Source: a virus | IMG/VR virus record: IMGVR_UViG_3300044816_000060 | Span: 1 to 64,000 of that record | Length of the DNA: 64,000 bases | Strand: one strand, 5' to 3' | Shown here: positions 1 through 64,000 of the stretch, piece by piece | Numbering within the stretch: position 1 is the stretch's first letter | Layout: the number at the start of each line of letters is the position of its first letter | Notes under the pieces: model-generated | Told to the model about the DNA's origin: nothing | The model's database searches: none | Seen by the model: the letters and a program-made list of their open reading frames with translations, nothing else | Position numbers and translations under genes: made by a program

Positions 1-1360
1 CCGTCTCCAACGACCCGACGACACCGCTCAAACCCTGGAACGCCTTCTCCAAGCTCGGGTTCAGCGAAATCGACTTCAACGCTTCGCCGGCCCCGTTGAC
101 CGCTGTCGTCAACACGTTCATCGCGCCACTGCTACCGGCTAGCCGCAGGAACCCCTCAGTCCCCGCGAGCAGGCCCGGCTGCATAGCCAGGATCCCCTGA
201 TTGACGTTCCCGATCGCCGTACTGAGCAGCCCCAACCCGGCGCCCCGGGTGATGAAGTCGCCCAGACTGGTGGCCACAGTGGAAAGAGACGTCGCGGTCG
301 CCGACAGACCCACCGCGAGCTTCGGGAACAACTCATTCCCGATCGTCTTCAAAACCGGGGTGAGACCCTTCTCGAACGTATCCGAGATGGTCTTCTTCAA
401 CGACTTGAACTGAGGCTCGATCGACTTGGCGGCCTTCTTGATCCCGTCCATCCCCAGCGTCACCGCCGCCATCGGGACAGCGATCAAACCGATAGCCGCC
501 GGCACCGCCGCGATGGCAGTGGACGCAGCGCCGAACGCCACCGTGATACCCGCGCCGGCCTCCGCGACGGCCGTGCCGAGAGCCGCCACCTTCTCCAAGG
601 CGAGACCGGCTTTCACGACACCGCCGACGGCGCCCGACGCCTCACTGATGGCGTCCGATGCGGAGCCGGCCGACGACTCGACGAGACCGAACGCCGACGA
701 CCCAAGGCTGCCGACCTTGGAAAACGCCGAGCCCAGACCACTGGTGACGTCCGAGGCGATACCAGCCAGCATCGCCTTAAACGGGTCCCGGTCGACATCG
801 ACCACAGCCTTGATGTGAATCTTCCGGGAGGCCAGTGCGCGGCCAAGCGCATCCTGGTCGATGTTGACCTGGGCCTCGATCTTGACCTTCTTGTCGCGCA
901 GCTCGGCCAGCTTCACCTGTGCGGCGGCGACCGACGCGTTCAACCGGGCGATGTCGGCTTTGATCTGAATCGTGGTCTTCTCGCCCGACAGCTCCTTGAG
1001 CTTCGCCGCGCTGACCGCGATCTTCGCTTCGAGGTCGGCGATGTCAGCCTTGATCTTGACAGCGTTCAGACTGCTCAGCTCGGCCCGCAGCTTGGCCTGG
1101 TCGATGTCGACCTCAGCCGGGATTGTGACCTTCTTGCCCGCGAGGGTTTTACCGATCTTGTCGGTGTCAAGGTCCACCTGGGCGGGAACCCTGATGTTCT
1201 CGGAACGCAGCTTCTCCATCGCGGCGTCGAACTTGCTTCGGTCCAGATCAAGGGTGACCTTGACCGTGATGTCCTTGATGCTGCCGAGCTCAGCCTCGAG
1301 CCTCTTCTTGAAGCCGGTCGTGTCCGGGACGACTCGGTCTTCGAACCGATACGCTTCCAA
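1..1360 (-). CDS. Tape measure protein, N-terminal part (runs off the left edge)
   Basis: Open frame of about 450 codons with no stop before the edge. The first ~200 residues are a heptad-like, Lys/Glu/Asp-rich region with repeated KVxIxAxVDID-type units (beta-alpha repeats seen at tape-measure N-termini). A long Ala/Gly/Val-rich hydrophobic stretch follows, as expected for a protein threaded through a siphophage tail tube. The preceding in-frame codon is a stop, and the first usable initiator is a TTG at 1360 (TTG GAA GCG) with a weak AGAAGA ahead of it, so the start is tentative. Its position after the frameshifted chaperones is the canonical siphophage order. The remainder probably lies beyond the window, with a C-terminus at 63770-64000. 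Confidence 0.85.
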   Translation of the reverse strand, partial: MEAYRFEDRVVPDTTGFKKRLEAELGSIKDITVKVTLDLDRSKFDAAMEKLRSENIRVPAQVDLDTDKIGKTLAGKKVTIPAEVDIDQAKLRAELSSLNAVKIKADIADLEAKIAVSAAKLKELSGEKTTIQIKADIARLNASVAAAQVKLAELRDKKVKIEAQVNIDQDALGRALASRKIHIKAVVDVDRDPFKAMLAGIASDVTSGLGSAFSKVGSLGSSAFGLVESSAGSASDAISEASGAVGGVVKAGLALEKVAALGTAVAEAGAGITVAFGAASTAIAAVPAAIGLIAVPMAAVTLGMDGIKKAAKSIEPQFKSLKKTISDTFEKGLTPVLKTIGNELFPKLAVGLSATATSLSTVATSLGDFITRGAGLGLLSTAIGNVNQGILAMQPGLLAGTEGFLRLAGSSGAMNVLTTAVNGAGEALKSISLNPSLEKAFQGLSGVVGSLET

Positions 1361-1483
1361 CGTTCTTCTGGCCGGGCATCGGTTCTTAGATCACCTACTT
1401 TCTTGACCTAGGAATCGCCTCTGGCGTAACGGACTAGCCCTGCTGGACGATGACCGGATCACAAACCCGCGAGAGGACCAGTC

Positions 1484-1756
1484 ATGGCGTGGCTACGCAC
1501 GCGCGAAATCAAGCCCGGCATCTACGAGACCCAGAGCGCCGGAGTCCACGGAGTCAGACAACTCGGCATGCTCCTCGGCATGCTCCTCGGCGGGTACGTC
1601 GCGGTGAAGGTGGTCGTAGGGCTGTTCAACAGCGGCGTGTACGGCCTCCTAGCGGCCCTGATTCTCGGCATCCCACTGTCGGGCATCGCCTACTGGCACT
1701 ACAGCTACTACAAGACCCATCCCCGAGAGCCGCGTCAGCCCGGACCCTGGGACTAG
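1484..1756 (+). CDS. Small two-helix membrane protein in reverse orientation (moron candidate)
   Basis: 90 residues, with a good Shine-Dalgarno (GAGAGGA) ahead of the ATG. Two hydrophobic segments (about residues 27-46 and 53-74) are separated by a short turn. The N-terminus and the end (HPREPRQPGPWD) are polar. It is the only plus-strand gene in the head-tail region and lies tail-to-tail with the chaperone frame (4-bp overlap at the stops), interrupting the normally tight chaperone-to-tape-measure spacing. This placement is typical of a moron, an independently expressed lysogenic-conversion gene. I recognise no family. Possible roles (superinfection exclusion, envelope modification) are guesses. 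Confidence 0.6.
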   Translation: MAWLRTREIKPGIYETQSAGVHGVRQLGMLLGMLLGGYVAVKVVVGLFNSGVYGLLAALILGIPLSGIAYWHYSYYKTHPREPRQPGPWD

Positions 1757-2133
1757 CCAGCGACCCTCCGGGCACTGGGCAGATCCGCGATCCGCACCAC
1801 CCGGCCAGGAGCCCGACGCTCCTTCGGCGGCTGCACCGGCAGCTTCTTCGTCGGCTTCCCGCCGCGCTGCCTGTTCGCCGCGAACGTCATGTTGAAAATC
1901 CCGGCCAGTAGATGGTTCTGCAACGTCCACTGCCGGTAACGCGCGCCACCGCGCACCGACGCGGCGAAAGCGGAACCATCGGGAAGTTGCCCGACAAGCA
2001 TGAGCACATACCGGGGTGTCAGGCCCGACCCCGGCCGCCACAGGTCGCGGATGTCGACCCCGACAGCTCGCAGGTCGTAGGCCAACGCCTCGCCGTGCTC
2101 GTCGATCAGCTTGACGAGCTGGAGGCTTCCCCC
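1753..2133 (-). CDS. Tail assembly chaperone, frameshift extension (GT product)
   Basis: This frame has no good start of its own in the chaperone region. It is reached by a -1 shift from the upstream chaperone near 2127-2133. Read through, it continues as LQLVKLIDEHGEALAYDL and then DIRDLW, the pattern typical of the T domain of actinophage tail assembly chaperones (LI-EHG-A---DL). The rest carries a basic tail. The product is made at low level as a fusion to the 2106-2540 protein and helps load tail-tube subunits onto the tape measure. A separate start at 2085 (MAYDL) is possible but would cut off the conserved EHGEAL segment, so the fusion reading is preferred. Confidence 0.75.
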   Translation of the reverse strand, partial: GGSLQLVKLIDEHGEALAYDLRAVGVDIRDLWRPGSGLTPRYVLMLVGQLPDGSAFAASVRGGARYRQWTLQNHLLAGIFNMTFAANRQRGGKPTKKLPVQPPKERRAPGRVVRIADLPSARRVAG

Positions 2134-2540
2134 GGCTGCGCCTCACCCTGATACACGTTGAACGTCTCGATCAGCTTCTCCTGGTCGAGCCGGCCCGGCC
2201 ACGCCTTCCATGCGTCCTTGTCGGCCGCCGCGCTACCCAGGTAGCGGCCGATCGCGCCCAACAGCTTGTAGAACGCCGACGCCTTCTCGGCGTTCAACGT
2301 CTGCCCCTTCTTCAACTTACCGGACTGCTTCTCCAGCTCCACGATCTCGCCGAGAATCAGAGCGGCCTGGGCCCGATCCTCCCACTCCATCCGGTGCGGG
2401 GGCCGCAGCTCGGGGCAGCCGTCCGGGTAGACGAGTTTCCCGTCGGCCAGCTTCGCGTCCGCCGCCAACTGATCAGTCAGGGACGCCTTCGCCCCGTCAG
2501 CGGTCCCCGGGGGGACCTGGAACGTCTCGATGCTCATCAC
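2106..2540 (-). CDS. Tail assembly chaperone (G product)
   Basis: 144 residues, between the major tail protein and the tape measure, where the lambda G/GT-type chaperone pair always sits. Mostly helical, with an acidic/basic central region and a low-complexity end (SSSSS) that exists only in the unshifted frame. It is the abundant short product; a fraction of ribosomes shift to the next frame to add the T domain. The start could be GTG (2540) or the adjacent ATG (2537). GGAG lies 7 and 10 nt upstream respectively. Confidence 0.8.
   Translation of the reverse strand: MMSIETFQVPPGTADGAKASLTDQLAADAKLADGKLVYPDGCPELRPPHRMEWEDRAQAALILGEIVELEKQSGKLKKGQTLNAEKASAFYKLLGAIGRYLGSAAADKDAWKAWPGRLDQEKLIETFNVYQGEAQPGEASSSSS
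2127..2133 (-). promoter_or_regulatory. Probable -1 ribosomal slippery site (GGGGGAA)
   Basis: On the coding strand the codons CCG GGG GAA contain five G then AA just before the G-protein end. Slipping back one base joins the G frame to the T-domain frame (SLQLVKLIDEHG), about 24 nt before the zero-frame stop. The P-site codon GGG re-pairs perfectly after slippage, while the A-site re-pairs less well (GAA to GGA). Confidence 0.65.
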
Positions 2541-2627
2541 GCGGGTTCTCCGTCATCTTCGGGCGCGGGTTGTAAGGTGGTCGACCGGCCGGTGAACCCG
2601 CGTGGAACCCCGGCCGGCCTACCTCTC

Positions 2628-3488
2628 TTACGGGCCGCCAGGCGTGGTGGTGGTGACCGCCACGGCCGGGGACGTGCCACCGGTGAACGAACCGGTCGCG
2701 GTCATCTGCGCCACGTCGGCGTCCTCCAGGCTGCCCTGGAACGTGACCACGTACGGGGTGGCCGGCCCGGGACCACCGGTGACGACGACGTCGTTGTTGC
2801 CGATGTTCGACAGGGCCCGCAAAGCCGTCTGCACAGCCGTGGCGGTCGCGTTCCACGCGATGGCACTGGTCGTCTGCCCGGAGTAGGTCAACGTGAAACT
2901 ACCGCCGGTCGGGGTACCGGTGATCGTGACCGTCTGAACCTCGTTCGTCAACGCGCCCACGTCGGCGCCATAGAACTCCATCAGGTTGGACCCGGTCACA
3001 CCCAGGACGGTCGCCCGGATCGGCCACTCCATGAACTCCTGCGTGTCCAACTGGACATCGTCGTCGGAGGCGATCGACACCTTCGGCACGTAGAACGGGA
3101 ACTCGTTCGCCCCGTCCACAATCCTCACGAACAACGCGGCATCCTGCGACACCGCGTTGATCGGCACCCCGAACACCCCGGCCACCGAAATGTCCCCACC
3201 TCCGAAGTAGAGGCGGAACGTGTCGTTCGACCACTGCAACAGCACCAGGGTGACGGCGAAGAACACCGGGTCACGCTGGTTTCTCAGCGCGGGGTTCTGC
3301 CAGGTGCCCTTGATGTTCGAGTCCCCGCCGTCGCGGGCGATGGTGAGGCCGTTGCCCTCACTGGTGTGCCCGAGCGAACTCCACGGCGACTCAGGGTCGG
3401 TCAGGGTGACAGGCTTCGGGGTGCCGACCGGCGCCAGATAGGCGTATCCGGTCCCGGGGATTACGGTGGCGGAATCGAGCATCGGCAT
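2628..3488 (-). CDS. Major tail (tube) protein with C-terminal Ig-like domain
   Basis: 286 residues. The N-terminal ~180 residues have the beta-rich look of a siphophage tail tube protein and follow the tail terminator gene. Residues ~182-282 form a separate module (NEVQTVTITGTPTGG, GSFTLTYSG, TSAIAWNATA, TATGSFTGGTSPAVAV) that also ends the capsid protein. The DNA encoding the domain end is nearly identical to that in the capsid gene over about 66 bp, so one was copied from the other recently. Ig-like tail-tube domains project from the tail surface and are thought to bind weakly to cell-surface carbohydrates. Confidence 0.85.
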   Translation of the reverse strand: MPMLDSATVIPGTGYAYLAPVGTPKPVTLTDPESPWSSLGHTSEGNGLTIARDGGDSNIKGTWQNPALRNQRDPVFFAVTLVLLQWSNDTFRLYFGGGDISVAGVFGVPINAVSQDAALFVRIVDGANEFPFYVPKVSIASDDDVQLDTQEFMEWPIRATVLGVTGSNLMEFYGADVGALTNEVQTVTITGTPTGGSFTLTYSGQTTSAIAWNATATAVQTALRALSNIGNNDVVVTGGPGPATPYVVTFQGSLEDADVAQMTATGSFTGGTSPAVAVTTTTPGGP

Positions 3489-3579
3489 TTCGGGGTCCTC
3501 CTGAATCAGGCCCCGAAATGGGGCTCAGGGCATGCGGAACGCCCGGACGCCAGAGGCGGACGGGTCTGGGGTAGAGCGG

Positions 3580-4005
3580 CTAGCGCGGGTTGCGGATCAG
3601 CAGGTCGTAGACAGCGATGTACCTGCCCGCCTCCGGGAACCCGATGTCGGTCTCACGCCGGAAACCGGAAACCTCCACCCAGCCGGCGATGTGCCCGTAC
3701 GGGGTCACCATCTGGCCCTTCCAGGCCGCGTACAGGACCGTGGCCACCTGCCGGGACAGCGTGTAGGCGGTAGCGTCGTCGACCGCCCACACCTGATACG
3801 TCATCGAAAACCTGGACAGGTATTCGGGCCGGGTCGAGCTGCCCCCGGCGTGGTGGATGCACACCGCCGGGATCAGCGTGCGCAACTGGTCCGGGATCTG
3901 GGAGTAGACGTTCACCCCGCCCAGACCGGCCCGCAGCAGGTGCAACTGCACGGCGATCCCGTCCACGAACGGCACGGCCGTCGTGTCCGGGATCAGGGTG
4001 GCCAT
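3580..4005 (-). CDS. Tail terminator protein
   Basis: 141 residues, between the head-tail connector genes and the tail tube gene. The sequence (MATLIPDTTAVPFVDGIAVQ...; YQVWAVDDATAYTLSRQVATVL) fits the small alpha/beta tail-completion proteins (gpU-like) that cap the tube and join it to the neck. The family is assigned by position and general look. The 90-bp gap to the tail tube gene contains a short GCCCC-GAAAT-GGGGC hairpin (around 3514-3528). Confidence 0.65.
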   Translation of the reverse strand: MATLIPDTTAVPFVDGIAVQLHLLRAGLGGVNVYSQIPDQLRTLIPAVCIHHAGGSSTRPEYLSRFSMTYQVWAVDDATAYTLSRQVATVLYAAWKGQMVTPYGHIAGWVEVSGFRRETDIGFPEAGRYIAVYDLLIRNPR

Positions 4006-4115
4006 GGTGCGGCCTGGAGTCCCACGCCGACCTCGTCGGCGCGGTGAACGTACTCAGGGCCGGGCTGGTCCTGCATGCCGCGCAAGCGGCATGAGAAGCC
4101 GGTGCCTTCAGGCAT
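3993..4115 (-). CDS. Hypothetical 40-residue protein in the neck gene cluster
   Basis: Starts with ATG 9 nt after the end of the preceding connector gene and ends 13 nt inside the tail terminator gene, so it fills an otherwise empty 118-bp gap. The product (MPEGTGFSCRLRGMQDQPG...) has no recognisable domain. It may be a small virion protein or a translational coupler. No clear Shine-Dalgarno. Confidence 0.4.
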   Translation of the reverse strand: MPEGTGFSCRLRGMQDQPGPEYVHRADEVGVGLQAAPWPP

Positions 4116-4123
4116 CGGAGGAG

Positions 4124-4414
4124 TCACCAGAACGCGCCGGTGATGGCGTGGATGCCTTCCACGCCGCGGCCCTGCTTGGTCGTGTGGCCGAATTCGATGG
4201 CCGCGGCCGCGCCACCAGGGTCAACCAGGTTGACGAAAGAATCCGTCACACCGTGGGTGACCGTGATGTGCGCGGCCCCGGTGCGGTGGTGACCGGACAG
4301 AATCGCCTCAGCCCTCCTCGCACCGCCCCGAGCTTCGGACGCCACCGCCTCAACAACGCCAGGAAGATGGGCAACCACCGAGTCGCAGTCGGCGTTGATC
4401 CGCACCGACGCCAT
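4124..4414 (-). CDS. Neck/connector protein, DUF5403-like
   Basis: 96 residues starting MASVRINADCDSVV. The ATG overlaps the previous stop as TGATG, which fixes the start; a longer reading upstream is not needed. The C-terminal IEFGH...GRGVEGIHAITGAF is typical of the small connector proteins in this slot of actinophages (DUF5403, HK97 gp10-like role). It lies third in the neck block between capsid and tail tube and probably helps join head and tail. Confidence 0.6.
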   Translation of the reverse strand: MASVRINADCDSVVAHLPGVVEAVASEARGGARRAEAILSGHHRTGAAHITVTHGVTDSFVNLVDPGGAAAAIEFGHTTKQGRGVEGIHAITGAFW

Positions 4415-4764
4415 CAGCGTTCCTCCCGCAGATAGACGGTGACGTGGCCGGTGCCCGGCGAGAAGTCCCGGCCCAGCGGTGCGCCGGTCGGTACGAACCG
4501 TCGGCCCTGCCACGTCACCGCCGACCACGGACCGGCCGGCACAGAGCGACCGATCAGGCGATAGTCGACGTCAAGCCGCTGACCCTCATCCAGGTCCCGC
4601 AAGGCCCGCTGCGAGGTGACCGGCTGCATGAACACCCCGGCCACCGTCACCGGGCCGGTGGCCTTCGGCTGGCTCACCGGGTTACCCCGGCCGTCCACCA
4701 CCGTCTCCTCGGGGAAGACCTGGACGGTGTCCGGGCCGTTGTCGAGCAGGCTCACAGACACCAC
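4414..4764 (-). CDS. Head-tail stopper protein
   Basis: 116 residues, beta-rich (SVSLLDNGPDTVQVFPEE..., VAGVFMQPVTSQ, WQGRRFVPTGAP). It is placed directly after the adaptor gene, as in SPP1 gp16 / HK97-type head closure. Called from position and general pattern. It is translationally coupled to the next gene by TGATG. Confidence 0.6.
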   Translation of the reverse strand: MVSVSLLDNGPDTVQVFPEETVVDGRGNPVSQPKATGPVTVAGVFMQPVTSQRALRDLDEGQRLDVDYRLIGRSVPAGPWSAVTWQGRRFVPTGAPLGRDFSPGTGHVTVYLREER

Positions 4765-4765
4765 C

Positions 4766-5239
4766 TCAGCAGTCGTAGGTGTCGACCGGGAACATCTCGA
4801 ACCCGAAGCTGTCTTCCATCCACGCCGTATTGCTGGCGTGCAGGTCGCCCCGGGTGGTCGCCTGGATCCACAGACCGGTCCGACCGGCGGCCCGGCGGAT
4901 GATCTTCAGTTCTCGCTCGGTGAGGTACATTCCGCCCTCACCGACAGCACCGTTGCGCTGGTAGCTGTAGTCGCCGGCCGCCTCCGAGGAATAGCCCTCA
5001 GGGTTACGGAAGGCCCGCTCGGCGACCCGGATCGTGATGACCCGCACAACCCGCGGCGCGGTGAGGACGGTCGGGTCGTCCGGGGAGACCCACGTTTGGT
5101 GGCCTTCTTCCCGGACGAACTCCGACGCGTCCTCGATCACTGCCGTCGCACGGTCTACATCGGTGTCGGAGTCGATCTCGCGGCCCAGACGGGCAACGAG
5201 ATCCTCCACCTTCGCCAGCGGCGGCAGCGTGTCAGCCAC
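4766..5239 (-). CDS. Head-tail adaptor protein (gp6/gp15-like)
   Basis: 157 residues, starting five bases downstream of the capsid gene. The helical pattern PPLAKVEDLVARLGREI, RATAVIEDASEFVREEG and RVITIRVAERAFRNPEGY is the signature of the connector-1 adaptor that docks on the portal (HK97 gp6 / SPP1 gp15 family). The Asn-Pro-Glu-Gly after the third helix is a frequent feature. Confidence 0.8.
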   Translation of the reverse strand: MADTLPPLAKVEDLVARLGREIDSDTDVDRATAVIEDASEFVREEGHQTWVSPDDPTVLTAPRVVRVITIRVAERAFRNPEGYSSEAAGDYSYQRNGAVGEGGMYLTERELKIIRRAAGRTGLWIQATTRGDLHASNTAWMEDSFGFEMFPVDTYDC

Positions 5240-5244
5240 TGGGC

Positions 5245-6489
5245 TTAAGCGCCCAGCGTGAGCTTGACCCCGCGAACGAACGTTTTGGTGCTGCCCTCAG
5301 CCGTGGTGGTGGTGACCGCCACCGCCGGGGACGTGCCACCGGTGAACGAACCGGTCGCGGTCATCTGCGGCGGGTTCAGCCCGTCCAGGTCCAGGGTGAT
5401 GGTCACCGCGGTACCCGGCAGAGCGCCGCCGGCGGCCGTGATCTGGTTGGCGGCCAGTGTGGTGCCCGCGACCAGGGCGGCCTTCACCTGCGCGGCGGTG
5501 GCGTTGTACGCGATCGCGGCCGTGGTGTTGCCGTCGTAGGTCAGGGTGAATGAACCGCCAGTCGGCGTGCCGGTCACGGTGACGGTCTGGACCTCGTTCG
5601 ACTCCGGCCCGTCGATGATCGCCGAGCAGCCCATGTACAGGTCGACCATGGACCGATCCTGGGCGTTGCGGAAGTCGTAGTCCTTGATCCACCGCAGGCT
5701 GAGCCCGTTCTTGCTCAGGGTCGAGCCGTAGCTGGCGCCGCTGGGCACCTTGGGCGCGATCATGACCGCGCTGTAGGCGGTGCGGTGGAACGCGTAACCC
5801 TCGTCCGGGTTCAACGCCAGGGACACCACCACCTGCGGGAAGCCCGCGATACGGCCGATGGTGGCGTCCCGAAGAGCCGACCCGGCACCCGAATCGCCGG
5901 AGGCGTCGAACCGACGGAACTGCGGATCCTTCAACAACGCGGCCTCGATCGCCGAACCCACAACCACGACCCGATCACTCATCGGCACGTGCTCATCGTT
6001 GAGGAACCGGCGGGCGTCCACGAACCCGGGGAAGGTGTCCGCCGCCGAGATGGTGGCGGTGTGCGCGTAGGTCGTGTTCTGCATGACCTTGGCGATCTTG
6101 TTCTCAGCGCCCTCGGACACCGCTCGCACCATGGGGGTGAGGATCTGGTCGGCGTAGGAAACGATGTCCAACGTCTCCTCCTCATCCGTTGTGGGCACCG
6201 CCGAGTAGATGGCCTGGTCCAGGGTCACATCGACCTTGGTCTCGACCAGGCTGTCCATCGTGATGATGCCGTCGCCCTCAGACGCGGTACCTCGAGCACC
6301 CCGAAGCGCCCTGGTCCGGGCGGTGGTGCGGGCCGGGACACGGATGGAGACGGTGTCACCGGCGTTGCCGACCCAGTCGGACGGCTTGGTGGCGTCCGTC
6401 CAGACCAGGGACGGGAGAATGATCTCCCGCTGCAACAGGCCCAACGCCATCGCGGTGATCTGCTGGGACTTGACAAAGGTGTTCGCCAC
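5245..6489 (-). CDS. Major capsid protein (HK97 fold) with C-terminal Ig-like domain
   Basis: 414 residues. Residues 1-297 are the capsid subunit: an N-arm (FVKSQQITAMALGLLQ), an E-loop/P-domain region rich in TMDSLVETKVDVTLDQAIYSAVPT, and an A-domain with VVVGSAIEAALLKDP. It belongs to the group of HK97-fold coat proteins common in actinophages and follows its scaffold gene. Residues ~298-398 are the same Ig-like module as in the tail tube protein, followed by a 14-residue tail. It would decorate the capsid exterior at every subunit. No protease gene is recognisable, and the separate scaffold suggests scaffold-assisted assembly. Confidence 0.9.
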   Translation of the reverse strand: MANTFVKSQQITAMALGLLQREIILPSLVWTDATKPSDWVGNAGDTVSIRVPARTTARTRALRGARGTASEGDGIITMDSLVETKVDVTLDQAIYSAVPTTDEEETLDIVSYADQILTPMVRAVSEGAENKIAKVMQNTTYAHTATISAADTFPGFVDARRFLNDEHVPMSDRVVVVGSAIEAALLKDPQFRRFDASGDSGAGSALRDATIGRIAGFPQVVVSLALNPDEGYAFHRTAYSAVMIAPKVPSGASYGSTLSKNGLSLRWIKDYDFRNAQDRSMVDLYMGCSAIIDGPESNEVQTVTVTGTPTGGSFTLTYDGNTTAAIAYNATAAQVKAALVAGTTLAANQITAAGGALPGTAVTITLDLDGLNPPQMTATGSFTGGTSPAVAVTTTTAEGSTKTFVRGVKLTLGA

Positions 6490-6558
6490 GGGAACCTCCT
6501 AGGTTCATGGGGGCTGGAACCGCTTGGGGCGCCGTGGCGAACGGGCCGTGCGGTGCGC

Positions 6559-7167
6559 CTACCGCCTCGGAAGGAGGGCGGCGAGCTTCGAGGGGTCGGT
6601 TTCGTTCGACCCCTCGTCGGGGTCACCTCCACCACGGAGGCGCTCCCTGGGCTTGCTGGACACAGGCGGCTTGCTGGTGGCCGGCTCCGGCGCGATCAGC
6701 GCGTAGAGCTCCTTCGCGTCCGCTTCGAGCTCAGCATCGGTGTCGCCGTGGAGCCGTTTGGCCACCGCCCGGATCTGGGCGGGGGTGGCGTGCTCCGGGG
6801 CGTGCTCCTCCGCGGACTCGCGTCGCCGCATCGACGACGTGGCCTTGCTCAACTCGGCCTTGAGTGAGTCCCGCTCCTCCTGGAGTCGCTGGTTCTCGCT
6901 CTTGTCCTTGTCCGAGTGCTTGCGCAGCTCGTCCTGAGCCTTCTGCAACTCTGCACGGATCGAATCCCGCTCCTCGCGGACGGCGCGCCGGTCCTCTTTG
7001 ATGCGGTCGAGGGCGCGCTGACCTGCCGGGCTGAGCTGGTCAGCCCCTGGGTCGTCGGCCTCGTCCTTCTTCCCGGCGTCGTCCTTCGGCTTCTCCAGGA
7101 GGCGCTTGGCGTCCTCTTCGGTGATGCCGTCGAGCTCGTCGGTGTCGGTTTCCTTCGTGTCAGCCAT
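6559..7167 (-). CDS. Capsid scaffolding protein
   Basis: 202 residues, highly charged, with a long predicted coiled coil (ALDRIKEDRRAVREERDSIRAELQKAQ ... RLQEERDSLKAEL, roughly residues 50-110) and a basic, Gly/Pro-rich C-terminus. It lies immediately before the capsid gene, the standard scaffold position. It would fill the procapsid interior and leave before packaging. Confidence 0.8.
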   Translation of the reverse strand: MADTKETDTDELDGITEEDAKRLLEKPKDDAGKKDEADDPGADQLSPAGQRALDRIKEDRRAVREERDSIRAELQKAQDELRKHSDKDKSENQRLQEERDSLKAELSKATSSMRRRESAEEHAPEHATPAQIRAVAKRLHGDTDAELEADAKELYALIAPEPATSKPPVSSKPRERLRGGGDPDEGSNETDPSKLAALLPRR

Positions 7168-7233
7168 GGGCTGGTTCTCCCGTTGCGGGAAGTGCCCGCA
7201 CGGTGCGCGCGAGCGACATTTGAGGGGCGCCTG

Positions 7234-8115
7234 TCAGGCGCTGAGAAACTCCGGGGGCGCGGCTTCACGGCGGTTCTTGTCGTGGGCCCTGCGGAACGCG
7301 TTGATGGCGTCCTTGCCGCTGTAGCCCTTGGTGGAGCGGTAGTAGAGGCGCTGGAACTCGCGCGCTCTGCCGGGCCAGCTGGCAGAGCTGGAGTAGACGG
7401 CTTCCGCCGTGCAGCAGCAGCCGTCGTGCGCCGGGAACGAGGCCCGCTTCGGCGATCGGTAGACCGGTCCTCGGGACGCCAGGAGAGCGCAGAACGCGCA
7501 CGGGTCCGAGTCGGTTACCCGCGCCCAACCCAGCACCGTGTCGTCGGCGTGGATGAGCGTCAGGGCTGTCTCGCGCCCGCCGTTGAGGACGTGGCGGGAC
7601 GCCGACCCGGATGCAACGACCAGACCCCGGTCCCTCGCCTGCCGCTCGGCGCGCCCCATCCCGGCCTGGCGCTTCAGCTCGCCCGGACCGGTCACCAACA
7701 GCGACCGTTCAGCGGCACGGTCGAACCCGGCCCAGTCGATGCGCGGCCGAACCGCCTCAGCGCTCTGCCGCTCGGCGTTGCGCACGTCGCGGAGCACGTC
7801 GATAACGAGGTCGTCCGGGATGTCGGGCGCGTGGACATACTCGACCGCCGACGACGGGTGCAGCCTCGCCCGGACAGGGGCCTCGACGATGCGGAAGTCC
7901 TGGAAGTAGCGTTCCGAGCGCCGCGCCGAACGCTGCCGAAACGAACGGATCAACGCCATCGACGCCCGCACCCAGGCCGGCGCGGTCGCATCCAGGTCGG
8001 GCCAGCTCAGAGACGGCCACAGCTGCACGAACTGCGCCAGGAACGCCGCCTTGATGGCGACCTGGTCGAGCCGGTGCTCCTCGGTGAGCGCCTGGCCTTC
8101 CTGGGTGGCGGCCAC
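7234..8115 (-). CDS. MuF-like capsid morphogenesis protein
   Basis: 293 residues, GTG start right after the portal stop. The C-terminal third has the characteristic cysteine/histidine set: RVTDSDPCAFCALLASRGPVYRS followed by HDGCCCTAEAVY. This pattern marks minor head proteins of the MuF/VG15-type family next to portal genes. It is likely packaged with the portal in the procapsid. Confidence 0.8.
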   Translation of the reverse strand: MAATQEGQALTEEHRLDQVAIKAAFLAQFVQLWPSLSWPDLDATAPAWVRASMALIRSFRQRSARRSERYFQDFRIVEAPVRARLHPSSAVEYVHAPDIPDDLVIDVLRDVRNAERQSAEAVRPRIDWAGFDRAAERSLLVTGPGELKRQAGMGRAERQARDRGLVVASGSASRHVLNGGRETALTLIHADDTVLGWARVTDSDPCAFCALLASRGPVYRSPKRASFPAHDGCCCTAEAVYSSSASWPGRAREFQRLYYRSTKGYSGKDAINAFRRAHDKNRREAAPPEFLSA

Positions 8116-8117
8116 CG

Positions 8118-9518
8118 TCAGGGGACGACGTCAGGAGGGGTCAGGGGCAAGGACGCGGCGTGGCGGTCCAGTTGCGCGGCCATCTGGTTGATCGGATCCT
8201 GTTCCCGGGCTACGGCTTTCCACTCCTGCACGTCCGACTTCTCAATGCCGGGGATGCGGCCCCAAAGCTCGGTAGCCGGAATGTTCAACATTTGGGCGGC
8301 CTTGCCCAGGGCGTCCACCGACTGGGCGAGCGAACGGATCGAGGTGTCCTGCCAGGTGACGCGGCCGGTCAGGTCGTCGGCGTGCTCGAGGTCGCCGTCG
8401 ATCAGCGACGCCAGACGCAGCAGCTGGGCGTGAGATGCGCCGGCCGACTGCTGGCGCTCGTACACCTTCTGCTGCTGGCTGGCCCGGATCATCGCCAAAC
8501 CCTCCGCCGAGACGTTGATCAGCTTGCCGGTGAGTTCGTGGGTCGGGGTCTGGGTGACCGCCGCGAGGGTCTCCACGTCGGCCTCGTGCGCGGCGATGAA
8601 CCCTTGAAGCTGGGTCTCGTCTAGTGTCCACATCTTCGTGTCGATGTCCTCGAACACGATCACGTCGTCCTGTGCGAGCTTCAACTTGCGCCGGTTGGCG
8701 GCCTCCTCAGAGTCCGGCTCGGACAGGCCGGCGATGACCTTGATCTTCCAGCTGTTGAAGTGCTGCACCAACATCCGGTCGTAACTGGTCTTGTTGATCC
8801 GGGATGCGATTGGGATGTGCGGCTCGATCTCCCCCGGCGTGCGACCGTCCAGGTCGAGCTGGTTGGTGTACCGCACCACCGGGCACACGCCCGCGCCGTG
8901 CTCCTGCGGCTCGCTGACCGTGTACGGCTCCTGGGTGCCGTTCAGGCCCTTCGCCTCGGTCAGGGTGTACACGAACTCATCGTCGAACACCTTCACGACG
9001 CAGCGGGTCTCGTTGTCGTGCATGACCCGCATGGCCAGGACGGGCCAGTCGTCCTCGGCCGGGTCCTCGTAGACCGCCCACATCTTGCGGGGGCTCACAC
9101 CGCGCAGCACCGGCATCGGGTTGTTCTGGAAGTCGACGCCGGGCAGCGCGGTGGCGTAGCTATAGCCGTAGGCCAGCATCGCCCGGTGCACCGCGTTTTG
9201 GCGCACATTCCACCGGTTCGCCGTCCACGTCTTCCACGGCCCGGACAGCTTGGCCTCGTCATCCGCCGGGTCGAGCTCCGAGCGGTAACCGTCCACGAAC
9301 ATGCACTGGGCGGTGGAGGTGACCACCAGCCCCAGCCACGGCACCCTGGCCAGCTCACGGAGCGCCTTGTGCTCCCTGGTCGCCGAGCGCGGCAGAGTGA
9401 TGTCGTCAGGGCTCCATCGGTACCAGCGGTCAATCAGGTCGAGCTTCTGGCACTCCGCGCGCCAAGCGGGGAGCAGATCATCCTTGACCCGTGCGATGAG
9501 ATCGGCCTTGTCGAGCAC
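8118..9518 (-). CDS. Portal protein (SPP1 gp6-like)
   Basis: 466 residues, GTG start four bases after the terminase stop. The N-terminal RWYRWSPDDITLP, the middle PVVRYTNQLDLDGRTPGEIEPHIPI and the THELTGKLINVSAEGLAMIRASQQQKVYERQ segment match the SPP1-type portal pattern of actinophages. It forms the dodecameric ring for DNA entry and docks TerL. Confidence 0.9.
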   Translation of the reverse strand: MLDKADLIARVKDDLLPAWRAECQKLDLIDRWYRWSPDDITLPRSATREHKALRELARVPWLGLVVTSTAQCMFVDGYRSELDPADDEAKLSGPWKTWTANRWNVRQNAVHRAMLAYGYSYATALPGVDFQNNPMPVLRGVSPRKMWAVYEDPAEDDWPVLAMRVMHDNETRCVVKVFDDEFVYTLTEAKGLNGTQEPYTVSEPQEHGAGVCPVVRYTNQLDLDGRTPGEIEPHIPIASRINKTSYDRMLVQHFNSWKIKVIAGLSEPDSEEAANRRKLKLAQDDVIVFEDIDTKMWTLDETQLQGFIAAHEADVETLAAVTQTPTHELTGKLINVSAEGLAMIRASQQQKVYERQQSAGASHAQLLRLASLIDGDLEHADDLTGRVTWQDTSIRSLAQSVDALGKAAQMLNIPATELWGRIPGIEKSDVQEWKAVAREQDPINQMAAQLDRHAASLPLTPPDVVP

Positions 9519-9522
9519 GGTC

Positions 9523-11292
9523 TCACCACACCTTCCCTGACCTGGGGGGCTTGTCGGCCGCTGCCTTGTTCAGGACCAGCCGACGGAGCATCCGGGCGCC
9601 GACCGCGCAGACCGCGAGGTCCACCTTGCGGGACGATTCACGGTGCTCCTTACCGAGCGACACGCCGTTCTTGTTGGGCCGCCGCCGGGCGTTGAGGACA
9701 TGCCCACGCATGGACCGGTCGCCGTCATGGGTGAAGGTCCTGTCCTGCACCTCGGTGCAGAACCGCATCGCGGCCTGAGTGAACGTCGCCATGCGTTCCG
9801 GTGAGCGCATATCCCAGGCGATCGAATGCTGGCGATCACCCGAACGAACCGCCCACACCTCGAGGTCGCGGCCGTAGGTGCGGTGCCATTCGTCGATGGT
9901 CGGCTCCCAGAACCGCTCACCCTCGTCATCGCGGGTATCCGACGGATCAGCAAATAACGCCTGCACCGTGTAGCTGCTGAACATCGCCGCAACGGAAGCG
10001 TCAACCTCGTCGCGCGGAACGATCCAGCCGTAGCCGCGCTCGCCGGCCGGTTTCGACCAGGACCCGATACGGAACACATGGCCATCGGAGATCCGGCAGC
10101 CAACCAGACCTGTCGTGTCATCGGACTTGGAGCCATCGAAAAACGCCACGATCGGTTCGTCGGGCAGGACCAACTGGTCCGGGTCGGCGATGGTGTCCCA
10201 CAGTTGCGGGGTCATCCACGCGTCCTCAGTGGCAGTTATCTGGTTGTACCAGAACCGCCGGGACCGGCTAGGCGGATTCCGGGGGTCCAGGATCGACTTC
10301 ACGATCGACTGCGTGTCCAGCCACACCGAGTCACCCCGGATCGTCTCCACGACCTCGGGAGCGTCCTCGGCGGTCAGCGGAGCGGCGGGATCGGCTTCGA
10401 TCGAGTCATACAGCTGGCCGGTGTCCGCGCACTTGCCGGCCAGGGAGTTCTCGTAGGCTTCACGGTCACGCTCGGCGACGCTGTCCTCGCCAGGCTCGTA
10501 GGCGTTGGTGATCCGGCCGACCCGCGACGTGCCGCCGGGGGCCTTCGTCGCGTTGCGCTCGATCACGTCGGCCATCTCGTGGCCGTTGTTCGAGGAGTTC
10601 CAGTGCTGCGACTCGTTACACGTCGTGTCCGTCGCCCGCGCACCCTCCAGCGTGGCCGGCGAGGACGTCACAGCCTGCATGAACCGGGTCCCACCAAGGG
10701 CATACACCGTCTCCTTGCCCATCTGGATCTTGAACTCGCGCTTGGCCCCTTCGGTGACCATGCCGGGGAGCAGTCGCATCGTGTTCTTCGTCTGCTCGAG
10801 GCTCACAGCCGCCGTTTGAACCCACGCGTCCGGGTTGTCGCGCCCGACCGGCTGCCCCTTGTCCCAGTCGTCCATCCGGCACGGACCCAGCAGCTCGAAC
10901 ATCGCCTTGGCCGCCGCCAGCGGGTCCTTACCCCACCCCTTGAGCCGCTGCAGCACGTAATCGCGGTAGGTCCACCGGCCGACCTCGTCGACCGAGTACC
11001 AGTGCAGCAGGAACCGGGCCTGCTCCAGCGTGTACTGCCAGTCGACGCCACGGGTGTGCTGCAACCACCGCCCGGACCAGGCCAAGCACCCCCAACCCAG
11101 TGTGCGATCGGGCAACAGCCAGTACTTCTTGCCGTTGACCAACTCGGTCTGCCAGGTCGGACCGATATACACCGGCTTAAACCGGTACACCGGGAACTCG
11201 ACGGGCTCACGGAGCTTGCCCCGGTACCAGCTCTCGACCTGCTGAAGGCGCTCCCGCTCGTCCCGAACCCCGGCGGAACGCGCGACGGCCAT
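9523..11292 (-). CDS. terL: Terminase large subunit
   Basis: 589 residues from the preferred ATG at 11292, which overlaps the TerS stop as TGATG; a GTG at 11310 is also open. Numbering from that GTG: ATPase P-loop region RLKGWGKD at 122-129, with Asp instead of Ser/Thr after the Lys; Walker B-like TCNESQHW near 230-237; RNase-H-type nuclease acidic residues in FFDGSKSDDTT (D392), FADPSD (D455) and SSRKVDLAV (D564). It powers packaging and cuts the concatemer. Confidence 0.9.
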   Translation of the reverse strand: MAVARSAGVRDERERLQQVESWYRGKLREPVEFPVYRFKPVYIGPTWQTELVNGKKYWLLPDRTLGWGCLAWSGRWLQHTRGVDWQYTLEQARFLLHWYSVDEVGRWTYRDYVLQRLKGWGKDPLAAAKAMFELLGPCRMDDWDKGQPVGRDNPDAWVQTAAVSLEQTKNTMRLLPGMVTEGAKREFKIQMGKETVYALGGTRFMQAVTSSPATLEGARATDTTCNESQHWNSSNNGHEMADVIERNATKAPGGTSRVGRITNAYEPGEDSVAERDREAYENSLAGKCADTGQLYDSIEADPAAPLTAEDAPEVVETIRGDSVWLDTQSIVKSILDPRNPPSRSRRFWYNQITATEDAWMTPQLWDTIADPDQLVLPDEPIVAFFDGSKSDDTTGLVGCRISDGHVFRIGSWSKPAGERGYGWIVPRDEVDASVAAMFSSYTVQALFADPSDTRDDEGERFWEPTIDEWHRTYGRDLEVWAVRSGDRQHSIAWDMRSPERMATFTQAAMRFCTEVQDRTFTHDGDRSMRGHVLNARRRPNKNGVSLGKEHRESSRKVDLAVCAVGARMLRRLVLNKAAADKPPRSGKVW

Positions 11293-11648
11293 CAGCCAGA
11301 GCGACCCCACCGGGCGTTAGCCGCGGCGCGGGCATCAGAGCTGATCCGTTCGGCGGCCCGACCGTCCTCATCAGGCAACTTGAGCTGCTTCATGTGCGCC
11401 GCGAACAACGCCCGGTGCTGCCGCAACTCCGCGAGCATCGGGGCCGCCACAACCTGCCCCTGTGAACCCCTGCCGGTGAGCTCGTCTCCGCGCTGGAAGT
11501 TCTCCATACGGTCGATCAGGTCGATCTCGCGGCAAGCCTCGTGCAGGATGAACAGCTCGTCCTTGCGCAGGTCGTACTTACTGGTGAGGCCGTCCCACAG
11601 CTCAGCCGCGCGCTCACCGAGACCCTCCGGCTGGGGATAACTGTTCAT
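11292..11648 (-). CDS. terS: Terminase small subunit
   Basis: 118 residues, directly upstream of TerL with TGATG coupling. Mostly helical: LGERAAELWDGLTSKYDLRKDELFILHEACREIDLIDRME, then a C-terminal ARAAANARWG segment often seen at the end of actinophage TerS. It recognises the packaging site, which probably lies in the 188-bp gap just upstream. Confidence 0.8.
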   Translation of the reverse strand: MNSYPQPEGLGERAAELWDGLTSKYDLRKDELFILHEACREIDLIDRMENFQRGDELTGRGSQGQVVAAPMLAELRQHRALFAAHMKQLKLPDEDGRAAERISSDARAAANARWGRSG

Positions 11649-11836
11649 CGGACGGCCCTCGGTTCACTCTGGGTAGTTGCGGGCTGGGGGCGAAACGCGG
11701 CCGACCGGCACGCATGAGGTCTATTGCTATGACGCTTCGGTATGGGCTGTTCGGGTGACGGGGTCACCCCCACCCCTCGGTCACGTTCGGTGACAACGAT
11801 GCGATGTCAAGGGTCAATCGCCGGTCGGTTTGCGTC
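11649..11836. other. Non-coding gap with two inverted repeats; candidate cos/packaging site
   Basis: No gene fits in these 188 bases. They contain GGGTGAC-GGG-GTCACCC (11753-11769) and GTCAC-GTTCG-GTGAC (11780-11794), related hairpins separated by a C-rich spacer. The gap lies between an HNH endonuclease gene and the small terminase gene, the usual position of cos in HK97-like actinophages. The exact cut site cannot be read from the sequence. Confidence 0.45.
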
Positions 11837-12151
11837 TTAGTCGATCAATCCGGGATGTTTCTCGACTGGTCGTAGCCTTCGTTGAGCTCGCAGCTTCGAC
11901 GCGGATGCTCGAGCTGTAGCCGATTCGCCCTTGGTCTTGTCTCGATGGCATGTCTTGCACGCCGACATCAGGTTGGCTTCGTCGTGGTCGTCACCACGTC
12001 TGATGTGATCGACCTCGGTTGCGTGTGTTGTGCATCGAGGTCCGTTGATCTGGCATGTGTGCTTGTCGCGCCTCAGTACGCGCGCACGGCGTGTCTGCCA
12101 GTCGGGTGGTAGTCGGTGTGCCCGTGGGTTGCGGCTGTCAGACCAGGCCAT
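11837..12151 (-). CDS. HNH endonuclease, packaging type
   Basis: 104 residues starting MAWSDSRNPRAHRLPPDW. The motif set is RRDKHTCQINGPRC ... ATEVDHIRRGDDHDEANLMSACKTCHRDKT: two CxxC-type zinc pairs and the EVDHI/N/H core of the HNH-4 fold. The small size, position next to terminase and candidate cos fit the class needed for efficient cos cleavage (HK97 gp74-like) rather than a homing enzyme. Confidence 0.85.
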   Translation of the reverse strand: MAWSDSRNPRAHRLPPDWQTRRARVLRRDKHTCQINGPRCTTHATEVDHIRRGDDHDEANLMSACKTCHRDKTKGESATARASASKLRAQRRLRPVEKHPGLID

Positions 12152-12153
12152 GC

Positions 12154-12432
12154 TCAGCCCTTGGTGGCGTGGGCTCTGGCCTTGAGTGATTCCCACTCGG
12201 CGACGGCCTTGCACGCTTCGCCTCTGCTGCCCATGTTGACCTGCTGTAGGCCGGGCCAGTTGACGTCGCCTGTGGCGCACATCTTCTTGGCTGCGTTGAT
12301 GGCGGTGGCGATGGCGTGGCTGTGCGTCATGCCCTTGGCTACGAGATGTCGCGCGATCCTGGCTATGTACGAAGGCAAGCCGCCAGCGTCCTGGACCCAG
12401 TTCGATCCGGGGCTGACGTCAAGGTCGCTCAC
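12154..12432 (-). CDS. Conserved phage protein of unknown function beside the HNH gene
   Basis: 92 residues: SNWVQDAGGLPSYIARIARHLVAKGMTHSHAIATAINAAKKMCATGDVNWPG. I recognise this as a small conserved type that recurs in actinophages and other Gram-positive phages near HNH or terminase genes, but no function is established. It is helical and soluble, two bases upstream of the HNH gene and likely co-transcribed. Confidence 0.65.
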   Translation of the reverse strand: MSDLDVSPGSNWVQDAGGLPSYIARIARHLVAKGMTHSHAIATAINAAKKMCATGDVNWPGLQQVNMGSRGEACKAVAEWESLKARAHATKG

Positions 12433-12508
12433 CGACTGTCGCCTCCCGAGTCAGCAGGAACCCGAGTCGGCGCCGGTGACGGCCCACGAGCCGCACGGCT
12501 CACCGTTG

Positions 12509-12712
12509 CTACGGTGTCCTGAGCATTTCCGGCCAGGGTTGCGGTCGCGGCGGGGTCCACCGCCGGTCACCGGGCGCTACCCGCCCAAAGACGGACAGGC
12601 ACACCTCGACGTCGGTGTACAGCTCGGCCGGGTCGCAGCCGGCGGCGACGGCTTCGCGGATGCGGATGAGGCGTTCGGCGGGTGGGATGTTCGATTCGGG
12701 GAGTTGGGTCAC
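12509..12712 (-). CDS. Hypothetical 67-residue protein
   Basis: GTG start with GGAGG about 10 nt upstream. Sequence MTQLPESNIPPAERLIRIREAVAAGCDP... is helical, then Pro/Arg rich. No domain recognised. Confidence 0.5.
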   Translation of the reverse strand: MTQLPESNIPPAERLIRIREAVAAGCDPAELYTDVEVCLSVFGRVAPGDRRWTPPRPQPWPEMLRTP

Positions 12713-12799
12713 GGCGACGACCTCCGACGGATGGTCGAGGGCATAGATCGGTCAGTGGTGCGCGTGGAAGAATGTTCCTGCGGGCACTCAGGCCCGCTG

Positions 12800-12967
12800 T
12801 CAGCGCTTGAATCCGAACCGGTCGTGGCCCGCCAGGTGGTGGTGGGCGTCTCGGAGGCAGTCGCTGTGTCGTCCGCGCCATTCCGACTGGGCGCAGGACG
12901 GGATCCGGCAGAGCCATCGCCAGGTCGAGCCGTCTTTGTACACCGACACCGGCGGTAGAGGCTGCAC
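12800..12967 (-). CDS. Hypothetical small Cys/His protein
   Basis: About 55 residues from a GTG at 12967: VSVYKDGSTWRWLCRIPSCAQSEWRGRHSDCLRDAHHHLAGHDR. It resembles small actinophage proteins with a WxWxC...C...H..AxxHL pattern that look like single zinc fingers. The frame is open further upstream, but that part looks like shadow coding. The start is uncertain. Confidence 0.45.
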   Translation of the reverse strand: MQPLPPVSVYKDGSTWRWLCRIPSCAQSEWRGRHSDCLRDAHHHLAGHDRFGFKR

Positions 12968-13129
12968 GCCTGCCTCCCGAGGTTGTGCGGATGCCGGTCG
13001 CCCCCAGGTGCCGGCCTGACTATGACCGGGGGCGGGTGGCTTTCCCGGACTTCCCGGGTATCTCACCGGGTTCCCGCTGTGTGGCCGACAACAGCGCCGG
13101 GACAGGCGAGCCGCGTCGCCTGGGAGATA

Positions 13130-13174
13130 GTCGCGGGGATGGGATTCGAACCCCCGCGACATGAGCGCGGGGGT
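13130..13174. other. Overlapping alternative hairpins with a tRNA-like T-loop
   Basis: Two perfect 9-bp stems share one arm: 13130-13138 with 13152-13160 (13-nt loop), and 13150-13158 with 13166-13174 (7-nt loop). Only one can form at a time. On the minus strand the first loop contains GTTCGAATCC, a full T-loop consensus, and the second is a 7-nt loop CTCATGT with CAT in anticodon position. No matching 5' acceptor or D-arm is present and the arm spacing is too short, so it is not an intact tRNA. It may be a tRNA remnant or a leftward attenuator. Confidence 0.4.
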
Positions 13175-13227
13175 AACGGGACACAGCGGTACCTGCGGGT
13201 GATGGTGGACTGTCCATGGTCATGATG

Positions 13228-13614
13228 TCAAGCGGAGCGGCGTTCGGCGCGTCGTTTCCGGTGCTCGGCGTGGACCCGGAGGACGTCGCGGATACACACA
13301 GTGATCTGTCCGTTGTCGTCTCGTCGGGTGTGTAGCATCGGCGGGCGGGCGCCACGGTTGACGGTCCACTTGTAGACGGCGTCCTTGGTGAGTCCGACCA
13401 GCTCGCCGGCGCGAGCGAGGGTTACGAAGTCGTCCAGGTCGATCCGCGCGAGGAGTGGTTTCACCCATTCTTGGCCCAGGCGGATCATCTGCGTGTCGAT
13501 CGCTGTGCAGCGTTCCCGGTCGAGTTCGGCTAGCGCGGCCCTGTAGGACTGGGCGACTCGGCGGGCGCGTTCGACCGCCGAGTCCCCGCGCCACGGCCAC
13601 GGATCCTTGGCCAC
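13228..13614 (-). CDS. Helix-turn-helix DNA-binding protein
   Basis: 128 residues. Residues ~80-115 read LARAGELVGLTKDAVYKWTVNRGARPPMLHTRR, a MerR/excisionase-like winged helix (TxDAVYKW) typical of small phage regulators. An upstream helical part may dimerise. It follows the zinc protein gene by three bases. A late-gene regulator upstream of the packaging genes is a reasonable guess only. Confidence 0.6.
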   Translation of the reverse strand: MAKDPWPWRGDSAVERARRVAQSYRAALAELDRERCTAIDTQMIRLGQEWVKPLLARIDLDDFVTLARAGELVGLTKDAVYKWTVNRGARPPMLHTRRDDNGQITVCIRDVLRVHAEHRKRRAERRSA

Positions 13615-13616
13615 GG

Positions 13617-14618
13617 TCAGGCCGCGCGCGTGTCACGCTGGGCGTCGCCGGCTGGTGGCCAGGGGTTGGGCATGCGTACCGGGTGTGTGCCGGGTGGGGG
13701 TTGGTGTACGCGGCCTCGGACAGTCCCCTGCGCGTCCGTGTGGAGGAGTGTGGCGGGGCGGGGCGGGGCGTCGTCCTGGTAGTCGTCGGCCACGACGAGG
13801 CAGAGGCGTTTGTAGTCCTCCTCGGGCCACTGCGCTCGGCAGATCTCGCACTGGACGTGGTCGTCGCCGTCGTGACGGACCAGGGTCAGCTGGTCGCAGC
13901 GTGGGCACGGGGCGGGGAGGTCGTGGACCAGTTTCGACCGGCCGGCGACGGCGCGGACGAGGGAGTGCAGGCCGAGGAGTTCGAGTGCTCCGGCGACTCC
14001 GTCACGTTGCAGCCAGTCGCCCGAGCGCCAGCAGCGGTGGTCCTGGTCCGGCAGGGCCAGCAGCACCGACACTGCCTTGCCGAGCAGGGCCAGGGCGCGT
14101 TGCAGCTGTGGGCCGGGTCGGGAGTCGCGGGCGTTCTGGGTGTCCCAGTTGATGCCCAGCCGTTCCGCGACCGGCTCGGCCCATGACACTGCCTCGTGGA
14201 CGATGCCCATTTGTAGGTCAATGATTGAGACCCGGAGCGGGACCGGCAAGTCGCGGGTGGCAGACACCGTGTCGGACACCATCTGGTCCCCGGAGACACC
14301 GAGGAGGGTTTCCAGTTCCACGTAGTCACCGAGCAGGCCGGTCAGGGCGTCTTCGACGTGTGCGGTGCACGATAGGCACAGTCCGCGTTCCTGGCTGATC
14401 CTCGCCCCTACGTCGACCTTGCCCTTCAGGTGGAGGTGGCCGCAGCCTCCTTCGATCGTGCACGGATAGCCGGGGCCGTGGCCGTGGCATTCGCATTCGT
14501 CGCAGACCTGCGGGGGGTCGATCTTTTCGCTGGCGGGGCAGCGTTTGATCCGTGCGCAGCGGTAGGTTTTCAGTGCGTCGGGGAGTGGCGCGTTGTCGGG
14601 TCGTGGTGTGGCGGTCAT
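13617..14618 (-). CDS. Zinc-ribbon protein of unknown function
   Basis: 333 residues with several Cys clusters: CDECECHGHGPGYPC near the N-terminus, CLSC, and a zinc ribbon CPRCDQLTLV ... CEICRAQW around residues 235-265. The middle is helical. Such multi-Cys proteins recur in early operons of Streptomyces and related phages without a known role. ATG start with GGGAG upstream. Confidence 0.65.
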   Translation of the reverse strand: MTATPRPDNAPLPDALKTYRCARIKRCPASEKIDPPQVCDECECHGHGPGYPCTIEGGCGHLHLKGKVDVGARISQERGLCLSCTAHVEDALTGLLGDYVELETLLGVSGDQMVSDTVSATRDLPVPLRVSIIDLQMGIVHEAVSWAEPVAERLGINWDTQNARDSRPGPQLQRALALLGKAVSVLLALPDQDHRCWRSGDWLQRDGVAGALELLGLHSLVRAVAGRSKLVHDLPAPCPRCDQLTLVRHDGDDHVQCEICRAQWPEEDYKRLCLVVADDYQDDAPPRPATLLHTDAQGTVRGRVHQPPPGTHPVRMPNPWPPAGDAQRDTRAA

Positions 14619-14660
14619 GGTGATCGGCTCCCGGGGTTGCTAGGGTGCGGGCCGATCACC
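14619..14660. other. 10-bp inverted repeat in a 120-bp gap
   Basis: GGTGATCGGC ... GCCGATCACC with a 22-nt loop, immediately upstream of the zinc-ribbon gene and overlapping its leader. It could be an operator or an RNA hairpin. The rest of the gap (14661-14738) holds nothing I recognise. Confidence 0.4.
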
Positions 14661-14738
14661 TGGTCTATGTGGTGGTTGGTGCGCGAGTGTGGCCGCTCCG
14701 GATGTCCCCGACAGGTTGCTGGGGCGGCCCACCCTCGG

Positions 14739-14975
14739 TCAGGGCGGCGCTCGTCGTGCCCGCGCCCACTCGTCCAGTTCGACCATCCACCCGACCTCCG
14801 GCGGCCTCTCCGGCAAGTCCGGGTCGGGTCTCTCCCGCGCTGGCACCCAGGTCCGGATGACCGGGACGGGCGGCACCGGGGGTGGTGGCGGTGGAGCTGG
14901 TTCGGGTTCGATGTAGACCGTGGCCGGGTTGGCTTGGATGCCACGCAGCCGGGCCATGAACGCCTCCGGGATCAC
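14739..14975 (-). CDS. Proline-rich hypothetical protein
   Basis: 78 residues, GTG start overlapping the previous stop as GTGA. A polyproline stretch (PAPPPPPPVPPVP) follows MARLRGIQANPATVYIEPE, then RPPEVGWMVELDEWARARRAPP. No recognised domain. Confidence 0.6.
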   Translation of the reverse strand: MIPEAFMARLRGIQANPATVYIEPEPAPPPPPPVPPVPVIRTWVPARERPDPDLPERPPEVGWMVELDEWARARRAPP

Positions 14976-16030
14976 GACGATGCCTCCGGGTCCGGGGCCG
15001 CCACCGGCCCGGCCCGTAGCAGGCGTACGGCGTTGAGCAGCACTTCCACGTCCCGATCCCACAGAGGGGCCGGGACGGGGTCGGCGTGTGTGGCGAGGTG
15101 GCGGTCCACCCGGGCGGTGGCTTCGTTGAGTGCGGCGTAGTCGATCCGGGCGTCGTAGGGAGCCGGGACAGAAGCAGTGGGTCGCCATCCGGCGGCGACC
15201 ACTAAGTCGTCGGCGGGGTCGGGGCCGCTGGCGTACATGGCCTGTTCGCAGCACCAGGCACAGTCGTCGGGCTGCTCCCCGCAGAACGTGCACGCCGGTT
15301 CGCCACCCTCCTCGGCGGGACGGTCCGGGACCAGCACTGGGTCGTCGTCGTACCACCCGGACTCGGCATCCTCCAGGCATCCAGCGGTCCCGCAGCATCC
15401 AGCGGTCCCGCACTTCGCGCACACGCGTGGCGGCTCCGGCTGGTCCGACACCGGGACGGGGGCAGCGCCGCGCTTCCTGAGCATCTCCAGGTACACCTGG
15501 GTCCCGTAGCTGATCATCTGTCGCTTCATGCGCTCGTCGTCGTGGAAGAACACCTCGGCGCAGTCCTTGACCACGTGGTCGACGTCCGCTGGTCCCCCGG
15601 CCCGTAGACGCTCCGAGGCGGCGCTGGCTTCGTCTCGCTCGGCGACCAGGCGCATCACAGCAGCCCGCCCGACGTAGGACGTCACATGCCAATCGCGTGT
15701 CGACTCGCTGGCGTCGTCCCACCAGCTCTTGCCCAGCTCCCACTTCCCCTGCCACTTGGCCAACTGCTTGTCGAGGTCGGCGCGCTTGGCCATCTCTTCG
15801 GCCTGGATCTCGTGCATGCGACCGCGTAGCCGCTCCACCTCCGCGCGTAGGTGCTCCACCTCCGCGTGCAGTCGGTCGTTGTCTTCGGCGGTGGCGTCCA
15901 GCATCGCCTGGAGCGCGGACGCCAGCTCAGCGGCCCGTCGGACCTCTGCCCAGGCTCGGACGTACGGCGTGTGGGGGAAGGGCCGCTGGTCGGCTGGGCC
16001 GTTGTCGGCGGTGGGGGTGTCGGTGCTCAT
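14972..16030 (-). CDS. Coiled-coil, zinc-binding hypothetical protein
   Basis: 352 residues from MSTDTPTADN; the start overlaps the preceding stop as ATGA. Residues ~28-100 form a coiled coil (ASALQAMLDATAEDNDRLHAEVEHLRAEVERLRGRM). Later come Cys-rich pieces (CAKCGTAGCCGTAGC; CTFCGEQPDDCAWCCEQ) like zinc knuckles. The composition is mosaic and no enzyme motif is visible. Confidence 0.6.
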   Translation of the reverse strand: MSTDTPTADNGPADQRPFPHTPYVRAWAEVRRAAELASALQAMLDATAEDNDRLHAEVEHLRAEVERLRGRMHEIQAEEMAKRADLDKQLAKWQGKWELGKSWWDDASESTRDWHVTSYVGRAAVMRLVAERDEASAASERLRAGGPADVDHVVKDCAEVFFHDDERMKRQMISYGTQVYLEMLRKRGAAPVPVSDQPEPPRVCAKCGTAGCCGTAGCLEDAESGWYDDDPVLVPDRPAEEGGEPACTFCGEQPDDCAWCCEQAMYASGPDPADDLVVAAGWRPTASVPAPYDARIDYAALNEATARVDRHLATHADPVPAPLWDRDVEVLLNAVRLLRAGPVAAPDPEASS

Positions 16031-16182
16031 CGCGGAACCTCCCTGCGTGGCGGGACGGGCAGCGGAAGGTCGGGCCAGGCCAGGCAGCAGACCTTGCACT
16101 CGTAGTGGTTGGCGCCGATCCGGCGACGGCGCTGGGTCGGCCGCCCGCACTCGGGGCAGGCTCTCGTCTCGGGCTCAGGCAT
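16027..16182 (-). CDS. 51-residue zinc-ribbon protein
   Basis: MPEPETRACPECGRPTQRRR...HYECKVCCLAWPD: a compact CxxC...CxxC ribbon. The stop overlaps the next ATG (ATGA) and the start lies inside the end of the upstream gene, so it is embedded in a coupled operon. Confidence 0.65.
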   Translation of the reverse strand: MPEPETRACPECGRPTQRRRRIGANHYECKVCCLAWPDLPLPVPPRREVPR

Positions 16183-16342
16183 CGCTGCTCCCCTTGATCG
16201 TCGGATGCACGACGGAGCCGCCCGACCTGCCGATAGGGAATGACCCGTTCGGCCAGAACAGGAACGACAGGGCGATCACCGCCAGCGCCACCAGAACGAT
16301 CAGCAGCAACCAACGGCGCCACGCGGAAGGGCTGCGGCTCAC
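16175..16342 (-). CDS. Single-pass membrane peptide
   Basis: 55 residues, GTG start in a GTGA overlap. Basic N-terminus (SRSPSAWRRW) then one hydrophobic helix (LLLIVLVALAVIALSFLFW). Unknown role. Confidence 0.6.
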   Translation of the reverse strand: MSRSPSAWRRWLLLIVLVALAVIALSFLFWPNGSFPIGRSGGSVVHPTIKGSSDA

Positions 16343-16692
16343 GGCTTCTCCCCCAGAGCACGGACAGCGGAAGCCAGAGCGTCAAGTCGGCGGCTCGTCT
16401 TGGTCCCCGCCTCTCGATACAGCGCGTCGTCGTACCGCTCCACCAACGCCCGTGCCGCTTCGACCACCGGTGCTACCCGGTCCCGGTCAGCCCGGAGGGT
16501 GGCGAGCTCGACGCGGAGCATCTCCGTGCACATCTGCTCGCAGTGCGGACACTGGTGGACGTCGGCGGTCCAGGCCACGAGGCAGGGCCCGCAGTGCTTC
16601 AAGCTCGGCCGGCGCTCGTCGCCGTAGACCGGATCTCCGGGCTGCCAGTCGGTTGCTGGCCCCACCGGCCCAGGGACGTCGGGGGCGGTCAC
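16339..16692 (-). CDS. Hypothetical protein with CxxC pairs and a helical tail
   Basis: 117 residues from a GTG in a GTGA overlap with the upstream stop. HCGPCLVAW...HQCPHCEQMC suggests a zinc site, followed by LRADRDRVAPVVEAARALVERYDDALYREAG. The longer upstream reading is shadow sequence of the neighbouring gene. Confidence 0.6.
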   Translation of the reverse strand: MTAPDVPGPVGPATDWQPGDPVYGDERRPSLKHCGPCLVAWTADVHQCPHCEQMCTEMLRVELATLRADRDRVAPVVEAARALVERYDDALYREAGTKTSRRLDALASAVRALGEKP

Positions 16693-17087
16693 GACGCCAC
16701 CTGCTGACGCATCATCGCCACAGCCAGCGCGGACACACCCTCGGGGACCGGGTCGGCCCCGTCGTGCCAGCGCAGCCGGAGCCCCGCGATCAGCCGCCCG
16801 AAGGCAACCGCCCGGAAACCTTCGTGCCAGTGCTCCCGCAGCTCCTCGTGCAGGCTCCCGATGATGTACCCGTGACACACCACGTTGAGCCACTCGGCGG
16901 CGGCGTCGCAGTGGCGACACCACCGGTTCGTCACCCACCCGGAGTCCTCCAGGCGGCCCTTGACCTGGCAATAGCGTTCGCCGATCTGGATTGTTCGCCC
17001 GCACTCCTCGCAGCGGTGCGGGACGCGGGCGGTGGGGGTGGCGTGGTTGACGACCTGCCACGGCTCGGCCATGTCAACGCTGCACAT
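16689..17087 (-). CDS. Zinc-binding hypothetical protein
   Basis: 132 residues. HRCEECGRTIQIGERYCQVKG...WCRHCDAA: two CxxC pairs typical of a treble-clef finger found in several actinophage early proteins, then a helical part. AGGAAGGGG precedes the ATG at 17087; an alternative ATG at 17072 abuts the stop of a 27-codon upstream ORF. Confidence 0.65.
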   Translation of the reverse strand: MCSVDMAEPWQVVNHATPTARVPHRCEECGRTIQIGERYCQVKGRLEDSGWVTNRWCRHCDAAAEWLNVVCHGYIIGSLHEELREHWHEGFRAVAFGRLIAGLRLRWHDGADPVPEGVSALAVAMMRQQVAS

Positions 17088-17157
17088 CGCGGGCCCCTTC
17101 CTGGACCTCGGCGGCCAGAGCGGCGGCCTTCTCAGCTCGGAGTGCGGGGGCGGTCAT
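17074..17157 (-). CDS. Possible 27-residue coupled peptide
   Basis: MTAPALRAEKAAALAAEVQEGARDVQR, helical. Its start overlaps the preceding stop (ATGA) and its stop lies just before an internal ATG of the next gene, so it may serve for translational coupling. Too short for a firm call. Confidence 0.3.
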   Translation of the reverse strand: MTAPALRAEKAAALAAEVQEGARDVQR

Positions 17158-17480
17158 GCGAGCTTCACCCCGAGACGCTCCTTCGATCCGTCGTCCCAGG
17201 TGAACTCGCCGTCCGCGCCGACGGGCCGGTGCATCTGGCAGCGCACGCAGTAGGTGGACCCGTAGAAGTGCGGGTCTCGGGCGTAGGTCTCGGCGATCGC
17301 CTGGCCCATGCGGGTGCTCGTCCCGCAGCTGGCGTGCACGTAGTTGCTGCGGTACGGGCGAACGAACCCCTTGGCGCGCTCCTCGTCGGAGAGCACCAGG
17401 TATACCTCGGCCTGCGGGATCGGCTGCTCGTCAGCGCCACGGGTCAGGCGCGGGTCGCTCGGGTCGTCAGTGATCGGCAT
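17154..17480 (-). CDS. Hypothetical protein with a CxxC...C site
   Basis: 108 residues from MPITDDPSDPRL. The segment SNYVHASCGTSTRMGQAIAETYARDPHFYGSTYCVRCQMHRPVGADGEFTWDDGSKERLGV is a recurring small actinophage type (zinc-binding, unknown function). Confidence 0.65.
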   Translation of the reverse strand: MPITDDPSDPRLTRGADEQPIPQAEVYLVLSDEERAKGFVRPYRSNYVHASCGTSTRMGQAIAETYARDPHFYGSTYCVRCQMHRPVGADGEFTWDDGSKERLGVKLA

Positions 17481-17676
17481 CGGGCTGCTCCTCGGTAGCG
17501 GCGATTGAACGCTCGTAGTAGGCGTTGCTGGCCTCGTCGTGGCGCTTGTTCGCCGCCGCGGCCCGGCCGTCGTCCCAGTCCCGGCGGCGCCACTCACCCG
17601 ACGTCGCCCGAGGGTTGGGCAGTGCACGGATCGCGGCGATCGCCTCGGCGAGGACCAGACCCGGACCGGCGGTCAT
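17467..17676 (-). CDS. Hypothetical 69-residue helical protein
   Basis: Starts MTAGPGLVLAEAIAAIRALPNP in an ATGA overlap and ends 14 bases inside the next gene. Charged and helical (WRRRDWDDGRAAAANKRHDEAS). No family recognised. Confidence 0.55.
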   Translation of the reverse strand: MTAGPGLVLAEAIAAIRALPNPRATSGEWRRRDWDDGRAAAANKRHDEASNAYYERSIAATEEQPDADH

Positions 17677-17765
17677 GGTCGGCCCCCAGGTCGGATCAGG
17701 CCGAGGACCAGCAAGCCCAGCAGTGGCAGAGCGGGGACGGCGAGCCACAGGTGGTCAGTGGTCAT
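17673..17765 (-). CDS. 30-residue membrane peptide
   Basis: MTTDHLWLAVPALPLLGLLVLGLIRPGGRP: one transmembrane helix. Start and stop both overlap neighbouring genes, the pattern of genuine genes in this operon. Confidence 0.5.
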   Translation of the reverse strand: MTTDHLWLAVPALPLLGLLVLGLIRPGGRP

Positions 17766-17925
17766 CGTCGTCCCGCCTGTGCTCGGCCAGGAACTCCGCG
17801 ACCCGACGCTTCTCGTCGTCGCGCTCGCGGCGCTGCTCGTCCCGGACCCGCAAGTTCTGGGCGACCAGCGCGCCGGCTATCGGCACGGCGAGCGCCAGCA
17901 CAAGCGCCACGTCCCGCGCGGTCAT
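17755..17925 (-). CDS. Membrane-anchored charged protein
   Basis: 56 residues: N-terminal helix (DVALVLALAVPIAGALVAQ) then a very charged helix (RVRDEQRRERDDEKRRVAEFL) ending in acidic residues. ATGA overlap with the upstream stop. Confidence 0.6.
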   Translation of the reverse strand: MTARDVALVLALAVPIAGALVAQNLRVRDEQRRERDDEKRRVAEFLAEHRRDDDDH

Positions 17926-18149
17926 TGCGGCCTGCCCCACAGGAAGCGGCCCGAATGTTTCGGCGACGGCGGCAGGTCGTGCAACATCAGGTTGGCGATG
18001 GTGCATTCGATGGTGTGGTCTGTGTTGCGCCCGACCACACCGCCGCACAGCTGGCACGACGCCGCGTCTCTGCGGGCGAGGACACGGCCGACGAGCATGC
18101 CGACAGGGACGGAGAGGACCGCCCACACCAACAGGACTGTGATCAACAT
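17922..18149 (-). CDS. Membrane protein with a cytoplasmic zinc-type CxxC
   Basis: 75 residues. Residues 1-25 are a transmembrane helix (MLITVLLVWAVLSVPVGMLVGRV), followed by CQLCGGVVGRNTDHTIECT. Unknown function; one of three consecutive single-pass genes. Confidence 0.6.
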   Translation of the reverse strand: MLITVLLVWAVLSVPVGMLVGRVLARRDAASCQLCGGVVGRNTDHTIECTIANLMLHDLPPSPKHSGRFLWGRPQ

Positions 18150-18373
18150 TGTGGGCTCCCAGAGGTCGACGGGTTGACGAGGTCAAGGGGTCCGAGGTGG
18201 ATCGGGCCACGGCACCAACCGACGCAGAACGACACATCGGGCTCGCCGCACGCCCAGCAGTGGACCTGGCGTGGCTGTTGCGACGGCCTGAGAGCCTCGC
18301 TGAGCGCCTGGGCGGGGGTGGCTGGTGTGCGGAGGCGGACACCGGGTCTGCGGCGGAGCAGGCGGGCAATCAC
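18143..18373 (-). CDS. Small zinc-ribbon hypothetical protein
   Basis: 76 residues from a GTG in a GTGA overlap with the RusA stop. Basic N-terminus, then VHCWACGEPDVSFCVGWC. Confidence 0.55.
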   Translation of the reverse strand: MIARLLRRRPGVRLRTPATPAQALSEALRPSQQPRQVHCWACGEPDVSFCVGWCRGPIHLGPLDLVNPSTSGSPQC

Positions 18374-18768
18374 GACGCCACCTCCAAAGGCCGTATGACA
18401 AGCCACATCCGGCCCGGCTCGCCCTTCACCGACTCGTGGATCACCGGGAACACCCGCTCCACATGCGCGTCGGTGTCGTCCGGGGCCGCTTTCGCGTCAG
18501 TGATCACGCCATCGACACACGGCTTGTAGGTGGCCACCAAGTTGTCGGAGTCCCGTCCTCGCACGGTCGCCGGCCGGTAGTGCAGCTCGATCCGTACCCG
18601 CTCGTGCTGGCCGATGTTCGCCGACCGCGCCAGGAAGTACGCGGCCTCCCGGACCTCCCGGACCTTCCTGGCTTTCGCCGCCCAGTACACGCCTCGGTCG
18701 TTGAGACTCAAAGGGGGCCGAGTCCACGGGAGATCCAGCCGGTAGGTCGGGGCGTCTACGGCGGTCAT
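18370..18768 (-). CDS. RusA-like Holliday junction resolvase
   Basis: 132 residues. The RusA pattern is clear: N-terminal LDLPWTRPPLSLNDRGVYWAAKARKVREVREAA, then RGRDSDNLVATYKPCVDGVITD with the catalytic Asp cluster (DSDN and the later Asp residues) and the C-terminal beta strand. It cleaves branched DNA arising in replication and recombination, consistent with nearby SSB, Sak4-like ATPase and helicase loader genes. Confidence 0.85.
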   Translation of the reverse strand: MTAVDAPTYRLDLPWTRPPLSLNDRGVYWAAKARKVREVREAAYFLARSANIGQHERVRIELHYRPATVRGRDSDNLVATYKPCVDGVITDAKAAPDDTDAHVERVFPVIHESVKGEPGRMWLVIRPLEVAS

Positions 18769-19097
18769 GACAGCTCTCCGAGCTGCTCAGCCATCCGGAT
18801 GTGGCTCGTGATGTCCGGCGGCAGGACGGGGCGCGGGCTTCCGTCCGCTTCGCCACCGCCGCGCCACTCGACAACGCTGCCGTCGCCCAGATCGTAGAAC
18901 GCTTCAACCGCCGCGAGGGCGGGAGCCAGCGTCCACATTCCGGCAGCCGCCGAGTTGCCCCAAACATCAATGGCGACGTCATTGACCTCACGGATGTTGC
19001 CGCCCAGGTCCGAGTCGTGGGCGTAGATCGCCGCCACGAGTTCGCGGACCTCTGCCCGGCTCATCAAGCAGTGGTGCTCCCACTCGTCGAATCTCAC
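18765..19097 (-). CDS. Hypothetical acidic protein
   Basis: 110 residues, between the helicase loader and RusA, overlapping both by 4 bp. No recognised motif (MSRAEVRELVAAIYAHDSDLGGNIREVNDVAID...). Confidence 0.55.
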   Translation of the reverse strand: MRFDEWEHHCLMSRAEVRELVAAIYAHDSDLGGNIREVNDVAIDVWGNSAAAGMWTLAPALAAVEAFYDLGDGSVVEWRGGGEADGSPRPVLPPDITSHIRMAEQLGELS

Positions 19098-19744
19098 GCG
19101 GCACCCCGATTCACGTTCAGTCGCCGGTCGGCGCCCTTGAGGACCACACGGGTCGCCATCTCGGTCAGCCGGGACGCGACCCGCTCACCCAGGACAGCGC
19201 CCAGGTTCTTCGGCGGCACGTTCGACGTGATCAGCGTCGGCTTGCCGTGCTCGTAGCGGTAGTTCACCAGCCGATAGTTGATCTCCTCGTTCCACTCGGT
19301 GCCCTTCGCGGCCCCGAGGTCATCCAGGACCAGGACGCCGGTGCGGGCGAACCGCTCGAACTCCTCCTCGGAGTCGACGCGGGGACGCGGCCGTAGCGCC
19401 CCGTACATGTCCGCCGCCGTCGTCACGGTCCAGCCGACGGACGCCCCGCACACCGACAGCGCCCGCATCGCCGCATACGCCTGGTAGGTCTTCCCGCTGC
19501 CAGTGGAACCGATCAGCATCAGCGACGGTCCGGTCAGCACGGTCGGGACGGTGCGGCGGCAAGCCTTCGCCTCGTTCACCAGCGCGGTAACCCAGTCCCG
19601 GACTTCAGGGACGTCAGCCACGGCGTCCTGGAAGCGGACGGGGATGTCTTTGGCCATCGCTCGCCGGCCGCGTTCCAGGCACTCCTCCAGCCACCACTTG
19701 TCGACGTCATCGACGGTGAGGCGGACGATCGTCGGATCGGTCAC
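19094..19744 (-). CDS. DnaC-like helicase loader ATPase
   Basis: 216 residues. Walker A GSTGSGKT at 79-86, Walker B GVLVLDDLGAAKG at about 136-148, and sensor-1 PTLITSNVPPKNL. The N-terminal helical part before the ATPase would bind the replicative helicase. It follows the initiator gene by a 4-bp overlap, the usual initiator-loader pair. No phage helicase of the DnaB type is visible, so the host helicase is probably recruited. Confidence 0.85.
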   Translation of the reverse strand: MTDPTIVRLTVDDVDKWWLEECLERGRRAMAKDIPVRFQDAVADVPEVRDWVTALVNEAKACRRTVPTVLTGPSLMLIGSTGSGKTYQAYAAMRALSVCGASVGWTVTTAADMYGALRPRPRVDSEEEFERFARTGVLVLDDLGAAKGTEWNEEINYRLVNYRYEHGKPTLITSNVPPKNLGAVLGERVASRLTEMATRVVLKGADRRLNVNRGAA

Positions 19745-20700
19745 CGGGTCGCTCCGTTCGGCTTCGGGGAGATCAACGGCTCGTCCCAGACGGAGTCGTC
19801 GGTCGGGTTCTGGTACGGCTGATAGCCGCCTGGGTTACCGCCGGCCACGAGGCGCAGCGACACGTCGTCCTCGTACGACCCGGAGTTGATCCAGGTTGCC
19901 GGGTGGGCCACATACGTCAGGTCTCCGCCAGCAACGGACTGCGCGTAGGCCGTGGCTTTGGCGATCATCACGTCCGGAGAGACGCCGCGACGGATCGCGG
20001 CGCGCCAGGCTTTCTCGGCGGCCAGCCGCTTCACTCGCTTCGGGTAGACCGCATAGAACTCAGCGAACCGCCCTTGGTTCGCGGCCGTCTTTTCAGGGGA
20101 AGGGGAAGGGGAAGGGGAAGGGGAAGGGGAATCGCGCACGTGAGAGACACTCTCGAAACCCTTTTCTCCAGAGTCGGCAAAAAGGGTTTCGGGTGACTCT
20201 CGACAGGCTTTCGGTGGCGGCTCAAACCCTTTCGAGTCCAACTCATCAGCGGCCGCGTGTGGGTCGGGGTAGGCGACCGGCTTCCCGGCCTTGGACACGC
20301 CGTCAGGCTTTCGCGCAGGCAGCTTCCGTAGCTCCCGGGCGAGGGCACGCCGCAAGGTCCTGGACTCGGTTCGCATCGCCTCCTTGATCGCCCCCTTGAG
20401 CACGTAGGGCTGATCCGCCACGCCGTCATTACGGATCATGGTTCGCACCAAGATCTCGTCGGTGTCATCGTCGATCAGGACGTAACCGCCGGCCGCTAGC
20501 GCCTTGAGCGCCTTCTCTGTTTCCGCGATCGTCAGGGACGCGTTGCGGGCCCACTTGGCCATCCGAATCGCACCGACACCAGCGAAGTTGATGGTGGGCT
20601 CCGTCAGCAGAACCGCGTAGAGCAGCTTCGCGTACGGGCCCTGACCGTCCAGACCCTCTCTCCAGATCCCGAACTGGAACCGGGCCTCACTCCTCGCCAT
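19741..20700 (-). CDS. Replication initiator, winged-helix type
   Basis: 319 residues. The N-terminal ~110 residues (FQFGIWREGLDGQGPYAKLLYAVLLTEPTINFAGVGAIR; LTIAETEKALKALAAGGYVLIDDDTDEILVRTMIRNDG) look like the DnaD/O-protein winged helix. The middle is a linker containing (SP)6. The C-terminal FYAVYPKRVKRLAAEKAWRAAIRRG...ATWINSG is the helicase-loader-interacting segment seen in phage initiators. The linker is encoded by a perfect hexanucleotide repeat. Confidence 0.8.
   Translation of the reverse strand: MARSEARFQFGIWREGLDGQGPYAKLLYAVLLTEPTINFAGVGAIRMAKWARNASLTIAETEKALKALAAGGYVLIDDDTDEILVRTMIRNDGVADQPYVLKGAIKEAMRTESRTLRRALARELRKLPARKPDGVSKAGKPVAYPDPHAAADELDSKGFEPPPKACRESPETLFADSGEKGFESVSHVRDSPSPSPSPSPSPEKTAANQGRFAEFYAVYPKRVKRLAAEKAWRAAIRRGVSPDVMIAKATAYAQSVAGGDLTYVAHPATWINSGSYEDDVSLRLVAGGNPGGYQPYQNPTDDSVWDEPLISPKPNGATR
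20095..20130. repeat. Six tandem AGGGGA hexanucleotides inside the initiator gene
   Basis: 36 bases of perfect 6-bp repeat encode the Ser-Pro linker on the minus strand. In lambda-like phages the origin iterons lie inside the initiator gene at the linker, so this is either an origin element or a slippage-prone linker. Confidence 0.7.
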
Positions 20701-20767
20701 GGGTCACTCCGTGCGGCAGCTGGTGACTCTTGCTGCGATTGCAGGTGCGGACGCGGGTGTCGGCCAT
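20687..20767 (-). CDS. Possible 26-residue leader peptide
   Basis: MADTRVRTCNRSKSHQLPHG...; its ATG overlaps the previous stop (TAATG) and its end overlaps the start of the initiator gene. It may couple translation of the initiator. Low certainty. Confidence 0.3.
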   Translation of the reverse strand: MADTRVRTCNRSKSHQLPHGVTHGEE

Positions 20768-21027
20768 TAGGCGGCCTCCGATCGGGGTCGGTTCGGCGAC
20801 AGGCACAGGGAGTCGCGGATACGCGCCGTCGTGTAATCGGTCATGAACGTGTGAGACGCGATCTCACGGTCGGTCCAGCCCTTGCGGTGCAGGGCCGCGA
20901 CGAGTTGCCAGCGCAGGTGCGTGGGGAGCGCTTCCGCCGGCATTCGTCCTTGGCACGCCTCGTGGTAGAGCAGGCGCCACTGGGCGTCGCTCGGGAGAGT
21001 CGGAGGCTTGCCGTAGTGGGTACCCAT
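20767..21027 (-). CDS. Helix-turn-helix protein
   Basis: 86 residues from MGTHYGKPPTLPSD, TGATG-coupled to SSB. The C-terminal HRKGWTDREIASHTFMTDYTTARIRDSLCL is a homeodomain/sigma-region-4-like HTH. Probably a small DNA-binding regulator of the replication operon. Confidence 0.6.
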   Translation of the reverse strand: MGTHYGKPPTLPSDAQWRLLYHEACQGRMPAEALPTHLRWQLVAALHRKGWTDREIASHTFMTDYTTARIRDSLCLSPNRPRSEAA

Positions 21028-21464
21028 CAGAACGGGGGTTCGTCGCCGGTGGCCGGCGCGGGAGCACTCCCCCACGGATCGTCGGCGGGCGCGGACCCCT
21101 CGCTACCGCGCCCAACCTTGTTGACCTTCGCCGTGGCGTACCGGAGCTCCGGGCCGACGTGTTCGACGTCCATCTCGATCGACGTCCGTGTCTGGTCGTC
21201 CTTGGTGTACGAGCGGACCTTCAGTCGTCCGTGGACCAGGACGCGGGAGCCACGAATCAGGCTCTCGGCGACGTTCTCCGCCTGCTGCCGCCACACCGCG
21301 CAGCGGACCCACATCGTCTCTCCGTCGACCCAGGCGTCGCCGTCCTTCACTCGGGGCGTGGAGGCCACGACGAAGTTGCACACGGCGACGCCAGAGGGCA
21401 GGAAGCGCAGCTCAGGATCCTTGGCCAGGTTGCCGCACAGTGTCGTTACCGGTTCGCCGCTCAT
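21027..21464 (-). CDS. ssb: Single-stranded DNA-binding protein
   Basis: 145 residues. OB fold with LCGNLAKDPELRFLPSGVAVCNFVVAST, WVRCAVWRQQAENVAESL, RGSRVLVHGRLKVRSY, a disordered Gly/Pro/Ala linker and the acidic tip DEPPF, which recruits recombination and replication partners. Size is typical for phage SSB. It lies next to HNH and recombination genes. Confidence 0.95.
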   Translation of the reverse strand: MSGEPVTTLCGNLAKDPELRFLPSGVAVCNFVVASTPRVKDGDAWVDGETMWVRCAVWRQQAENVAESLIRGSRVLVHGRLKVRSYTKDDQTRTSIEMDVEHVGPELRYATAKVNKVGRGSEGSAPADDPWGSAPAPATGDEPPF

Positions 21465-21931
21465 GCCGCGTTCTCCTCAAATCCTTCGGGGGCTGTGGTG
21501 TCGACCCACCGGCCAGCGGCCGGGAGTTGCCAGTGGGCGCCGTGCCGCAGCACAGCCCGGCTGGCGGGGTCGGTGTTCGGGTGGACGATGTAGCCGCGTT
21601 CCCGGGCCCAGGTGCGGTTGTCGTGGGCTTCCGAGTGGCAGCGCGGGTGAAGCGCCAGGAGATTCGCTGGCTCGTCTCTGCCGCCTTGTGAGCGGAGCTT
21701 CCGGTGGTGACATTCCCAGCGTTTCTCCGACAGGCCCTGGCCGCAGATGGCGCAGCGTCCGCCGTCGCGGTCCCACACCAGGTCCCGCAGTTCTTTCGGC
21801 ATCGGCGGCCGGCGGAGTTTGAACACGGGCGGTTTGAGCCGGACGACCGGCCTGGACCGAGAGGAGAGGGGGAGGTTCGAGCGGAGCGGCTGCTTGCGGG
21901 GCCACGATCCGGTGCGTCGAAGCGGGCTCAT
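21461..21931 (-). CDS. HNH endonuclease
   Basis: 156 residues from MSPLRRTGSW (TAATG overlap with the upstream stop). CxxC zinc finger and HNH core: WDRDGGRCAICGQGLSEKRWECHHRKLRSQGGRDEPANLLALHPRCHSEAHDN. It resembles short phage HNH enzymes that may be free-standing homing or recombination nucleases. Confidence 0.85.
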   Translation of the reverse strand: MSPLRRTGSWPRKQPLRSNLPLSSRSRPVVRLKPPVFKLRRPPMPKELRDLVWDRDGGRCAICGQGLSEKRWECHHRKLRSQGGRDEPANLLALHPRCHSEAHDNRTWARERGYIVHPNTDPASRAVLRHGAHWQLPAAGRWVDTTAPEGFEENAA

Positions 21932-22302
21932 TAGTCGTACTCCGCGATCCGTGCGTCCAGGTGGCCGATCAGCCAATTCGTGGATTTCCGGTACAAGGCG
22001 TCGTAATCCGAGTCCTCCCCGGCCTCCTCACGCAGCTTGTGCAGCCGGAAGACACGGTTCCTGATCAGTTGGGCTTGCGACTTGATGTCGCGGTCGATGT
22101 CTTCCTTCGGGACGTCGGCTTCGCTCAGGTTGGTTTCGGAGAACAGGAACCAACCGACCCGCTGGAACGCCTGATGGATGATGGCGAACTCGGCGTCGCT
22201 GATCTCGGCGGTGGATCGGACGGTTACGCTTGTTGATCTGTCAACATGCATTCGGATCGTGCCGACTGTGACAGGCAACGTAAAACGAAGCGGCTCGCTC
22301 AT
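21931..22302 (-). CDS. Hypothetical protein whose N-terminus is shared with the upstream HNH gene
   Basis: 123 residues. The N-terminal LRFTLPVTVGTIRMHVDRS matches residues ~8-26 of the HNH protein encoded just upstream (LKFTLPVTVGRIAMHVDRS). The rest (ISDAEFAIIHQAFQRVGWFLFSE...; IRNRVFRLHKLREEAGE) is helical with no recognised domain. The ATG overlaps the HNH stop. Confidence 0.65.
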   Translation of the reverse strand: MSEPLRFTLPVTVGTIRMHVDRSTSVTVRSTAEISDAEFAIIHQAFQRVGWFLFSETNLSEADVPKEDIDRDIKSQAQLIRNRVFRLHKLREEAGEDSDYDALYRKSTNWLIGHLDARIAEYD

Positions 22303-23090
22303 GACGTCGTCACCCCGGCTCGCCGCGCGGCCCGCGTAGCCCGCGCACGTTCGCGCTGGCACGTCCGGCATGCCCTGGCACCCGCCTTGTTGATGTGCGT
22401 GTTCTCAGCCGTGTACTCGTGCCCATGCGGGCAGTGGGTCCGCTCCCATGGCGCAGGAAGACTCCCGGACGACTGACGCTTGTCTTTCGCCCACGATGCC
22501 AGGCACGGCCGACAGCGCCGGGAGTTGTCACTGACTCGGAACTGAGTGTTCTCCGGGGTCAACTCGTGTCCGTTAAGGCAATGCGTTCGAAGTACACCGT
22601 GCAGGCCACGGCGAGTGTTCTCAGCGGGAGTGACCGCCTCCAGATGTTCTGGGTTCACACAGTTGCGGACGCGGCACAGATGGTCGATATGCATACCACT
22701 TGGGATCGGCCCGATCCGCTGCTCGTACACCCATCGGTGAGCCAATGGCGTCCTCGTCGGAGACAGGCGGATCGAAACGGCCATGCCGTACCCGCTATCG
22801 CTCGCGATCGGTCCAGTCCAGATCCAGCAGCCATCGTCAGTGGTGGGCCGCAAAACGTGCGACCAGAACCAGAGTTCCGGATTCGACTTGGCCGTGACCG
22901 GATACAACCGGCCATGCTTCGACATCCGCGCTTGGTGACGGCCACACATCCCGTGTGAGTGAACGTTCTTCGAGCAGGTCACGACGCTGCACTTGGCGGT
23001 GGCCTGCTCGTCGGAGCGGTCCACGTGCATCGCAATCCGGCCCACAGTGACAGGCAGTGTGAACTTCAAGGCTTCACTCGCGGTGGTCAT
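22299..23090 (-). CDS. HNH homing endonuclease fused to a copied gene start
   Basis: 263 residues. The first ~26 residues copy the start of the downstream gene; then a CxxxC...H zinc finger (CSVVTCSKNVHSHGMCGRH), an HNH-3 core (PLAHRWVYEQRIGPIPSGMHIDHLCRVRNCVNPEHLEAVT) and repeated C-terminal CLNGHELTPENT / CPHGHEYTAENT zinc motifs. The HNH-3 plus repeated GHE(L/Y)TxENT pattern is typical of mobile actinophage HNH enzymes. Confidence 0.85.
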   Translation of the reverse strand: MTTASEALKFTLPVTVGRIAMHVDRSDEQATAKCSVVTCSKNVHSHGMCGRHQARMSKHGRLYPVTAKSNPELWFWSHVLRPTTDDGCWIWTGPIASDSGYGMAVSIRLSPTRTPLAHRWVYEQRIGPIPSGMHIDHLCRVRNCVNPEHLEAVTPAENTRRGLHGVLRTHCLNGHELTPENTQFRVSDNSRRCRPCLASWAKDKRQSSGSLPAPWERTHCPHGHEYTAENTHINKAGARACRTCQRERARATRAARRAGVTTS

Positions 23091-25027
23091 GACGCCACCT
23101 GCACCGGCTTGAGCGCGTTCCCCCGGGCCACGATGAGCTGGCCCAGGACGGTCGGGTTGCCGTCACCGTCGGTGACCGGCGCGTTCAGCAGGCCCAGGTC
23201 GGACACCTTCGTGTGCAGGTCCCGCAGGCCCTGGTAGGTGGCGTCCGGGTCCAGCGCCTCAGCACGGTAGGCCAACGGGCCCGGAACGTCCTCGCCGTCG
23301 GCCAACCAATCCCGGATCACCTCCGCCAGTTCCGGGCCGGGCCTCTCGATCACCGCACCGGACAGCACCGGCAGACGGGTCTTCGACACCGACATCGTGT
23401 GATCGGGGTCCATGTCGCCGATCAGGTCGAACTCAAACTCGATGCCCTCCCGCTGGTCAGGTTTCAGTCCGACCTTGCGGGGGACACTCGTGGTCCGGCC
23501 GTTGCGTTCGATCTGCTCGATCACGTAGGAGGTCTTCGTTCGCAGCGTCACGATGACATGGCCGGGATAGGAGGCCAGCGCGTCGAACATGCGCCGCTCG
23601 TCCGGTCGGGCCTCCTTCCACCCGGAGAAGGAGTTGCCGCCCTTGGCGCGCTTGTCGGCCTGCTCCTGCATCCCGTCCACGCCGGACCAGTAGTGCGACA
23701 ACGAGTCGACCAGCAGGGCGTCGTAGCCGGCACCAGCCGCTACACCAAGAGCCTCGGTGAGGGACGCCGGGGAGAACGACTGCGGGTTGAGGGTGTCGAA
23801 CTCCCACCCGTTCAGGCCGACGTACATGGAGGCACGGCCGCGCTCGGTGTCGATGACCGCCACCTTCTTGCCCAGGGTGCAGGCGAGCATCAGGCCGGTG
23901 TAGGTGTTGTGGGTGACTACGCAGTGGTCGGTGACGTAGAGCCGGTCCGCCGCAGCCACGGAGATGCACTGCACTGGCGCCTCGCCCACCGGCTCGACCC
24001 GCTCAATGAATCGAGTCGGCTGGTACTTGCTCCGTGGCCGGTAGGCGTCCCGCTTCCGGTCGAGCCGGAACGGTGCGAGCCCGGCCGGCAGCCGAAGCCG
24101 CATCCGGTGCGACAGGGCCCCGGCTCGGCGTTCCCCGTTGTGCACGTACTCAGGTACACGAGTGCCCACAGTGGTCAGCCCACCGAGCGACTCGACCAGG
24201 AACCGGACGTCATCACAAAGGGCTGCTGATGAGGTGCTGTACTCCAGGTTGCTGCCCTTCGCGTAACCGTCCGTGTCGAGCAGGCCCTGCATCAGCGCAT
24301 GGCGGGTCTTCGCGGAGCCGAACAGATAAGTGCGTGGGATGAACTTGGCGGGGGACTTGACGCCGGTGAGGCCCAGCGCCCGCAGCTCGGTGACGAGCGG
24401 GTTGCTGCCGGTAGTGGCGTCGCGCGTGATCGCCACATCGACGGCGCTCCCTGGGAGCGGGCGAAGGTGCACGCCCGCAGGTAGCAGCTCTGACACCATG
24501 TCTCGTATCTGCTGCTCGGAGTTGCAGAGCCGGACGAAGCGGTCGCCAAAATGACCGTCGCCGAGCAGGACTCCCAGTAGGTACGGATCGATCGGCAGCA
24601 CATCTGAGACGTCAAACTCGACGGGCTGGACGAGCGGGACCGCATGCTGGCGCTTGCCGTGCCGATCACGAAGGTCGCCCATGATGTCGCGGAGCGGCTT
24701 AACAGTTCCGGGGCGCTTTGCTTGCCGGTCGAGGTAGGTCGTCGTGAGCCAGAGGTGGTCGGCCGTGCACTCCGTGCTGGCGCCGTCGTTGAACGTCACG
24801 CGGTAGACCGGCTGCACACCCTGTGGGTAGATGCCGGTAACGGTCGTTCCGCCACCGTCGGCGGAGGTGACCCGATCGCCGACGGTCAGCGCGCCCATCG
24901 TGGTCCAGCCGGTGGGCGTCAGGATCCGGGCATTAAGCGGCTGCGCCTTCCCCGCCCCGGATGGGCCAGGTAGCGCGATGCGCGCCTTGACGGCGGAGCG
25001 CTTCGCGGGTGCGAACTGGACGGTCAC
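23087..25027 (-). CDS. Sak4-like recombination ATPase interrupted by a class 3 intein
   Basis: 646 residues as translated. Extein residues 1-27 end in GPSGAGK and residue 375 resumes with TYTGL, so splicing restores a P-loop GPSGAGKT. Walker B is in GYDALLVDSLSHYWSG. The spliced 299-residue RecA-fold protein with the DSLSHYWxGxDGM pattern fits the Sak4-type single-strand annealing ATPases of actinophages, which work with SSB; ssb is two kb downstream. Without splicing the ATPase should be inactive. Confidence 0.85.
   Translation of the reverse strand: MTVQFAPAKRSAVKARIALPGPSGAGKAQPLNARILTPTGWTTMGALTVGDRVTSADGGGTTVTGIYPQGVQPVYRVTFNDGASTECTADHLWLTTTYLDRQAKRPGTVKPLRDIMGDLRDRHGKRQHAVPLVQPVEFDVSDVLPIDPYLLGVLLGDGHFGDRFVRLCNSEQQIRDMVSELLPAGVHLRPLPGSAVDVAITRDATTGSNPLVTELRALGLTGVKSPAKFIPRTYLFGSAKTRHALMQGLLDTDGYAKGSNLEYSTSSAALCDDVRFLVESLGGLTTVGTRVPEYVHNGERRAGALSHRMRLRLPAGLAPFRLDRKRDAYRPRSKYQPTRFIERVEPVGEAPVQCISVAAADRLYVTDHCVVTHNTYTGLMLACTLGKKVAVIDTERGRASMYVGLNGWEFDTLNPQSFSPASLTEALGVAAGAGYDALLVDSLSHYWSGVDGMQEQADKRAKGGNSFSGWKEARPDERRMFDALASYPGHVIVTLRTKTSYVIEQIERNGRTTSVPRKVGLKPDQREGIEFEFDLIGDMDPDHTMSVSKTRLPVLSGAVIERPGPELAEVIRDWLADGEDVPGPLAYRAEALDPDATYQGLRDLHTKVSDLGLLNAPVTDGDGNPTVLGQLIVARGNALKPVQVAS
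23906..24946 (-). mobile_element. Class 3 intein with LAGLIDADG homing endonuclease
   Basis: Residues A28-N374 of the ATPase gene (347 residues). The first residue is Ala, not Cys or Ser. Block B has TADHLW (H91, W93), block F DHC (C369), and the C-terminal junction is VVTHN followed by Thr. W93, C369 and T372 form the W-C-T triplet that defines class 3 inteins, in which the block F Cys replaces the N-terminal nucleophile. Two LAGLIDADG-type helices are visible: LLGVLLGDG (about 150-158) and LMQGLLDTDG (about 245-254), so homing activity is likely intact. Confidence 0.85.
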
Positions 25028-25224
25028 GGCGTCCTCCGGTGGAAATGGTGGATGGGGAACGACGGCTCACCGGCGGTGCAATGCGGGCATAGGACCGGTA
25101 CGGGTGTTGGGAGCTCGCAGGTCTCGATGTAGTGGGCGGCGAGGGTGACAACCCCGATGCCCTGGCACACCTGGCAGTACGCCTTCACCGAGGCGACCCG
25201 GGTAGCGGCCGGTGGGGCGGTCAC
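25024..25224 (-). CDS. Small zinc-ribbon protein
   Basis: 66 residues: AYCQVCQGIGVV ... VLCPHCTAGEP. Overlaps both neighbours by 4 bp. Unknown role. Confidence 0.6.
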   Translation of the reverse strand: MTAPPAATRVASVKAYCQVCQGIGVVTLAAHYIETCELPTPVPVLCPHCTAGEPSFPIHHFHRRTP

Positions 25225-25646
25225 GACGCCGCCTCAAGCAGGGCCAGCAGGCCGCACTCAACGTCGAGGTCGTCGTACTCCAGGTGTCTCGGCACCATGG
25301 CCAGGGTTTCGGCGAGCCAGTCCTCGACCATGGCCAGGCCGGTGGACAGTTCGGCGTGCCCGGACGGGGAGTCGAGTGTCAGCACCAGCTGGTCGGCGTC
25401 GGTGCGGACTTTGACGTCGTCGGCGCCGCTGGGGTGGAGGAGGCCTTCGGCGAGGAGGTCCCGCCCGAACACCCAGGTCGAGATGGGGTCACCGTCGAAC
25501 ATGAACACGACGGTGACAGCGGCCGGGTCGTGGCGGGTGTAGCGGAGCTGGGCGGTCACCGTGTCCGGGTCGTCTTCGGCGGCGTCGAGGATGGCGAACT
25601 CGACGGCCAGGCACAGGGCGTCACGGGTATAGAAGTGGCCGGTCAT
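25221..25646 (-). CDS. SsgA-like protein (sporulation/cell-division regulator family)
   Basis: 141 residues from MTGHFYTRDA. The alignment to the SsgA/SsgB family is visible by eye: AQLRYTRHDPAAVTVVFMFDG, TWVFGRDLLAEGLLHPSGADDVKV, LTLDSPSGHAEL, MVEDWLAETLAMVP, and EYDDLDVECGLLALL, matching the family core LRYDxxDPYAVxxxF / WVFARDLLAEGLxxPxGxGDVxV / LSSPxGxA / FLxxTxxxVP. These proteins control septum placement (FtsZ recruitment by SsgB) in sporulating actinomycetes. In a phage it could act on host division during infection or lysogeny. Length equals host SsgB (~137). Confidence 0.8.
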   Translation of the reverse strand: MTGHFYTRDALCLAVEFAILDAAEDDPDTVTAQLRYTRHDPAAVTVVFMFDGDPISTWVFGRDLLAEGLLHPSGADDVKVRTDADQLVLTLDSPSGHAELSTGLAMVEDWLAETLAMVPRHLEYDDLDVECGLLALLEAAS

Positions 25647-26140
25647 GACGCCTTGCTCTCGTCGGAGGCGGGCAGCTCCAGCAGGCCGTTGGACAGCAAC
25701 TCCCCGATCCGGCGGCGCAGCAGCGGAACCTGGGTCGGGTCCACGGCCGGCCGGTACGAGGACGAACCTGTGACCAGTTCGATGCCGGGGATGATCCCGC
25801 CGGTGACGTCGTCGTAGGCGAGCCCGGTCGCCTTGCACCGCTTCTTCAGTGCGTCTACGTAGGCTGGGTTGACGCTCTCCACGATCTCCGTCGGGGCGTG
25901 TTCCTTCACCCACGCCAGCAGTGCTCGCTGGTCGGTCACCGACGCCGACTCGGCGGCCTTCCCGATGGTGACCGCCCCGATGACGGTTCCGTCGGGGAGT
26001 TGCGCGGTGACCCGCTCCCCCGGCTCCATCTGGGGTTCTAGGACGTTCCGGACGCCGGTCACGAGGGTGCGGACCTCCTCGGACAACCAGCGGGCCACCA
26101 CGGCACGCCCAGCGATGACCCTGCTCTCCTCACGCACCAT
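25643..26140 (-). CDS. Conserved phage protein of the recombination operon
   Basis: 165 residues beginning MVREESRVIAGRAVVARWLSEEVRTLV. Related small proteins often sit with Sak4-type ATPases in actinophages; the function is unknown. The first ~20 residues are mirrored at the start of the upstream HNH gene. Confidence 0.6.
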   Translation of the reverse strand: MVREESRVIAGRAVVARWLSEEVRTLVTGVRNVLEPQMEPGERVTAQLPDGTVIGAVTIGKAAESASVTDQRALLAWVKEHAPTEIVESVNPAYVDALKKRCKATGLAYDDVTGGIIPGIELVTGSSSYRPAVDPTQVPLLRRRIGELLSNGLLELPASDESKAS

Positions 26141-26711
26141 TTGCGACGCACCCTTCCTTTGAGGCGTGGTATCGCTGACGTGCGCATACCCGACACGCCA
26201 TCCCCCGGCCGTTGCTGCCGGGGCGGTAGTTTTCTGGCGTCTTCTCGTGACCCTTCGGACAGTGCGTCCGGAACTGTGGGTTCATGGACCGGTGGGTGTT
26301 GCAGGTTTTGCACGACGGCACGAGGTTGAGTGGATCGTTGTTCCGCGTGTCCGCGTCGAGATGATCGGTGAAGACCTGCTCCATGCCGGAGCCACGCCAC
26401 GTCAAGCGCCGCCCGCACCAATTGCAGGACTGCGGGCCCGAGCCGATTCGCTCGTACAGAACCTTGCGATGCACGAGGACAGTGCCGTCGGAGTGAGCCA
26501 ATGGGTGCTCAGGCTCGGTGATAGAGCAGTAAGGACTCGTTCCCGTGATCACCCTGCCGCGAGCTTGGCAGGACCGCGAGCAGAACCGCTGGCTCTTCCT
26601 GGCGGTCCAGTGCTCCTTGCCGCAGTACCCGCAGGTGAAGCGGTGCTTCTTAGGCCGCCATTTCGCGGTGACGGCTCGGCCGGCGGTCACGCGGGGGTTG
26701 TCGTCGCTCAT
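26130..26711 (-). CDS. HNH homing endonuclease fused to a copied gene start
   Basis: 193 residues from MSDDNPRVTAGRAVTAKW; this start resembles the beginning of the downstream gene (SRVIAGRAVVARW). Then zinc clusters (CGYCGKEHW, CSRSCQAR), HNH core (CNWCGRRLTW...FTDHLDADTRNNDPLNLVPSCKTCNTHR) and a terminal THCPKGHEKTPENYRPG finger. Same architecture as the HNH gene at 22299-23090. Confidence 0.85.
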   Translation of the reverse strand: MSDDNPRVTAGRAVTAKWRPKKHRFTCGYCGKEHWTARKSQRFCSRSCQARGRVITGTSPYCSITEPEHPLAHSDGTVLVHRKVLYERIGSGPQSCNWCGRRLTWRGSGMEQVFTDHLDADTRNNDPLNLVPSCKTCNTHRSMNPQFRTHCPKGHEKTPENYRPGSNGRGMACRVCARQRYHASKEGCVANGA

Positions 26712-26842
26712 CAGTCCTCCTCGGCCGGGTTGGGCAGTTCGTCGAGGGCTTTCCCCAGGTCCCGCCAGTGGGCGCGAATGTCCAGCCGGTACTCCTCGGG
26801 CGCTGACCACCAGACGTCGATCAGGTACTCCTCGGTGCTCAC
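26711..26842 (-). CDS. 43-residue hypothetical protein
   Basis: From a GTG in a GTGA overlap: VSTEEYLIDVWWSAPEEYRLDIRAHWRDLGKALDELPNPAEED. Acidic, helical. Confidence 0.5.
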   Translation of the reverse strand: MSTEEYLIDVWWSAPEEYRLDIRAHWRDLGKALDELPNPAEED

Positions 26843-27048
26843 TCCCCCACCTCGATCACTGCCGGGGACAGCGGCCACTCGACCGACCCGTTGACGTCCA
26901 AAGTGACGATCCACTCGACCTGCTCGTTCGGCCACGACGTGACAACCCGCAGGAACGTCCCGGCTGCCCCCCGGTGGCGGATACGGGCACCGGGGGCGGG
27001 GACCAGGTACTCCTCCGGGTCGGAGTCGAGCTGGGTGGTGGTGGTCAT
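26839..27048 (-). CDS. 69-residue hypothetical protein
   Basis: MTTTTQLDSDPEEYLVPAPG...RHRGAAGTFLRVVTSWPNEQVEWIVTLDVNGSVEWPLSPAVIEV. Small beta-barrel-like pattern; no family recognised. Confidence 0.55.
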   Translation of the reverse strand: MTTTTQLDSDPEEYLVPAPGARIRHRGAAGTFLRVVTSWPNEQVEWIVTLDVNGSVEWPLSPAVIEVGE

Positions 27049-27314
27049 CAGGCAGCGCTCCTAGCGTCGGTCGAGTCCCACGGCCGGTGGGCGTCCAGGT
27101 CGATCGGAGCCACCACCGGCGGGGTGAACGAGCCGCTCAGCAGGGCGTACCGCATCGTGTCGGCCACGTCCTCGTCACAGCACAGTTCGCGGCGGGGGCC
27201 GTCGAAGCCGTCCCACTCCACGGCGAACGTGGCGGTCTTCCAGTGCTTCTCGCAGCGGGGCTCGGTGAGATCCGAGGCCCGATCACTGCCGATGACTGCT
27301 AAGCTGCTGGTCAT
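27048..27314 (-). CDS. Hypothetical protein with paired cysteines
   Basis: 88 residues from an ATG preceded by AGGAG (CAGGAGAAACGGCT). The frame is also open to an ATG at 27419 that overlaps the methylase stop (TGATG), so a 123-residue form is possible. Sequence includes EPRCEKHWKTATFAVEWDGFDGPRRELCCDEDVADTM. Confidence 0.5.
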   Translation of the reverse strand: MTSSLAVIGSDRASDLTEPRCEKHWKTATFAVEWDGFDGPRRELCCDEDVADTMRYALLSGSFTPPVVAPIDLDAHRPWDSTDARSAA

Positions 27315-27418
27315 AGCCGTTTCTCCTGAGTTTCGGTTAGCGCGAGAGCCCGGTGACGCCGTCCAAAGCTGCCGGGCTGAGGCCAGAGCGAGAGCTTCGA
27401 GGTAGGTGGGGGCATCCA

Positions 27419-28339
27419 TCAGACGCCCACCTCGGACAGGTCGAGTAGCGCGGGGGCGGCCAGCTCAGCTTCGAGCCGCTGGAGATTGCGAACCGCGGAA
27501 TCGTGATACGACCTCTTTAGTTCGCAACCCCACGCTCGGCGGCCCAGCTTCACTGCCACATACGGCTCAGACCCGACACCCGAGAAGGGGCTGACGACCA
27601 GCTCACCGGGGTTGGACCAGAGCCGCACGCAGCGCTCGATGAAGTCGAGCTGTAGGGCGTGCAGGTGGCGGGTGTCGTCGGCCTCCTTCGCCTCCGCCAC
27701 GTTCAGCGTGTGCGTGCGGCGGATGCCCAGCCACACCGGCCGGGCCCAGTCGATCCAGTTCTGATTCGACACGCCAGGCGGCGGCTCGTCCGCGGAGTGT
27801 GGGATCGGCACCTCGTTCTGCCCTGGTTTGATGAAGTGAAGCATCTGGTCCCCGGTGGCCGGCGAGGTGCGCGCGGAGTCACGGTTCTTCGTCACGAACA
27901 TCAGGTGCTGCGCCTTGGTGCGGGTGGCGACGGCCTGCGGGTCGAGGTCTACCCACCACCGGCCGTAGAACGTCCAGCCCGCAGCGACGTGGGCGCGAAT
28001 GACGTCCCCGGAGAGGTCGTAGAGGCCGGAGACCCCGTGCGTGGCCTTGGTGGTGGCTACGTCGGCGATGTGGACGCAACAGCTGCGGCCGGGCTTCGTG
28101 ACCCGCAGGAGTTCATTACAGATAAAATTGTAATGCTGGATAAACTCGTCAGGGTTGGCACAGTTTCCAAGGTCACGCGGGCTTGGCGAATATGAGTACA
28201 AACCTGCGAAAGGTGGAGAAAAAACTGACAGGTCTACCGAGTCATTAGCCAGCTCGACCATTCTCTTGCATGAGTCACCGAGCAGTAAATCCCAGTTCTC
28301 GCCGTAGGCTTCATCCTCTTCGTATACCTCGTCGATCAT
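27419..28339 (-). CDS. Beta-class DNA methyltransferase (N6-adenine/N4-cytosine)
   Basis: 306 residues. Catalytic motif IV is SPPF (41-44). AdoMet-binding motif I comes late: LVVSPFSGVGSEPYVAVKLGRRAWGCELKRSY. That order (IV before I) defines the beta class. No specificity subunit is visible. It is directly downstream of an SNF2 helicase with ATGA coupling. The N-terminal third is markedly richer in A+T (around 28.1-28.3 kb) than its neighbours, hinting at a different origin. Confidence 0.85.
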   Translation of the reverse strand: MIDEVYEEDEAYGENWDLLLGDSCKRMVELANDSVDLSVFSPPFAGLYSYSPSPRDLGNCANPDEFIQHYNFICNELLRVTKPGRSCCVHIADVATTKATHGVSGLYDLSGDVIRAHVAAGWTFYGRWWVDLDPQAVATRTKAQHLMFVTKNRDSARTSPATGDQMLHFIKPGQNEVPIPHSADEPPPGVSNQNWIDWARPVWLGIRRTHTLNVAEAKEADDTRHLHALQLDFIERCVRLWSNPGELVVSPFSGVGSEPYVAVKLGRRAWGCELKRSYHDSAVRNLQRLEAELAAPALLDLSEVGV

Positions 28340-29646
28340 GCTGCGCTCCTAGTCAGCTCATGACGAGCAGCCTTCATCTCGGCGACGAGTTGGGCCATCA
28401 TCAACTCGTGCTCGCGCTCTTTTCGGGCCACGTTGTGGGCGATCTGCTGCTCAATCTCAGACAGGATCACGTGCACCTTCACCACTCTGGTTTGCCCATA
28501 GCGGTAGCTGCGCCGGATACACTGGAAGTAATCCTCAAAGCTGTACCCCATCCCACAGAATGCCTGCCGGGCCGACCTCTGAAAATTGAGCCCTCTACCG
28601 GCAATACTCGGTTTTGTGATCAGATGTTGAATGGTTCCGTCAGCGAATGCGAGGAGTAGTTCCGCCTTCTCTTCCGGACTCATCGACCCGTGCACGTTCA
28701 CCGAGCCGGGGATGAGGTCGGCCAACATCTGGGCCTCCGCGTTCAGCCCGGCCCACAACAGCCACGGCTCGTGAGGCTCGGCCGCGACGAGCTCGGCGGC
28801 TCGCTCACACCTGGGCGCGAGGGTCTCCCTACGGACCCGCGCCGTACCGGACACTCCGCCCAAGTCGGTGGCGAACAGCTGCCCCTCCGACTCGACATGC
28901 ACCGGGACCAGCTCGGGCACAACGTCCAGGCCGGGAAGGTCGTATCCGTCATCTGGGTAGCCGATGTCGGATGGCCGGCGCAGCGCGACCGCCCAGGACG
29001 CCAGCCATCGGTACATCGGGCCTCGGGCATGGCCCTTGACCCGCCATCCGTCGTCGTCGTGGATGAAGTAGCTCGACAACATATCGACCCGCGACATCAC
29101 CCCGAGGAATGCCGACTGGTTCGTCAGTTCCTCCGCGTCGTTCGGCGCCGGAGTGGCGGTGCAGGATAGACGGCGTGGGACGGGGGCGAAGTGCTCGATG
29201 AGCAGATTCCGGGTCTTCCCCGTCGAGTCACGAAGTACAGAGCCCTCATCGAGTACTACGACGTCGAGTTCGCGGGGGTCGAACCGGTCGACCATCTCGT
29301 AGTTGGTCACCCACACTCCACGGCCGGTGATCTGCTCGCTGTTCCTGACGTAGTGGGCGTCGATGTCGAGCAGAGCGGCTTCCCGGACTGTCTGCTGGCA
29401 CACCGCCAGCGGTGCCACGATCAGGGATGTGTCACCGGACAGTCGGCAGTACTCAAGGGACATGGCGGTTTTCCCCGTGCCTGTGGTGGTCCATAATCCG
29501 GCTCGGCCATGCGCCACCGTCCAGCGGACCAGATCGGCTTGGAATCCATGGAGTCGGGGATGGATAGCGGACGGCTCGATTCGGCTGCCCAGAGTCGGAG
29601 CGAGCCGCACTTTGGATGCGAGGAAGGATTCATACGAGGTGGTCAC
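28336..29646 (-). CDS. SNF2-family DEAD/DEAH-type helicase
   Basis: 436 residues from a GTG (GTGA overlap). Walker A TTGTGKT (54-60), motif II VVLDEGS (about 130-136), motif III SCTATP (161-166), C-terminal helicase domain with TKPSIAGRGLNFQ and the arginine motif RRSYRYGQTR. The compact SNF2 core with no accessory domain is common in phage replication operons and probably acts in recombination-dependent replication. Confidence 0.9.
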   Translation of the reverse strand: MTTSYESFLASKVRLAPTLGSRIEPSAIHPRLHGFQADLVRWTVAHGRAGLWTTTGTGKTAMSLEYCRLSGDTSLIVAPLAVCQQTVREAALLDIDAHYVRNSEQITGRGVWVTNYEMVDRFDPRELDVVVLDEGSVLRDSTGKTRNLLIEHFAPVPRRLSCTATPAPNDAEELTNQSAFLGVMSRVDMLSSYFIHDDDGWRVKGHARGPMYRWLASWAVALRRPSDIGYPDDGYDLPGLDVVPELVPVHVESEGQLFATDLGGVSGTARVRRETLAPRCERAAELVAAEPHEPWLLWAGLNAEAQMLADLIPGSVNVHGSMSPEEKAELLLAFADGTIQHLITKPSIAGRGLNFQRSARQAFCGMGYSFEDYFQCIRRSYRYGQTRVVKVHVILSEIEQQIAHNVARKEREHELMMAQLVAEMKAARHELTRSAA

Positions 29647-29927
29647 CGCTTCCCCTTCCCGGCGTTCTCCCGCTTCGCCGTGACCGCCCGCACCGTCCCC
29701 GCATCCCGCTGGACGAGCTGCTCGGCGGGTGGCGGGACACACCGCGACACCGGCACAACCTCCCGCTCAGGAGAGCCACCGAACACGGCCACCGCGGCCC
29801 AGATGAGCAGCCCGCCCACGACGATCCAGCGGACCGGGTTGGGGGGGCGTGGGGTTTCCACCATGCAGGGGGCGGCGTTGAGCTGGGCGATGATGTCGTC
29901 CAGGGTGTCGTCTGGGGCGCCCTTCAT
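29643..29927 (-). CDS. Single-pass membrane protein
   Basis: 94 residues; a transmembrane helix (RWIVVGGLLIWAAVAVFG) in the middle, acidic N-terminus and basic C-terminus. Overlaps both neighbours by 4 bp. Confidence 0.6.
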   Translation of the reverse strand: MKGAPDDTLDDIIAQLNAAPCMVETPRPPNPVRWIVVGGLLIWAAVAVFGGSPEREVVPVSRCVPPPAEQLVQRDAGTVRAVTAKRENAGKGKR

Positions 29928-30217
29928 GCGGCACCGCCGAGCACCGCCGCTACCTGCTGACCGAGCCAGGTCGCCACGTTTGCGCTGACCGCATTCCCGG
30001 CCTGCATGGTCTGCTCACCCTTGTTCCCGGTGACGATGTAGCTGTCGGGGAACCGCTGCGCGCGCAGGTGCTCACGCGGGCTGAGCATCCGGAACGAGCA
30101 GTCCTCGACGTCGATCCCGGGATGCATCAGGCCGTGCTGTTCGCGGGTGGCGATCGTCGCCAGCGGCTGCTCCCCTGCCGGGTTCCACCAGTGGTCAGCG
30201 TGGACCCAGCCGTTCAT
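29924..30217 (-). CDS. Stand-alone C-terminal part of a C5-cytosine DNA methyltransferase
   Basis: 97 residues. LATIATREQHGLM, FRMLSPREHLRAQRFPDSYIVTG, and MQAGNAVSANVATWLGQQV correspond to motifs VIII/IX-X of Dcm-type enzymes (RxLTxxExxRLQGFPD...; QxGNAVxxxxA). The N-terminal AdoMet-binding and PCQ motifs are absent here and in the flanking genes. It is expressed as its own gene with coupled start and stop, so it is not an obvious assembly break. It may be a remnant, or half of a split enzyme whose partner is elsewhere. Confidence 0.75.
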   Translation of the reverse strand: MNGWVHADHWWNPAGEQPLATIATREQHGLMHPGIDVEDCSFRMLSPREHLRAQRFPDSYIVTGNKGEQTMQAGNAVSANVATWLGQQVAAVLGGAA

Positions 30218-30567
30218 GCCGCTTGCTCTTGTCCGGCGAGGCGGGCGTCGCGGCGTAGGGCGGCGTTCTCGACCAGCGCGGCGGACAGTGCGTCCAAGAG
30301 CCGGGCGCGTTCCCGTTCGAAAACCTGCCGCGCCCGATCCAGCTGAGCGTTTCGGGTCGCGTCAAGCCCGCCGAGGAGCCCACGCTGGTAGCCGATGGCG
30401 ACCGCGTGCGCCCGGTCGCTGGCGGCGAGGTGGCGCAGCAGTGTGCGCATACGGGACTTGACCGTGTGCTCGGAGAGCCCCAGGCGGTGGCCGATCGCGG
30501 CGTTTGTCATCCCCTCGGCGATCAGGTCGAGTACCTGTTGTTCCCGCTCAGAGAGAGTAATGATCAT
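30214..30567 (-). CDS. LuxR-type (GerE) helix-turn-helix regulator
   Basis: 117 residues. Residues 1-65 are a GerE domain: TLSEREQQVLDLIAEGMTNAAIGHRLGLSEHTVKSRMRTLLRHLAASDRAHAVAIGY. A coiled coil follows. There is no receiver or ligand domain, so it probably acts alone or by heterodimerising with host LuxR-type regulators. Confidence 0.85.
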   Translation of the reverse strand: MIITLSEREQQVLDLIAEGMTNAAIGHRLGLSEHTVKSRMRTLLRHLAASDRAHAVAIGYQRGLLGGLDATRNAQLDRARQVFERERARLLDALSAALVENAALRRDARLAGQEQAA

Positions 30568-30899
30568 GCGGTGTTCCTTAGTGCCCACGACGCCGGGAGC
30601 AAAAGCACAATTTCGGCGGGTTGGCGGGTCAAGTTGTGGATCAGGTCGTAGATCTCTTCGTCGGCGCACGTCGGCCCGCAGAGGTCGCACCACGACGGCG
30701 GAACTTCGAGCCGGAAGCGCCAGAGGACGCGCCAGACACCGGGGCGGGGCTCCACCCCAGCCGTTTCTTCGCAAACCCCGCAGGTGTCCAGCCGGGACGG
30801 GTCCAAGGTGGCGACGAGATCCACCAGGGGGTGCACGGCGAGGTCGGGTAGTTCGGCGATCCGGTCCGGACGCACGGTGAACAACTGGGCGGCCGTCAT
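30564..30899 (-). CDS. Zinc-binding hypothetical protein
   Basis: 111 residues from MTAAQLFTVRPDRIAEL (ATGA overlap). Cys pairs CGVCEET ... CDLCGPTC. Unknown function. Confidence 0.6.
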   Translation of the reverse strand: MTAAQLFTVRPDRIAELPDLAVHPLVDLVATLDPSRLDTCGVCEETAGVEPRPGVWRVLWRFRLEVPPSWCDLCGPTCADEEIYDLIHNLTRQPAEIVLLLPASWALRNTA

Positions 30900-31120
30900 C
30901 GGGGGCACCTCGGGACGTAGCCGGAGCCGTCAGCGACTCTGGCGATGTCCTGGCCTGGGTTAATGTGTCGCTCGCAGCGCTCACACACACCGCCGTACGC
31001 GGCCTCGAAGGACGGGCCAACGGTGTCGACCTCGGTGGGTAGCTCCCCACCGCGATGCTTCGGGCAGGCGCACATCGACGGTGGAAGCTCAGACAGCGGG
31101 CACTCCGCTTCCGCGCTCAC
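30896..31120 (-). CDS. Small zinc-finger protein
   Basis: 74 residues from a GTG (GTGA overlap): CPLSELPPSMCACPKH ... YGGVCERCERHINPGQDIARVADGSGYVPRCPR. The second half resembles the small CxxC...H finger of several other genes in this operon. Confidence 0.6.
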   Translation of the reverse strand: MSAEAECPLSELPPSMCACPKHRGGELPTEVDTVGPSFEAAYGGVCERCERHINPGQDIARVADGSGYVPRCPR

Positions 31121-31185
31121 CAGAGCCTCCCGGTGGTCGGGGCGAACTCCAACGGCTCCCACGCGAACGTGCGGGTGGGGGTCAC
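31117..31185 (-). CDS. 22-residue coupled mini-gene
   Basis: MTPTRTFAWEPLEFAPTTG...; start and stop both form GTGA overlaps with the flanking genes, filling an otherwise empty 61-bp gap. This is the main evidence that it is real. Confidence 0.45.
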   Translation of the reverse strand: MTPTRTFAWEPLEFAPTTGRLW

Positions 31186-32279
31186 TTCGCTGCCGCCTTC
31201 GCCTTGATGGGACGTCCGGCGATGTCGACCTCACGCACAACGGTGGCTCGCGGAGCCTTCGCCTTCGGGGTGTTGGAGTCGGTGATCGGACGCAGCTCCG
31301 ACAGGAGCACGGTGCACTCCAGCCAACGTGTCGCGTGGTGGTCGTAAGCCGATGCTTGGGCGGGGGACGGGGAGAAGTGGAGGCCGTTGCCGCAGGCGTC
31401 CGTGTCCTGCCAGTCGTCGCAGGTGACCTCGGCGCCGATCTCGTACAGCGCACCGTGTTGTGACTTGAGGTCGTCCCGGACGGCTTTGAACACAGTGATC
31501 CGGCCGTCTGCAATGTCGGCGCCGTGGAACTCAGCCCACGTTCGTGGGTAGGATTGGTCGACCGTGGTGAGGTCGATGAGGTGTCCGCCGGTGAACGTGG
31601 CTCTCGCGGAGTGAACGAACAAGGCGACATGGCTCCCGGCCCGCTCAACGGTGCCGCCGTACATGTGGATGGTCGGAGTGCCTGATGCCCGCTTGACCGT
31701 GCCGCCAGCGATCCACTCGACCGTGCCGCCAGCGATCCACTCGACCGTGCCGCCATCGATCCGCTTGACCGTGCCGCCACCGATCCGCTTGACCGTGCCG
31801 CCATCGATCCGCTTGACCGTGCCGCCAGTGATCCACTTGACCGTGCCGCCAGCGATCCACTCGACCGTGCCGCCATCGATCCACTCGACCGTGCCGCCAC
31901 CGATCCGCTCGACCGTGCCGCCACCGATCCACTCGACCGTGCCGCCACCGATCCACTCGACCGTGCCGCCAGCGATCCGCTTGACCGTGCCGCCATCGAT
32001 CCGCTTGACCGTGCCGCCATCGATCCGCTTGACCGTGCCGCCAGTGATCCACTTGACCGTGCCGCCATCGATCCGCTCGACCGTGCCGCCATCGATCCGC
32101 TCGACCGTGCCGCCATCGATCCACTCGATGCAGGATTGGCCGGTCACGGTGACCGCGCTCTGACCGGTGTCTCTGATGTTGATCCACACACCACGCGGGG
32201 AATCGATTTTTACATCCTGTACCCCATCGGCGATGGCCTGATCCAGCTCGGCCTGCGAAACAACTACGCGCTCGCTCAT
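31182..32279 (-). CDS. Octapeptide-repeat (beta-solenoid) protein with a conserved phage C-terminal domain
   Basis: 365 residues from MSERVVVSQAELDQ (ATGA overlap). Residues ~1-55 lead into 18 tandem octapeptides GGTV(E/K)(R/W)I(D/T/A/G), about residues 56-199, with strictly alternating small/hydrophobic positions as in beta-solenoids. The C-terminal ~115 residues (FKAVRDDLKSQHGALYEIGAEVTCDDWQDTDACGNGLHFSP...) resemble a phage domain found without known function in other actinophages (DUF7666-like, from memory). Unit sidechains alternate acidic (E) and basic (K), and R with W, suggesting a patterned binding face. Unknown role; it lies early in the lytic operon. Confidence 0.75.
   Translation of the reverse strand: MSERVVVSQAELDQAIADGVQDVKIDSPRGVWINIRDTGQSAVTVTGQSCIEWIDGGTVERIDGGTVERIDGGTVKWITGGTVKRIDGGTVKRIDGGTVKRIAGGTVEWIGGGTVEWIGGGTVERIGGGTVEWIDGGTVEWIAGGTVKWITGGTVKRIDGGTVKRIGGGTVKRIDGGTVEWIAGGTVEWIAGGTVKRASGTPTIHMYGGTVERAGSHVALFVHSARATFTGGHLIDLTTVDQSYPRTWAEFHGADIADGRITVFKAVRDDLKSQHGALYEIGAEVTCDDWQDTDACGNGLHFSPSPAQASAYDHHATRWLECTVLLSELRPITDSNTPKAKAPRATVVREVDIAGRPIKAKAAAK
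31683..32114. repeat. 18 tandem 24-bp repeats
   Basis: Nearly perfect 24-bp units (core ACCGTGCCGCC as read on the plus strand) encode the octapeptide array. Differences are confined to a few positions, and blocks such as KWIT-KRID recur (units 3-5 and 12-15), suggesting internal duplication. Copy number may vary by slippage. Confidence 0.95.
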
Positions 32280-32791
32280 GCCGTCACCTGGGCCGTCTTG
32301 GGTGTGCGTGGTTTCCGGGGTCGGGGTGACGGCTTCCGCGTCGGCTCGTCGTGGCGGCACACGATCGCCCCGTCCGGACCGTGTGCTTCGCAGCCGGGCT
32401 GGTGACCGGGCACCAGGGAGCACACGTATTCGCCGTCGATCTCGGCGGGCCAGCGGGCGGCGCACCGACCGGAAGGCCACTGACCGGGTGGGGGCAGCGG
32501 TTCCGGCAGCCACGCTAGGCCCTTGTCTGAGATCAGTTCCCGGGCAAGTTCCGCGCCGGCGGTGAATGCGCGTGCCCGTTCGGAGGACAGGTCGGCTTCG
32601 GATTGCGACACGAAGCCGGACGCCTGGCCGTCGGGGTCGAACAGCAGCACCGGCAGCCGGGACGCCGTAGTCGGGTCTGACAGCCGCCACGGGGGTGCGG
32701 GGACTTCGTTGCGGATCAACAAACGGTGCTCCTTCGGGACGGAGACCTCTTGTGCTTCCGGCTGAGTGGGCCGGTGAGTTACGCTGGCCAT
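32276..32791 (-). CDS. Hypothetical early protein
   Basis: 171 residues from MASVTHRPTQ, with GAAGGAAAG upstream of the ATG. A basic Pro-rich tail (TRKPSPRPRKPRTPKTAQ) and a cysteine/histidine cluster (CAARWP...CSLVPGHQPGCEAH...CRH) suggest nucleic-acid or zinc binding. No family recognised. Confidence 0.6.
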   Translation of the reverse strand: MASVTHRPTQPEAQEVSVPKEHRLLIRNEVPAPPWRLSDPTTASRLPVLLFDPDGQASGFVSQSEADLSSERARAFTAGAELARELISDKGLAWLPEPLPPPGQWPSGRCAARWPAEIDGEYVCSLVPGHQPGCEAHGPDGAIVCRHDEPTRKPSPRPRKPRTPKTAQVTA

Positions 32792-32871
32792 ATCGGGCTT
32801 TCCTTCGTGAAGGTGGGTTGGGTCCGGTACTGAGGCTCTGACCGGCGGCAACCGGGCAGGGCCTCGCTCGT

Positions 32872-33693
32872 TTATGCGGGGAGAGCGGGCGGGCTGACAC
32901 CTCCGAGGTGTTGGTGAAGCCAGCCCATGCCCTTCACCGTCACGCGGATCTGCGGTGGATCCAGCACGAGTTCGCCCGTGCGGGGGTGGTAGTGGCTCTG
33001 CGGGATCTCGGAGAGCCGGCCGGACTCGATGGCCGACTGGTAGCAGCGGTGGCGCTGGTCGATCTGCTGCCGGTAGATCCAGCGCAGGTCGCGCAGCACG
33101 GTGAACAGACGATCACGGCCCAGCTTGATCTGTGGGTCGCGGCTGAGGATCTTCGCCGCGTCGGCGACGCTGAGGTCACCGCTCGCGGTGGCGAGGACGT
33201 TCCACTGCTCGGCGGCCGGTTCGAGCTCGGCCACTTTCGCCTCAGCGGCGACCGCGCGGTCCATCTGGTCGGCGGCCAGGCGCAGAGCCTCTTGCAACGT
33301 CTGCGGGATCTCGTGGCGCTGAGCGGGCACGTTGGCTGGAGTCTCGCCGCGACGCAGCGCGGGCAGGACGTCCCGGTACACCCAGGTCTGGAAGCGGGAC
33401 ACCAAGTCGCGCACGGTCTCGTCGGAGATGCGGGCGGCCTGCCGCTGTCCGAGTGCCCGGTAGAACCCGGCCTCGGTCAGGTAGGTGGTCCGCTGGTCAC
33501 CGCCTGGGGTACACGCTGTCGTGTACCCCTTCTCCTCGGCTGGGATGGTCTCCAAGAGTCGGTAGGCGTCTCGGATACCGAGGGCGTGGGCGACTTCCGG
33601 CGCAGACACGTGGAAGCCGTCGTTCGGGTGCGCGGTGACGGACAGGTTGAACTCGCCGTTGCTGAACGGCTGCACGACCAGGTCGCCGCTCAT
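32872..33693 (-). CDS. Phage antirepressor (BRO-N plus KilA-C-type C-terminus)
   Basis: 273 residues from MSGDLVVQPFSNGEFNL. The N-terminal BRO domain (FHVSAPEVAHALGIRDAYRLLETIPAEEKGYT; YLTEAGFYRALGQRQAARISDETVRDLVSRFQTWVYRDVLPALRR) is classical. The C-terminal half matches the KilAC/Ant DNA-binding type (SVADAAKILSRDPQIKLGRDRLFTVLRDLRWIY...). It likely counteracts lysogenic repression as a third gene of the leftward early operon. Confidence 0.9.
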   Translation of the reverse strand: MSGDLVVQPFSNGEFNLSVTAHPNDGFHVSAPEVAHALGIRDAYRLLETIPAEEKGYTTACTPGGDQRTTYLTEAGFYRALGQRQAARISDETVRDLVSRFQTWVYRDVLPALRRGETPANVPAQRHEIPQTLQEALRLAADQMDRAVAAEAKVAELEPAAEQWNVLATASGDLSVADAAKILSRDPQIKLGRDRLFTVLRDLRWIYRQQIDQRHRCYQSAIESGRLSEIPQSHYHPRTGELVLDPPQIRVTVKGMGWLHQHLGGVSPPALPA

Positions 33694-33872
33694 GCCGAGT
33701 CGTCCGAGCTGAGGAAGTCCTGGATCGCCGTCCGAGGTACCCGGTACTTGTTGCCTAGCCACTTCGCGCGCAGTTCCTTGGCCTTGATCAGTTCCAAGGC
33801 CTTGATGTAGGAGATGCCGATCTCGGTGGCGGCCTCGCGGACGCTGACGGTCTGGCAGGCGGGGGCGCTCAC
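33690..33872 (-). CDS. Excisionase-like DNA-binding protein
   Basis: 60 residues from a GTG (GTGA overlap). VSVREAATEIGISYIKALELIKAKELRAKWLGNKYRVPRTAIQDFL is the HTH-17/excisionase pattern. A recombination directionality factor for the integrase at 35361 is the natural role. Confidence 0.8.
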   Translation of the reverse strand: MSAPACQTVSVREAATEIGISYIKALELIKAKELRAKWLGNKYRVPRTAIQDFLSSDDSA

Positions 33873-34195
33873 GCGGCACCGTCCTCGCAAGTTGCGTCCA
33901 GGCAACTTGCGTCTCCAGACACGAGAGAGGCAGGTGGGGCTTCGAAAACGTCCTGCCATGGCAGGTGGAGACGAAAAGCAAGTTTCATGGCGAACTTCTC
34001 GGAGATGGTGGTCATCTCGCCGGTCTCGATGAGACTGATGGCGTTCTGCGTCTTGTTGCACAGGGCGGCGAGTTGACGTTGGGACAGGTTGAGGCGTAGC
34101 CGTTCGCGGCGGATGCGATCGGGGTCGGTGACCCGCATGTAGCGCTCCTTGGTGACCCGCCGCCGTGTGGGCGGGCGTCGCTGGGGTTCCGCCAT
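33869..34195 (-). CDS. Cro-like Xre-family regulator
   Basis: 108 residues with a near-perfect Shine-Dalgarno (AGGAGGG). HTH: RIRRERLRLNLSQRQLAALCNKTQNAISLIETGEMTTISEKFAMKLAFRL. It is the first gene leftward of the divergent control region, the Cro position opposite the repressor at 34360. Confidence 0.85.
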   Translation of the reverse strand: MAEPQRRPPTRRRVTKERYMRVTDPDRIRRERLRLNLSQRQLAALCNKTQNAISLIETGEMTTISEKFAMKLAFRLHLPWQDVFEAPPASLVSGDASCLDATCEDGAA

Positions 34196-34226
34196 AGTGC
34201 CCTCCTGTTGTCGTTTTGACAAGTTG

Positions 34227-34254
34227 AGTATGGCCAACTTTTGCCACTCGTCAA
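34227..34254 (-). promoter_or_regulatory. Leftward early promoter with embedded operator
   Basis: On the minus strand TTGACG (34254-34249) and CATACT (34232-34227) with 16 bases between form a sigma-70-type promoter. The -10 is bracketed by the inverted repeat AAGTTG (34221-34226) / CAACTT (34235-34240), a likely repressor/Cro operator. A further CAACTGTTG palindrome lies at 34302-34310 on the repressor side. Confidence 0.65.
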
Positions 34255-34359
34255 GTGCACAAGACCCACTTTTGCAGCGCAAGCGGCCAGTAGAGTGCAA
34301 CCAACTGTTGACGATCACTACTGCCTTTGGCCGCGCGGCCCGACACCAACGGGGGACCT

Positions 34360-34845
34360 GTGTCGAGACCTAGGACGTACCGGGACGTCATCGAGGCAGC
34401 TTTCAAGCATCAGAATGTGCGGTACGGGACCGATCTGGAGCGGATCGCCAAACGGGCAGGCTTCCCCCTCGTGTCGACGACGATCAACCAGATGAAGGCG
34501 GGCACCTACCACAGCCGACCCGAGCGGCCCACGCTGGAAGCACTCGCGTTCATCTCCGGACTGCCCATGCGGGTGATCCAGGAGGTGGCCGGTGTGCCGG
34601 TCACCGAGACACCTTTCGTGGATCAGCTCCCCGCCGACGTGGACCGGCTGACACCTCGGGAGCGGGACGCAGTGATCGTGCTGTTGCGGGTGCTGCTGGA
34701 CCGGCCGGCGGGCGGGGCTGAGCCGGTGAATCCGTTGCTCACCGCGGGTGCCTCTGAGGCCGGCAAAGGCGGCGCCCCGCATAGCCGTGATGTGCCGACG
34801 ACGACAGGGCCGAGTGTTGACAACGACGAAGCCACGGGTTACTGA
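34360..34845 (+). CDS. Immunity repressor candidate (HTH)
   Basis: 161 residues from a GTG preceded by GGGGGA. The N-terminal ~85 residues (YRDVIEAAFKHQNVRYGTDLERIAKRAGFPLVSTTINQMKAGTYHSRPERPTLEALAFISGLPMRVIQEVAG) form an Xre-type domain with an HTH in LERIAKRAGFPLVSTTINQMKAG. The C-terminus is disordered with a RLTPRERDAVIVLLRVLL helix for dimerisation. Divergent from the Cro-like gene and directly before the integrase, as expected for the lysogeny regulator. Confidence 0.75.
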   Translation: MSRPRTYRDVIEAAFKHQNVRYGTDLERIAKRAGFPLVSTTINQMKAGTYHSRPERPTLEALAFISGLPMRVIQEVAGVPVTETPFVDQLPADVDRLTPRERDAVIVLLRVLLDRPAGGAEPVNPLLTAGASEAGKGGAPHSRDVPTTTGPSVDNDEATGY

Positions 34846-35066
34846 GGTTCACTCAGTCGTGTGATAATTGTGACGCTCCGTTGATCGCGATTCACGCACA
34901 GTTAACCACGGATCGCGCCTGACCGGGGCCATGGTCCACACGAATCAACAACCCCGTGAACCGCGAAACCGAGCGTCCCGTCAGGTTGCCCAGCCGACCG
35001 GGCCAAGGCCACGATAGCCGCCCTGCTGACAAGTAGACGTGGCCGTCGCTAAGGAGTGGACCACCC
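34842..35066. other. Non-coding gap between repressor and integrase operon
   Basis: About 220 bases. It begins with a short hairpin ACTGAG-GTTCA-CTCAGT (34842-34858) at the repressor end. An A+T-rich stretch follows (34858-34912) with TGATAAT, which may hold a rightward promoter. Otherwise nothing recognised. Confidence 0.5.
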
Positions 35067-35357
35067 ATGCTGTTCCCGGCGCTACCCGACCCCGAAGACC
35101 TCACCGCCGCGGCCAGCTGGGTGCTGTCCCGGTTCCGCGCCGACGGCATCGACATCATCATCGATGCCGACATGGACACCCCCGTACTCACCTGCAGTCA
35201 GTCACGCCGCATCTGGCTACCTCGCAGCCAGTCCTTCCCGATCAGCCACTTCTGGGCGCTGCGCGCACGCCTGTTCCTCGAAGGCGGGGCCGCGTGGGCA
35301 CCCGAGTTCGGCGGGCGCCCGAACAACGGCGGCACCCCGCTGCGGCTGGTCGCCTGA
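35067..35357 (+). CDS. Conserved hypothetical protein before the integrase
   Basis: 96 residues; AAGGAG lies 10 nt before the ATG. MLFPALPDPEDLTAAASWVLSRFRADGIDIIIDADMD... ends three bases before the integrase ATG. No known function. Confidence 0.65.
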   Translation: MLFPALPDPEDLTAAASWVLSRFRADGIDIIIDADMDTPVLTCSQSRRIWLPRSQSFPISHFWALRARLFLEGGAAWAPEFGGRPNNGGTPLRLVA

Positions 35358-35360
35358 ACC

Positions 35361-36551
35361 ATGCCCGGCCGGCCGCCGCTGCCCGTGGGCACACACGGCT
35401 CCATCTCCGCCAAGAAAGTCGGCGGCGGGTGGCGGGCACGCTGCTACGTCCGCGACGCCGACGGGCGCCGACGCGAAGTCGTACGCACCGCGAGCTCGAA
35501 AACCGCGGCCTTGTGGGCGGTCCAGGAAGCACTCAAGACGAGGCCGGCGTTCTCCGGGTCCGACATTACCGCCGAGTCCCTGATCTCGGCGGTCGCCGAA
35601 GCCTGGTTCGCCGCCGTCCAGCGCGACGTGGACGAAGGCCAGAAGTCGCCCGGCACCTACCGCACATACCTCTCGGCGTGGACCAACCACATCGAGCCCG
35701 GCATCGGGGCGTTGCGCTGCCGGGAATGCACGGTAGCCCGCCTGGAGGGCTTCCTGGTGGAGCTGGGCGCCCGGAAGATGGCGTCAGGGCAGCGGAAGTC
35801 GGTCAAGACCGTCACCTCGGGGATCATCGGGCACGCCACCCGGCTCGGCGCGCTGCCGCTGAACCCGGTCCGGGACACCTCGAGGATCGTCGCCACCGCG
35901 AAACGCCGACCACGTGCGCTCACCGCACAGGAGATAGTCCAATGGTTGGACTACGTGCACGAGCGGGAGCAGCGCGCGGCGGGCACGTCCCGCCCGGACG
36001 TGCAAGATCTCTACTCGTTGACGTTGATGATGTTGGCGACGGGTGTGCGGATCTCGGAGATGCTCGCCGTCCGGGTCGAGGATGTGAGCCTGGACGAGGG
36101 CACGGTGAATGTGTCCCACCGGATCCGGCGGGTCACCGGGAAGGGGCTGCAGCGGGCCCGCCGTCAGGGCAGCAAGGGTGAGGCGGTGCTGCTGCGGCTC
36201 CCGTCCTGGGCGCTGACTCTGGTGAAACGGCGCCGGCTGGCCCTCGGTGGTACCGGCCCGCTGTTTCCCTCGACGGTGGGGACGTGGCGGGATCCTTCGA
36301 ACACCTCGCGGGCGTTCCGGGTCGCCCGCGACGGCGCGGGGTTCAGTTGGATGACCACGCACAACTTCCGTAAGACCGTGGCGACCCTGCTGGACGACGC
36401 GGGTCTGCCGGCCCGGTTGGTGGCTGATCAGATGACTCACAAGAAGGTGTCGATGACTCAGGATCTCTATCTGGGGCGGGGTGTGGTGGGTGATCGCGCT
36501 GCTCAGGTGCTCGAAGCGTTGGACCCGGCACGGCGAATAAGTGGGGAATAA
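35361..36551 (+). CDS. int: Tyrosine integrase
   Basis: 396 residues. N-terminal AP2-like arm-binding region (GTHGSISAKKVGGGWRARCYVRDADGRRREV), SAM-like core-binding domain (about 75-165), and catalytic domain with R230 (ATGVRISEML), H334-x-x-R337 (HNFRK), H360 (MTHKK) and Y370 (DLYLGR). The attP core and arm sites follow immediately. Confidence 0.95.
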   Translation: MPGRPPLPVGTHGSISAKKVGGGWRARCYVRDADGRRREVVRTASSKTAALWAVQEALKTRPAFSGSDITAESLISAVAEAWFAAVQRDVDEGQKSPGTYRTYLSAWTNHIEPGIGALRCRECTVARLEGFLVELGARKMASGQRKSVKTVTSGIIGHATRLGALPLNPVRDTSRIVATAKRRPRALTAQEIVQWLDYVHEREQRAAGTSRPDVQDLYSLTLMMLATGVRISEMLAVRVEDVSLDEGTVNVSHRIRRVTGKGLQRARRQGSKGEAVLLRLPSWALTLVKRRRLALGGTGPLFPSTVGTWRDPSNTSRAFRVARDGAGFSWMTTHNFRKTVATLLDDAGLPARLVADQMTHKKVSMTQDLYLGRGVVGDRAAQVLEALDPARRISGE

Positions 36552-36790
36552 GTGCGTATCCGATCAGCTCAGACGGATCTTGCTAGACCTTGTTTCCGCT
36601 GGTAGATGCTCCTCCGACTGGACTCGAACCAGTAACCCTGCGAGATACGCTCCCCCGTTCCAGGACGTGCCGGTTACGTGTGCCGGACGTATTGGTCCTG
36701 TTCACCGCTCCCGGTACAGTCCCTGCCGTCGCGTACGTCTGACGTACCGGTTACGTGCCCCCGAGTTTGTGGGGAATAAGTACGGATCCG
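36541..36790. other. attP region: tRNA-Asn-like core with repeated arm sites
   Basis: The core, 36609-36643, reads on the minus strand as a tRNA 3' end: TCGCAGGGTTACTGG-TTCGAGT-CCAGT-CGGAGGAG, with T-arm and 3' acceptor strand. The CGGAGGA acceptor plus G discriminator and ACTGG T-stem resemble actinobacterial tRNA-Asn; the isotype is inferred. Two pairs of direct repeats surround it: GTGGGGAATAAGT(G/A)CG at 36541 and 36769, and GACGT(G/A)CCGGTTACGTG at 36664-36680 and 36741-36757. These are candidate integrase arm sites. Confidence 0.8.
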
Positions 36791-36813
36791 GCCAGAGTCC
36801 CGACCAGTCGTCC

Positions 36814-36844
36814 CTACGATCAATCGTAGAACCTGTGCTATCTT
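36814..36844 (+). promoter_or_regulatory. Rightward promoter with 16-bp palindromic operator
   Basis: CTACGAT-CA-ATCGTAG (36814-36829) is a perfect palindrome, followed by an extended -10 TGC-TATCTT (36836-36844). It sits between attP and the next plus-strand gene and would control the mobility-type operon. No -35 of good quality, so an activator or extended -10 promoter is likely. Confidence 0.6.
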
Positions 36845-36884
36845 CGATCCATGAAAGATCGCGGATGGCCTAGCATGACCAACC

Positions 36885-37151
36885 GTGACGGAACCCAGCC
36901 TCCCCGCGCTGCCGTGGCTGGTCCGTCTCATGACGAGCGAGGCACCCTTGGACGACCTGTCGGACGCTCAAGTGGTCGAAGCGGTGGAACTGGCTCGACA
37001 GGCGAAGCTGGACGCGGAACGTCGAGCAGCCCACGAACTCCACGAACGCGGCTGGACGTGGGAGCAGATCGGGAAGTCCCTGGGAGTGGTCCAGTCCACG
37101 ACCCACAGGTGGGCTCGGGAGTACCGCGAGCAGCGGGACCTCCCGGAGTAG
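36885..37151 (+). CDS. Sigma-region-4/HTH protein
   Basis: 88 residues from a GTG. Acidic helical N-terminus, then ELHERGWTWEQIGKSLGVVQSTTHRWAREYREQ, a homeodomain-like HTH. First gene after the palindromic operator, so a likely autoregulator of this operon. Confidence 0.65.
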   Translation: MTEPSLPALPWLVRLMTSEAPLDDLSDAQVVEAVELARQAKLDAERRAAHELHERGWTWEQIGKSLGVVQSTTHRWAREYREQRDLPE

Positions 37152-37321
37152 TAACCGCCGAGTCCGCACCCCGTTTCGTCGAGGGCCGCTTGGATCTGTG
37201 GCTGGACGGAGAGTCACACTCCGTCTACATCGAGTCCTGCCCAACCTGTCTCGTCCTGATCCCCACCGACGCGCGGTCAGCGCACCTAGATTGGCACCGC
37301 CGCCAGGAGGTGCAGAGGTGA
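37109..37321 (+). CDS. Hypothetical protein
   Basis: Convincing coding from about 37155 on (ESAPRFVEGRLDLWLDGESHSVYIESCPTCLVLIPTDARSAHLDWHRRQEVQR; CPTC and a terminal HxxxH-like pair suggest a zinc finger). No good start; the GTG at 37109 inside the previous gene is the best ATG/GTG choice. Confidence 0.5.
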   Translation: MGSGVPRAAGPPGVVTAESAPRFVEGRLDLWLDGESHSVYIESCPTCLVLIPTDARSAHLDWHRRQEVQR

Positions 37322-37596
37322 GCGACCGCAACGCGGCCCATCTGGGGGCGTTCACCTGCGTGCTGGTGCCGTTCCTGGTCTTCGGCGCCTTCGGTGCCTG
37401 GCAGCTCGCGGGGGCAACAGCGATCGGGCTGGCGGTCGGGCTGTCCCTCGGCGCCGGGTATCTGCACTACTACCGGACCAGACCGGCGCCGCGACGGGCC
37501 GCCGTCCAGGCCCCCCCGCAGGTGGTGGCCTGGTACCTCGACAAGGAGGCCGAGCAGATGACCGCCCGGATCCGCGAAGCGGCGGCGCGCCGGTGA
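37318..37596 (+). CDS. Two-helix membrane protein
   Basis: 92 residues, GTG start in a GTGA overlap with AGGAGG upstream. Two hydrophobic helices (GAFTCVLVPFLVFGAFGAW and TAIGLAVGLSLGAGYLHYY) then a helical cytoplasmic tail. Small membrane proteins of this sort are frequent in actinomycete conjugative-element operons. Confidence 0.65.
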   Translation: MSDRNAAHLGAFTCVLVPFLVFGAFGAWQLAGATAIGLAVGLSLGAGYLHYYRTRPAPRRAAVQAPPQVVAWYLDKEAEQMTARIREAAARR

Positions 37597-37781
37597 ACGC
37601 CGACCGGAACTACCCGCTACCCCGGCCCGCCGAGGCGGATCCCCGGTTCAGCTTCGGCCTGGCCTTCGACGTCGCCCGGGTGATCGAACAACACGGTTAC
37701 CCGCCCGTCACGGCCGGGGCCGACCTAGTCGAGCTCCAACAGGCCCTCTTCGTTTTTCTTTATGCCGACCCGGAGACCTGA
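37593..37781 (+). CDS. Hypothetical 62-residue protein
   Basis: GTGA-coupled; MNADRNYPLPRPAEADPRFSFGLAFDVARVIEQHGYPPVTAGADLVELQQALFVFLY. The phrase VARVIEQHGYPPV..DLVELQQALFRFLY recurs in mobile actinomycete elements, function unknown. Confidence 0.65.
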   Translation: MNADRNYPLPRPAEADPRFSFGLAFDVARVIEQHGYPPVTAGADLVELQQALFVFLYADPET

Positions 37782-37882
37782 TGGCGTGCCCCGGCTGCGG
37801 TGAGGAGCTGCGCCTGGACTGCCCGCTGTGCCCGATCAACCGACGTGAGAGTGACCAACCAATCGAAGGAGAGACACGATGA
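37781..37882 (+). CDS. 33-residue zinc ribbon
   Basis: MACPGCGEELRLDCPLCPINRRES...: CxxC...CxxC. Start overlaps the previous stop (TGATG) and the stop overlaps the next ATG (ATGA). Confidence 0.6.
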   Translation: MACPGCGEELRLDCPLCPINRRESDQPIEGETR

Positions 37883-38529
37883 CCCGACCGGGCGGGCTCG
37901 CTTGGTTCGGGGCCACCCTCGTTTGGACCGGTGCCGCCGCGCTCAGCTTCGCCGGCCTGGACGGGCTCGCCCGGTCCTGCTACATCTCCCCCGTCCTCGC
38001 GCCGCTGCTGCCGCTGGTGGTCGACGTCGGCGTCGCGGTGGCCGCCTGGGTGTGGCGGCGCGGTGTCAACCCCGACGCGGCCAGGCTCGCCGGGCGACTC
38101 ACCTGGTCCCTGCTCGTTCTGACCGTCCTCGGGAACGGCGCCCACCTCGGCATGGAGTCGTCGCACATCCTCCCGCCTTGGTGGGTGGCAGCGGCGGTCG
38201 GGGCGATCCCTCCGGCGGTGGCCGGGGCTACCGCGCACCTGCTCGTCCTGCTGGGCCGGACCGATGTCCCCACAGTCAGCCCATCCGCCGAGGGATCGGA
38301 TGGGCCACAGGCAGCTACCGGGGCGGTGGTCCCCCCGGCCGTCCCGGTAGCTCCCAAACAGGACAGCACGCCAGCGGGCACCGACAGTTCCACGAAGAGG
38401 TCGGCTGGCGCGGTCCGGGTCGAGCGGTCCCGCAAGCACAAGGCCGGCGACCACTCCATCTGCCTGCCCGGCAACTGCCCCGAGGCGCCGGTCAATGGTG
38501 CCGAGATCCGAGACGCGGTGATGGCATGA
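37879..38529 (+). CDS. DUF2637 (SpdB-like) membrane protein
   Basis: 216 residues. Four transmembrane helices in the first ~135 residues (AWFGATLVWTGAAALSFAGLDGLA; ISPVLAPLLPLVVDVGVAVAAWVW; LTWSLLVLTVLGNGAHLGM; WWVAAAVGAIPPAVAGATAHLLVLL), then a disordered tail. The pattern SFxGLxxLA, LLPLVVDxG and NGAH are DUF2637 hallmarks. This family includes the Spd (intramycelial spread) proteins of Streptomyces plasmids and ICEs. Confidence 0.8.
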   Translation: MTRPGGLAWFGATLVWTGAAALSFAGLDGLARSCYISPVLAPLLPLVVDVGVAVAAWVWRRGVNPDAARLAGRLTWSLLVLTVLGNGAHLGMESSHILPPWWVAAAVGAIPPAVAGATAHLLVLLGRTDVPTVSPSAEGSDGPQAATGAVVPPAVPVAPKQDSTPAGTDSSTKRSAGAVRVERSRKHKAGDHSICLPGNCPEAPVNGAEIRDAVMA

Positions 38530-38711
38530 GGTTCAGGTTCCGGCAGAACCTGCGGCTGGGCCCGTTCGTCTGGCGCTTTAGCCAGTCGGGCTATACCGGC
38601 TGGGGCATCCAGATCGGCCGCTACCGGTGGAACGCCCGCACCGGCCGGCACAGCTTCGACAGCCCCGGAATTGGTGGATGGCAATGGGGCGGGAAGCGGA
38701 GACGCCGGTGA
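38526..38711 (+). CDS. DUF4236-like small protein
   Basis: 61 residues: MRFRFRQNLRLGPFVWRFSQSGYTGWGIQIGRYRWNARTGRHSFDSPGIGGWQWG. The MxFRFRxxxxLGP...xxSxxGxxxxG layout resembles DUF4236; near-identical small genes accompany FtsK/Spd modules in actinomycete elements. Coupled to both neighbours. Confidence 0.65.
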   Translation: MRFRFRQNLRLGPFVWRFSQSGYTGWGIQIGRYRWNARTGRHSFDSPGIGGWQWGGKRRRR

Positions 38712-38983
38712 GCCGGAAGCGACGCACCGCGTTCCCCCGCAACCCGGCCAGCAGCCTGCTCATGTCCCTGCTGCGGCTGGTCGAGGCGTTCCGGCATGTC
38801 CGGTCGAAGGGGCAGACGACGCGGCGCCGAGCGGTCGCTCGGGCCGCCCGACCGCCTGATCGGTGCCCCACCTGCCGCCAGGACGTACCGCACTCGCCCG
38901 ACTGGCGCGACCACGTCCATGACGACCTACCGGGCCGGGCACGACCGTCACACCAGTTCGGACGAGACATGGGGGCGAGATGA
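38708..38983 (+). CDS. Small basic zinc-finger protein
   Basis: 91 residues from a GTG (GTGA overlap). Basic helix then a single CPTCRQDVPHSPDWRDHVHDD finger (C-x2-C, H-x-H region). ATGA-coupled to the FtsK gene. Confidence 0.6.
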   Translation: MSRKRRTAFPRNPASSLLMSLLRLVEAFRHVRSKGQTTRRRAVARAARPPDRCPTCRQDVPHSPDWRDHVHDDLPGRARPSHQFGRDMGAR

Positions 38984-41169
38984 CCACCACCGAGCACGAG
39001 ACCGGGCAGGCCACACCGGAGCCAGAACCCCGACCGATCCAGCCGGACCTGGATGCGCCGATCCTGCCCATGTGGGCGCGGGACAAGGACACCTTCACCT
39101 CCACATCCCGGCAGCTACGCAAACGCACCGGCTACCGGGTGCGGAAGTTCCTGCTGCACCTCCCGGCCGTCGCGTTCTGGCTGCTCGGGATCTACCCGTG
39201 GCGCGGCCTGGCCCGCATCGTGGCGAAGCTGTCCCGTTACCTCTATGACTACGACTCCGCGATGGTGAGGCACGAGCACGCCGGCCGCGTCGAAACCGCC
39301 GAGTACGTCCGCGCCCAGAACGTCCGCAAGGCCAACCTGAAAGCCCGGTGGATGGTCGCCGGCACCGTCACCCTGGTCGTGGTCGGCCCGCCGTTGGCGT
39401 GGACGTTCCCGTCGGTGCTGTCCGGGATCTGCGGTGTCGCTCTCGCCGTGTGGATCATCAAGCTCATTCCCGGGCGGTCCATGTGGGAGATCGTCGTAGC
39501 CGCCGCCGCGGGGATCGCCGTAGGAGTGTTCGGGCCGGACGCGCTCGCCCTGATCCCTCGCCCCCCCGGCTGGGCCGTCACCGCCGTCCTGGGCGGCGGC
39601 TGGCTCGGGTTGGGGTTCCTCGGTCGCCCCGAAGGCAAGTCCCTCGTCAAGGGCACCACCATGGGCGAGGGCATCGTCATGCCCCTCAAAGCCCCGATGG
39701 TGCGGGAGGCGCTGTGCCAGCTCGGGATCTCCGGCATGAAGGAACCCGACCAGATCCGGTTGCTCCAGGACGCCCACCGCTACGGGCCCGGAGTGCAGAT
39801 GGACCTCGATCTGCCCGTGGCGGCCACGCAGGTGATGAAGAAACGCGAGGAACTGGCAGCCAAGCTCAAGCGTGAGCTCGGGTGCGTGTGGCCGTCGGTC
39901 GGCACTCGGCACGCCGCGCACCTCGCGCTGTATGTGTGCGACGAGCCGGTGGTGAGACAACGCCAACGTGACTGGCCGCTGGCGAAGGGTGGGCGGGTGG
40001 ACATCTTCCAACCGGTCCCGTTCGTCACCGACCGGCGCGGCGAATGGGTCGACGTCACATTCGTCCCCTCATCGGTCGTGATCGGGGCTTTGCCGAGGAT
40101 GGGCAAAACCTGGTTGCTGCGGCAGGCGTTACTGGCCGCTGGACTCGACCCACGGACACGGGTCTACGCCCTCGACGGGAAAGGCACCGGCGACCTCGCT
40201 CCGTGCCGGCTGTTCGCACACTTCCATTCCTCCGGTGAGGACCCGGAGGAGGTGGAAGAACGGGTGTTGCCGATGTTGCGGGGGCTCCAGGACGAACGCC
40301 GTCGTAGGGCTCGTTTCATCCGGGATCTACCGCGCGAGGAAGCCCCCGAGTCGAAAGTTACGTCGGAACTGGTGGACCGTTACCCGCACCTGGCGCCGAT
40401 CGTCCTCGGAGTCGACGAGAGCCAAACTTACTTCGGTTACGGCATGCCGAAGAACCGGGCGCACAAGGCGGTGCGTGACGAGATCATCGCCCTTGTAACG
40501 GACCTGGTGAAGCTGGGTCCAGCGCTTGGGTTCGTAACGATCCTGGCAACGCAGAACGTGTGCGAGGAAACGATCCCCCGCCAGATCGGCACGAACGCCG
40601 CGATCCGTTTCGCGTTGAAGTTGTTCGACCACGTAACGAACGACCAGGTGATGGGCACCGGCGCCTACAGCAAGGGTGTCGATGCAACGGTGTTCGATAT
40701 CGATGACAAGGGCATCGCGGTGATGCGCGCCGACGGCAGCCAGCCGCAAGTGGTCCGTTCGGTCGCCGGCTTGGACGCGATCCGCTCGGAGCGGATCGCC
40801 GAGCGGGCACGGGCGCTGCGGCTTTCCCTGGGCAGGTTGACCGGCGAGGCTGCCGACCAAGTCATGGACGACGAGGCCCGCCAGGTGGTGCTGCTCGACG
40901 ACGTCCGGGAAGTGTTCGGGCAGGTCGACGCGATGCACCTGTCCGACCTCGTTGCCGGGTTGGCCGAGGTGCGACCGGAGCTGTACGGGCACCTGGATGT
41001 GTTCAGCCTGGGGAAGTTGCTGCGTTCGGCAGGCGTGAAGGTCGACAACGTGCACGTGGCCGGGAAGCCGCGGGAGGAGTCGTCTCGGAAGGGTGTGAAG
41101 CGGGAGTGGCTGGACGTGTCCGCGACGGAGACCATCGGGGAACCGGACGACGAGGCGGAGGAAGGGTGA
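38980..41169 (+). CDS. FtsK/SpoIIIE-type DNA translocase (Tra-like)
   Basis: 729 residues. Transmembrane segments at about 57-72, 125-142, 147-165, 168-183 and 197-213; cytoplasmic motor with P-loop GALPRMGKT (369-377), LDGKGTGDL, Walker B IVLGVDESQ (474-482) and ILATQ (521-525). A C-terminal winged-helix-like region (LLRSAGVKVDNVHVAGKPREES...) takes the place of the gamma/DNA-reading domain. Architecture and neighbours (DUF2637, DUF4236-like, zinc ribbons) match the Tra translocases that move double-stranded DNA between mycelia in actinomycete plasmids and AICEs. It lacks the long linker of cell-division FtsK. Confidence 0.85.
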   Translation: MTTTEHETGQATPEPEPRPIQPDLDAPILPMWARDKDTFTSTSRQLRKRTGYRVRKFLLHLPAVAFWLLGIYPWRGLARIVAKLSRYLYDYDSAMVRHEHAGRVETAEYVRAQNVRKANLKARWMVAGTVTLVVVGPPLAWTFPSVLSGICGVALAVWIIKLIPGRSMWEIVVAAAAGIAVGVFGPDALALIPRPPGWAVTAVLGGGWLGLGFLGRPEGKSLVKGTTMGEGIVMPLKAPMVREALCQLGISGMKEPDQIRLLQDAHRYGPGVQMDLDLPVAATQVMKKREELAAKLKRELGCVWPSVGTRHAAHLALYVCDEPVVRQRQRDWPLAKGGRVDIFQPVPFVTDRRGEWVDVTFVPSSVVIGALPRMGKTWLLRQALLAAGLDPRTRVYALDGKGTGDLAPCRLFAHFHSSGEDPEEVEERVLPMLRGLQDERRRRARFIRDLPREEAPESKVTSELVDRYPHLAPIVLGVDESQTYFGYGMPKNRAHKAVRDEIIALVTDLVKLGPALGFVTILATQNVCEETIPRQIGTNAAIRFALKLFDHVTNDQVMGTGAYSKGVDATVFDIDDKGIAVMRADGSQPQVVRSVAGLDAIRSERIAERARALRLSLGRLTGEAADQVMDDEARQVVLLDDVREVFGQVDAMHLSDLVAGLAEVRPELYGHLDVFSLGKLLRSAGVKVDNVHVAGKPREESSRKGVKREWLDVSATETIGEPDDEAEEG

Positions 41170-41368
41170 CCCCGAAAACGGGCGCGACCTGCGCTTTCTT
41201 ACTCCCGGAATTCGAGCCCTTTCGAACATATAGCGGTTTGAATTCGCCGTTTCCGCAGGTCAGCGCTTCCGGAAGGTGCTTCCTGACGCGGAAGCACTGG
41301 AAGGCATCCGAGCTGCACAAATACCCGAAATTCGGCATAAGCACCAATATGTACAAAGGATTTGCGCG
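41170..41368. other. Non-coding gap with a recombinase-site-like inverted repeat
   Basis: 199 bases, richer in A+T than the flanks. The inverted repeat GTGCTTCC-TGACGC-GGAAGCAC (41276-41297, 8-bp arms, 6-bp centre) has the size and symmetry of a tyrosine-recombinase core site, preceded by a partial copy of one arm in GCTTCCGGAAGG (41265-41276). It ends with AAAGGA as the ribosome site of the recombinase. Confidence 0.55.
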
Positions 41369-42307
41369 ATGAATGAGCTGGTTTCGACGCTCCCCCGCCC
41401 GGTCATCCACGCCGTCACGCCGGCCCTGGGGTTGGACCGGGACGAGATCCGGGACAAGTGGCTTCAGGCGAAGTTCCTGCTGTCAGGCAGCCACAACACC
41501 GTGGCCGCCTACCGCCGCGACATCGCGCTCTACTTCGCCTGGTGCGACCAGCAGCGCCTGCTGGTGTTCGAGGTGTTCGCCCCGGACGTCGAGACCTACG
41601 TGGTGGCGCTCAAGGCGAGCGGTCGGGTCGAGACGACCCTGTCCCGGATGTTGACTTCGGTGTCGTCGTTCTACATCTACGCGGCGCGGCACACGGCCGG
41701 TGCTGTGGTCAACCCGGTGGTGCTGGTAACGCGGCCGAGGGTCAGCGTGGACTCCCCAACGCTGGGCCTGTCACGGGATGAGTTGGGTGCACTGTTACGG
41801 GCCGCTCAGGGACGCGGGGGGCGTGACCACGCCATGCTGTCGGTGTTGGCCGGGACCGCGGTCCGCGTTACTGAGCTGTGCCGGGCCGACACGTGGGACG
41901 TGACAACAGCGTCCGGGCGTGACGTCCTGCGGGTGACTCGGAAGGGCGGGAAACACGGCGTGGTGCGGATGCCGGCCGAAACGGTCCGCGCGGTACGCGC
42001 CTACACCGGCGACCGCAACGGCCCACTGTTCCTGCTCAACAACGGCAGGCGGATGACTCGGCGGGCGGTGGCCTACTACCTTGAGCTGTGCGCCATCGAG
42101 GCCAAGCTCGGGAAACGGATCTCGCCGCACTCACTGCGGCACACAGCGGCAACGTTGACATTGAACGAGGGAGCCAGCTTGCGTGACGTCCAGCTGCTGA
42201 TGGGTCACGCTCGACCGGATACCACGGCCCGCTACGACCGGGAGCGGCGCGAGCTGGAGAACCCGGCGGCGGACGCGCTCGCTGAGGTGCTGGCAGGTGT
42301 GGCGTGA
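41369..42307 (+). CDS. Second tyrosine recombinase (XerC/D-like)
   Basis: 312 residues from MNELVSTLPRP (AAAGGA 8 nt upstream). SAM-like N-domain (WLQAKFLLSGSHNTVAAYRRDIALYFAWC) and catalytic domain with R166 (TAVRVTEL), Lys192/195 (RKGGK), H254-x-x-R257 (HSLRH), H280 (LMGHA) and Y289 (ARYD). No arm-binding domain, so it is of the simple Xer/lox type. It directly follows the FtsK gene and a candidate site. Confidence 0.9.
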   Translation: MNELVSTLPRPVIHAVTPALGLDRDEIRDKWLQAKFLLSGSHNTVAAYRRDIALYFAWCDQQRLLVFEVFAPDVETYVVALKASGRVETTLSRMLTSVSSFYIYAARHTAGAVVNPVVLVTRPRVSVDSPTLGLSRDELGALLRAAQGRGGRDHAMLSVLAGTAVRVTELCRADTWDVTTASGRDVLRVTRKGGKHGVVRMPAETVRAVRAYTGDRNGPLFLLNNGRRMTRRAVAYYLELCAIEAKLGKRISPHSLRHTAATLTLNEGASLRDVQLLMGHARPDTTARYDRERRELENPAADALAEVLAGVA

Positions 42308-42777
42308 GTCCCCTCGTTCCTGCCCTGACCCTGCTCCTAGCGGCCTGCGCCACACCAGCGGCTGGCCCGGTGACGGATGCGGTAGTGGTCCGGGTGGTGG
42401 ACGGTGACACCGTAGCCCTGACCGGCGGGGAGAAGATCAGGATCCGCGGTTTGGACACCCCCGAAACCAGGAAGCCCGGCGTACCGGTGCAGTGTTTCGG
42501 CCCGGAGGCCACCGCCTACGCCCGCCAGCAGCTACTGGGTCGGCGGGTGCGGCTGGTGACCGACCCGGGTGACCTACGGGACCGGTACGGGAGGCTGGTG
42601 GCAGAAGTGTGGGTCGACGGCCGGTCGTACGCCGAGGATGCTGTACGCGCTGGCGAGGGCCGCGCCTATCTGTACAGCCGGAGGCATCCGGCGAGCAACT
42701 GGGCTGATATCGAGGCCGCGCAACGCGAGGCCCAGGCGGGGCACAAAGGTTTGTGGGGAGCGTGTCCGACACGTTGA
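42304..42777 (+). CDS. Staphylococcal-nuclease-like lipoprotein
   Basis: 157 residues, GTG start in GTGA overlap. N-terminal signal with lipobox-like LLLAAC (Cys at ~15), then SNase fold: VVRVVDGDTVAL, RIRGLDTPET, CFGPEATAYARQQL, DRYGRLVAEVWVDGRSYAEDAVRAG with the expected catalytic Arg residues. Exported and probably membrane anchored. A surface nuclease could degrade incoming DNA (competitor phages) or serve a mobility function; inference. Confidence 0.85.
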   Translation: MSPLVPALTLLLAACATPAAGPVTDAVVVRVVDGDTVALTGGEKIRIRGLDTPETRKPGVPVQCFGPEATAYARQQLLGRRVRLVTDPGDLRDRYGRLVAEVWVDGRSYAEDAVRAGEGRAYLYSRRHPASNWADIEAAQREAQAGHKGLWGACPTR

Positions 42778-42789
42778 ACGACGAAAGGT

Positions 42790-42885
42790 GGCCCCCGACC
42801 CCACCGCGAGCGGGTAGCTCGAGGTAGGCCGGGGGCCGGGGTGCCGACGCCGGGGCGCCTTGTCGGGGTCGCGCCGGGCGTCGGC
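42790..42885. terminator. Bidirectional terminator: two consecutive hairpins between convergent operons
   Basis: GGCCCCCG (42790-42797) pairs with CGGGGGCC (42830-42837); GCCGACGC (42843-42850) pairs with GCGTCGGC (42878-42885), followed by GGTTTCTG. Plus-strand genes end at 42777 and minus-strand genes end at 42905. Confidence 0.65.
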
Positions 42886-42904
42886 GGTTTCTGTCGGGGT
42901 CAGG

Positions 42905-44935
42905 TCATAGGGTGGTGGACTTGTCGCCTGGCATGAGTAGCTCGGGGATCTGGGTGAACTTCCAGGTCTTGCCGTCGTCGGAGGTGAACACCCAGAACAC
43001 GTCGAACCTGCTGGACGGCCACGACTTCGGCATGGACGGGCTGATCTTCCCGAGGCCTTTGCAGGTGTCGATGATGGCGCTGTGCTCTAAGCACACCATG
43101 GTGACGTCGAGCCGCGCGGCCAGCCACGGGCCGAGGACCTTGTAGTCACGTTCGGCGTCGTAGCGAAGGTTCAGCGGCAGGTGTCCCCGGTCAGCCAGGG
43201 GCTGCATGGTCTGTCGGGGCCGTTCGGACGGGGTGCCGCCTTTGGATGCGATCAACCGGTCGGGGTGCCACAGCCCGGCCGGGAGCTGGCCGCTGGTGAA
43301 CAGGTCGGCGAGTGCTTCGGCGCGAGCTCGGCCGGCGGCGTTGAGGGTGTGGTCGCTGGCGTCGGACGGCTTCTCCGCGTGGCGCAACACGATCACGACG
43401 CGCTTCGGGCGGGACGGGGTCGGGGCGGGCGCGGGGGCCGGCTGCCCGCTGCCGGCGGTGACCGGGACTCCGACCGAGCCGTACCCGGGGCCAACGACGT
43501 TGTCGTCTAGGAAGGTCACCCCGGTCGACGCGGCGGTCACCTCGAGGACGTGGTCCGAGGAGCCGACGAACCGGTTCCGGGTGATGACGAAGTCCTGCAC
43601 ACCGTCCAGCTTGATGGCCTGGTTCCAGCTGTCGCCGATCTCGTTGTCGGCGATGAGCCAGCCGCTGGGCTTGCCGGTGCCGCCGGTGTTGCCGCCCTGG
43701 CCGGCGCCTTCGACCATCAGGAACTGGTGGATGCTGGGGATCTTGGGGTCGCGCTTCGGGTTGGCCGGGCCGGTCGCCTTGTTGCCGACGATCTCCCAGT
43801 CCTTGCCGGCCTTCGGGTGCGAGGCGCTCACCCAGTGCTGGATGAAATCCGTGTGGGAGCCGCCCGGATCGTCGGTGACGAAGTTGACCGCCGAGTTGTA
43901 GCGGAGCTTGGCCCGCTGCCCGAACCCGGTGATGGCGTTCAGGTCCCCATCGCCTGAGGGCTTGACCCCGGCGAGGTCGTTGTTCTGGATCGTGACGTCG
44001 TCGCCGTCGAACATCACGCTGTACTGGTTGAGTGCGGCGACCCGGTAGTTCTGCACGGTCACCCCGGACGCTTTGACCGTGACGTGGCCGCAGGTGTGCC
44101 CGCCACCGTCGTACACCCCCGGCTTGGTGATGGTGAGCGGCGCGATGGTGTCGGCGGTTGCGAGGACCGCCCCGGGCGGGGTGGCGATCCCACCGACACC
44201 GAGGGTCTGGGCGGGGGGCGGGACTGGAGCGGGCGTGCCCGGTGCGATGAGTGGGCCCGGATAGGCACCCAGTCCCGAGCGGACGTTGCGGGCAAGAATC
44301 TCCCCGTACTCACTGGCCGCGTCCGTCTTGGCGTTCGACTGGAGATAGTTCAGCAGCTTCGCGTACGTCTTGCTCGACTGCGGCATCTTCGCCGTCGTCA
44401 GGATCGGCACGCCGTCTCGATAGATCGTCGGCATGCCCTTGACGATCCCGAGCGCGAGCACGAACGCCTTGTTCAGCGCGTGCGGGACGAGCGGTTGCCC
44501 TTTCGCACTGCCTCCGACGCGCTGGGTGAGCTCGTAGCCGCCCGAGGTGTTGCGCTGGTAGATGACCTCAAGTAGGTCGTTCCTATCGTCGTGCAGCTGC
44601 AGCACGCACATCTGCGGCTTCTTCGCCGGGAGCCGGGTCGGCATCAGCTCGTACTCGAACCAGCAGTCCAGGGTCTTCGAGTCCCAGGCGGCCTCGTCGC
44701 TGCTGCCCGGCTTCATCTGCCGCAACTCGCAGCGGGGGTAGGTGCTGCCGCTGGTCGTTCCGGCGTTCACTGACACCCGGACCTGGGCCCAGTCGCCCGC
44801 GACGGTGAACCACGGGGCGAGCTCGAACTTGGCCAGGTCTGAGGGCCGGACCTCCTGGATGCCCGATTTGCCTGGAACGCCCAGTTGCAGTTTCCATCCG
44901 CCGGTGATGCCGAGGACGTCAGCGGGCTTCGGCAC
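42905..44935 (-). CDS. Tail spike: PL7-like domain, beta-helix and histidine phosphatase
   Basis: 676 residues in three parts. (1) ~1-215: polysaccharide lyase family 7-like jelly roll with YPRCELRQM (66-74), QLHDD (113-117) and LLNYLQSN, matching the R-x-E-L-R, Q-x-H and YFKAGxYxQ motifs, the last only partly. (2) ~255-485: right-handed beta-helix (YDGGGHTCGHVTVKASGVTVQNYRV, DDVTIQNND, DFVITRNRFVGSS), as in phage depolymerases. (3) ~510-676: histidine phosphatase with LRHAEKP (517-523, catalytic H519), ERPRQT and EHSAII (617-622). A phosphatase on a tail fibre is unusual. Last gene of the leftward operon. Confidence 0.75.
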   Translation of the reverse strand: MPKPADVLGITGGWKLQLGVPGKSGIQEVRPSDLAKFELAPWFTVAGDWAQVRVSVNAGTTSGSTYPRCELRQMKPGSSDEAAWDSKTLDCWFEYELMPTRLPAKKPQMCVLQLHDDRNDLLEVIYQRNTSGGYELTQRVGGSAKGQPLVPHALNKAFVLALGIVKGMPTIYRDGVPILTTAKMPQSSKTYAKLLNYLQSNAKTDAASEYGEILARNVRSGLGAYPGPLIAPGTPAPVPPPAQTLGVGGIATPPGAVLATADTIAPLTITKPGVYDGGGHTCGHVTVKASGVTVQNYRVAALNQYSVMFDGDDVTIQNNDLAGVKPSGDGDLNAITGFGQRAKLRYNSAVNFVTDDPGGSHTDFIQHWVSASHPKAGKDWEIVGNKATGPANPKRDPKIPSIHQFLMVEGAGQGGNTGGTGKPSGWLIADNEIGDSWNQAIKLDGVQDFVITRNRFVGSSDHVLEVTAASTGVTFLDDNVVGPGYGSVGVPVTAGSGQPAPAPAPTPSRPKRVVIVLRHAEKPSDASDHTLNAAGRARAEALADLFTSGQLPAGLWHPDRLIASKGGTPSERPRQTMQPLADRGHLPLNLRYDAERDYKVLGPWLAARLDVTMVCLEHSAIIDTCKGLGKISPSMPKSWPSSRFDVFWVFTSDDGKTWKFTQIPELLMPGDKSTTL

Positions 44936-44945
44936 GGGGGGCTCC

Positions 44946-45614
44946 CTACAAGCTCAGGTGGAGTTGCTCCGAGATCGGCGAGTCGGTGGCGACGCGCTGG
45001 GTGGGCAGCAGGACTACTGCGCGTTTCATTGCGGCCAGTTCGCGCTTACGCGCGTTGATCTTCTCGCGCTTCGCGGCGACCAACATCCGCTTGCACGGGA
45101 CGCACTGGCGACCGCCGGTCTGCTTGATGATGTAGACGTTCTCCGGCGACAACTCGTGGCCGCGAATGCAGAACTGCTTGCGCCAAGGTCGGGATGTCAG
45201 GTTGTCGGACCTGGTCATCGGCTTAAGGTGGGCCGGGTTGACGCACTGGCGGTGTGTGCAGATGCGCCAGTCTTGGCAGCTCAGGTCCTGGTCGTGGCAC
45301 AGGTGGCCGACGTCGTGGCCTTCGGGGACCGGTCCGATGAAGTACTCGTATGAGCGGACGTGGGCGTTCGTGTGCCTGCCCGTCACGCCGTAGCGGCTCT
45401 GGTTGACGAACCCCGGCCACGGCCAGCACCCGTTCTCGTCGGGTACGACCCTGGCAAGGTGCTCCTCGAATGACAAGTTGCGCTTCGGGAGCTCGCCGAG
45501 CGTTCCCCAGCGACGCCGGCTACACCAGCAGTTATGGCACAAGCCTCGGCCGCCTCGGCCCTTGAGTCTGCTGCGAGGTAGTCCGCAGTCCAAGCACGGG
45601 TTATCGTTCGGCAT
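44946..45614 (-). CDS. HNH endonuclease
   Basis: 222 residues. Zinc finger CLDCGLPRSR...CHNCW, HNH-3 core (FIGPVPEGHDVGHLCHDQDLSCQDWRICTHRQCVNPAHLKPMT) and a FCIRGHELSPENVYI repeat typical of mobile actinophage HNH enzymes. Inserted between tail genes and preceded by a 111-bp element shared with the HNH gene at 46130. Confidence 0.9.
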   Translation of the reverse strand: MPNDNPCLDCGLPRSRLKGRGGRGLCHNCWCSRRRWGTLGELPKRNLSFEEHLARVVPDENGCWPWPGFVNQSRYGVTGRHTNAHVRSYEYFIGPVPEGHDVGHLCHDQDLSCQDWRICTHRQCVNPAHLKPMTRSDNLTSRPWRKQFCIRGHELSPENVYIIKQTGGRQCVPCKRMLVAAKREKINARKRELAAMKRAVVLLPTQRVATDSPISEQLHLSL

Positions 45615-45647
45615 GTCGGTCTCCTGGTGAAGTCAGGTGCTCCGGCA

Positions 45648-45758
45648 GCTCAGGGGGTGTGTCCAGCACCCTCTGAGCCCTTAACTCTTATTATCCCAGC
45701 TCAGATCAGGTTTCGCGCGTCACTGGGCGATCAGTACAACCGCTTGTCGCGGATCTTG
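45648..45758. repeat. 111-bp element upstream of an HNH gene (copy 1)
   Basis: Begins with hairpin GCTCAGGGGGTG-TGTCCAG-CACCCTCTGAGC (45648-45678) and continues through TTATTATCCC and a CGATCAG...CGC..TCGCG...ATCTTG segment. The second copy (46925-47035) has the same length; the stems differ by compensating changes. Fully paired only if read on the plus strand (one G-U); on the minus strand that pair is A-C. TGGGATAAT on the minus strand resembles an extended -10. Confidence 0.75.
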
Positions 45759-45790
45759 GTCAGCCACGCTTCACCCTCGCCGTCGATCAT
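45731..45790 (-). CDS. Possible 19-residue peptide
   Basis: MIDGEGEAWLTKIRDKRLY, ATGA-coupled to the preceding gene. Its end lies inside the 111-bp element, so it may be a gene remnant cut by insertion of the element. Low certainty. Confidence 0.25.
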   Translation of the reverse strand: MIDGEGEAWLTKIRDKRLY

Positions 45791-45975
45791 CGGACGCGTT
45801 CGATCTGGGCGAACATGGCCGACCCGTCGGGGAAGGTGACGCGCCGGAACGTGGCGTCGGCTGAGCGGGCGAACGCCAGGTGCACCGTGTAGTCCGGCCG
45901 GGGTGCCTCCTCGGACCAGGACAGGCCGGGGGGCAGATCATCCGCCTCGACGTGCTTGCACCGCCAGGACAGCAT
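45787..45975 (-). CDS. Hypothetical 62-residue protein
   Basis: MLSWRCKHVEADDLPPGLSWSEEAPRPDYTVHLAFARSADATFRRVTFPDG.... No family recognised. Confidence 0.55.
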   Translation of the reverse strand: MLSWRCKHVEADDLPPGLSWSEEAPRPDYTVHLAFARSADATFRRVTFPDGSAMFAQIERVR

Positions 45976-45977
45976 GG

Positions 45978-46133
45978 TCAGTACCAGTGGTTGCGGCCGC
46001 CGAGCGGGCGACCCGAGGCGCCGAGCGCCCAGAGGATCACGCCCACGACGAGAAGGAGAACGCCGATCTGATAGAGCAGGGAGATCCCCAGAAGGGCGCC
46101 GAGGACGATCAACAACACACCTAGCAAGATCAT
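45978..46133 (-). CDS. Two-helix membrane protein, DUF6131-like
   Basis: 51 residues: MILLGVLLIVLGALLGISLLYQIGVLLLVVGVILWALGASGRPLGGRNHWY. The pattern is that of small DUF6131-type actinobacterial membrane proteins. ATGA overlap with the HNH stop. Lies in the lysis region and may assist holin function. Confidence 0.65.
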   Translation of the reverse strand: MILLGVLLIVLGALLGISLLYQIGVLLLVVGVILWALGASGRPLGGRNHWY

Positions 46134-46894
46134 AATTTGTCCCTGACTTTCAACTCGCGCTTGATGCGGCTAATCCGTTCCCGGCCCACTCCGAAGCGGG
46201 CTCCGATCTCATCCTGTTTCAGGCCTCCTGTAAGCAGGTCCCCTATTGCGCTCACCTGCTCGGCGGTCAGCCTGACTGGCGGCTGACGCCGATTCGGGAT
46301 CTTGATTCGCGCCATGATCAGGCGGTACTGCTCGTCGGCGACCGCATCGAAGTCGAATGGCGCACTCTCGTCGGGCCTGTTTTTGCGAATGTTGAATGCG
46401 TAGAGGCAGGCCAGGCACCGGCGGTGACCGTCAGGGTTATTACGAAGGTTCGGCGGGATGAGCCGATGGCTACGAGGGCAGCACGAGATTCGAGTCTTGC
46501 AGTGCGTGCCGTGCTGGACGGAATCCAGCTTGTTCGCAGAGGGGGTGTCCCAACGGAGGTTCGACAGCCGGTTGTCGGTCCCGTCGCCGTTGCTGTGGCA
46601 ACCCTCCATGCCGGGAGGCCGAGGCCCCGCGAAGGTTTCCAGGACGAGCTGGTGGACGTAGCGGGTACGCGCCACTCCGTCCCTGGAGAGCTGGATCTTC
46701 ATGTGCCCCACCGAGGTGGCGCTCTTCCCGGCTAGGGACTGCCGCATCATCACGCCGGCGCATCGCCGTTCGACCCCGTTCCGCATCATCACTATGCGGT
46801 CGATACTGCGGACGTGGCCTTGATCGGACACCTCGTAGAGACCTTCCCACCCGGGAAGGGCCCGCCAGCGCGCGCACGGGATAGTCTCAGCCAT
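46130..46894 (-). CDS. NUMOD4-HNH homing endonuclease
   Basis: 254 residues. NUMOD4 start (ARWRALPGWEGLYEVSDQGHVRSIDR), HNH-3 core (YVHQLVLETFAGPRPPGMEGCHSNGDGTDNRLSNLRWDT), a zinc knuckle (CCPRSHRLIPPN...CLAC) and a C-terminal HTH (LTAEQVSAIGDLLTGGLKQDEIGARFGVGRERISRIKREL). Preceded by copy 2 of the 111-bp element. Confidence 0.9.
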   Translation of the reverse strand: MAETIPCARWRALPGWEGLYEVSDQGHVRSIDRIVMMRNGVERRCAGVMMRQSLAGKSATSVGHMKIQLSRDGVARTRYVHQLVLETFAGPRPPGMEGCHSNGDGTDNRLSNLRWDTPSANKLDSVQHGTHCKTRISCCPRSHRLIPPNLRNNPDGHRRCLACLYAFNIRKNRPDESAPFDFDAVADEQYRLIMARIKIPNRRQPPVRLTAEQVSAIGDLLTGGLKQDEIGARFGVGRERISRIKRELKVRDKL

Positions 46895-46924
46895 GTCAGC
46901 CTGCTTCCATCAGGTTGGCGTTCA

Positions 46925-47035
46925 GCTCGGGCGGTGCTACCAACACCGTCCGAGCCCTTACTTGTTATTCTCCCAGGTCAGACGTGGTTTCGCCTGTCAT
47001 TCGGCGATCAGTGAGCGCCGCTTATCGCGATCTTG
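46925..47035. repeat. 111-bp element upstream of an HNH gene (copy 2)
   Basis: Hairpin GCTCGGGCGGTG-CTACCAA-CACCGTCCGAGC (46925-46955), then TTGTTATTCTCCC and the CGATCAG...CGC...ATCTTG segment. Relative to copy 1, base pairs A-T/G-C and G-C/C-G are exchanged on both sides of the stem, so the structure is conserved. The element abuts the end of the holin-like gene. Confidence 0.75.
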
Positions 47036-47041
47036 AAGCGG

Positions 47042-47392
47042 TCAGCCACCGACCCGGTCGAGCGGCCCGAACGCGGCCGGAGCGACGACCTGGGTCCTCA
47101 GGTACCAGGCGACGGCGGACTCGACGAGGACCATCGATCCGGCCTGGATCTCGGGTGACACCTGGAATCGCCACGCCAGCGCCAGCGCGATCAGCGCCTT
47201 GAGCAGTCCGGCCACGAACGGCGCGGCCTTCTCGGCGGACACGGCGGCGGCGGTGGCGAACCCGAACGCGGCGGTGAGCGCGGCGATGAGGGCGCCGTTC
47301 TGCTCGCCGGTCAGGTGCAGGATGGGGGTCAGGAACACCAGCACGCCGGAGGCCAGCTGCAGCCACTGCGCGGGCTCACGTTTGAAGAGCAT
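47042..47392 (-). CDS. Holin-like membrane protein
   Basis: 116 residues: MLFKREPAQWLQLASGVLVFLTPILHLTGEQNGALIAALTAAFGFATAAAVSAEKAAPFVAGLLKALIALALAW... with about three transmembrane helices. Size, position just after the endolysin and the EKAAPFVAGLLKALIALALAW helix resemble actinophage holins/antiholins. Confidence 0.65.
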   Translation of the reverse strand: MLFKREPAQWLQLASGVLVFLTPILHLTGEQNGALIAALTAAFGFATAAAVSAEKAAPFVAGLLKALIALALAWRFQVSPEIQAGSMVLVESAVAWYLRTQVVAPAAFGPLDRVGG

Positions 47393-47624
47393 GACATGTC
47401 CTCCAGAGGATGTGGCGGTGGATGTGGATGGCGAACGCGGTGGTCCCGGCGTAGCCGAGGGCGAGGATCGCCGGTAGGACGTGCGGGATGCGGGAGATGT
47501 CGTCGGTGGCGGTCGGGTGGCAGCGGCGGGCGATCGCGCGGTGTTCCGCCACCGCGAACGCGGCCGCGTATCCGGTAGCGATGGACGGCCAGACCAAGTG
47601 GCCGAGCCTGCACGGTGGCCGCAC
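47376..47624 (-). CDS. Small membrane protein of the lysis cassette
   Basis: 82 residues from a GTG; hydrophobic stretches LVWPSIATGYAAAFAVAEH and VLPAILALGYAGTTAFAIHIHRHILW. Sits between endolysin and the 116-residue membrane protein, so a holin partner is likely. Confidence 0.55.
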   Translation of the reverse strand: MRPPCRLGHLVWPSIATGYAAAFAVAEHRAIARRCHPTATDDISRIPHVLPAILALGYAGTTAFAIHIHRHILWRTCHALQT

Positions 47625-47628
47625 CGGG

Positions 47629-48306
47629 TCAGGCCTCGAGTTTCGCGGCGAGCGCGTCGACCTTGGCGGTGAGCGCCTTGACCGCTGCTTCCACCCGGTC
47701 GAGCTGTACCTGCTTGTTGTGCAGGTCGCCGCGGGTGTCCTTGTCCAGCTGGTCTTCCTTCGGCCAGCGGGCGCGGGCCGCGGCTTCGAATTCGGCGCTC
47801 AATTCCGTCACTCCTCCGGTAGGTGTCTTCGTGACGATGGCTAGGACGCGGGCGCACTCAGCCTCGGACTTGATCACTTCCGTGTGCATGGGGTCAGTCC
47901 GGCTTCCCCGGACCCCACCGTGCGCCGGGTCCCCGTAGTCGCCACCCCAACGCAGGCAGCCCTGGGCATCCGCGAGGATCCGGTGGATGGCGGCGATCTG
48001 CGCGACGCTGAAACTGGCGCGAGCCGGGGTGCCGAGCCCGTGTGCCGGCGCGTTCAGGTCTATGGCGGTGCCGCTTGCGTGGTTGGACAGCGCTCCGCCG
48101 CCTCGGATGTCGCGGTAGGCCCATCCCCAGCTCCAGCCGTCGTGCAGCGGCTCCACTTCGCGGTGCCAGCGGGCGGCGAACCAGATCAGCAGGTCACCGG
48201 ACGGGCCTACCCGGACGGGGATGCGCACGCTGGTCCCGGGGACGGTGACCGTGTGGATGTTCTGGCGGGCCGGGGACGCCGCGTAGCCGTTCTGCGAGAT
48301 AGCGAT
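47629..48306 (-). CDS. Endolysin, M15/VanY-type peptidase
   Basis: About 225 residues. Catalytic zinc motifs SNHASGTAIDLN (SxHxxGxAxD) and DPMHTEV (xxxH) show a D-Ala-D-Ala carboxypeptidase/L-Ala-D-Glu peptidase fold. The C-terminal ~50 residues form a coiled coil (VELDRVEAAVKALTAKVDALAAKLEA-like). No ATG/GTG/TTG lies near the natural N-terminus IAISQNGYAAS; the best candidate is an ATC at 48306 with GGGAGGG upstream. The frame is open to an ATG at 48510, which would add 68 unconvincing residues. Confidence 0.8.
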   Translation of the reverse strand: MAISQNGYAASPARQNIHTVTVPGTSVRIPVRVGPSGDLLIWFAARWHREVEPLHDGWSWGWAYRDIRGGGALSNHASGTAIDLNAPAHGLGTPARASFSVAQIAAIHRILADAQGCLRWGGDYGDPAHGGVRGSRTDPMHTEVIKSEAECARVLAIVTKTPTGGVTELSAEFEAAARARWPKEDQLDKDTRGDLHNKQVQLDRVEAAVKALTAKVDALAAKLEA

Positions 48307-48415
48307 CGGTCGGCCCTCCCTCGGGCATGGCAGAGACCACCCAGGGACACCGGGTGGTGGGGTTGCGGTCGGCAGCGGGTAGCTCAGGGCGCGCTGTGCG
48401 GCCCAGAGAGGCGGG

Positions 48416-48844
48416 TCAGCCCTCGGGCCGCACCTCGCCTCGGAAGGTGGTTCGACGGTCGAGGTCGGTTCCCAGCTCGCGGATGAGGTATGGATCGTTT
48501 CCAGGTGCATGGGAAGGCGCGTAGGGACGGACGCCGTCGATCTGGAAGAACTCGGCGCATTCGTGGGACTCGACCAGCCGGAACTGCTCGAACAGCCACC
48601 GCCGCCATGATCTCTCGTCGTAGGCGGCGGGCGGCACAGGGAACAGGTGATTGACCCGGATCGGCTCGTCGGGACGGTAGGTGTTCACGGTCTTCGTGGT
48701 GATCGTCAGGGTGAGCCCGATGCTGCCCTGACCGCGATCGAGGTCGGCCAGCTCGACCGCCCAGCCAGGCCGATATGTGCAGCGGCGGACCAGGTCGGCC
48801 AGCTCCAGAGGGAACGGCGCCTGGTTGGTATTGACCGGTAGCAC
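48416..48844 (-). CDS. Conserved phage protein of unknown function
   Basis: 142 residues (TNQAPFPLELADLVRRCTYRPGWAVELADLDRGQGSIGLTLTITTKTVNTYRPDEPIRVNHLFPVPPAAYDERSWRRWLFEQFRLVESHECAEFFQIDG). I recognise the type as recurrent in actinophages near late genes, without a function. Confidence 0.65.
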   Translation of the reverse strand: MLPVNTNQAPFPLELADLVRRCTYRPGWAVELADLDRGQGSIGLTLTITTKTVNTYRPDEPIRVNHLFPVPPAAYDERSWRRWLFEQFRLVESHECAEFFQIDGVRPYAPSHAPGNDPYLIRELGTDLDRRTTFRGEVRPEG

Positions 48845-48873
48845 GTGCGCTCCTTCGGTTGGCCGGAGAGGGT

Positions 48874-48910
48874 GGGCAGGGCCGCCGGATCGCAGTCGGC
48901 GGCCCTGCCC
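48874..48910. terminator. Perfect 13-bp hairpin in the late operon
   Basis: GGGCAGGGCCGCC (48874-48886), loop of 11, GGCGGCCCTGCCC (48898-48910). No T-run follows on either strand, as often in actinobacteria. It lies between the coiled-coil membrane gene and the 142-residue gene and may terminate or attenuate leftward transcription before the lysis genes. Confidence 0.6.
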
Positions 48911-48916
48911 GGTCGG

Positions 48917-49459
48917 TCAGCCGCCCTCCGGAGCCGGCTCCGGCTCGGGAGCCGGCTCCGGGGAAACGCCCTCCACGATTTGGTCGGCCTCGTCGATCGC
49001 GGCCTGGTCGATCGCGTCGTCCGCGGCGATCGCGTCCGCCACAGCCTGCGCCTTGACGGCGTCGGCCTCTTCGAGCGCCTTCTCCAGGAGCGCGATCTTC
49101 GCCTGCTGTGCCACGTAGCCGTCGGCGAGGCGACTGATGTCCTTCTTCAGTTCGGTGACGTTCGCTGCCATTTTCTTGATCTCCTTCAGGATGGTCTCGA
49201 TCCCGGACCGGATGGCCCCGGAGTCGCTGAGGTGCTGCCGCCACAGCAGACGCAGGTCGCCCTGTGTCGCCGGCCAGCAGTCGGGGGGATGCCACCCAGG
49301 GGACGGTGGCGAGGATTCATTGGGGTGGTGGGGCATGGTGCTCCTTCGAGGTCGGGTTGGGCACACCGTCACCGCGGCGGCGGCCAGTAGGAACGCGACC
49401 AGGACGAGGACGGCGAGCACGGTGCCCACGGTGCCCACGGTCGCCCACCACCCGTTCAT
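48917..49459 (-). CDS. Membrane-anchored coiled-coil protein with nested starts
   Basis: 180 residues from an ATG in an ATGA overlap: N-terminal transmembrane helix (VGTVLAVLVLVAFLLAAAAVTV), Pro-rich stretch, then a long coiled coil (NVTELKKDISRLADGYVAQQAKIALLEKALEEADAVKAQAVADAI) and EPAP repeats. Two internal ATGs, 49336 (AAGGAG, 5 nt) and 49171 (AAGGAG, 9 nt), have better ribosome sites, so soluble short forms without the anchor may also be made. Confidence 0.6.
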   Translation of the reverse strand: MNGWWATVGTVGTVLAVLVLVAFLLAAAAVTVCPTRPRRSTMPHHPNESSPPSPGWHPPDCWPATQGDLRLLWRQHLSDSGAIRSGIETILKEIKKMAANVTELKKDISRLADGYVAQQAKIALLEKALEEADAVKAQAVADAIAADDAIDQAAIDEADQIVEGVSPEPAPEPEPAPEGG

Positions 49460-50211
49460 GTGTGGAGCCGTAGTTTGGTCTTGACCGGCCCGAGGTTGAC
49501 GTCGCCGCCCACGTCGACCTTTGGCACGACCTTTGGCACGGCGCGGGTGACCGAGCCGAGCAGGCTGCCGCCGCTGCTTTTGGTCTTTCCGCCGCTGGTC
49601 TTGGTCTTGGCCTTGCTGGTGTTCGTGCGCGGTGCGTGGACGACCTGCCGCCGGACAGCCGGCCGTTGGGAGGGTGTCGACTGGTTGGCCGTGGGGCGGA
49701 CCACCGCGACAGGTTCGGGCACCGGCGGCTCCGGTAGGAGGCCCAGCGGCCCCAACGAGGTCGGTTTCGGGCTGCTGCTGCGGCCGGGCACGATGGGGTC
49801 GGTGCAGTGCAGTACGTCGGCGTGGACGTGGCGGATCGTGGTGAATGCCTGCTCGTAGGCTTCCCGCGCCGGGCCTTCGGTCCGTGAGTTGGGGTCGTAG
49901 GAGCCGAGGAATATGCCGAACAGGGGGCAGAGGACTTCGGCGCGGGTGCGGTCCTGCTCGGCGACCAAATCCGAGATTTTGATGTATCCGATGAGCATCG
50001 CCCCGGACAGGATCAGGTCCAGGACCACCAACGCGACCATCCACCGGATCTTCACAGTGGTCTTCCACGCCTTGTGTTTGACCTCGCCGGCCAGCCCTTC
50101 GAGGGCGTCGGCCTGACTCTTCGACGCCGCCGCCAGCCGGGCCACCTCGGCGGCCAGCTCCACCGCCACCACCGCCAGCGTGCGGCGGCGTTCACTTTCC
50201 TCCGGGGTCAT
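49456..50211 (-). CDS. Membrane protein with long basic C-terminus
   Basis: 251 residues. Helical N-terminus, transmembrane segment (WMVALVVLDLILSGAMLIGYI), then DLVAEQDRTRAEVLCPLFGIFLGSYDPNSR...AREAYEQAFTTIRHVHADVLHC, a block that recurs in actinophage membrane proteins of the lysis region, and a Pro/Lys-rich tail. Unknown function. Confidence 0.65.
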   Translation of the reverse strand: MTPEESERRRTLAVVAVELAAEVARLAAASKSQADALEGLAGEVKHKAWKTTVKIRWMVALVVLDLILSGAMLIGYIKISDLVAEQDRTRAEVLCPLFGIFLGSYDPNSRTEGPAREAYEQAFTTIRHVHADVLHCTDPIVPGRSSSPKPTSLGPLGLLPEPPVPEPVAVVRPTANQSTPSQRPAVRRQVVHAPRTNTSKAKTKTSGGKTKSSGGSLLGSVTRAVPKVVPKVDVGGDVNLGPVKTKLRLHT

Positions 50212-50213
50212 GG

Positions 50214-50369
50214 CTACGGCTCCTGGTCTACGTCGTCGTCCAGGTCGAACTCGCGCTGCAGCTCGGTCAGGAAAAAGTTGAGCCTGTCGATCACCGCCAT
50301 TGCCTGGGCCCGCGTCGTCGCCGACTGTTGGAGCAGTTCGTCGCCGACGAGTTCCCGATCCATGACCAT
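50214..50369 (-). CDS. 51-residue acidic hypothetical protein
   Basis: From an ATG in a TGATG overlap: MVMDRELVGDELLQQSATTRAQAMAVIDRLNFFLTELQREFDLDDDVDQEP. Helical. Confidence 0.5.
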   Translation of the reverse strand: MVMDRELVGDELLQQSATTRAQAMAVIDRLNFFLTELQREFDLDDDVDQEP

Positions 50370-50659
50370 CACGTCGGCCCCCGCCGCGTCGCCTTCGCCA
50401 GTAGCTGCCCCATCAGCTCGGTGGCTTTCACGACCGCCGGGAGGGTGGAGGACTGCATCAGATCGTTGAGGCGCCGCACCTCGGCTTCGGCTTTGTCGGC
50501 GCGTTCCCGGTGGTGGTCGGAGTTGGCTTTCTCCCGCGCCCACAGTTCCCGTACTGCCCACAGCAGCGCGGCGGCGAGGATCCCGATACCTCCGTAGGAC
50601 ACCAGCCCGGGGACGGGTTCGGAGGCTTCGGCGAGGGCGACGGCGGCCAGGTACAGCAC
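50369..50659 (-). CDS. Membrane protein with coiled-coil tail
   Basis: 96 residues from a GTG: two hydrophobic segments (VLYLAAVALAEA; VPGLVSYGGIGILAAALLWAVREL) then a charged coiled coil. It resembles class-II-type holins by layout. Confidence 0.55.
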   Translation of the reverse strand: MLYLAAVALAEASEPVPGLVSYGGIGILAAALLWAVRELWAREKANSDHHRERADKAEAEVRRLNDLMQSSTLPAVVKATELMGQLLAKATRRGPT

Positions 50660-50661
50660 CC

Positions 50662-51039
50662 CTAGGCCCGCTGTTTGGTTTCGCGGTCGGCGTCGAGTCC
50701 GGTGCCGACGTCGTAGAGGACCAGGCCGTGCCAGCCCATTGAGCTGAGCGCCAGGACGAGGTCGCCGTAGGGCAGCGCGACGGCGGGCGTGATCGACGCT
50801 ACCGCCGCGAACAAGAACACCGACCACACGACCATGCCGATACCGGCTCCGGCTACCGACCACCCGAAACCCATCAGGGTGGTTGCCGCCAGCAGCAGCA
50901 GTCCACACCAGAACGTCATCCCGCCGGTGGTCAGGTGCAGCCCGCCGTACAGGATGTTGATCAGGAGTAGCCAGGTCAGCCAGTGTTTCCTAATTGGATC
51001 AATGCTCGCCCACACCGACATCCGCTTCGGGACGTTCAT
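50662..51039 (-). CDS. Multi-pass membrane protein
   Basis: 125 residues with about four transmembrane helices (WLTWLLLINILYGGLHL; GMTFWCGLLLLAATTLMGFG; VAGAGIGMVVWSVFLFAAVA; YGDLVLALSSMGWHGLVLY). Lysis-region membrane protein, possibly a holin or antiholin. A 15-codon ORF at 51036-51083 precedes it in an ATGA overlap. Confidence 0.6.
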   Translation of the reverse strand: MNVPKRMSVWASIDPIRKHWLTWLLLINILYGGLHLTTGGMTFWCGLLLLAATTLMGFGWSVAGAGIGMVVWSVFLFAAVASITPAVALPYGDLVLALSSMGWHGLVLYDVGTGLDADRETKQRA

Positions 51040-51125
51040 GGCCGTGCGGTCTGGTCGGACAGCGGGGTCTGGGCTGCCAACATTGGTGTGACCTCATCCT
51101 TTTCGGGGCCGCGCGGAGTACTCGG

Positions 51126-51254
51126 TCAGTGCCCCTTCAGTGCGAGGTAGGTGGCCAGTGCTGTGGCGGCGAAACCGATCAGGTCGTCGTGCTGGCGTTG
51201 CATGTGCTCGCGCAGCGTGTCGATGGTCCAGCCGCTCGTCGTCCCGTCAGACAC
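51126..51254 (-). CDS. 42-residue hypothetical protein
   Basis: From a GTG: MSDGTTSGWTIDTLREHMQRQHDDLIGFAATALATYLALKGH, amphipathic then hydrophobic. The small gap around it (51255-51348) holds only a 19-codon ORF (51285-51344). Confidence 0.45.
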   Translation of the reverse strand: MSDGTTSGWTIDTLREHMQRQHDDLIGFAATALATYLALKGH

Positions 51255-51348
51255 CGCGACCCCCCAAGGACGTCGAACCCAGGTTTAGGTGTCGGACGTG
51301 TCGTCGGTGGCGCCCAACACGAGCCGGATCAGCAGAAAACCCACTCAG

Positions 51349-51807
51349 TCAGAACCATTCGATCGGCACCCGGAAGAACTCCTGGCCACTGGCGCGGAGC
51401 AGGTACAGCCACTCGAACCCGGAGGGGGCTCTGGCGTAACAGGCGCGATGTCCGTCGTAACCGGCGGACGCGCTGTAGGGCAAGAACGGCCCTGCGTCGA
51501 GCTGTCCGGTGACGAGGTCAAGGACGTAGGTGCGCTGGCTGACCTCCTTCTGAATCCACAGTTTCCGCCGCGACGGCAGCAGACACGTACTCGCCCCAGT
51601 GGTGAAGGTTTCGCCAGCGGCGAGCGTAGTAGGTGTCGACCAGGTGTTCAGCCCGGCGTCGTACAGGAACAGAGTCGCGGAGGCCGCCCCCTTCAAGCAG
51701 TACAACCGGAAGGGTCCCGCGACGTTGGGCGGGATCAGCTCAGATCCGCCGGATGGCCCGGAGGGAAGCGCCGCCAGAGATGTCCAGCTCACCGTTGTCG
51801 CGGTCAC
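51349..51807 (-). CDS. Tail-associated beta-sandwich protein (unknown)
   Basis: 152 residues, rich in beta pattern (FRLYCLKGAASATLFLYDAGLNTWSTPTTL; RTYVLDLVTGQLDAGPFLPYSASAGYDGHR). The strand spacing and YxxGxxxWS motif resemble single blades of beta-propeller/kelch-like proteins. Encoded among tail fibre genes. Confidence 0.5.
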   Translation of the reverse strand: MTATTVSWTSLAALPSGPSGGSELIPPNVAGPFRLYCLKGAASATLFLYDAGLNTWSTPTTLAAGETFTTGASTCLLPSRRKLWIQKEVSQRTYVLDLVTGQLDAGPFLPYSASAGYDGHRACYARAPSGFEWLYLLRASGQEFFRVPIEWF

Positions 51808-51823
51808 GCGGCCCGCGCCACAG

Positions 51824-52115
51824 TCAGGTGCCGGTGGTGTCGTCGACCTGGCCGAGCAGGGCGCGGGCAGCGGCCTCCGTCATCAGCTCAGGCTCACCCG
51901 TCCGCTGCTTGTCGACACCGAACCGGGTCACCAACCACAGCTCGCCGTCCTGACGTAGCCGCAGCCACCCGTCTCCGAGGTCGATTTCGGCGTGGGCGCC
52001 GGCGCAGCACTGGTGGGGGCGGGCGCCCGGCCGGGGGGTTACCGGGCAGATCGGGGTCTAGCGGAGGCTGATCGTCAGGGCCGAAGGTCTGAGCGTAGCC
52101 GTTACCCGGCGGCAC
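51824..52115 (-). pseudogene. Frameshifted small tail gene
   Basis: A GTG start at 52115 gives MPPGNGYAQTFGPDDQPPLDPDLPGNPPAGR..., but convincing coding then continues one frame over as HQCCAGAHAEIDLGDGWLRLRQDGELWLVTRFGVDK...MTEAAARALLGQVDDTTGT, with stop at 51824. A +1 shift in the C-run near 52010-52026 joins them. It may be a sequencing indel, a real mutation or programmed shifting. A 24-codon ORF (MPLSGAGNTGWVTPVVLAW...) fills the gap before it. Confidence 0.5.
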
Positions 52116-52182
52116 CGGCCCACGCCAGGACCACGGGGGTCACCCATCCGGTGTTTCCCGCGCCGGACAAAGGCATTCGCTG

Positions 52183-54246
52183 TCAGCCGCTGAGGATCGC
52201 GCTGATGGCCTGAGCGGTGCGGGTGCCGACGACGACGTGCCCGAACGGGGTGGGGTGCACCGAGTCGGTGTCTCGGCACACATCAGCGGTGCCGTTCGCG
52301 GCTTGTAAGCCGATCCCCCCGGTGCCGGTGAACCACGACGTGAACGGAGTGACCGTCGCCCCGGACGAGTGGTTGTAGACCAGGGCGGGCACAGTGAGGG
52401 TGTAAGGCCCGGAGCCGGACACGGCGGACACGGTGCGGGCCTCGCCGTTCGCCCCCGAGTCGATCACCAACTGTTGTCCGACCGCGTACGTCGCGACCGT
52501 GCTGATCGTAGTGGCGCCGATCGACGCGGCCGAGCTGAGCGTCGTCGCCATCGAAGGGGTGAAGTTCAGCGGCTCGATCAGCGGCACCCTGCCCTTGATC
52601 TTCGGGGCGACTTCGGTGGCGGCTTGGCGGATCGCCAGCGCCGCGTCCATGAAATCCCCCGCCCGGGGGTCGGCGGTGGACTGTTGTGGCTGCCCGGAGA
52701 TGGCGTACGGGCCGACCACGAATATCCGCGCCGTGGGATAGGCGGCGACCAGGTCGAGGATGAGTCGACGCAGCTCGGTGTAGAGAGCCGAGGATGTGTA
52801 GGCCGCGCTAAAGACGGCGCGATCGTTGGTGCCCAGCGCGAGCACCAGGTTGAATGGCAGCGGGTTGCCGTTGCCGTCCTTCGGGACGTTTGGGTCCAGT
52901 GCCCCGTACCAGCGTTCTTTGAGTTTCCAGCCGCCGGTGAGCCCGGAGAAATCCACCCCCAGAGTGGCTGTCGAGGATGCGGCGGCACCACGGCCGATGA
53001 GGAATATGTTGCCGAAGCTGTTGCTCATCAGGCTGCCCATAACGGAGAACACCCCCGACCCGAACGCGGTGTCCGCCGCGGTCTGCACGGCGGACGCGAG
53101 CGCGTTGTAGGCGATCGCCGCCGTGGTGACACCGTTCCATGTGATGGTCCAGGTCCCGGCGCTACTGCCTCCCGTCAACACCCACGCGTTGGCGGGGGGA
53201 AGCAGTCGGTCTCTTCCGGTCAGGGCGCTGACGGAGCCGTCGTTGAGGTACCCGGTGCCGGGGATCAGCGCATCCACAGCCAGCGACCAGCCCAGCAGCC
53301 GACAGGCGTGCCCTGAGGATGAGTCCACTATGCCCGCGGTGCCGCCGGTGCCGTAGGAAATGGAGTCCCCCACCCAGACGGTGGGCGTTCCCAGCGCCGG
53401 TGGGGTGGGGGTAACGGTGTCGATGGCGGCGGTGTAGCAGCCGAAGATCTGGGAGTTCGCGGTTTCCACGCGGTAGGTGCGCATCCGGCGTTCCCCCGCC
53501 CAATCCAGCGAGACGTACTGGCCGCTGCTGGTGGTCAGCAGATCCACCCGGTGCAGGGTGATGGCGAACGTGGATGTGGAGTCCGGGGCGGTGGTCCACG
53601 CGCTGGTGACGGTGGCGACCTTCGTCGAGCCGGTGTAGGAGGCGGAGGTGGCGCCGATCTGACGGACCTGCCCGGTACCCGTCCCGCCGGTGATCTTCAC
53701 CCAACGGGTGGCGTAGAACCCGTTCGTCGCCGAGGCTCCCGAGTCCAGGGTGATCGTGGTGGAGCTTCCGGCCTGGGCGGTCCCTGAGCGGATCGCTTGG
53801 CCCACCATGAGCACTTCCGCGCCGTCGACGAGAACCCGAGTCCACCCAGGATCGTTGGCGCTGATGTAGACGCTCAGATAGGGGGCGTCGCAGAGAAACT
53901 CGGCGGTGACCGACCCGAACCCCGTGTTGAGCTGCGAATAGCGGGCCTTCACCGCGAGCCAGAACGGGGAGGAGACGTTAGAAGACTTCGCCAGCTGCCC
54001 GCCACCGAAGGTGTATTCGGCGGTGTTGAGTGCGTACCGGTCGGTGGCGCCCCCGGTCGCCCCGGGGTGGTTGGTCACGATCCCCGACGTGGTGGTCCCG
54101 GAGGTGGTGATGGTGGGGGTGGCGGTGACCGGGGATTTGCGGGACGGCACGACCTGGCCGAGGGTCCGCGAGGCCACCGCGATCGGCCCGTCGTAGCGGG
54201 CCGAGGCGCTCACCTGGCTCAGTGCGGGAGGGTCAAGTAGTCCCAT
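52183..54246 (-). CDS. Tail protein with SGNH/GDSL esterase domain and inserted Ig-like module
   Basis: 687 residues. The N-terminal ~285 residues are a beta-rich attachment region. The SGNH hydrolase is complete: GDSISYGTGG (S295), LALGTNDR (N474) and DSVHPTPFGH (D661, H664). Between blocks I and III, residues ~355-437 hold a domain like that of the capsid and tail tube (GTWTITWNGVTTAAIAYNALASAVQTAADTAFGSG). A second module (GATTISTVATYAVGQQLVIDSGANGEARTV) lies at ~575-630. Such esterases deacetylate surface glycans. Confidence 0.85.
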   Translation of the reverse strand: MGLLDPPALSQVSASARYDGPIAVASRTLGQVVPSRKSPVTATPTITTSGTTTSGIVTNHPGATGGATDRYALNTAEYTFGGGQLAKSSNVSSPFWLAVKARYSQLNTGFGSVTAEFLCDAPYLSVYISANDPGWTRVLVDGAEVLMVGQAIRSGTAQAGSSTTITLDSGASATNGFYATRWVKITGGTGTGQVRQIGATSASYTGSTKVATVTSAWTTAPDSTSTFAITLHRVDLLTTSSGQYVSLDWAGERRMRTYRVETANSQIFGCYTAAIDTVTPTPPALGTPTVWVGDSISYGTGGTAGIVDSSSGHACRLLGWSLAVDALIPGTGYLNDGSVSALTGRDRLLPPANAWVLTGGSSAGTWTITWNGVTTAAIAYNALASAVQTAADTAFGSGVFSVMGSLMSNSFGNIFLIGRGAAASSTATLGVDFSGLTGGWKLKERWYGALDPNVPKDGNGNPLPFNLVLALGTNDRAVFSAAYTSSALYTELRRLILDLVAAYPTARIFVVGPYAISGQPQQSTADPRAGDFMDAALAIRQAATEVAPKIKGRVPLIEPLNFTPSMATTLSSAASIGATTISTVATYAVGQQLVIDSGANGEARTVSAVSGSGPYTLTVPALVYNHSSGATVTPFTSWFTGTGGIGLQAANGTADVCRDTDSVHPTPFGHVVVGTRTAQAISAILSG

Positions 54247-55325
54247 CAGGACACCACCAATCCGGGTTGCGCCGTGACCGCACCCGCGCCGTCACGGGTC
54301 ACCGCCGTCTGAGCGATCGTCTTTGTGGGTCCGGACGCGGGGATGTAGGTGACGTGGTAGGCGTCGATCGCCCCGGGGAACGCGGTGGACGCGGTGTCGG
54401 TGGTGAACGTTCCGGTTGACCCGTCCGGCCACACCACCGACGCGGTGGTAATGGCCTCGTTGGCGTCGCGGGTAGCCGACACCAGTCGGAACGCCTGGGC
54501 GTAGGCCCACGCCAGTAGATGGGTGTTCAGGACCGCGCCATAGCGCGCATCCAGGGTGGCCAACGGCTTCACGTTCAACATCGGCTGGTAGTCGGTGCTG
54601 AACGCCTGGTAGGTGACGAACTCGCCGCTACTACCGCCCGGGGCGAGACTCGGTGTGACCGAGGCGCTCCCGACGATGGTGTAGCCGGCCGGCGCGGCGA
54701 TCGTCGGGGCCGTGGTACCGGTCTTCCACCGCCACCCCCACGGGCCACCAGCGGTGGGGCCGGTGACGATGAAGGTGCCGCCCGATGTGTCGATGACGAC
54801 GATCTCGTTGGGCTGAGCGGTGTAGCTCGCGGTCTTTGTGGCGGTCTGAGTGAACGAGGTCTGTTTGGCGTTCAGCGCGGTCTGCTGAGCGGTCGAGACC
54901 GGTTTCGCCGAATCCGCCGTATTGTCGGTCGACCCGAGCCCAACATCACCCTTCACCAGCCCCATAGGTGAGCTGATGACCGGCGCGGTCAAGGTCTTGT
55001 TCGTCAGGGTCGCCGTAGCGGAATTCTTTGCAATATCGCTGGTGTTGTCGACGTTCCCGAGACCGACATCAGCCTTGACTAGGGCTAGAGCGGGTTTCAA
55101 CGCGGCCATGGTGAGGGTGTTCCAGACCCCGGCGACCCGCTGCAACAGTGACCCGTCAGCGGGTACCAGCGCGGCGATTGCGGTCAAGTCCGCGTCCAGT
55201 GGCTGTGCGCCACTACTCACGCCAGCGATCAGCGCCCGGATGTCCGTGTGCGCGGTGCCGGAGCTGTTATGGGCGGTGACTTTCGCCGCCGACCCGGTGG
55301 GGGTTTCGATGGGAATCTGCGCCAC
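54246..55325 (-). CDS. Tail fibre protein
   Basis: 359 residues from a GTG. Classic fibre repeats KADVGLGNVDNTSDIAKNSATATLTNKTLTAPVI and KGDVGLGSTDNTADSAKPVSTAQQTALNAK (GLGNVDNTSD motif), then a beta-rich distal domain (TATKTASYTAQPNEIVVIDTSGGTFIVT...). Receptor-binding or fibre shaft role. Confidence 0.85.
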   Translation of the reverse strand: MAQIPIETPTGSAAKVTAHNSSGTAHTDIRALIAGVSSGAQPLDADLTAIAALVPADGSLLQRVAGVWNTLTMAALKPALALVKADVGLGNVDNTSDIAKNSATATLTNKTLTAPVISSPMGLVKGDVGLGSTDNTADSAKPVSTAQQTALNAKQTSFTQTATKTASYTAQPNEIVVIDTSGGTFIVTGPTAGGPWGWRWKTGTTAPTIAAPAGYTIVGSASVTPSLAPGGSSGEFVTYQAFSTDYQPMLNVKPLATLDARYGAVLNTHLLAWAYAQAFRLVSATRDANEAITTASVVWPDGSTGTFTTDTASTAFPGAIDAYHVTYIPASGPTKTIAQTAVTRDGAGAVTAQPGLVVS

Positions 55326-55327
55326 AA

Positions 55328-55645
55328 TCAGTCTCCCGCTGGTTGAGTGAGGATCAAATGGCCGTCCGCGTCCAGAGACGCGACCGCGGCCTCGTCCGGC
55401 ACCGCGCCAGCCGAGTCGTAGTAGGGGTTCCCGGACGGGTCGATGCCCCAGTTGGAGGTGAGCGTGACCACCCACTCGCCCGCGGTCAGGGTGGGCGGCC
55501 CGAGATGACCGGACGAGGCGTCGCCCGCCGGGCCCGGTGGGCCAGCGACAGGCACCACGTGAGCCCCGGCCGGGACTGGGGGCCCCATCACCAGCCGTGG
55601 CGTCGTCGGCGGCCGGATAACCAGCCGCCCAGGCAGATCAGACAT
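55328..55645 (-). CDS. Small tail protein with collagen-like segment
   Basis: 105 residues. GPPVPAG...GPPGPAGDAS resembles short collagen-like triplets at the base of fibres, followed by a beta-rich end (EWVVTLTSNWGIDPSGNPYYDSAG). Confidence 0.6.
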   Translation of the reverse strand: MSDLPGRLVIRPPTTPRLVMGPPVPAGAHVVPVAGPPGPAGDASSGHLGPPTLTAGEWVVTLTSNWGIDPSGNPYYDSAGAVPDEAAVASLDADGHLILTQPAGD

Positions 55646-55648
55646 CCC

Positions 55649-55972
55649 TCAGACCACCCGACATCTACCGGTGTCCCACAGAAGATCAGCCGGACCTAGC
55701 TCGTAGTGCAGCCGCACCCTCTTCGGCGGCCCGGCCGCGATGACCGCACCCACCAAGATCTCGTCGACGTTCCAGCGGGCGATGTGCGGATCGGCGACGT
55801 CGATGGTGGCCCGCCACGCGACCGGCGGGTCCAACTCGGGGAACCGCAGTTCGATCCACGCGGCCGGGTCGAACGGATCGCCGTCGGAGGCGACCTCACC
55901 GACGAAGTCCGCGTCGGCGGGCAGGTTCAGGGTGAACCCGGCCGGTTGCGGCCCGAGGACGACATCGCTCAC
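55649..55972 (-). CDS. LtfC-like tail domain protein
   Basis: 107 residues. LNLPADADFVGEVAS...WIELRFPELDPPVAWRATIDVADPHIARWNVDEILVGAVIAAGPPKRVRLHYELGPADLLWDTGRCRVV is the pattern of the LtfC/Gp132-type domain of actinophage tails (from memory). Confidence 0.65.
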   Translation of the reverse strand: MSDVVLGPQPAGFTLNLPADADFVGEVASDGDPFDPAAWIELRFPELDPPVAWRATIDVADPHIARWNVDEILVGAVIAAGPPKRVRLHYELGPADLLWDTGRCRVV

Positions 55973-56101
55973 CGGTGGCCTCCTCGATCGTTCGTTCCGG
56001 GCCCCGGCGGGGGCTGCTGGTCAGGCTCAGCTGGCTCAGGACACCGGCGGCGGCTCGTGCGGGTCCACCACCGGGGCACCCAGCAGGCGTGCAGCCAACT
56101 C

Positions 56102-56785
56102 CTACCGGGCGAGCAGGGCGGCCATGCCGATCCGTCGAGATCGAATTCCAGGTGGGTCCGGCACCGGTTGATAGGTCTCGACGCACGCCCCCCAGGCAGC
56201 GGATTGCGACGAGGTCACCGTGCGGGTCCCCGCCGCCCCGGCGGGTAGGACTTCGCTGTACAGCGCGACGGCGTGACCGGTGCTGGACGCAACGAGCGAG
56301 CTGGCGACCAGCGTGAAGCTGCCCGGCGGGGTGAAGCTGGGCGCGCTCGCCTGGTTGAACTGGTGGAAGCTGTAGACGCCGAGGCCGGTGACGGACGGGG
56401 TGACGTCCGGGGCGACGAGCGCGGTCTGGCTCGTGGAGTTGCCTTGCGCGACCGGGTCGACATCCAGCGGGTCCGGCGGGTTGGTGTCCCGGAGGTTGAA
56501 GGCGATGGCCCCGTAGAACACGGTCCCGGAGAAGCTAAACGTCGTGCTGGGCTCGCTAGCGAACGCTAACCCCACCCGCTGGAACACGTAGATCCGTCGA
56601 GTGCTGGCCAACAGTGTGTTGGACACCACCGACCATCCGGATGGGGTGGTGATCGTCGCGCCGGAGATCGAGATCCGTAACTCCCGGTAGTCCCCGGCCA
56701 GCTGACCGGTGAGTGGGGCGACCACAAGGGAGGCGGCGTTCCCGCTGTCGGTGGCGGACGCAACAATCGACGGCGTGACGCTCAC
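56102..56785 (-). CDS. Minor tail protein (beta-sandwich)
   Basis: 227 residues, all-beta appearance (PSGWSVVSNTLLASTRRIYVFQRVG...). Resembles distal tail proteins that carry host-surface binding sandwiches. Followed by a 20-codon TTG ORF (56036-56098) of doubtful reality. Confidence 0.6.
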   Translation of the reverse strand: MSVTPSIVASATDSGNAASLVVAPLTGQLAGDYRELRISISGATITTPSGWSVVSNTLLASTRRIYVFQRVGLAFASEPSTTFSFSGTVFYGAIAFNLRDTNPPDPLDVDPVAQGNSTSQTALVAPDVTPSVTGLGVYSFHQFNQASAPSFTPPGSFTLVASSLVASSTGHAVALYSEVLPAGAAGTRTVTSSQSAAWGACVETYQPVPDPPGIRSRRIGMAALLAR

Positions 56786-57444
56786 AGCGGCAGCACCAGC
56801 AGTACCCGGTCGGCGAATGTTCCGGTGCTGCCGCTGGTCTGGCTGCGGTATTTCGCGGTGAACACGGTCGTCCCCGGCGTCAACCCGGCGAACAGGATTA
56901 GCCTGGAGCCGCTGTGCGTGCCGTCGGTGAACAGCTCCCGGCTGCCCGCCGCCGCAGCCACAGTGCTCGCGCCGGACACCGCCACAGACATCGCCGCCCC
57001 GTCCGGGTTGGACGGCGTGGTGATGGACGCCGACGCGACAACCAGGGCCCGGCCCGAGCCGCCGACGACGGCCGTCACGTACGGGCCGACCGTGGTCAAG
57101 TCACCGTAGGCGGTCACAGTCGTGGACTCCGACGTGGCCACCGTGGAGGTGAGCAGCCCGGAAAACACCGACGGTGAGTTGCCGAGCATTCCCAGGACGG
57201 TGGTGTCCCCGTCGGCGATCTCCAGGTCGACATAGTCACCGACGGCGGGCACATAGTTGGAGTCCGACCGCACACCTGTGATGGGGGTGGGGTCGGCGCC
57301 TTTGGTGACGGTGGCGGTGCCGTCGGTGTTGATGCCGGTGACGACACCCTTGTACCGCTCCCGTGCCGGCTCCGTGCCCCGGGCGTCGCGGCCCAGCAGG
57401 AGGTGCGCGAGGAGCCGGTTCTCGTCGACAGCCACCGGCGGCAC
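56782..57444 (-). CDS. Baseplate protein with N-terminal OB-like domain
   Basis: 220 residues. ERYKGVVTGINTDGTATVTKGADPTPITGVRSDSNYVPAVGDYVDLEIADGDTTVLGML is the OB-type fold found in central baseplate/spike proteins, followed by a beta-rich part. Coupled by ATGA to the next gene. Confidence 0.65.
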   Translation of the reverse strand: MPPVAVDENRLLAHLLLGRDARGTEPARERYKGVVTGINTDGTATVTKGADPTPITGVRSDSNYVPAVGDYVDLEIADGDTTVLGMLGNSPSVFSGLLTSTVATSESTTVTAYGDLTTVGPYVTAVVGGSGRALVVASASITTPSNPDGAAMSVAVSGASTVAAAAGSRELFTDGTHSGSRLILFAGLTPGTTVFTAKYRSQTSGSTGTFADRVLLVLPL

Positions 57445-57453
57445 CCCCCTTTT

Positions 57454-60400
57454 CTACGGTGTGGACACGGTCAGCGAGTCGGTCAGCTTCGGGCTGGTCA
57501 GCGACGACTCGTAGCCCCGGTAGGTGACCGTGATCGCGCTACCCGAGTCGACGAACGTCATGATCGCCACCTGCTGGTGCTTGTTGACCTGGTCCTCGTT
57601 GGCGTTGGACGGCCACGTCGCCGAGTAGCCGGAGCCGCCCGCCTTGACCTTGGTGTTGTTGTACAGCGGCGCCGACTGCCAGCACCGGTCGTAGCCGTAC
57701 TGGTCGTGCCCGTAGGCCAAGCTGTGGGTGTCGCCGTTGCAGTAGATAACTTTCGCCTTGGAGGCGTTGACCGAGTTGGCCAGCTCGCCGCGCTCGGCGC
57801 TGTAGCCGCGCCACTCGTCCTGCAGATCCTCGGCCGGGCCGGGGATCTGCCCGTCACCGAAAACCACGATCAGCGGCTCGGTCGAGGTGGCCAGCAGGTT
57901 CTTGTACCAGGACTTCTGTGTGGAGCCCAGCATGGTGCGCGAGGACGAGCTGGCAGTGCCCAGTGTCGACTTGAACGTCAACATGTCGAGCAGGATGAAC
58001 CGGATCCGCCCTACCACCCAGGTGCGGTAGATGCCTTTCGTCGGCAACGCCACCCCACCCGGTGAGGTTCCGAACTTGGTGCGATAGGCGGCGTTGGCGT
58101 TGGTGGTGCGGGTCGCATTGTCGAGCCCGGTCGAGTTGTTCTCATATCCGAAGTCGTGATCCGACCAGCTGACCACCTGCTCATTGGGTAGTGCGTCCAG
58201 CAGCGCCGCGTAGGCGGTGGTGGTGAACTTTTCCGACCAGTCCGACACCCAGTTCGGGGTGCTGCCGTCCTTGTACCAGCAGTCGCCGAGCATCACCCAC
58301 CAGTCCGGTTTGGCCGAGGCCAGGGTGGACAGGATCGGGGCTGTGGTGTTGTTGATGCACGCGCCGAACGCCACGGTGAAGTTCAGCGCCGAGCTGCCGC
58401 CGCCGGTGCCGACGTAGTCGGAGTCGAACACCGGCGCCGGGTAGCCGGGGTGGGACATGCCCAGCTTGTAGAACTCCCCGGCCGCGTAGTCCGAACTGGA
58501 CTCGCCGCTGGTGCTTTGGGGGTAGACGCCGACCTTGAAGTAGCAGTTCCCGGAGTGTGTCACCGAGAACGAGGTGGTGGCCGAGCCGGTGAACGTCGGG
58601 TCGGTGCCGGCGTGGTACCAGAGGCTTACTGTGTTGCCGACCATCTGGACACGGACGGTGACCCAGTCGCCTTGCGTGTAGTCGGCCAGCGCGGTGAAGC
58701 TGCCCCCGTTTTTGTTGTAGCCGATCTTGAGTGTCCCGCTGACCACCTCGGTCTTGACCTGAAGGACGTCGTCAGCGGTGTCGTGGATCTGCATGCCGGA
58801 GCAGCGTCTCGCGTTGCTCGGCAGATGCGTGAACCGGAACGTCGCCTGCGACCAATGCGTCCCCGAGGAGGGGTCCCATCCGTTGTTGCTGGTGCCGTTG
58901 CTATCCATCTCGCGGTACTCGGTGCGCGGGTTCGAGCTGCCGGAGGTGGTGGGGGCGTTGAGGTTGACCCGCATCTGCACGGCCGTCTGGTCGGCGGTCA
59001 TGCAGTATTCGGGGCTGTCGGCGTAGCCGGAGCCGATCTCGGCTTGCGACTTCTCCACGATGGATCCGTCACCGGTGAACGCGGTCTGGATCTTGTAGTG
59101 GTTCAGGTTCCCGTTGGTGCCGATCTTGTGGCACTGGCCGGGTGTCGTGTAGGTGCGCCGCACCCCCGACCCGCCACCGGACCCACCACCGGACCCACCA
59201 CCGGCACCGCCGCCGGTATCCCCATCCAGGCCGCCCACATTCCCGCCCGGCGTGGAGGCGTCCAGCTCCCTGCGACGGGCCGTGACGTGCATCGGAACGT
59301 CCGCACCCAAGTCGAGGTCGAACGCATCCAGCAGATACCGCCCGGACAGACCAGCCACCGACCGGTCAGCGCCGACGACGTCGCCCTCCTCCAGGTGCGA
59401 CGCCGGCACCACATCCAGCTCGACAACCTCCAAGGAGCCTTTCCGCTCCAACGCGATACCGCGCGCCAACATCACCGCGCTGGCCTCATCGGCCAGCTTC
59501 GAGGTGGCCCGGTAGGTGCGCTGACCGGCCGGCCCCTGGTAGTAGTCCGGATCCAGTGGGTCGTCGTTGATGACGACCGCCGAGATCGGCGCGGTGTTCG
59601 CCGAGCTCTCCGACTCGATCACGATGTAGTTGGCCGACCCAGCGGCTGTCAACCGGCGGGTCAGCGCGGTGATGGTGGGGCGGGCCCGGTCGGTGAACGT
59701 GTGCACGATCGGGTCGAGCTCGACGTCCGGGGGTGACTGCATCCGGAAGTAGCCCCGGACGTTGACGAACAGCTCCATCCCGGCGACGGAGGCGACGAGG
59801 CGGGCGTCCTCCCACGGGTTGTTCTGCGCGTTCGCGCCCAGCGTCAAGGTGGCGGGCGCGACCATCTCGGTGGACTCGAAATCCAGTAGGGCACCCGGAT
59901 ACCTGTTTTTGATGATCTGCGCGACCACGTCACCAAGGTTGGTGTCCTTGGGGAAGGTGTAGATCTTCTCCCACGTGTTGTCGGCGAGCTTCTGCGCCAG
60001 GTCGGAGGCGTCGATCCGCAGTTCCAGGCCGCGCTTCGACTCCGACACCTGGGTGTCGGTGATCTCGAAAACTCCGCACGGAACCGTTTCGTAGCGGACG
60101 ATGTTCTGGTCGACCAGCGGGCGCAGGTTGTTGATGACCGGGGCGGGGTCCAGCCCGGTGGGTCGGGTCATGGAGAACTGGGTGAGGACGGCCCGCACCC
60201 CACGGGTGCGGGCCGCCAACCGGGGGATCGGTCCGCCGTTGGTGGCGACCTGGTAGGTGGCGCCGTTGTCGACCGACGTCCGCACCACCAGCGTTGCCCC
60301 GGCGGGAACCGTCTCGTCCCACGTCGTTACCGAACCGAGGGCCGGTCCGTCTTCGAGCGGGAACGACGGGCCCTGCCACGTGCCCGCCACCGGCAGCCTG

Positions 60401-60534
60401 CCCACAACCAGGTTCCCGGTCGGCGTGGACGAGCCGCTCAGGGCACCCGTGTAGGCCGGGGGCCGGTTGGTGAGGGTAGCCGAGCGTCGCCGCTGGACCG
60501 GCCAGGGTTGCGGCCGGAACACCCCGTAGCTCAT
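57454..60534 (-). CDS. Multi-enzyme tail protein: baseplate hub, PL7 lyase and PhoD-like phosphatase
   Basis: 1026 residues. (1) ~1-435: siphophage hub/tail-tip protein (VRYETVPCGVFEITDTQVSES; GDVVAQIIKNRYPGA; LEEGDVVGADRSVAGLSGRYLLDAFDLDL). (2) Gly/Ser linker ~440-458. (3) ~470-700: PL7 alginate-lyase fold with all three motifs, RTEYRE (537-542), QIHD (Q582, H584) and YFKVGVYPQ (665-673). (4) ~715-1026: PhoD-like metallophosphatase with MLGDCWY (748-754), SWSDHDFGYENN (789-800), RFILLDML, GDGQIPG and CNGDTHSLA (932-940). Exceptional combination of depolymerase and phosphatase on the tail tip. Confidence 0.85.
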   Translation of the reverse strand: MSYGVFRPQPWPVQRRRSATLTNRPPAYTGALSGSSTPTGNLVVGRLPVAGTWQGPSFPLEDGPALGSVTTWDETVPAGATLVVRTSVDNGATYQVATNGGPIPRLAARTRGVRAVLTQFSMTRPTGLDPAPVINNLRPLVDQNIVRYETVPCGVFEITDTQVSESKRGLELRIDASDLAQKLADNTWEKIYTFPKDTNLGDVVAQIIKNRYPGALLDFESTEMVAPATLTLGANAQNNPWEDARLVASVAGMELFVNVRGYFRMQSPPDVELDPIVHTFTDRARPTITALTRRLTAAGSANYIVIESESSANTAPISAVVINDDPLDPDYYQGPAGQRTYRATSKLADEASAVMLARGIALERKGSLEVVELDVVPASHLEEGDVVGADRSVAGLSGRYLLDAFDLDLGADVPMHVTARRRELDASTPGGNVGGLDGDTGGGAGGGSGGGSGGGSGVRRTYTTPGQCHKIGTNGNLNHYKIQTAFTGDGSIVEKSQAEIGSGYADSPEYCMTADQTAVQMRVNLNAPTTSGSSNPRTEYREMDSNGTSNNGWDPSSGTHWSQATFRFTHLPSNARRCSGMQIHDTADDVLQVKTEVVSGTLKIGYNKNGGSFTALADYTQGDWVTVRVQMVGNTVSLWYHAGTDPTFTGSATTSFSVTHSGNCYFKVGVYPQSTSGESSSDYAAGEFYKLGMSHPGYPAPVFDSDYVGTGGGSSALNFTVAFGACINNTTAPILSTLASAKPDWWVMLGDCWYKDGSTPNWVSDWSEKFTTTAYAALLDALPNEQVVSWSDHDFGYENNSTGLDNATRTTNANAAYRTKFGTSPGGVALPTKGIYRTWVVGRIRFILLDMLTFKSTLGTASSSSRTMLGSTQKSWYKNLLATSTEPLIVVFGDGQIPGPAEDLQDEWRGYSAERGELANSVNASKAKVIYCNGDTHSLAYGHDQYGYDRCWQSAPLYNNTKVKAGGSGYSATWPSNANEDQVNKHQQVAIMTFVDSGSAITVTYRGYESSLTSPKLTDSLTVSTP

Positions 60535-60540
60535 GAGCGG

Positions 60541-60993
60541 CTAGGCGAGTTCGCGCAGCGTGAACCCGAAACGCCAGGAGGCCGAGGTGGGCGCGGTGAC
60601 GAACTTCAGTGCGATGATCCCGGACCCGGGCACGACCGGGCGCTCCTCCGGGGTCGGGATGTAGAGGAACCCGTTGAGCGAGTTGATGCCCTCGCTGTAG
60701 AGGATGTCACCGTCAGTGCCCTCGGCGGTGGCGATGTGTTTGACGGTGAACGACGCCGCCGTGTCCCCGCCGCCGCCGATCTCCACCGCGGCCGGAGGGG
60801 TTGCGGTGCCGGTGATGGTGGCGGTCTTGCGCAGGACGGCGACCTCGCACTGTGCCGACGTCGTCACCGACACTTGCGTGGCCCAAGCCCGCATGATCTC
60901 CAGCGGCTGGCCGGATGCCGCGGTCAGCTCCAGGACGGTGATCGCGGTGGACACCGTCGCCTTGTCCATGATCGAGTATGGGCGTCCCAGCAT
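60541..60993 (-). CDS. Minor tail protein
   Basis: 150 residues from MLGRPYSIM (ATG just after the previous stop). Beta-rich; contains TAASGQPLEIMRAWATQVSVTTSAQCEVAVLRKTAT and VKHIATAEGTDGDILYSEGINSLNGFLYIPTPEER, the look of actinophage virion proteins present with tail fibres. Confidence 0.6.
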   Translation of the reverse strand: MLGRPYSIMDKATVSTAITVLELTAASGQPLEIMRAWATQVSVTTSAQCEVAVLRKTATITGTATPPAAVEIGGGGDTAASFTVKHIATAEGTDGDILYSEGINSLNGFLYIPTPEERPVVPGSGIIALKFVTAPTSASWRFGFTLRELA

Positions 60994-60994
60994 G

Positions 60995-61705
60995 TCAGCT
61001 CCCAGGGGTGGCGGTGTACTCCCAGGCGGGGGTGAGCCCAGCGCCCGAGGCGAGGTTTTCGGCGGCAAACACCGACCGGTCCAGCAACGTCCCCGTGCCG
61101 GAAGTGGCGGTGGAGAACACGCCGTGCTCGGTGACGGCGACCGAGGCGTCGACCAGAATCGAGGCCGTGCTGCGGTAGATGTTCGCCGACGCCCCCTCGC
61201 CCTGTGTCCCGGTCGCCCGCGTGTTGTCGGTGGTGTACGCGGTGGTCAACTCGGCCTGCAGCGCGGTGTCTGAGGGGGACTCGCCGTTGGTTCCGGTGCC
61301 GAGCGCGTGGTAGCGGAAGTTGCCCAGCGTGGCGAGGCCCTGGAAGGCGTCGACCTGGTAGTTCATGCCCGCCGCGGTGATGAGCCGCAGGCTGGCCAGG
61401 CCGAGGTCGATCTCCTCACCCTCGACGGTCGTCTTCCGCAGCCACAGGGCCCCGTAGACGGTGGGCAGGCCCAGTGCCCGCGCGGTCAGTACCCGCCGGG
61501 CACCCCGCCACAGGTGGGGGATGTTGCGGCGTCGCCAGTCGGTAACCTCCGGCGCCAGACCCCGGCGTGGCAGGCCGTGGCGGACCATCTCCGTCAGGGA
61601 CGGGTCGGACGCCTTGACGAGCAGCTCGCCCGCGTCCAGCGCGCGCAGCCGTCGGAACTCGCGCTCCAGACCGGGGACACCTGACAGCAACGACGACGCA
61701 GCCAT
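60995..61705 (-). CDS. Minor tail protein
   Basis: 236 residues. ATLGNFRYHALGTGTNGESPSDTALQAELTTAYTTDNTRATGTQGEG is a sequence type shared by many tail proteins of siphophages (often annotated only as tail protein). Stop precedes the next gene by one base. Confidence 0.7.
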   Translation of the reverse strand: MAASSLLSGVPGLEREFRRLRALDAGELLVKASDPSLTEMVRHGLPRRGLAPEVTDWRRRNIPHLWRGARRVLTARALGLPTVYGALWLRKTTVEGEEIDLGLASLRLITAAGMNYQVDAFQGLATLGNFRYHALGTGTNGESPSDTALQAELTTAYTTDNTRATGTQGEGASANIYRSTASILVDASVAVTEHGVFSTATSGTGTLLDRSVFAAENLASGAGLTPAWEYTATPGS

Positions 61706-61721
61706 GTAGGTCAGCTCCTGC

Positions 61722-62099
61722 TCAGCCGAGAGTGAGGCCGCCGTCGGGGGTGACGACCAGGTTGGTCAGCGTGCCCTCGCCCCAGGTGTCGGCACTGTTG
61801 TAGAGCCGCGTCGTCGTACCCGGCTCCCTGATCGCCACACCCCGGTAGGGGCGCAGCAGCGTGCCGACGGTGGGCTGGAACAGGTCGGCGCCACCTTTCG
61901 GCACCCACCTGTGTTTCCGGTCGGGCAGCGAGATCGACAGGGTGCGACGGATCGACGCCGACCGGTCCACCCGCACCGACCCGGAGGTGATCGGCAACTT
62001 GGCCGCCACAATCCGGCCGTCGTACTCGGCGTCGACCCACGCCACCATCTGGTGCGGGCCGCCCACCAGCCACCTGAACATGGCACTGACGGGGATCAC
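61722..62099 (-). CDS. DUF5047-like tail protein
   Basis: 125 residues from a GTG in a GTGA overlap. MVAWVDAEYDGRIVAAKLPITSGSVRVDRSASIRRTLSISLPD is the beginning of the DUF5047-type tail hub domain, normally part of a longer protein. Confidence 0.65.
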   Translation of the reverse strand: MIPVSAMFRWLVGGPHQMVAWVDAEYDGRIVAAKLPITSGSVRVDRSASIRRTLSISLPDRKHRWVPKGGADLFQPTVGTLLRPYRGVAIREPGTTTRLYNSADTWGEGTLTNLVVTPDGGLTLG

Positions 62100-63766
62100 G
62101 ACGGCCTCCCGGGATCGGTGGGGGCATCCACCTCGAAGTACGGCACCGACGCGACCCGGAACGACTCGCCGGTGCCGCCGTCGGTGCGCCACTCCCAGGA
62201 GACCGGCCGACCGAACATGATCCAATGCTGTTCGCCTGTCGGGAACTGCCACAGCACCTCGCCGCCGAACTCGTACAGGGCGGCGAACTTGCGCCACTGC
62301 TCGCCCTCCGGGTCGTAGTCGAGCAGCTCCATCTCGCCCTCGATACCCGCCAGGGACCCGTTCACCACAACCTTGTAGGCGCGGTCGCCGTCAGCGGTGA
62401 GCACATCGAACACGCCCTGCTGGCCATCCCAGGACGGGGAATCCCCCATCACCCCCGCCGTCTGGTTCAGCGACGGCGCGCCGGGGCATTTGAACTGGAA
62501 CTCCAGCTGGTTCGGGGTGGCCATGGCCGGCGGGTCGGAAAAGTCGGACGCCACCTTGACGGTGCCGAGGGTGGTGTACGCCGCGACCCTGTACAAGCGG
62601 GCCTGGTTGAGCGGGGCCTGGTAGTCGATGACGGACGCCAACCCGGCGCTGTCGGCCTGGACTTGCCAGCCACCCCAAACCACGTCGTAGGTGACGCCGC
62701 CGTTGTCGGAGGCGTACACGGTGTAGGTCTCGGTGGGCGGGTCGGTGAGCGGGTCCACGACACCGGCGACAATGTCGAGGCGCACCCAGTTGGTGACGCC
62801 GTTGGGGGTCGCGGTGAGCGTCGGGGTGGGCGGGCCCGGTACGTCCTGGGTCCAGGCGTAGGACACCCACGCGGAGGCGTGTTCGGCGCTGACCAGCCAC
62901 TGCTGCCGAACCTGCGCGTACACGGTGTAGTCGCCGTTGGGTAGGTCGGGGGCCTGCCACTGGGTGCCCGCCCCCACCATCCAGCCGCCCACACCCGGGG
63001 AAGCCGCGACCGGGACGGTGGTGTCGACGTTGAACCCGACGGCGGCGACCTGGGCGGCGGTGAAGACCCGCATCCTCAGCGCGTCCTGCGGGTCGTCCTC
63101 GGTGTCGCCGTACACAATTTTGATGAGCGGCCGGGTGGTGTCGGTGACCAGGTCCCCGGCGAACGGTGTGACGGTGACGGTGGGCCGCTCGTTGTACTCG
63201 ATGTCGACGTACAGCTCGCTGACCTTCGACAGCTGCCCGGACAGGTCGAGGCGGCCCAGCTTCCAGGTGGCCCCGTTCAGTGCCGCCAGGGTCCACTCGC
63301 CACCGGAGGGCCGTTCCGTCCAGGACCGGACGGTGACGGTCTGCCACGTCGCCGACCCGCCACCGGGCGGGATCGGGTTGGGGAAGGTGACCAGGTAGCG
63401 GAACAGCTTCGCCAGGTTGTCACCCAGATCCCCGGGAACCGCCTCGTCCACAATCTCGGACACCTGGACGAAGAACCGCACCACATCGGACAGGAACGAG
63501 CTGCCCGCCGCCGGGGCGAGCTGCAGCAGCCGTACCTTCAGCGAGACTTGCCTGATTTTCGCTGTGGCTGGGATGTCCGACGTGGTGAGGTCGGCGATGT
63601 CGACGTTCAACACCCGGTTGTCGAGCAGGATCTTCGCTGTCGTCGACAGGTAGGTGGTGTCGACGTTGTCCGACAGGATCGCGTGCGCCGTCGACCCGGA
63701 CGACGGGGTGAGCGACCAGGCGCCCACCTGGATGGTGGAGGTGGGGCGCCGTGTGATCGTCGGCAT
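62096..63766 (-). CDS. Minor tail protein (distal tail type) with fibronectin-like domain
   Basis: 556 residues. The N-terminal ~200 residues are beta sandwich (IQVGAWSLTPSSGSTAHAILSDNVDTTYL; KIRQVSLKVRLLQL). The middle contains a fibronectin-III-like unit (TNWVRLDIVAGVVDPLTDPPTETYTVYASDNGGVTYDVV). The C-terminal part (EGEMELLDYDPEGEQWRKFAALYEFGGEVLWQFPTGEQHWIMFG) is typical of minor tail proteins that follow the tape measure. Confidence 0.75.
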   Translation of the reverse strand: MPTITRRPTSTIQVGAWSLTPSSGSTAHAILSDNVDTTYLSTTAKILLDNRVLNVDIADLTTSDIPATAKIRQVSLKVRLLQLAPAAGSSFLSDVVRFFVQVSEIVDEAVPGDLGDNLAKLFRYLVTFPNPIPPGGGSATWQTVTVRSWTERPSGGEWTLAALNGATWKLGRLDLSGQLSKVSELYVDIEYNERPTVTVTPFAGDLVTDTTRPLIKIVYGDTEDDPQDALRMRVFTAAQVAAVGFNVDTTVPVAASPGVGGWMVGAGTQWQAPDLPNGDYTVYAQVRQQWLVSAEHASAWVSYAWTQDVPGPPTPTLTATPNGVTNWVRLDIVAGVVDPLTDPPTETYTVYASDNGGVTYDVVWGGWQVQADSAGLASVIDYQAPLNQARLYRVAAYTTLGTVKVASDFSDPPAMATPNQLEFQFKCPGAPSLNQTAGVMGDSPSWDGQQGVFDVLTADGDRAYKVVVNGSLAGIEGEMELLDYDPEGEQWRKFAALYEFGGEVLWQFPTGEQHWIMFGRPVSWEWRTDGGTGESFRVASVPYFEVDAPTDPGRPS

Positions 63767-63769
63767 CGG

Positions 63770-64000
63770 CTACCCGGCCTTCATACGCTGGCGGAGGTTT
63801 CGGGTCTCGGACGCGGTGACCCGTTTCACCGACTGCTCCACCACGTCCCCGTCGAGGACGGTGGTGTGGGAGAACGCGATCACGGGGCTGTTGGTGAAGT
63901 CGCCGGCGGAGGCGAACACCGCCGAGGACAGCCGCGCCCCCAGATCACCCGCGAACGAGCCGCTGCTGAACGTGGAGGCATCCATCACGGCCAGGGCGTC
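63770..64000 (-). CDS. C-terminal end of a protein running off the right edge, probably the tape measure
   Basis: 76 codons are visible and the frame stays open to the edge (DALAVMDASTF...). The tail FSHTTVLDGDVVEQSVKRVTASETRNLRQRMKAG resembles ends of tape measure proteins (V-x-DG-x-V ... ETR-LR-R). It precedes the first minor tail gene, exactly where a tape measure should end. Confidence 0.6.
   Translation of the reverse strand, partial: DALAVMDASTFSSGSFAGDLGARLSSAVFASAGDFTNSPVIAFSHTTVLDGDVVEQSVKRVTASETRNLRQRMKAG

Follow-up and report, generated by a model that had tools for sequence, protein, structure and literature searches.

The 64,000-nucleotide stretch of DNA analysed here (the window; positions 1 to 64,000 of the IMG/VR record IMGVR_UViG_3300044816_000060, a record of 66,079 bases with a G+C content of 67%) encodes a 365-residue protein in which an array of 18 octapeptides precedes a DUF7666 domain, and by profile comparison T4 rIIB carries a homologue of this domain at its C-terminus. 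We read the product as an early accessory protein, whose array is a fast-evolving binding surface and whose rIIB-C-like domain acts, with a defence of the host or of a prophage as its likeliest target; we give this reading a probability of about 0.4. The new element is the homology to rIIB, which ties proteins of the variable region 2 (VR2) type to rIIB. Neither the link among VR2-type proteins, DUF7666 and rIIB nor the prediction of an ADP-ribosyltransferase (ART)-like fold was present in the literature searched, a scope that excluded most subscription journals.

The features of the gene and its neighbours are listed in Table 1. The PHROG 15773 profile covers residues 6–356 of the protein (E 5e-30), and searches of NCBIfam and PADLOC and a sequence search against PDB gave no match for it. 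The start codon was accepted because the N-termini of the relatives align and because the ATG shares ATGA with the stop of the upstream gene. Since 24 is a multiple of three, several further frames stay open across the array; the genuine one is on the minus strand, as there the array is bracketed by conserved N- and C-terminal parts. The first-pass annotation had placed the gene among early genes, and the antirepressor, HTH gene, repressor-like gene and integrase found nearby agree with this, as the neighbourhood is one of early and lysogeny control. Elsewhere in the window, a helicase-like protein (28336-29742, minus strand) and an adjacent DNA methylase (27419-28339, minus strand) each match part of PHROG 16, and the pair (27419-29742) looks like the split form of what is elsewhere a single longer protein. 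An FtsK/SpoIIIE-like protein (38980-41166, plus strand) is encoded directly past the integrase, between the lysogeny and tail modules, and this gene might be cargo, might belong to another mobile element or might be of host origin. At 20095-20131 the hexanucleotide AGGGGA is repeated perfectly, for 6.2 copies.

Table 1. Features of the repeat gene and of its neighbourhood, in window coordinates.
Feature	Position	Strand	Basis
Octapeptide-repeat/DUF7666 protein gene, 365 aa	31182..32279	-	Translation; PHROG 15773 match; homologues with shared N- and C-termini
N-terminal conserved segment, residues 1-45, pattern V.xTQxELDQAL..., common to mycobacteriophage relatives	32145..32279	-	Alignments
Array, 18 x 24-bp units, GGTV[EK][RW]I[DAGT]	31695..32128	-	TRF; variation limited to unit codons 5, 6 and 8
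Stray degenerate unit GGTVERAG, after the array, running into the conserved linker	31635..31658	-	Unit listing; alignment
Conserved linker, residues 214-260 (HS..., ID..., W...G)	31500..31640	-	Alignments
DUF7666 (PF24703) domain, residues 261-354; conserved K265 and C-x-x-GLH motif (H301)	31218..31499	-	Pfam; hhalign against rIIB; structural matches to rIIB models
Antirepressor (Bro-N weak, KilAC/ANT strong), upstream, same direction	32872..33684	-	Profile matches
Tyrosine integrase of temperate phage	35361..36551	+	Profile matches

By a wide margin, the octapeptide array is the strongest TRF array in the whole window (18.1 copies of a 24-bp unit, 93% matches, 0% indels, score 665). Its 18 units span residues 56–199, with one additional stray unit at residue 208, and both TRF and translation bear out the regular array of near-identical units that had been described from the sequence. 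Seventeen of the 18 units match the pattern given in Table 1, and the 18th is GGTVKRAS. Among the 17 regular units, codon 5 is GAG or AAG (E/K), codon 6 is CGG or TGG (R/W) and codon 8 is GAT, GCT, GGT or ACT (D/A/G/T); there are no synonymous differences, and every variant changes the amino acid, a regularity that the first-pass annotation had not mentioned. The presence of all four combinations of E/K with R/W indicates recombination or conversion between units. The nucleotide changes between units include G/A, C/T, A/C, C/G and T/A. The array was rejected as the target of a diversity-generating retroelement, as no RVT_1 was found in the 66-kb record, which is perhaps incomplete, and the changes are not adenine-directed. 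Adjacent units are more alike than under shuffled order (lag-1 P 0.017), and this likeness in array order is what local duplication would give. The choices between E/K and between R/W had been called non-random; a mild order was indeed found in the lag-1 test and in the runs of E/K (P 0.02), but not in the runs of R/W (P 0.32).

These data also fit a neutral minisatellite, in which the array would be a spacer, flexible or with a loose fold, that grows and shrinks, and its few variable codons would go back to founder polymorphisms that slippage has spread, none of this serving recognition. The lag-1 similarity agrees with local duplication of this kind, and the window array alone gives no significant signal of selection (5 nonsynonymous versus 0 synonymous variants, P 0.17). 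In addition, stretches that are out of frame persist within the arrays of two relatives (PSSVQHRT repeats in L031; PPSMRGTR in L037, out of frame thereafter), since a 24-bp array that suffers an indel still has an open repeat frame. The relatives as a whole argue against this account, because pooled data from two independent architectures lack synonymous variants, different arrays vary at the same unit positions, and diverged phages carry linked dipeptide alleles of similar type. We regard a neutral array as a real if doubtful possibility.

The first of the two architectures is that of the window, an octapeptide array followed by DUF7666, which recurs in some 20 related loci whose units differ in sequence. 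The carriers are Mycobacterium and Gordonia phages, Dulem virus 38, and loci from IMG/VR and GTDB, and the genes are annotated as 'hypothetical'. Octapeptide arrays are present in nearly all intact relatives of the PHROG 15773/DUF7666 set, with the units [GD]SA[RH]V[EV]A[WR], GSATV[TR]AY, GSAQV[TR]A[YS] and [GD]T[AVS]TV[ERL]AY. The arrays vary at the same few unit positions, mainly by nonsynonymous changes. When eight lineages were pooled, there were 47 nonsynonymous and 7 synonymous within-array variants where 15 synonymous variants were expected (P 0.007), with lineages of our own grouping and counts that ignore tree kinship; unit codons 1, 6 and 8 hold 36 of the 47. The suggestion that the choices within units are restricted and probably selected is thus upheld by the few variable positions and by the pooled synonymous shortfall. 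Nitzel (genes 52/53; L014 2837-3453) and EleanorGeorge (gene 55; L011 2815-3312) have broken, frame-disrupted copies of the repeat gene, so that phages in nature can sometimes, at least, do without it. A peptide-pattern search of IMG/VR found no close relative of the window protein, a DNA pattern made from the window unit gave 50 loci with one match each, which does not indicate a shared array, and no phage near-identical to that of the window came to light. In Che8, gene 57 (a tetrapeptide repeat of the Tweety gp54 family) is two genes upstream of the octapeptide/DUF7666 gene 59, so that two variable-repeat genes are almost adjacent (L004 1677-2540 and 2896-3702).

Near-identical phages among these relatives differ in their arrays. 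The Charlieviruses BabeRuth and Redi have no differences across 4,511 flanking bases and differ in unit 2. The unit count is 4 in Rebel, 3 in Raymond7 and 7 in IMG2772190601 (L029), with identical 5' gene parts and identical DUF7666 parts. In Frankie and SkinnyPete, the 459-base 3' part is identical and the arrays are different. De novo mutation targeted to the array was considered for BabeRuth and Redi and rejected: a single conversion tract from unit 1 suffices to explain the change, and therefore array-targeted mutation is not needed. Because the unit copies are nearly perfect, the first-pass annotation expected copy number to change easily and proposed a comparison among related phages. 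Repeat number does vary, both among the near relatives of BabeRuth and Redi (3, 4 and 7 units with near-identical flanks) and among Bordetella phages (14, 21 and 20 units).

The second architecture was reached by a search with the relative from Burkholderia phage Mica, which led to Bbp36 of Bordetella phages, where the array is annotated as 'variable region 2'. Bbp36 has DUF7666 at the N-terminus, followed by GTATAG[YR/ES/NY] octapeptides, with 14 units in BPP-1, 21 in BMP-1 and 20 in BIP-1. The flanks are almost unchanged (0/450 differences upstream between BPP and BMP, 1-2/1420 downstream). According to Liu et al. (2002/2004), as reported in PMC2884959, the 24-bp element of bbp36 is repeated 9-20 times depending on the isolate, the gene is non-essential, and there is no tie to tropism. 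A scan of IMG/VR with the Bbp36 domain gave 35 loci. Arrays of 2-33 units were detected by script in 32, and the other three end at contig ends with the first array units visible. Residues 7-8 of the unit vary in these arrays, which hold 110 nonsynonymous and 10 synonymous variants where 38 synonymous variants were expected, a count that ignores tree kinship. In several of these phages (L107-L141) both variable residues are often fully linked, and the linked dipeptides of diverged phages fall into three similar classes, Y-R/K, E/D-S/G and N/A-Y/F, like a small alphabet. In the tetrapeptide array of Tweety gp54, third codon positions are invariant, which was described as 'consistent with selection for variation' (Pham et al. 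2007, PMC2884959). With the precedents of VR2 and Tweety gp54, hypervariable short-repeat phage proteins and the argument for their selection are already known.

The fold of the array is less clear than its variation. The AF2 model consists of strand-turn units (pLDDT ~83), and VIA-align places it among beta-helices (TibA, Z 17.0, rmsd 3.3/225; Ag43; HetL, Z 14.3). A solenoid had been expected from the sequence, and AF2 does give one; this model is not trustworthy by itself, because AF2 draws solenoids from near-perfect repeats generally, and perfect repeats of random sequence gave confident AF2 beta-solenoids in 32 of 78 cases (PMC11795689). In the AF2 register, T3, E/K5 and I7 face opposite to V4, R/W6 and x8, and therefore one charged variable column (E/K or R/W) would be buried. 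The sidedness of the relatives (V, A and A/S on one face; H/R, E/V and W/R on the other) is more plausible. A three-unit (24-residue) super-period was rejected: Stouffer z was 3.3 in the first array set and -0.3 in the Bbp36-type arrays, and therefore it gives no argument for three units per coil.

The alignment of the AF2 model with beta-helix and pentapeptide proteins such as HetL is also what would be expected of a solenoid mimic, a protein that, like the pentapeptide DNA mimics, would block a nuclease or some host factor. The first-pass annotation had raised this idea, and the array speaks against it. It is charge-balanced rather than acidic (K+R 19, D+E 16), so that a DNA-mimic nuclease inhibitor is unsupported; the pentapeptide motif A(D/N)LXX is absent, the period is eight residues and not five, and the AF2 solenoid itself is unreliable for such repeats. 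We consider a mimic very unlikely. A gp5-like triple helix is a possible form of the array, and a stalk or fibre built as a trimeric beta-helix, like that of T4 gp5 or VgrG (octapeptide VxGxxxxx), would agree with the 8-residue period and the I-x-G-G register. The array of Dulem virus 38 has a weak match to PF22178 Gp5_trimer_C (E 5e-5, 23.9 bits, below the cut-off of 30.9), but the window protein itself has no Gp5_trimer_C match, its gene is situated with early control genes and not with tail genes, and its C-terminal domain is rIIB-like and not virion-like. A stalk or fibre is therefore distinctly unlikely in our view. The Beta-flower profile (PF21785) scored 24.9 bits on the window protein, below its cut-off of 38.

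The conserved phage C-terminal domain that had been proposed is confirmed by the matches to PHROG 15773 and PF24703 (42.1 bits on the protein and 45.1 bits on the DNA; cut-off 27). A profile of the C-terminal region, built from an alignment containing no rIIB sequence, aligned with the rIIB profile in hhalign over 106 columns (probability 95%, P 3.7e-8), and BLASTP against nACB2 rIIB gave E 5e-11, a value for that single pair. A further comparison was set aside as circular, because one of its alignments already contained rIIB sequences. The AF2 model of the isolated domain (pLDDT 86.7, pTM 0.78) matched annotated rIIB models of BFVD in Foldseek, with E down to 4.6e-7 and a TM of 0.6 by query. 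Its BFVD matches also include giant-virus proteins annotated with ankyrin repeats (Megavirus, Moumouvirus, Tupanvirus, Mimivirus R267) and a 'pentapeptide' protein of a Rheinheimera phage, and therefore the domain seems to have been joined to repeats more than once. In a survey of jumbo phages, rIIB was suggested to be a negative regulator of transcription (PMC7824862), and the window protein might by extension be a transcription regulator. The N-terminal HTH of rIIB is in line with such a role; HTH profiles match T4 and nACB2 rIIB but not the window protein, and the part shared is the non-HTH part of rIIB. We consider this role very improbable.

The predicted fold of DUF7666 weakly resembles ADP-ribosyltransferases. 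When the domain model was compared with PDB by VIA-align, the top rows were almost all from the ART superfamily, with a best Z of 7.1 (rmsd 2.8 over 83 residues), where a Z below 8 can mean just a common arrangement. The rows were KptA/Tpt1 (Z 7.1), Arr (6.4), the Rhs toxins TreX and TreTu (~5), PARPs and the anti-CRISPR 6kyf; we take the Rhs toxins and 6kyf to belong to the ART superfamily, and we did not count the absence of a family from the match list as its exclusion. Foldseek of the same model against PDB was not significant, and hhalign of the domain with KptA, represented by one sequence, gave P 0.49 and no alignment. The conserved residues of the domain are a K (YKAV) and an H (GLH), and the canonical H-Y-E or R-S-E triad of ARTs was not seen. 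By eye, and as a lead, the GLHFS stretch looks like the YVHLS of KptA.

Returning to the early accessory protein that we prefer, a temperate actinobacterial phage would make a protein with a short N-terminal segment, the octapeptide array and the rIIB-C-like domain. In-register unequal recombination or gene conversion between the 24-bp units would alter their number and shuffle a few residues; we infer this turnover for the window phage from what is seen in its relatives. Selection would keep the varying residues diverse, while turnover would purge neutral differences, and the pooled counts support selection for diversity at these residues without proving it. The array may then bind something variable and set the specificity of binding, and the domain, perhaps with an ART-like fold, may act on the partner so bound. 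By analogy with its relatives, a non-essential accessory is the best reading of the window protein. Counter-defence, a role borrowed from rIIB, is perhaps that of the window protein. In its favour, divergent rIIB proteins of diverse phages act against RexAB (PMC11879866), the gene is early and relatives can do without it, and the variability suggests an arms race.

A bolder version, which we hold to be rather improbable, is that an ART-fold effector is common to DUF7666 and T4 rIIB and that the array aims this effector by a recombining recognition code. If so, rIIB would be the array-less relative within a widespread family of programmable anti-defence proteins. For two decades no function has been assigned to VR2 of the Bordetella phage, which has stayed a curiosity, and a biochemical mechanism for rIIB has been missing for about seventy years. 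One domain that joins the two would reduce them to a single testable question, namely what the partner of the array is and whether the domain modifies it. Arrays of the same period, with diversity in amino acids only and with frozen flanks, are found in phages of actinobacteria and of proteobacteria, and near-isogenic phages of M. smegmatis that differ almost solely in the array offer workable systems. To our knowledge, there are no experiments on DUF7666-array proteins beyond those on non-essentiality.

Among the known systems near to the window protein are the PHROG 15773 proteins of mycobacteriophages and Gordonia phages, whose genes have a similar early position. Squirty gp51, Che8 gp59, ThetaBob gp59, Redi gp44 and Spooky gp76 have the same order of N-terminal segment, array, linker and DUF7666; identity is ~30-40%, and their unit is [GD]SA[RH]V[EV]A[WR...] instead of GGTV[EK][RW]I[x]. 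The C-terminal domain of T4 rIIB, homologous to that of the window protein, has the conserved K, C-x-x-GLH and K motifs in common with it, whereas rIIB has an N-terminal HTH, lacks a tandem array and usually adjoins rIIA. Tweety gp54 and Che8 gp57 resemble the window array in their short repeats, invariant third positions and few alternative residues, but their unit is a 12-bp tetrapeptide and DUF7666 has not been reported in them. In TALEs, too, near-identical repeats differ at only one or two residues, the repeat-variable di-residues, though TALEs have no homology to the window array. Bbp36/VR2 shares with the window gene the 24-bp octapeptide units joined to DUF7666, the variation in few codons and the location among early genes, in its case after cI; its array differs in number and composition between near-identical phages, as is seen for the window kind in relatives. 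The two differ in layout, with the domain first and the array second in Bbp36 and the reverse order in the window protein, and also in the varying residues of the unit, which are 7-8 in Bbp36 and 5, 6 and 8 in the window protein. The window gene is thus a variant of VR2, with reversed domain order and different variable positions, and not a new kind of gene.
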